From NCBI GenBank assembly GCA_026415985.1, contig JAOAGA010000083.1:1-5500 (forward strand): DNA of 5,500 bases. The letters run 5' to 3'. This DNA comes from Pseudomonadota bacterium (lineage in GTDB: Bacteria; CALINM01). Made by a program: the position numbers and the translations under genes. Shown in pieces: positions 1-5,500 of this stretch. How positions within the stretch are numbered: position 1 is the first letter of the stretch; each line of letters opens with the position of its first letter. The notes under the pieces were generated by a model. The model did no database searches. It saw only the letters and a list, made by a program, of their open reading frames with translations, and was not told where the DNA came from.

Positions 1-415
1 GTGCTACTATTGGTAAGCCAAATCTGTCAATAAGTTTCAGGGCAATAAAATTATCGGGCATTCTAACAGCAATAGTATTCAAACCAAAGGTATATATGCT
101 TTTAATCCTGCTTTTAAAAACAAGAGTAAGGGGCCCGGGAAAGAATTTTTCTATAAGACCCTTTTCTCTTTCTGAGAAAAAGGCAAGCCTTCCTAACCAA
201 TCGATGGATGAGATATGAAAGATTAAAGGGTTATCCTTAGGTCTTCCCTTTACATGATAGATTTTATATACCGCCTTTAGGTTAAAGGGATTTGCACCGA
301 GACCATAGACAGTCTCCGTAGGGAAGGCAACAAGCCCGCCTTTTTTAAGTATATCTGCGCTTTTGCTTAAAACATCTTCAAGATCATCAGATATATTAAA
401 TATCCTGGTTTCCAA
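1..415 (-). CDS. tsaC: TsaC/Sua5/YrdC-family threonylcarbamoyl-AMP synthase, N-terminal part (runs off left edge)
   Basis: Makes threonylcarbamoyl-AMP from threonine, bicarbonate and ATP in the cytoplasm. This is the first step of t6A37 modification of tRNAs that read ANN codons. The window holds 138 codons. Family signatures seen are PTETVYGLG (residues 32-40), K51 with the KGRP segment (K56, R58) of the KxR-type substrate site, NPL (62-64), FFPGPLTL (91-98), VRMPD (117-121) and GLPIVA just before the edge, where the family normally continues PSAN. The start is TTG at 415, inferred: the frame has a TGA further upstream, and no ATG or GTG lies between that stop and the TTG, nor between the TTG and the PTETVYGLG motif. 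The TTG lies 8 nt after the tatA stop, so the two are probably co-transcribed. No good Shine-Dalgarno sequence is present; AGAAGG at the tatA 3' end is about 13 nt away. The C-terminus is outside the window, so a short YrdC form and a long Sua5 form cannot be told apart. Confidence 0.93.
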   Translation of the reverse strand, partial: METRIFNISDDLEDVLSKSADILKKGGLVAFPTETVYGLGANPFNLKAVYKIYHVKGRPKDNPLIFHISSIDWLGRLAFFSEREKGLIEKFFPGPLTLVFKSRIKSIYTFGLNTIAVRMPDNFIALKLIDRFGLPIVA

Positions 416-423
416 AAAAGCTC

Positions 424-618
424 TTAAACCTTCTTTTCGTCCTTTTTGGTTTCATCTTTGGGAGTAACATCTATTGCGTCGGGTTCATTGACAGCTTTTT
501 TAAAATTTTTGATAGCCTTTCCTATTCCTGACCCAACCTCAGGTAACTTTCCTACTCCAAAGACAAGAACAACTATAACAAGTATCACTAAAAGTTCAGG
601 TAACCCTAATCCAAACAT
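424..618 (-). CDS. tatA: Twin-arginine translocase subunit TatA/TatE family
   Basis: Pore-forming subunit of the Tat system, which exports folded proteins across the inner membrane. The 64-residue protein has the full family layout: a short N-terminus [10 protein letters not shown] with E8, one transmembrane helix (about 7-20, rich in I, L and V), the FG hinge (F20-G21), an amphipathic helix beginning GKLPEVG and continuing through [11 protein letters not shown] (about 23-42), then a hydrophilic Lys/Glu/Asp tail (45-64). Its length is normal for a short TatA. The ATG at 618 is preceded by GGAGG (627-631) with an 8-nt spacer, which fixes the start. The gene begins 22 nt after the tRNA-Sec and has no clear promoter of its own in that gap, so it is probably read from the selC promoter. 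TatB and TatC are not in the window. TatA and TatE cannot be separated by sequence at this size. Confidence 0.95.
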
Positions 619-626
619 AAATCAAA

Positions 627-631
627 CCTCC
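627..631 (-). promoter_or_regulatory. Shine-Dalgarno sequence of tatA inside the tRNA-tatA gap
   Basis: GGAGG on the minus strand, 8 nt before the tatA ATG at 618 and 9 nt after the last base of selC. It lies outside the mature tRNA, so 3'-end cleavage of the tRNA would leave tatA with an intact ribosome binding site. Confidence 0.85.
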
Positions 632-640
632 GCTTTATTA

Positions 641-730
641 CGGAAGTGCATGGGAATCGAACCCACCTTCCCCTCTCGGGGAACATCGGATTTGAAGTCC
701 GTGGAGCCCACCAGGAGCCCTTGCACTTCC
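641..730 (-). tRNA. selC: tRNA-Sec(UCA), selenocysteine tRNA
   Basis: Carries selenocysteine to in-frame UGA codons with SelB, after serylation by SerRS and conversion by SelA. The 90-nt gene folds as a bacterial tRNA-Sec. It has an 8-bp acceptor stem (GGAAGTGC with GCACTTCC), a 6-bp D stem (720-715 with 709-704, including wobble pairs) closing a 5-nt loop, and anticodon loop CTTCAAA with anticodon TCA at 693-695. The long variable arm has a 6-bp stem (683-678 with 673-668) capped by GAGA. The 5-bp T stem encloses the loop TTCGATT. The 8+5 acceptor/T pairs and the 6-bp D stem separate it from tRNA-Ser. The discriminator is G. CCA is not encoded (TAA follows), so it must be added enzymatically. 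The fifth anticodon-stem position is an A-A mismatch (702 and 686). selA, selB and a SECIS-bearing gene are not in this window. Confidence 0.97.
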
Positions 731-736
731 ATAAAT

Positions 737-765
737 ATTTTATGCTATTATCAGGATGTAGTCAA
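737..765 (-). promoter_or_regulatory. Sigma-70-type promoter of selC (and probably tatA-tsaC)
   Basis: On the minus strand, -35 TTGACT (760-765), a 17-bp spacer, and -10 TAAAAT (737-742); each hexamer matches 5 of 6 consensus positions. Six bases separate the -10 box from the tRNA, so the usual start distance falls on G730, the first base of the mature tRNA. The promoter sits in the 46-bp gap after the methyltransferase-like gene. It was identified by eye and is not experimentally proven. Confidence 0.75.
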
Positions 766-776
766 AAAATTTATTT

Positions 777-1826
777 TTATGAATTGTCTATATACCTTGA
801 ATATTTATCCCTGAGTTTTTTGGATAAATCATTTAACCACAAATAGGCCGATTCTACTGTTTTGAACTCATCGGGATTTAATAAGGCACATGTTGCGGGC
901 ATAAGGATTGACTGTGATATTATTTCCTCAAGCTGAAAACCTTCTTTTATAAGCTCTAACCACAAACTCTCTATATGATGAATCAGATTTTCCTTTGACT
1001 CTTTCTGAAACTCATCATAGTTAGCAGGAACAAGCCCCCAGCCTATAATACCACCCTTTTTTAAAAATCTTCTTATGCTATCTTTATATCTGATAAAGAT
1101 CTCACCGCAATTGTAAGCATTAAAGGAAAGAATATCTATATCAAGATTAAGCAAGAAATCCCAGTCGGGATTACCGCAGAGGTGAATCCCTCTTGGATAT
1201 TCTATCTGATTGAAAAATATCTCAAAATCTGCCTTTGCCATATCATTTGTATAACCGGAGACACTGCTGAAGATATACTGTAGCCCCGGCTCATCAATGA
1301 AAAGAAAGGCTCTCTCATTTTTTTCTTTTAACTCTTTAAGCTGAACATTTGCCTTTCTTGCCATAAAATCAAAAAGTATTGACCTTACTTCTTCGCTGAA
1401 TATGATTGGTTTTTTATTTTCATCGAGAACCTTTAAGCCAAAGCTCACAGGACCTTCAATCTGACCTCTTATAGAGACATAATCTTTCAGCTCATGGGAT
1501 AAAAATTTATGATAGGTCACAGAAAATTTATCGGACATTCTAAAAAACTCTTCATTTTCCATATTAATCAGGGCATTCTCAAGCTCGTTATAAAACTTTG
1601 CTGTATTAAAGTAAATATTTAAGTTTTCCGGTTCTAAAACTATTCCGGGAAAATTTTCTGAAACCTGAACATACATATCCTCGTAGAAACTCATCTTAGG
1701 TAGCTGAGGCCAGAAAGGAATATCAACGGACATTGAGACATTAAGAGCTGAATCAATGTCTTTGTGAGGTAAGATTCCCATTCCTGTAGTAAGAAGATTT
1801 CCCCTAAAGGGCATTAAAGATTGCAA
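777..1826 (-). CDS. MetE/UroD-superfamily zinc methyltransferase-like protein
   Basis: A 349-residue protein resembling the C-terminal catalytic half of cobalamin-independent methionine synthase (MetE) and the UroD/MtaA corrinoid methyltransferases. Features seen are TGMGILPHKD near the N-terminus (14-23), DIPFWPQLPK (35-44), the strand ending LFIDEPG (175-181), and an H-x-C pair in IHLCGNPDW (H215, C217), with a later cysteine in PATCALLNP (C313). HxC...C is the zinc-ligand pattern of MetE and MtaA-type enzymes, so methyl transfer to a thiol or a corrinoid protein is likely. The substrate is unknown. The chosen start is TTG at 1826, which has GGAG (1835-1838) 8 nt upstream; ATG at 1814 is the alternative. 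An ATG at 1937 would add 37 unrelated residues and overlap the pilT gene by 95 bp, so it was not used. The gene begins 16 nt after the pilT stop, implying one operon, although no link to pili is evident. No corrinoid-binding domain is seen. Confidence 0.8.
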   Translation of the reverse strand: MQSLMPFRGNLLTTGMGILPHKDIDSALNVSMSVDIPFWPQLPKMSFYEDMYVQVSENFPGIVLEPENLNIYFNTAKFYNELENALINMENEEFFRMSDKFSVTYHKFLSHELKDYVSIRGQIEGPVSFGLKVLDENKKPIIFSEEVRSILFDFMARKANVQLKELKEKNERAFLFIDEPGLQYIFSSVSGYTNDMAKADFEIFFNQIEYPRGIHLCGNPDWDFLLNLDIDILSFNAYNCGEIFIRYKDSIRRFLKKGGIIGWGLVPANYDEFQKESKENLIHHIESLWLELIKEGFQLEEIISQSILMPATCALLNPDEFKTVESAYLWLNDLSKKLRDKYSRYIDNS

Positions 1827-1834
1827 TTTATCTA

Positions 1835-1838
1835 CTCC
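1835..1838 (-). promoter_or_regulatory. Shine-Dalgarno sequence that selects the TTG start of the methyltransferase-like gene
   Basis: GGAG on the minus strand, 8 nt before TTG at 1826 and 20 nt before the next in-frame ATG at 1814. It lies in the short gap after the pilT stop. The spacing favours the TTG. Confidence 0.6.
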
Positions 1839-1842
1839 ATCA

Positions 1843-2913
1843 TTACTCTTCAAGCAATATCTTTCTTTCAAAGTCTGTTGAACGGGATAACCTTTTTGCG
1901 TCTTCAAGGGTGATAAGATTTTTTTTGTGAAGTTCAAGAAGATGTTGATCCATCGTTTGCATTTTGTACATTAGATTACCGTTTTCGATATGCTTTTCGA
2001 TCTCTTCCAATCGCCCTTCTCTTATACAGGCCTGAATGGTTGTTGTCGCCCTCATTATCTCAACAACGGGTAAGATATTTTCACCTGACTTATCTTTTAT
2101 TAGTCTCAAAGAGATTGTTGCTACTATAATATCGGCAAGTCTATGCCTGATAATCTCCTGTGCATCAGGTGGAAAGTGCCCTACCAGCCGATTTATAGTT
2201 GATACCGCCCCCTGGGTATGAAGCGTTGAGAAGACAAGATGTCCCGTTTCTGCCGCCTTTATGCAGGCATCAATAGCATCCCTGTCTCTCATCTCACCAA
2301 CCATAATAACATCGGGATCCATTCTCAGTGCAGATTTTAAAGCGGTGTTAAAACTATCGGTATCAAAACCCACCTCTCTCTGAATAATGCAACTCTGTTT
2401 GGATCTGAAAAGAAACTCGATAGGATCTTCAATAGTAACTATATTGTAACTAAAATTTTCGTTAAGATAGTTTATCATAGCTGCAAGGGTTGTAGATTTG
2501 CCGTTTCCTGTTGGGCCGGTAACCAATATCAAGCCGTTAGGAGCCTGCGCTATCTCTGCAAGAACCGTTGGCAGGTTTAGCTCTTCGAAAGTTCCGATCT
2601 GGGGTGGGATAACCCTCATTACGATACCTATACTACCCCTTTGTCTAAAAAGGCTAACCCTGAATCTACCACCATTCGGCAGGGAATAGGTTGAATCCAT
2701 ATCATTTTTAAAAGACTCAATGGTAAGATTGTGTTGTTCCAATACTCTTTCTGCAATAAACTGTGTATCCTTTGAAGACAAATTAGGTAGCTTTGATTTT
2801 ATAAGCTGACCCTTGACACGAAAGAAAGGGGGATTATCTGCCTCAAAGTGTATATCAGAAACCCTCTTTTGAAAGGCTATCTCAAGAATCTGGTTGAAAG
2901 TTTTTAAATCCAT
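1843..2913 (-). CDS. pilT: Type IV pilus retraction ATPase, PilT family
   Basis: Hexameric cytoplasmic ATPase that powers type IV pilus retraction (twitching motility, DNA uptake). The 356 residues match the usual PilT length. The order is an N-terminal PAS-like domain (1-100, with SDIHFEAD at 19-26), Walker A GPTGNGKST (133-141), Asp box TIEDPIEF (160-167), REVGFDTDSF (179-188), Walker B DPDVIMVGEMRD (199-210, catalytic E207) and His box GHLVFSTLHT (224-233). TIQACIREGR (292-301) occupies the place of the AIRNLIREGK retraction motif and is partly diverged. Walker A has Asn where PilT usually has Ser, a tolerated position. The absence of the tetracysteine zinc site and of the large N-terminal domain argues against PilB or GspE. 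PilU or another PilT paralogue remains possible. The gene starts 14 nt after the upstream regulator and has no recognisable Shine-Dalgarno sequence, so it probably relies on translational coupling. Confidence 0.93.
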   Translation of the reverse strand: MDLKTFNQILEIAFQKRVSDIHFEADNPPFFRVKGQLIKSKLPNLSSKDTQFIAERVLEQHNLTIESFKNDMDSTYSLPNGGRFRVSLFRQRGSIGIVMRVIPPQIGTFEELNLPTVLAEIAQAPNGLILVTGPTGNGKSTTLAAMINYLNENFSYNIVTIEDPIEFLFRSKQSCIIQREVGFDTDSFNTALKSALRMDPDVIMVGEMRDRDAIDACIKAAETGHLVFSTLHTQGAVSTINRLVGHFPPDAQEIIRHRLADIIVATISLRLIKDKSGENILPVVEIMRATTTIQACIREGRLEEIEKHIENGNLMYKMQTMDQHLLELHKKNLITLEDAKRLSRSTDFERKILLEE

Positions 2914-2927
2914 ATATTTTCTATAGT

Positions 2928-4619
2928 TTATTCTGTCTTCTTACTTTTTTCAAACATTTTTCTATAAAGCATCAATTCCACTGAAGAGTTCAGAAAATCC
3001 CTGAGTATCTCAAATATCTCCCTGAAATAAACCTTTTTTTGAGTATCTCCATATAAAAAGGCTAACAATTTCCCTGCACCCTTTATGGGGATTAAAAATA
3101 TTTCTTCATCTTCAGGTTTACCAAAAAGGCTAAAAAAAGGTTCACTGTTTTCTCTGTCAAGTTTCCTATAAATTAGCTCTCCACTGTTTACTAAATCGTA
3201 AAGACCAGAGCTTAAAACAACTCTTTTGGGCAGATCCTGAATGGTTATTCCAATTACATTTTCAAGATAATAGCCATCCTTATGGGCTACCAAGATAGCG
3301 CTACGTTCGAAATAGTCAGAGATAAATTTTAAAGACAGATTTATGATTTCTGAAATTTTTGTGGCATTACCTATTTGATTTGTCAGATTCTTAAAATTTC
3401 TGATCTCACTATTATCTGAATAAGTTCCTAAATTTTTAATATAATTTTCTATCGATTCATAAAAAAGAATAACTTTCTCTATATTTTGTGAGTTATGAAC
3501 TGGTTTTGGAAAGACGGACAAAACCCCTTCCTTAAGCAGATTCAGAACGATTTCTTTATTTTCCCAGTCAACAAGCTGAATAAATTTTACTACCGGAAAC
3601 TTATTCCTTATCCCCTTTTTCAGATTATTATTTTTTTCACCGTTAAAGATATTCTCAGAAAGATAGTCTGTTATAACAACGGGTATTAATTGTTTTGATA
3701 GAGATTGCTTTATTATAATAGATATGTTGTCTACACTATCCGTTGTAAAAACAAAGACCCCCATTGATTTTGCCATGATGTTAATAACATAGGACATAAA
3801 CTCATCTTTGGTAAGTAAGATTATAGCAACTGAAATATCTTCTCTTTGCATTCTCTGACTGTATCTGGTAAGAAAATTAACTATTTTCTCTTCATCTGCT
3901 TTTGTAGCATCAGGAAATGCTATAAACACCTTTTTTCTGTGTGGTTCAGACAAATCCTGGGCATCGACACATTTAAATACTGATGGTATCTTTCTTTCTA
4001 TTTTGTCAATATTATCCAGACCGAGAATATCTTCTGATATAGTTATTTCTCCTTCAGGCTCTTCCTTCGCTCTAATCTGATGATCAAAAATACCCTTATC
4101 AAGTAAGTTATCTCTTCTCATCTCATCAAAGATTCTAAGAGATTCCATAAGGGTATTCTGGGTACTGATGTAGAAGCTACCTTTTAAAAGATCTGCAAGA
4201 TACTGAAAATTATCATCTACATCCATTTTGTCTACAACAAGCTGAAAATTACCGCTCTGCCATGTCAGGATATCCACTACCGTAAGTTCTACAAAACTCT
4301 GCAGAAGAGATAATGCCGATTCTGGGGTCAGAATATTTTGTTCTACCAGATATGCTATCAGCGGTTTACCCAAACTACCTTTTTTTTCAATTAAATTGTT
4401 AACGAAACTATCATCAATATTTTTTTTGTCTCTGATTACCCTCATAAGAGAAGAGAAGGTATCGGGATGGGATACACTGACTATAAGACCATCTTTCAAG
4501 GCAAATATATATTCCAAACCGTCGGTTCTTACATAAAGAGTTCCTGTTTTCTTGGTAGAGTTAAGAAGCTGGATAACATCTACGATTGGTAAATGCTCTA
4601 AATTTCCGCTAAATGACAC
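2928..4619 (-). CDS. PATAN (DUF4388) protein with degenerate receiver-like and GAF-like domains
   Basis: A 563-residue cytoplasmic signalling protein without a signal peptide or membrane span. Residues 1-150 form a PATAN/DUF4388 domain: it opens FSGNLEHLPIVDVIQLLN, continues TKKTGTLYV, has the FALKDGLIVSVSHPD strand pair, and its second half ends DILTWQSGNFQLVVD. An acidic linker follows (about 185-225). Residues 285-395 look like a response-regulator receiver: hydrophobic strand VFVFTTD, then PVVITDYLSENIFNG with D318 at the phospho-acceptor position, and a PKP turn (371-373) matching the conserved Lys-Pro. The usual acidic pair after strand 1 is poor, so phosphorylation is uncertain. Residues 415-555 resemble a GAF domain (LVAHKDGYYLENVIG, then EEIFLIPIKGAGKLLAFLYGD). 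The GTG start at 4619 is supported by AAAGGAG with a 7-nt spacer. It is the first gene before pilT and probably modulates PilT or pilus function; this is inferred from position. Confidence 0.8.
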   Translation of the reverse strand: MSFSGNLEHLPIVDVIQLLNSTKKTGTLYVRTDGLEYIFALKDGLIVSVSHPDTFSSLMRVIRDKKNIDDSFVNNLIEKKGSLGKPLIAYLVEQNILTPESALSLLQSFVELTVVDILTWQSGNFQLVVDKMDVDDNFQYLADLLKGSFYISTQNTLMESLRIFDEMRRDNLLDKGIFDHQIRAKEEPEGEITISEDILGLDNIDKIERKIPSVFKCVDAQDLSEPHRKKVFIAFPDATKADEEKIVNFLTRYSQRMQREDISVAIILLTKDEFMSYVINIMAKSMGVFVFTTDSVDNISIIIKQSLSKQLIPVVITDYLSENIFNGEKNNNLKKGIRNKFPVVKFIQLVDWENKEIVLNLLKEGVLSVFPKPVHNSQNIEKVILFYESIENYIKNLGTYSDNSEIRNFKNLTNQIGNATKISEIINLSLKFISDYFERSAILVAHKDGYYLENVIGITIQDLPKRVVLSSGLYDLVNSGELIYRKLDRENSEPFFSLFGKPEDEEIFLIPIKGAGKLLAFLYGDTQKKVYFREIFEILRDFLNSSVELMLYRKMFEKSKKTE

Positions 4620-4626
4620 AACACCA

Positions 4627-4633
4627 CTCCTTT
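4627..4633 (-). promoter_or_regulatory. Shine-Dalgarno sequence selecting the GTG start of the PATAN gene
   Basis: AAAGGAG on the minus strand with a 7-nt spacer to GTG at 4619, which places the start directly before the PATAN domain's first conserved residues. Confidence 0.75.
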
Positions 4634-4643
4634 AAAAAACTTA

Positions 4644-4671
4644 AACATATTTTAATCTATTTTACAATCAA
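4644..4671 (-). promoter_or_regulatory. Possible promoter of the PATAN-pilT operon
   Basis: Minus-strand TTGATT (4666-4671), a 16-bp spacer and TATGTT (4644-4649), each matching 4 of 6 consensus positions. Transcription would start near 4637, just before the Shine-Dalgarno sequence. The DNA is very AT-rich, so chance matches are likely. Confidence 0.3.
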
Positions 4672-4677
4672 ATTTGA
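4668..4677. repeat. Short perfect palindrome between the divergent genes
   Basis: TCAAATTTGA is a perfect 10-bp inverted repeat. It overlaps the -35 boxes proposed for both divergent promoters, where a repressor or activator site would be expected. It is short and AT-rich and may be chance. Confidence 0.3.
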
Positions 4678-4702
4678 ATTGAAATTTTTGAAGGGATATA
4701 AT
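4674..4702 (+). promoter_or_regulatory. Sigma-70-type promoter of the photolyase gene
   Basis: Plus-strand TTGAAT (4674-4679), a 17-bp spacer and a perfect TATAAT (4697-4702). The predicted start is near 4709, only about 5 nt before the ATG at 4714, which would make the message nearly leaderless. Confidence 0.6.
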
Positions 4703-4713
4703 TACTTTAGGCT

Positions 4714-5500
4714 ATGTTTACAACTAATATTGACATGAGAAGAGTCAGACTATTGAAAGATTTAGAAATCAAAACCACAGGTCCTGTCATCTACTGGATG
4801 AGCAGAGACCAGCGAGTCAATGACAACTGGGCGTTAATTTTTGCTCAGACACTGGCAATTGAAAACAAAAGCCCCCTTTATGTTGTTTTTTGTCTCGCCA
4901 ACTCTTTTTTAAACGCAAACCTAAGACATTATATGTTCATGTTAAAGGGACTTAAAGAAACTCAGGAAGAGTTATATAACAAAAACATTCCCTTTTATAT
5001 ATTGCAGGGAGATGTTACAGAAGAGTTAACCAGGTTCATTAAAAGTAAAAAAATATCTGCTGTTGTAACAGATTTTGATCCTTTAAAGATAAAACGGTTA
5101 TGGAAAAAAAAGTTAATTAAAGAAATTAACATACCTATATTCGAGGTTGACGCCCATAATATAGTCCCCTGCTGGCTTGTCTCTGATAAAAAAGAGTTTT
5201 CCGCCCGCACATTCAGACCTAAAATCAACAGGCTCCTTCCGGATTTTTTGACAGAATACCCCAAAATTATCAGACATCCTTTCGGAATAAATCTTAACAG
5301 ATCCAATTTAGACATAAAAAAAATTGTTAATAATCTAAAAATTGATAAAAGTATAAAGGAGGTTAAAGCTATAGCTCCGGGAGAAAAGAATGCATTGAAG
5401 ACACTAAATAGATTCCTTAAGGAAAAAATCTTCCTTTATGGTGAGCAAAAAAATAATCCCGCAAAAGATGCTTTATCAAACTTATCACCATATCTGCATT
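4714..5500 (+). CDS. phr: Class II CPD photolyase, N-terminal part (runs off right edge)
   Basis: Light-driven flavoenzyme that splits cyclobutane pyrimidine dimers in DNA. The window has 262 codons of a family usually around 450 residues, so the main FAD-binding and DNA-binding region lies outside. Class II signatures seen are GPVIYWMSRDQRVNDNWAL (23-41), PLYVVFCL (54-61), LQGD (97-100), TDFDPLK (119-125), VDAHNIVPCW (145-154) followed by ARTFRPKI (164-171), and NLSPYLH (256-262) at the edge. The YWMSRDQR and VDAHN(I/V)VP motifs mark class II rather than class I photolyases or cryptochromes. The N-terminal half is the Rossmann-type antenna domain. Two starts are possible: ATG at 4714, used here, and ATG at 4735, seven codons later. 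Neither has a clear Shine-Dalgarno sequence. The gene is divergent from the PATAN-pilT unit, with 94 bp between the starts. Confidence 0.95.
   Translation, partial: MFTTNIDMRRVRLLKDLEIKTTGPVIYWMSRDQRVNDNWALIFAQTLAIENKSPLYVVFCLANSFLNANLRHYMFMLKGLKETQEELYNKNIPFYILQGDVTEELTRFIKSKKISAVVTDFDPLKIKRLWKKKLIKEINIPIFEVDAHNIVPCWLVSDKKEFSARTFRPKINRLLPDFLTEYPKIIRHPFGINLNRSNLDIKKIVNNLKIDKSIKEVKAIAPGEKNALKTLNRFLKEKIFLYGEQKNNPAKDALSNLSPYLH

Follow-up and report, generated by a model that had tools for sequence, protein, structure and literature searches.

Most tRNAs are made with a leader that RNase P removes from their 5' end. Could a bacterium that possesses RNase P nevertheless start one of its tRNAs directly on the first mature base? 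The gene for selenocysteine tRNA (selC) raises this question in the window, the whole stretch of 5,500 nucleotides analysed here, which belongs to a 1.57-Mb assembly of 161 contigs that is 84% complete (genome G000). We think it probable, judging from sequence comparison, that selC has its own promoter and that this promoter starts RNA at G730, making tRNA-Sec leaderless and the RNase P step unneeded.

selC and its promoter

641..730, minus strand: selC, tRNA-Sec with a UCA anticodon (ARAGORN; Rfam RF01852, 76.6 bits)
730, minus strand: predicted transcription start, coinciding with the first base of the mature tRNA (from promoter spacing)
731..736, minus strand: discriminator ATTTAT, 6 nt, between the -10 element and the tRNA; same length in the relatives G001 and G002
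737..742, minus strand: -10 element TAAAAT of the selC promoter; aligns with TATAAT of both relatives
760..765, minus strand: -35 element TTGACT of the selC promoter; counterparts TTGATA in G001 and TTGTCT in G002

selC is the only tRNA gene that ARAGORN finds in the window (641-730, minus strand, anticodon tca), and the bacterial tRNA-Sec model of Rfam matches at 730-642 well above its gathering cut-off of 47 bits. The mature 5' end is G730 and the discriminator base is G641. Read from the sequence and the Rfam alignment, the acceptor stem has 8 bp (GGAAGTGC/GCACTTCC) and is accompanied by a 5-bp T stem and a long variable arm, as is typical of bacterial tRNA-Sec. The window gene does not encode CCA. 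This holds for the selC genes compared in its phylum (the window and loci L019 and L021), while most selC genes sampled elsewhere encode GCCA. SelA is present in all three genomes of the phylum compared here (G000, G001 and G002); the Sec pathway is therefore live.

The first-pass annotation had described a near-consensus promoter (TTGACT, 17 bp, TAAAAT) 6 bp before selC. It is indeed there, on the minus strand at 765..737, with 10 of 12 consensus matches. We define d as the number of bases counted from the last base of the -10 element to the first base of the tRNA, so that d = 6 for the window selC. Primary-sigma promoters most often start transcription on the seventh base after the -10 element; because ATTTAT is 6 nt long, this seventh base is G730, where the start is expected.

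Could the hexamers simply be chance matches in AT-rich DNA? Promoter-like sites with at least 9 of 12 matches are not rare in the window as such, 23 being found where 19.7 are expected, and this lack of an overall excess is what a chance origin would predict. The position of the site is another matter. In dinucleotide shuffles of the 100 nt upstream of each selC, a site that scores as well and sits precisely 6 nt away has a probability of 0.0003 in the window, 0.0003 in one relative and 0.0007 in the other (0.002, 0.013 and 0.008, respectively, for a site anywhere within 40 nt); these values are not multiplied because the genomes are related. The same spacing is moreover the peak of the selC distribution across phyla, a peak that control tRNAs do not show (see below). 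We thus regard chance matches as very improbable.

Conservation in two relatives

The two other genomes of the phylum that we compared, G001 and G002, both belong to the family of the window genome. Upstream of selC, they read TTGATA-17-TATAAT-AGTTCT|GG and TTGTCT-18-TATAAT-AATTTT|GG, respectively, so that d = 6 in all three genomes. In alignment the tRNA is nearly identical, but the upstream DNA is scrambled except for the -10 element and its distance to selC. The spacing thus places the expected +1 at the mature 5' end in each genome, the arrangement that distinguishes a leaderless tRNA gene. The first-pass annotation had proposed comparing this distance in relatives, and had named a conserved leader as the contrary outcome: the 6 nt are kept in both relatives and neither has a leader-type promoter. 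Its prediction of a start at or adjoining G730 comes through this comparison well, the more so as other tRNAs of these genomes have different distances.

The exact base is a finer point. The promoter could be real and yet direct a start 1-3 nt ahead of G730, A732 being one candidate, or a mixture of starts, with RNase P trimming a very short leader. ATTTAT does offer a purine at 732. With primary-sigma promoters, a scatter of 1-2 nt in the start site is common, so a start slightly off G730 would look alike, and spacings of 7 and 8 occur besides 6 among the selC genes compared. In the relatives, on the other hand, G1 is preceded by four pyrimidines (TTTT, TTCT), which makes it the first purine at the usual distance. 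A pyrimidine at -1 in 24 of 25 short-spaced selC genes also fits a start at G1, weakly, as 148 of 189 other selC genes have one too. Taken together, a displaced or mixed start seems unlikely to us, and a start on G730 itself remains the reading we prefer.

Neighbouring genes and read-through

777-1937, minus strand: co-directional upstream ORF, methionine-synthase/UROD-like, 386 aa; weak match to NCBIfam NF002119 (E 4.6e-5)
1843-2913: PilT/PilU-family ATPase, beyond ORF 777-1937 as seen from selC
424..618, minus strand: tatA, 22 nt downstream of selC (Pfam TatA_B_E, TIGR01411)

If most tRNA-Sec came from transcription through the upstream gene, the promoter would be minor and RNase P would cut as usual. 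The first-pass annotation had named pilT as the possible source of such read-through, but pilT does not lie directly upstream, ORF 777-1937 being placed between it and selC. This ORF is the only plausible source adjoining selC. Its stop codon sits 46 bp from G730, it runs in the same direction, and no terminator-like site lies in between, in a window that has about as many of them as chance predicts. Read-through could therefore add some RNA that needs RNase P, and the RNA and protein of RNase P are both present. In both relatives, however, the upstream neighbour of selC is a divergent, cobyric-acid-synthase-like gene, and the promoter and its spacing are kept all the same. There, read-through cannot supply selC, which therefore needs an intergenic promoter. 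We consider read-through as the main source quite improbable, even more so than a displaced start, and keep selC's own promoter as the likely origin of its RNA.

ORF 777-1937 yielded neither a Pfam family nor a sequence relative in the PDB, and at its listed start it overlaps with the last part of the pilT-like ORF. The pilT-like gene in turn adjoins a gene for a 563-aa protein (2928-4619) with an N-terminal DUF4388 and otherwise no family match.

Downstream, selC is followed by tatA on the same strand in all three genomes (window 424-730; L019 1501-1922; L021 1182-1590), an order that is constant despite the different upstream genes. Enzymes exported by the Tat system travel in folded form and can include selenocysteine-containing formate dehydrogenases, and the pairing of selC with tatA may be functional. 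Given the 22-nt gap between selC and the tatA start codon, tatA is probably on the selC transcript in the window. The gap is about 90-114 nt in G001 and G002, which leaves room for a separate tatA promoter. The one candidate terminator between the two genes of the window (647-626) was discarded: it overlaps the 3' end of the tRNA, and such sites occur at chance level.

Other tRNAs of the three genomes

Is the arrangement peculiar to selC? Scored in the same way, none of the first-in-cluster tRNAs of G000-G002 has a d of 5-8; the smallest value is 9, and many tRNAs are clustered. A promoter positioned for a start on the tRNA is thus not a property of all tRNA genes in these genomes. Lineage-wide leaderless tRNAs can be ruled out by these larger distances, together with those of other tRNAs in 16 further genomes, which were compared for having a short-spaced or related selC. 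An organism devoid of RNase P can be ruled out as well: each of the three genomes encodes both the RNA of RNase P (302-310 bits) and its protein, RnpA.

The long acceptor stem, as a poor substrate for RNase P, had been put forward as the reason for a leaderless selC. An 8-bp acceptor stem is likewise found in bacterial tRNA-His, which carries an additional 5' G; in all three genomes the -10 element of tRNA-His lies about 13-15 nt ahead of this base. With this, and with the leader-type promoter of E. coli selC, the stem falls short as an explanation. In a wider search, too few tRNA-His genes had recognisable promoters.

selC across phyla

We scored paired -35/-10 elements by their distance to the tRNA in two samples. 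The first comprises about 390 genomes, mostly one or a few per family, with a strong selC in 153 and 147 usable upstream regions. Here, d peaks sharply at 6 (13 genes, 0.6 expected from shuffles), with a shoulder at 7-9 and hardly any genes below 5. The second, named sample was drawn by a pattern scan and comprises 67 selC genes, mostly in sequences where the consensus scan finds few promoters; its peak is weaker, with the highest bar at d = 7 and 5 of 21 recognisable promoters at d 5-8.

When the samples are pooled (215 selC), 75 genes have a recognisable promoter, and as a share of these recognisable promoters only, 22 of 75 lie at d 6-7; about as many, 25 of about 75, lie at d 5-8. The other 140 of the 215 have no promoter above threshold, for which divergent promoter types, GC-rich sequence or co-transcription account. 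By a hand count from family labels, the d 6-7 genes represent about 17 lineages, 13 of them families of the first sample; the second adds four contigs, recorded as a deltaproteobacterium, a Rhodospirillales bacterium, a Desulfovibrionaceae bacterium and a Clostridiaceae bacterium.

Other tRNAs behave differently. In the same genomes, the d values of initiator tRNA and of some further tRNAs peak at 11-14. Since initiator tRNA starts with C, we added tRNAs from 16 genomes, most of which were chosen for a short-spaced selC; 83 of these 92 tRNAs start with G, which answers the concern that the C start of the initiator controls is the source of the contrast. Among the added G-starting tRNAs with a recognisable promoter, none of 43 has a d of 6-7. 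Treating genes as independent, d 6-7 is found in 22/75 selC genes versus 0/62 G-starting controls (p = 4e-7) and 1/115 of all controls (p = 2e-9). For d 5-8, the figures are 25/75 versus 3/62 (p = 3e-5) and 11/115 (p = 1e-4).

The base at -1 was also considered as proof of the start site and set aside as weak: a pyrimidine is general there in selC, at about 80% whatever the promoter distance. This pyrimidine stands opposite the discriminator G73, so that precursors with a leader could form a -1:73 pair.

A proposed route to tRNA-Sec

We envision that a primary-sigma promoter of selC's own, with its -10 element ending 6 nt before the tRNA, would let RNA polymerase initiate at G730, where mature tRNA-Sec itself begins. 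The RNA as first made would then already have its mature 5' end and leave nothing for RNase P to cut; the exact start base and this bypass are what we infer as parts of the best explanation. The 3' side would be trimmed and CCA added, and the 3' cut would also free tRNA-Sec from the tatA message. A lasting 5' triphosphate could be a further part: pyrophosphohydrolases with a preference for unpaired 5' ends would work poorly on G1, which is base-paired.

Leaderless tRNAs as such are already known. In vertebrates, tRNA-[Ser]Sec is transcribed from its first base onwards and retains the triphosphate. This is the same tRNA species, but it is made by RNA polymerase III from external promoter elements, and the vertebrate and bacterial versions are likely of independent origin. 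Streptomyces has tRNA genes that start at or near the mature 5' end. Their promoters are close to the tRNA as in selC, but they are not selC-specific and belong to another phylum; a paper on these starts was not found in the searched literature. Nanoarchaeum equitans, an archaeon lacking RNase P, makes leaderless tRNAs with 5' triphosphates (PMC10100707). Its promoters are placed for a start at the mature 5' end, as is predicted for that of selC; in contrast, they serve all tRNAs there, while here we find selC only, in bacteria with both RNase P RNA and protein.

E. coli selC, with the same 8-bp acceptor stem, follows another design. Its -10 element TATAAT is 31 nt away from the tRNA and is accompanied by a GC-rich stretch, which gives a leader of about 24 nt. 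This agrees with the RNase P cleavage, at an unusual site, reported by Burkard and Soll (1988) as cited in PMC3874170. A leaderless selC is thus one of at least two designs and is not universal. Bacterial RNase P cleaves precursors of both tRNA-His and tRNA-Sec at an unusual position, and its cut between two Gs is inefficient (PMC3874170). Such unusual or inefficient cleavage is a possible selective reason for a leaderless selC, one that tRNA-His of the same genomes does not follow.

The searched literature, which lacks most subscription journals, yielded no description of a bacterial tRNA-Sec made without a leader; this absence is weak evidence of novelty. Published selC start sites were not found there either, although a C. 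difficile dRNA-seq study does list tRNA-Sec. The window may thus show a selC-specific promoter design that recurs among bacteria and is undescribed in the searched literature.

What a leaderless selC would mean

More broadly, and tentatively, since we hold it to be somewhat on the doubtful side, leaderless transcription could be widespread and specific to selC in bacteria that have RNase P. In many phyla the promoter would have repeatedly settled 6-7 nt away, tRNA-Sec would arise with its mature 5' end in place, and the triphosphate would perhaps mark tRNA-Sec off from the elongator tRNAs, in parallel to vertebrate tRNA-Sec. The start sites can be mapped by existing methods in the groups of many of the sampled organisms. 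If the proposal for selC is true, one bacterial tRNA would skip a near-universal RNase P step in cells that possess the enzyme, and the skip would be selective for the one tRNA that is an unusual substrate of RNase P by virtue of its long acceptor stem. Is the triphosphate then kept, and does it affect SerRS, SelA, SelB or EF-Tu? Is selC output set directly by GTP-dependent initiation? Bacteria would, in that case, have a counterpart of vertebrate tRNA-Sec.
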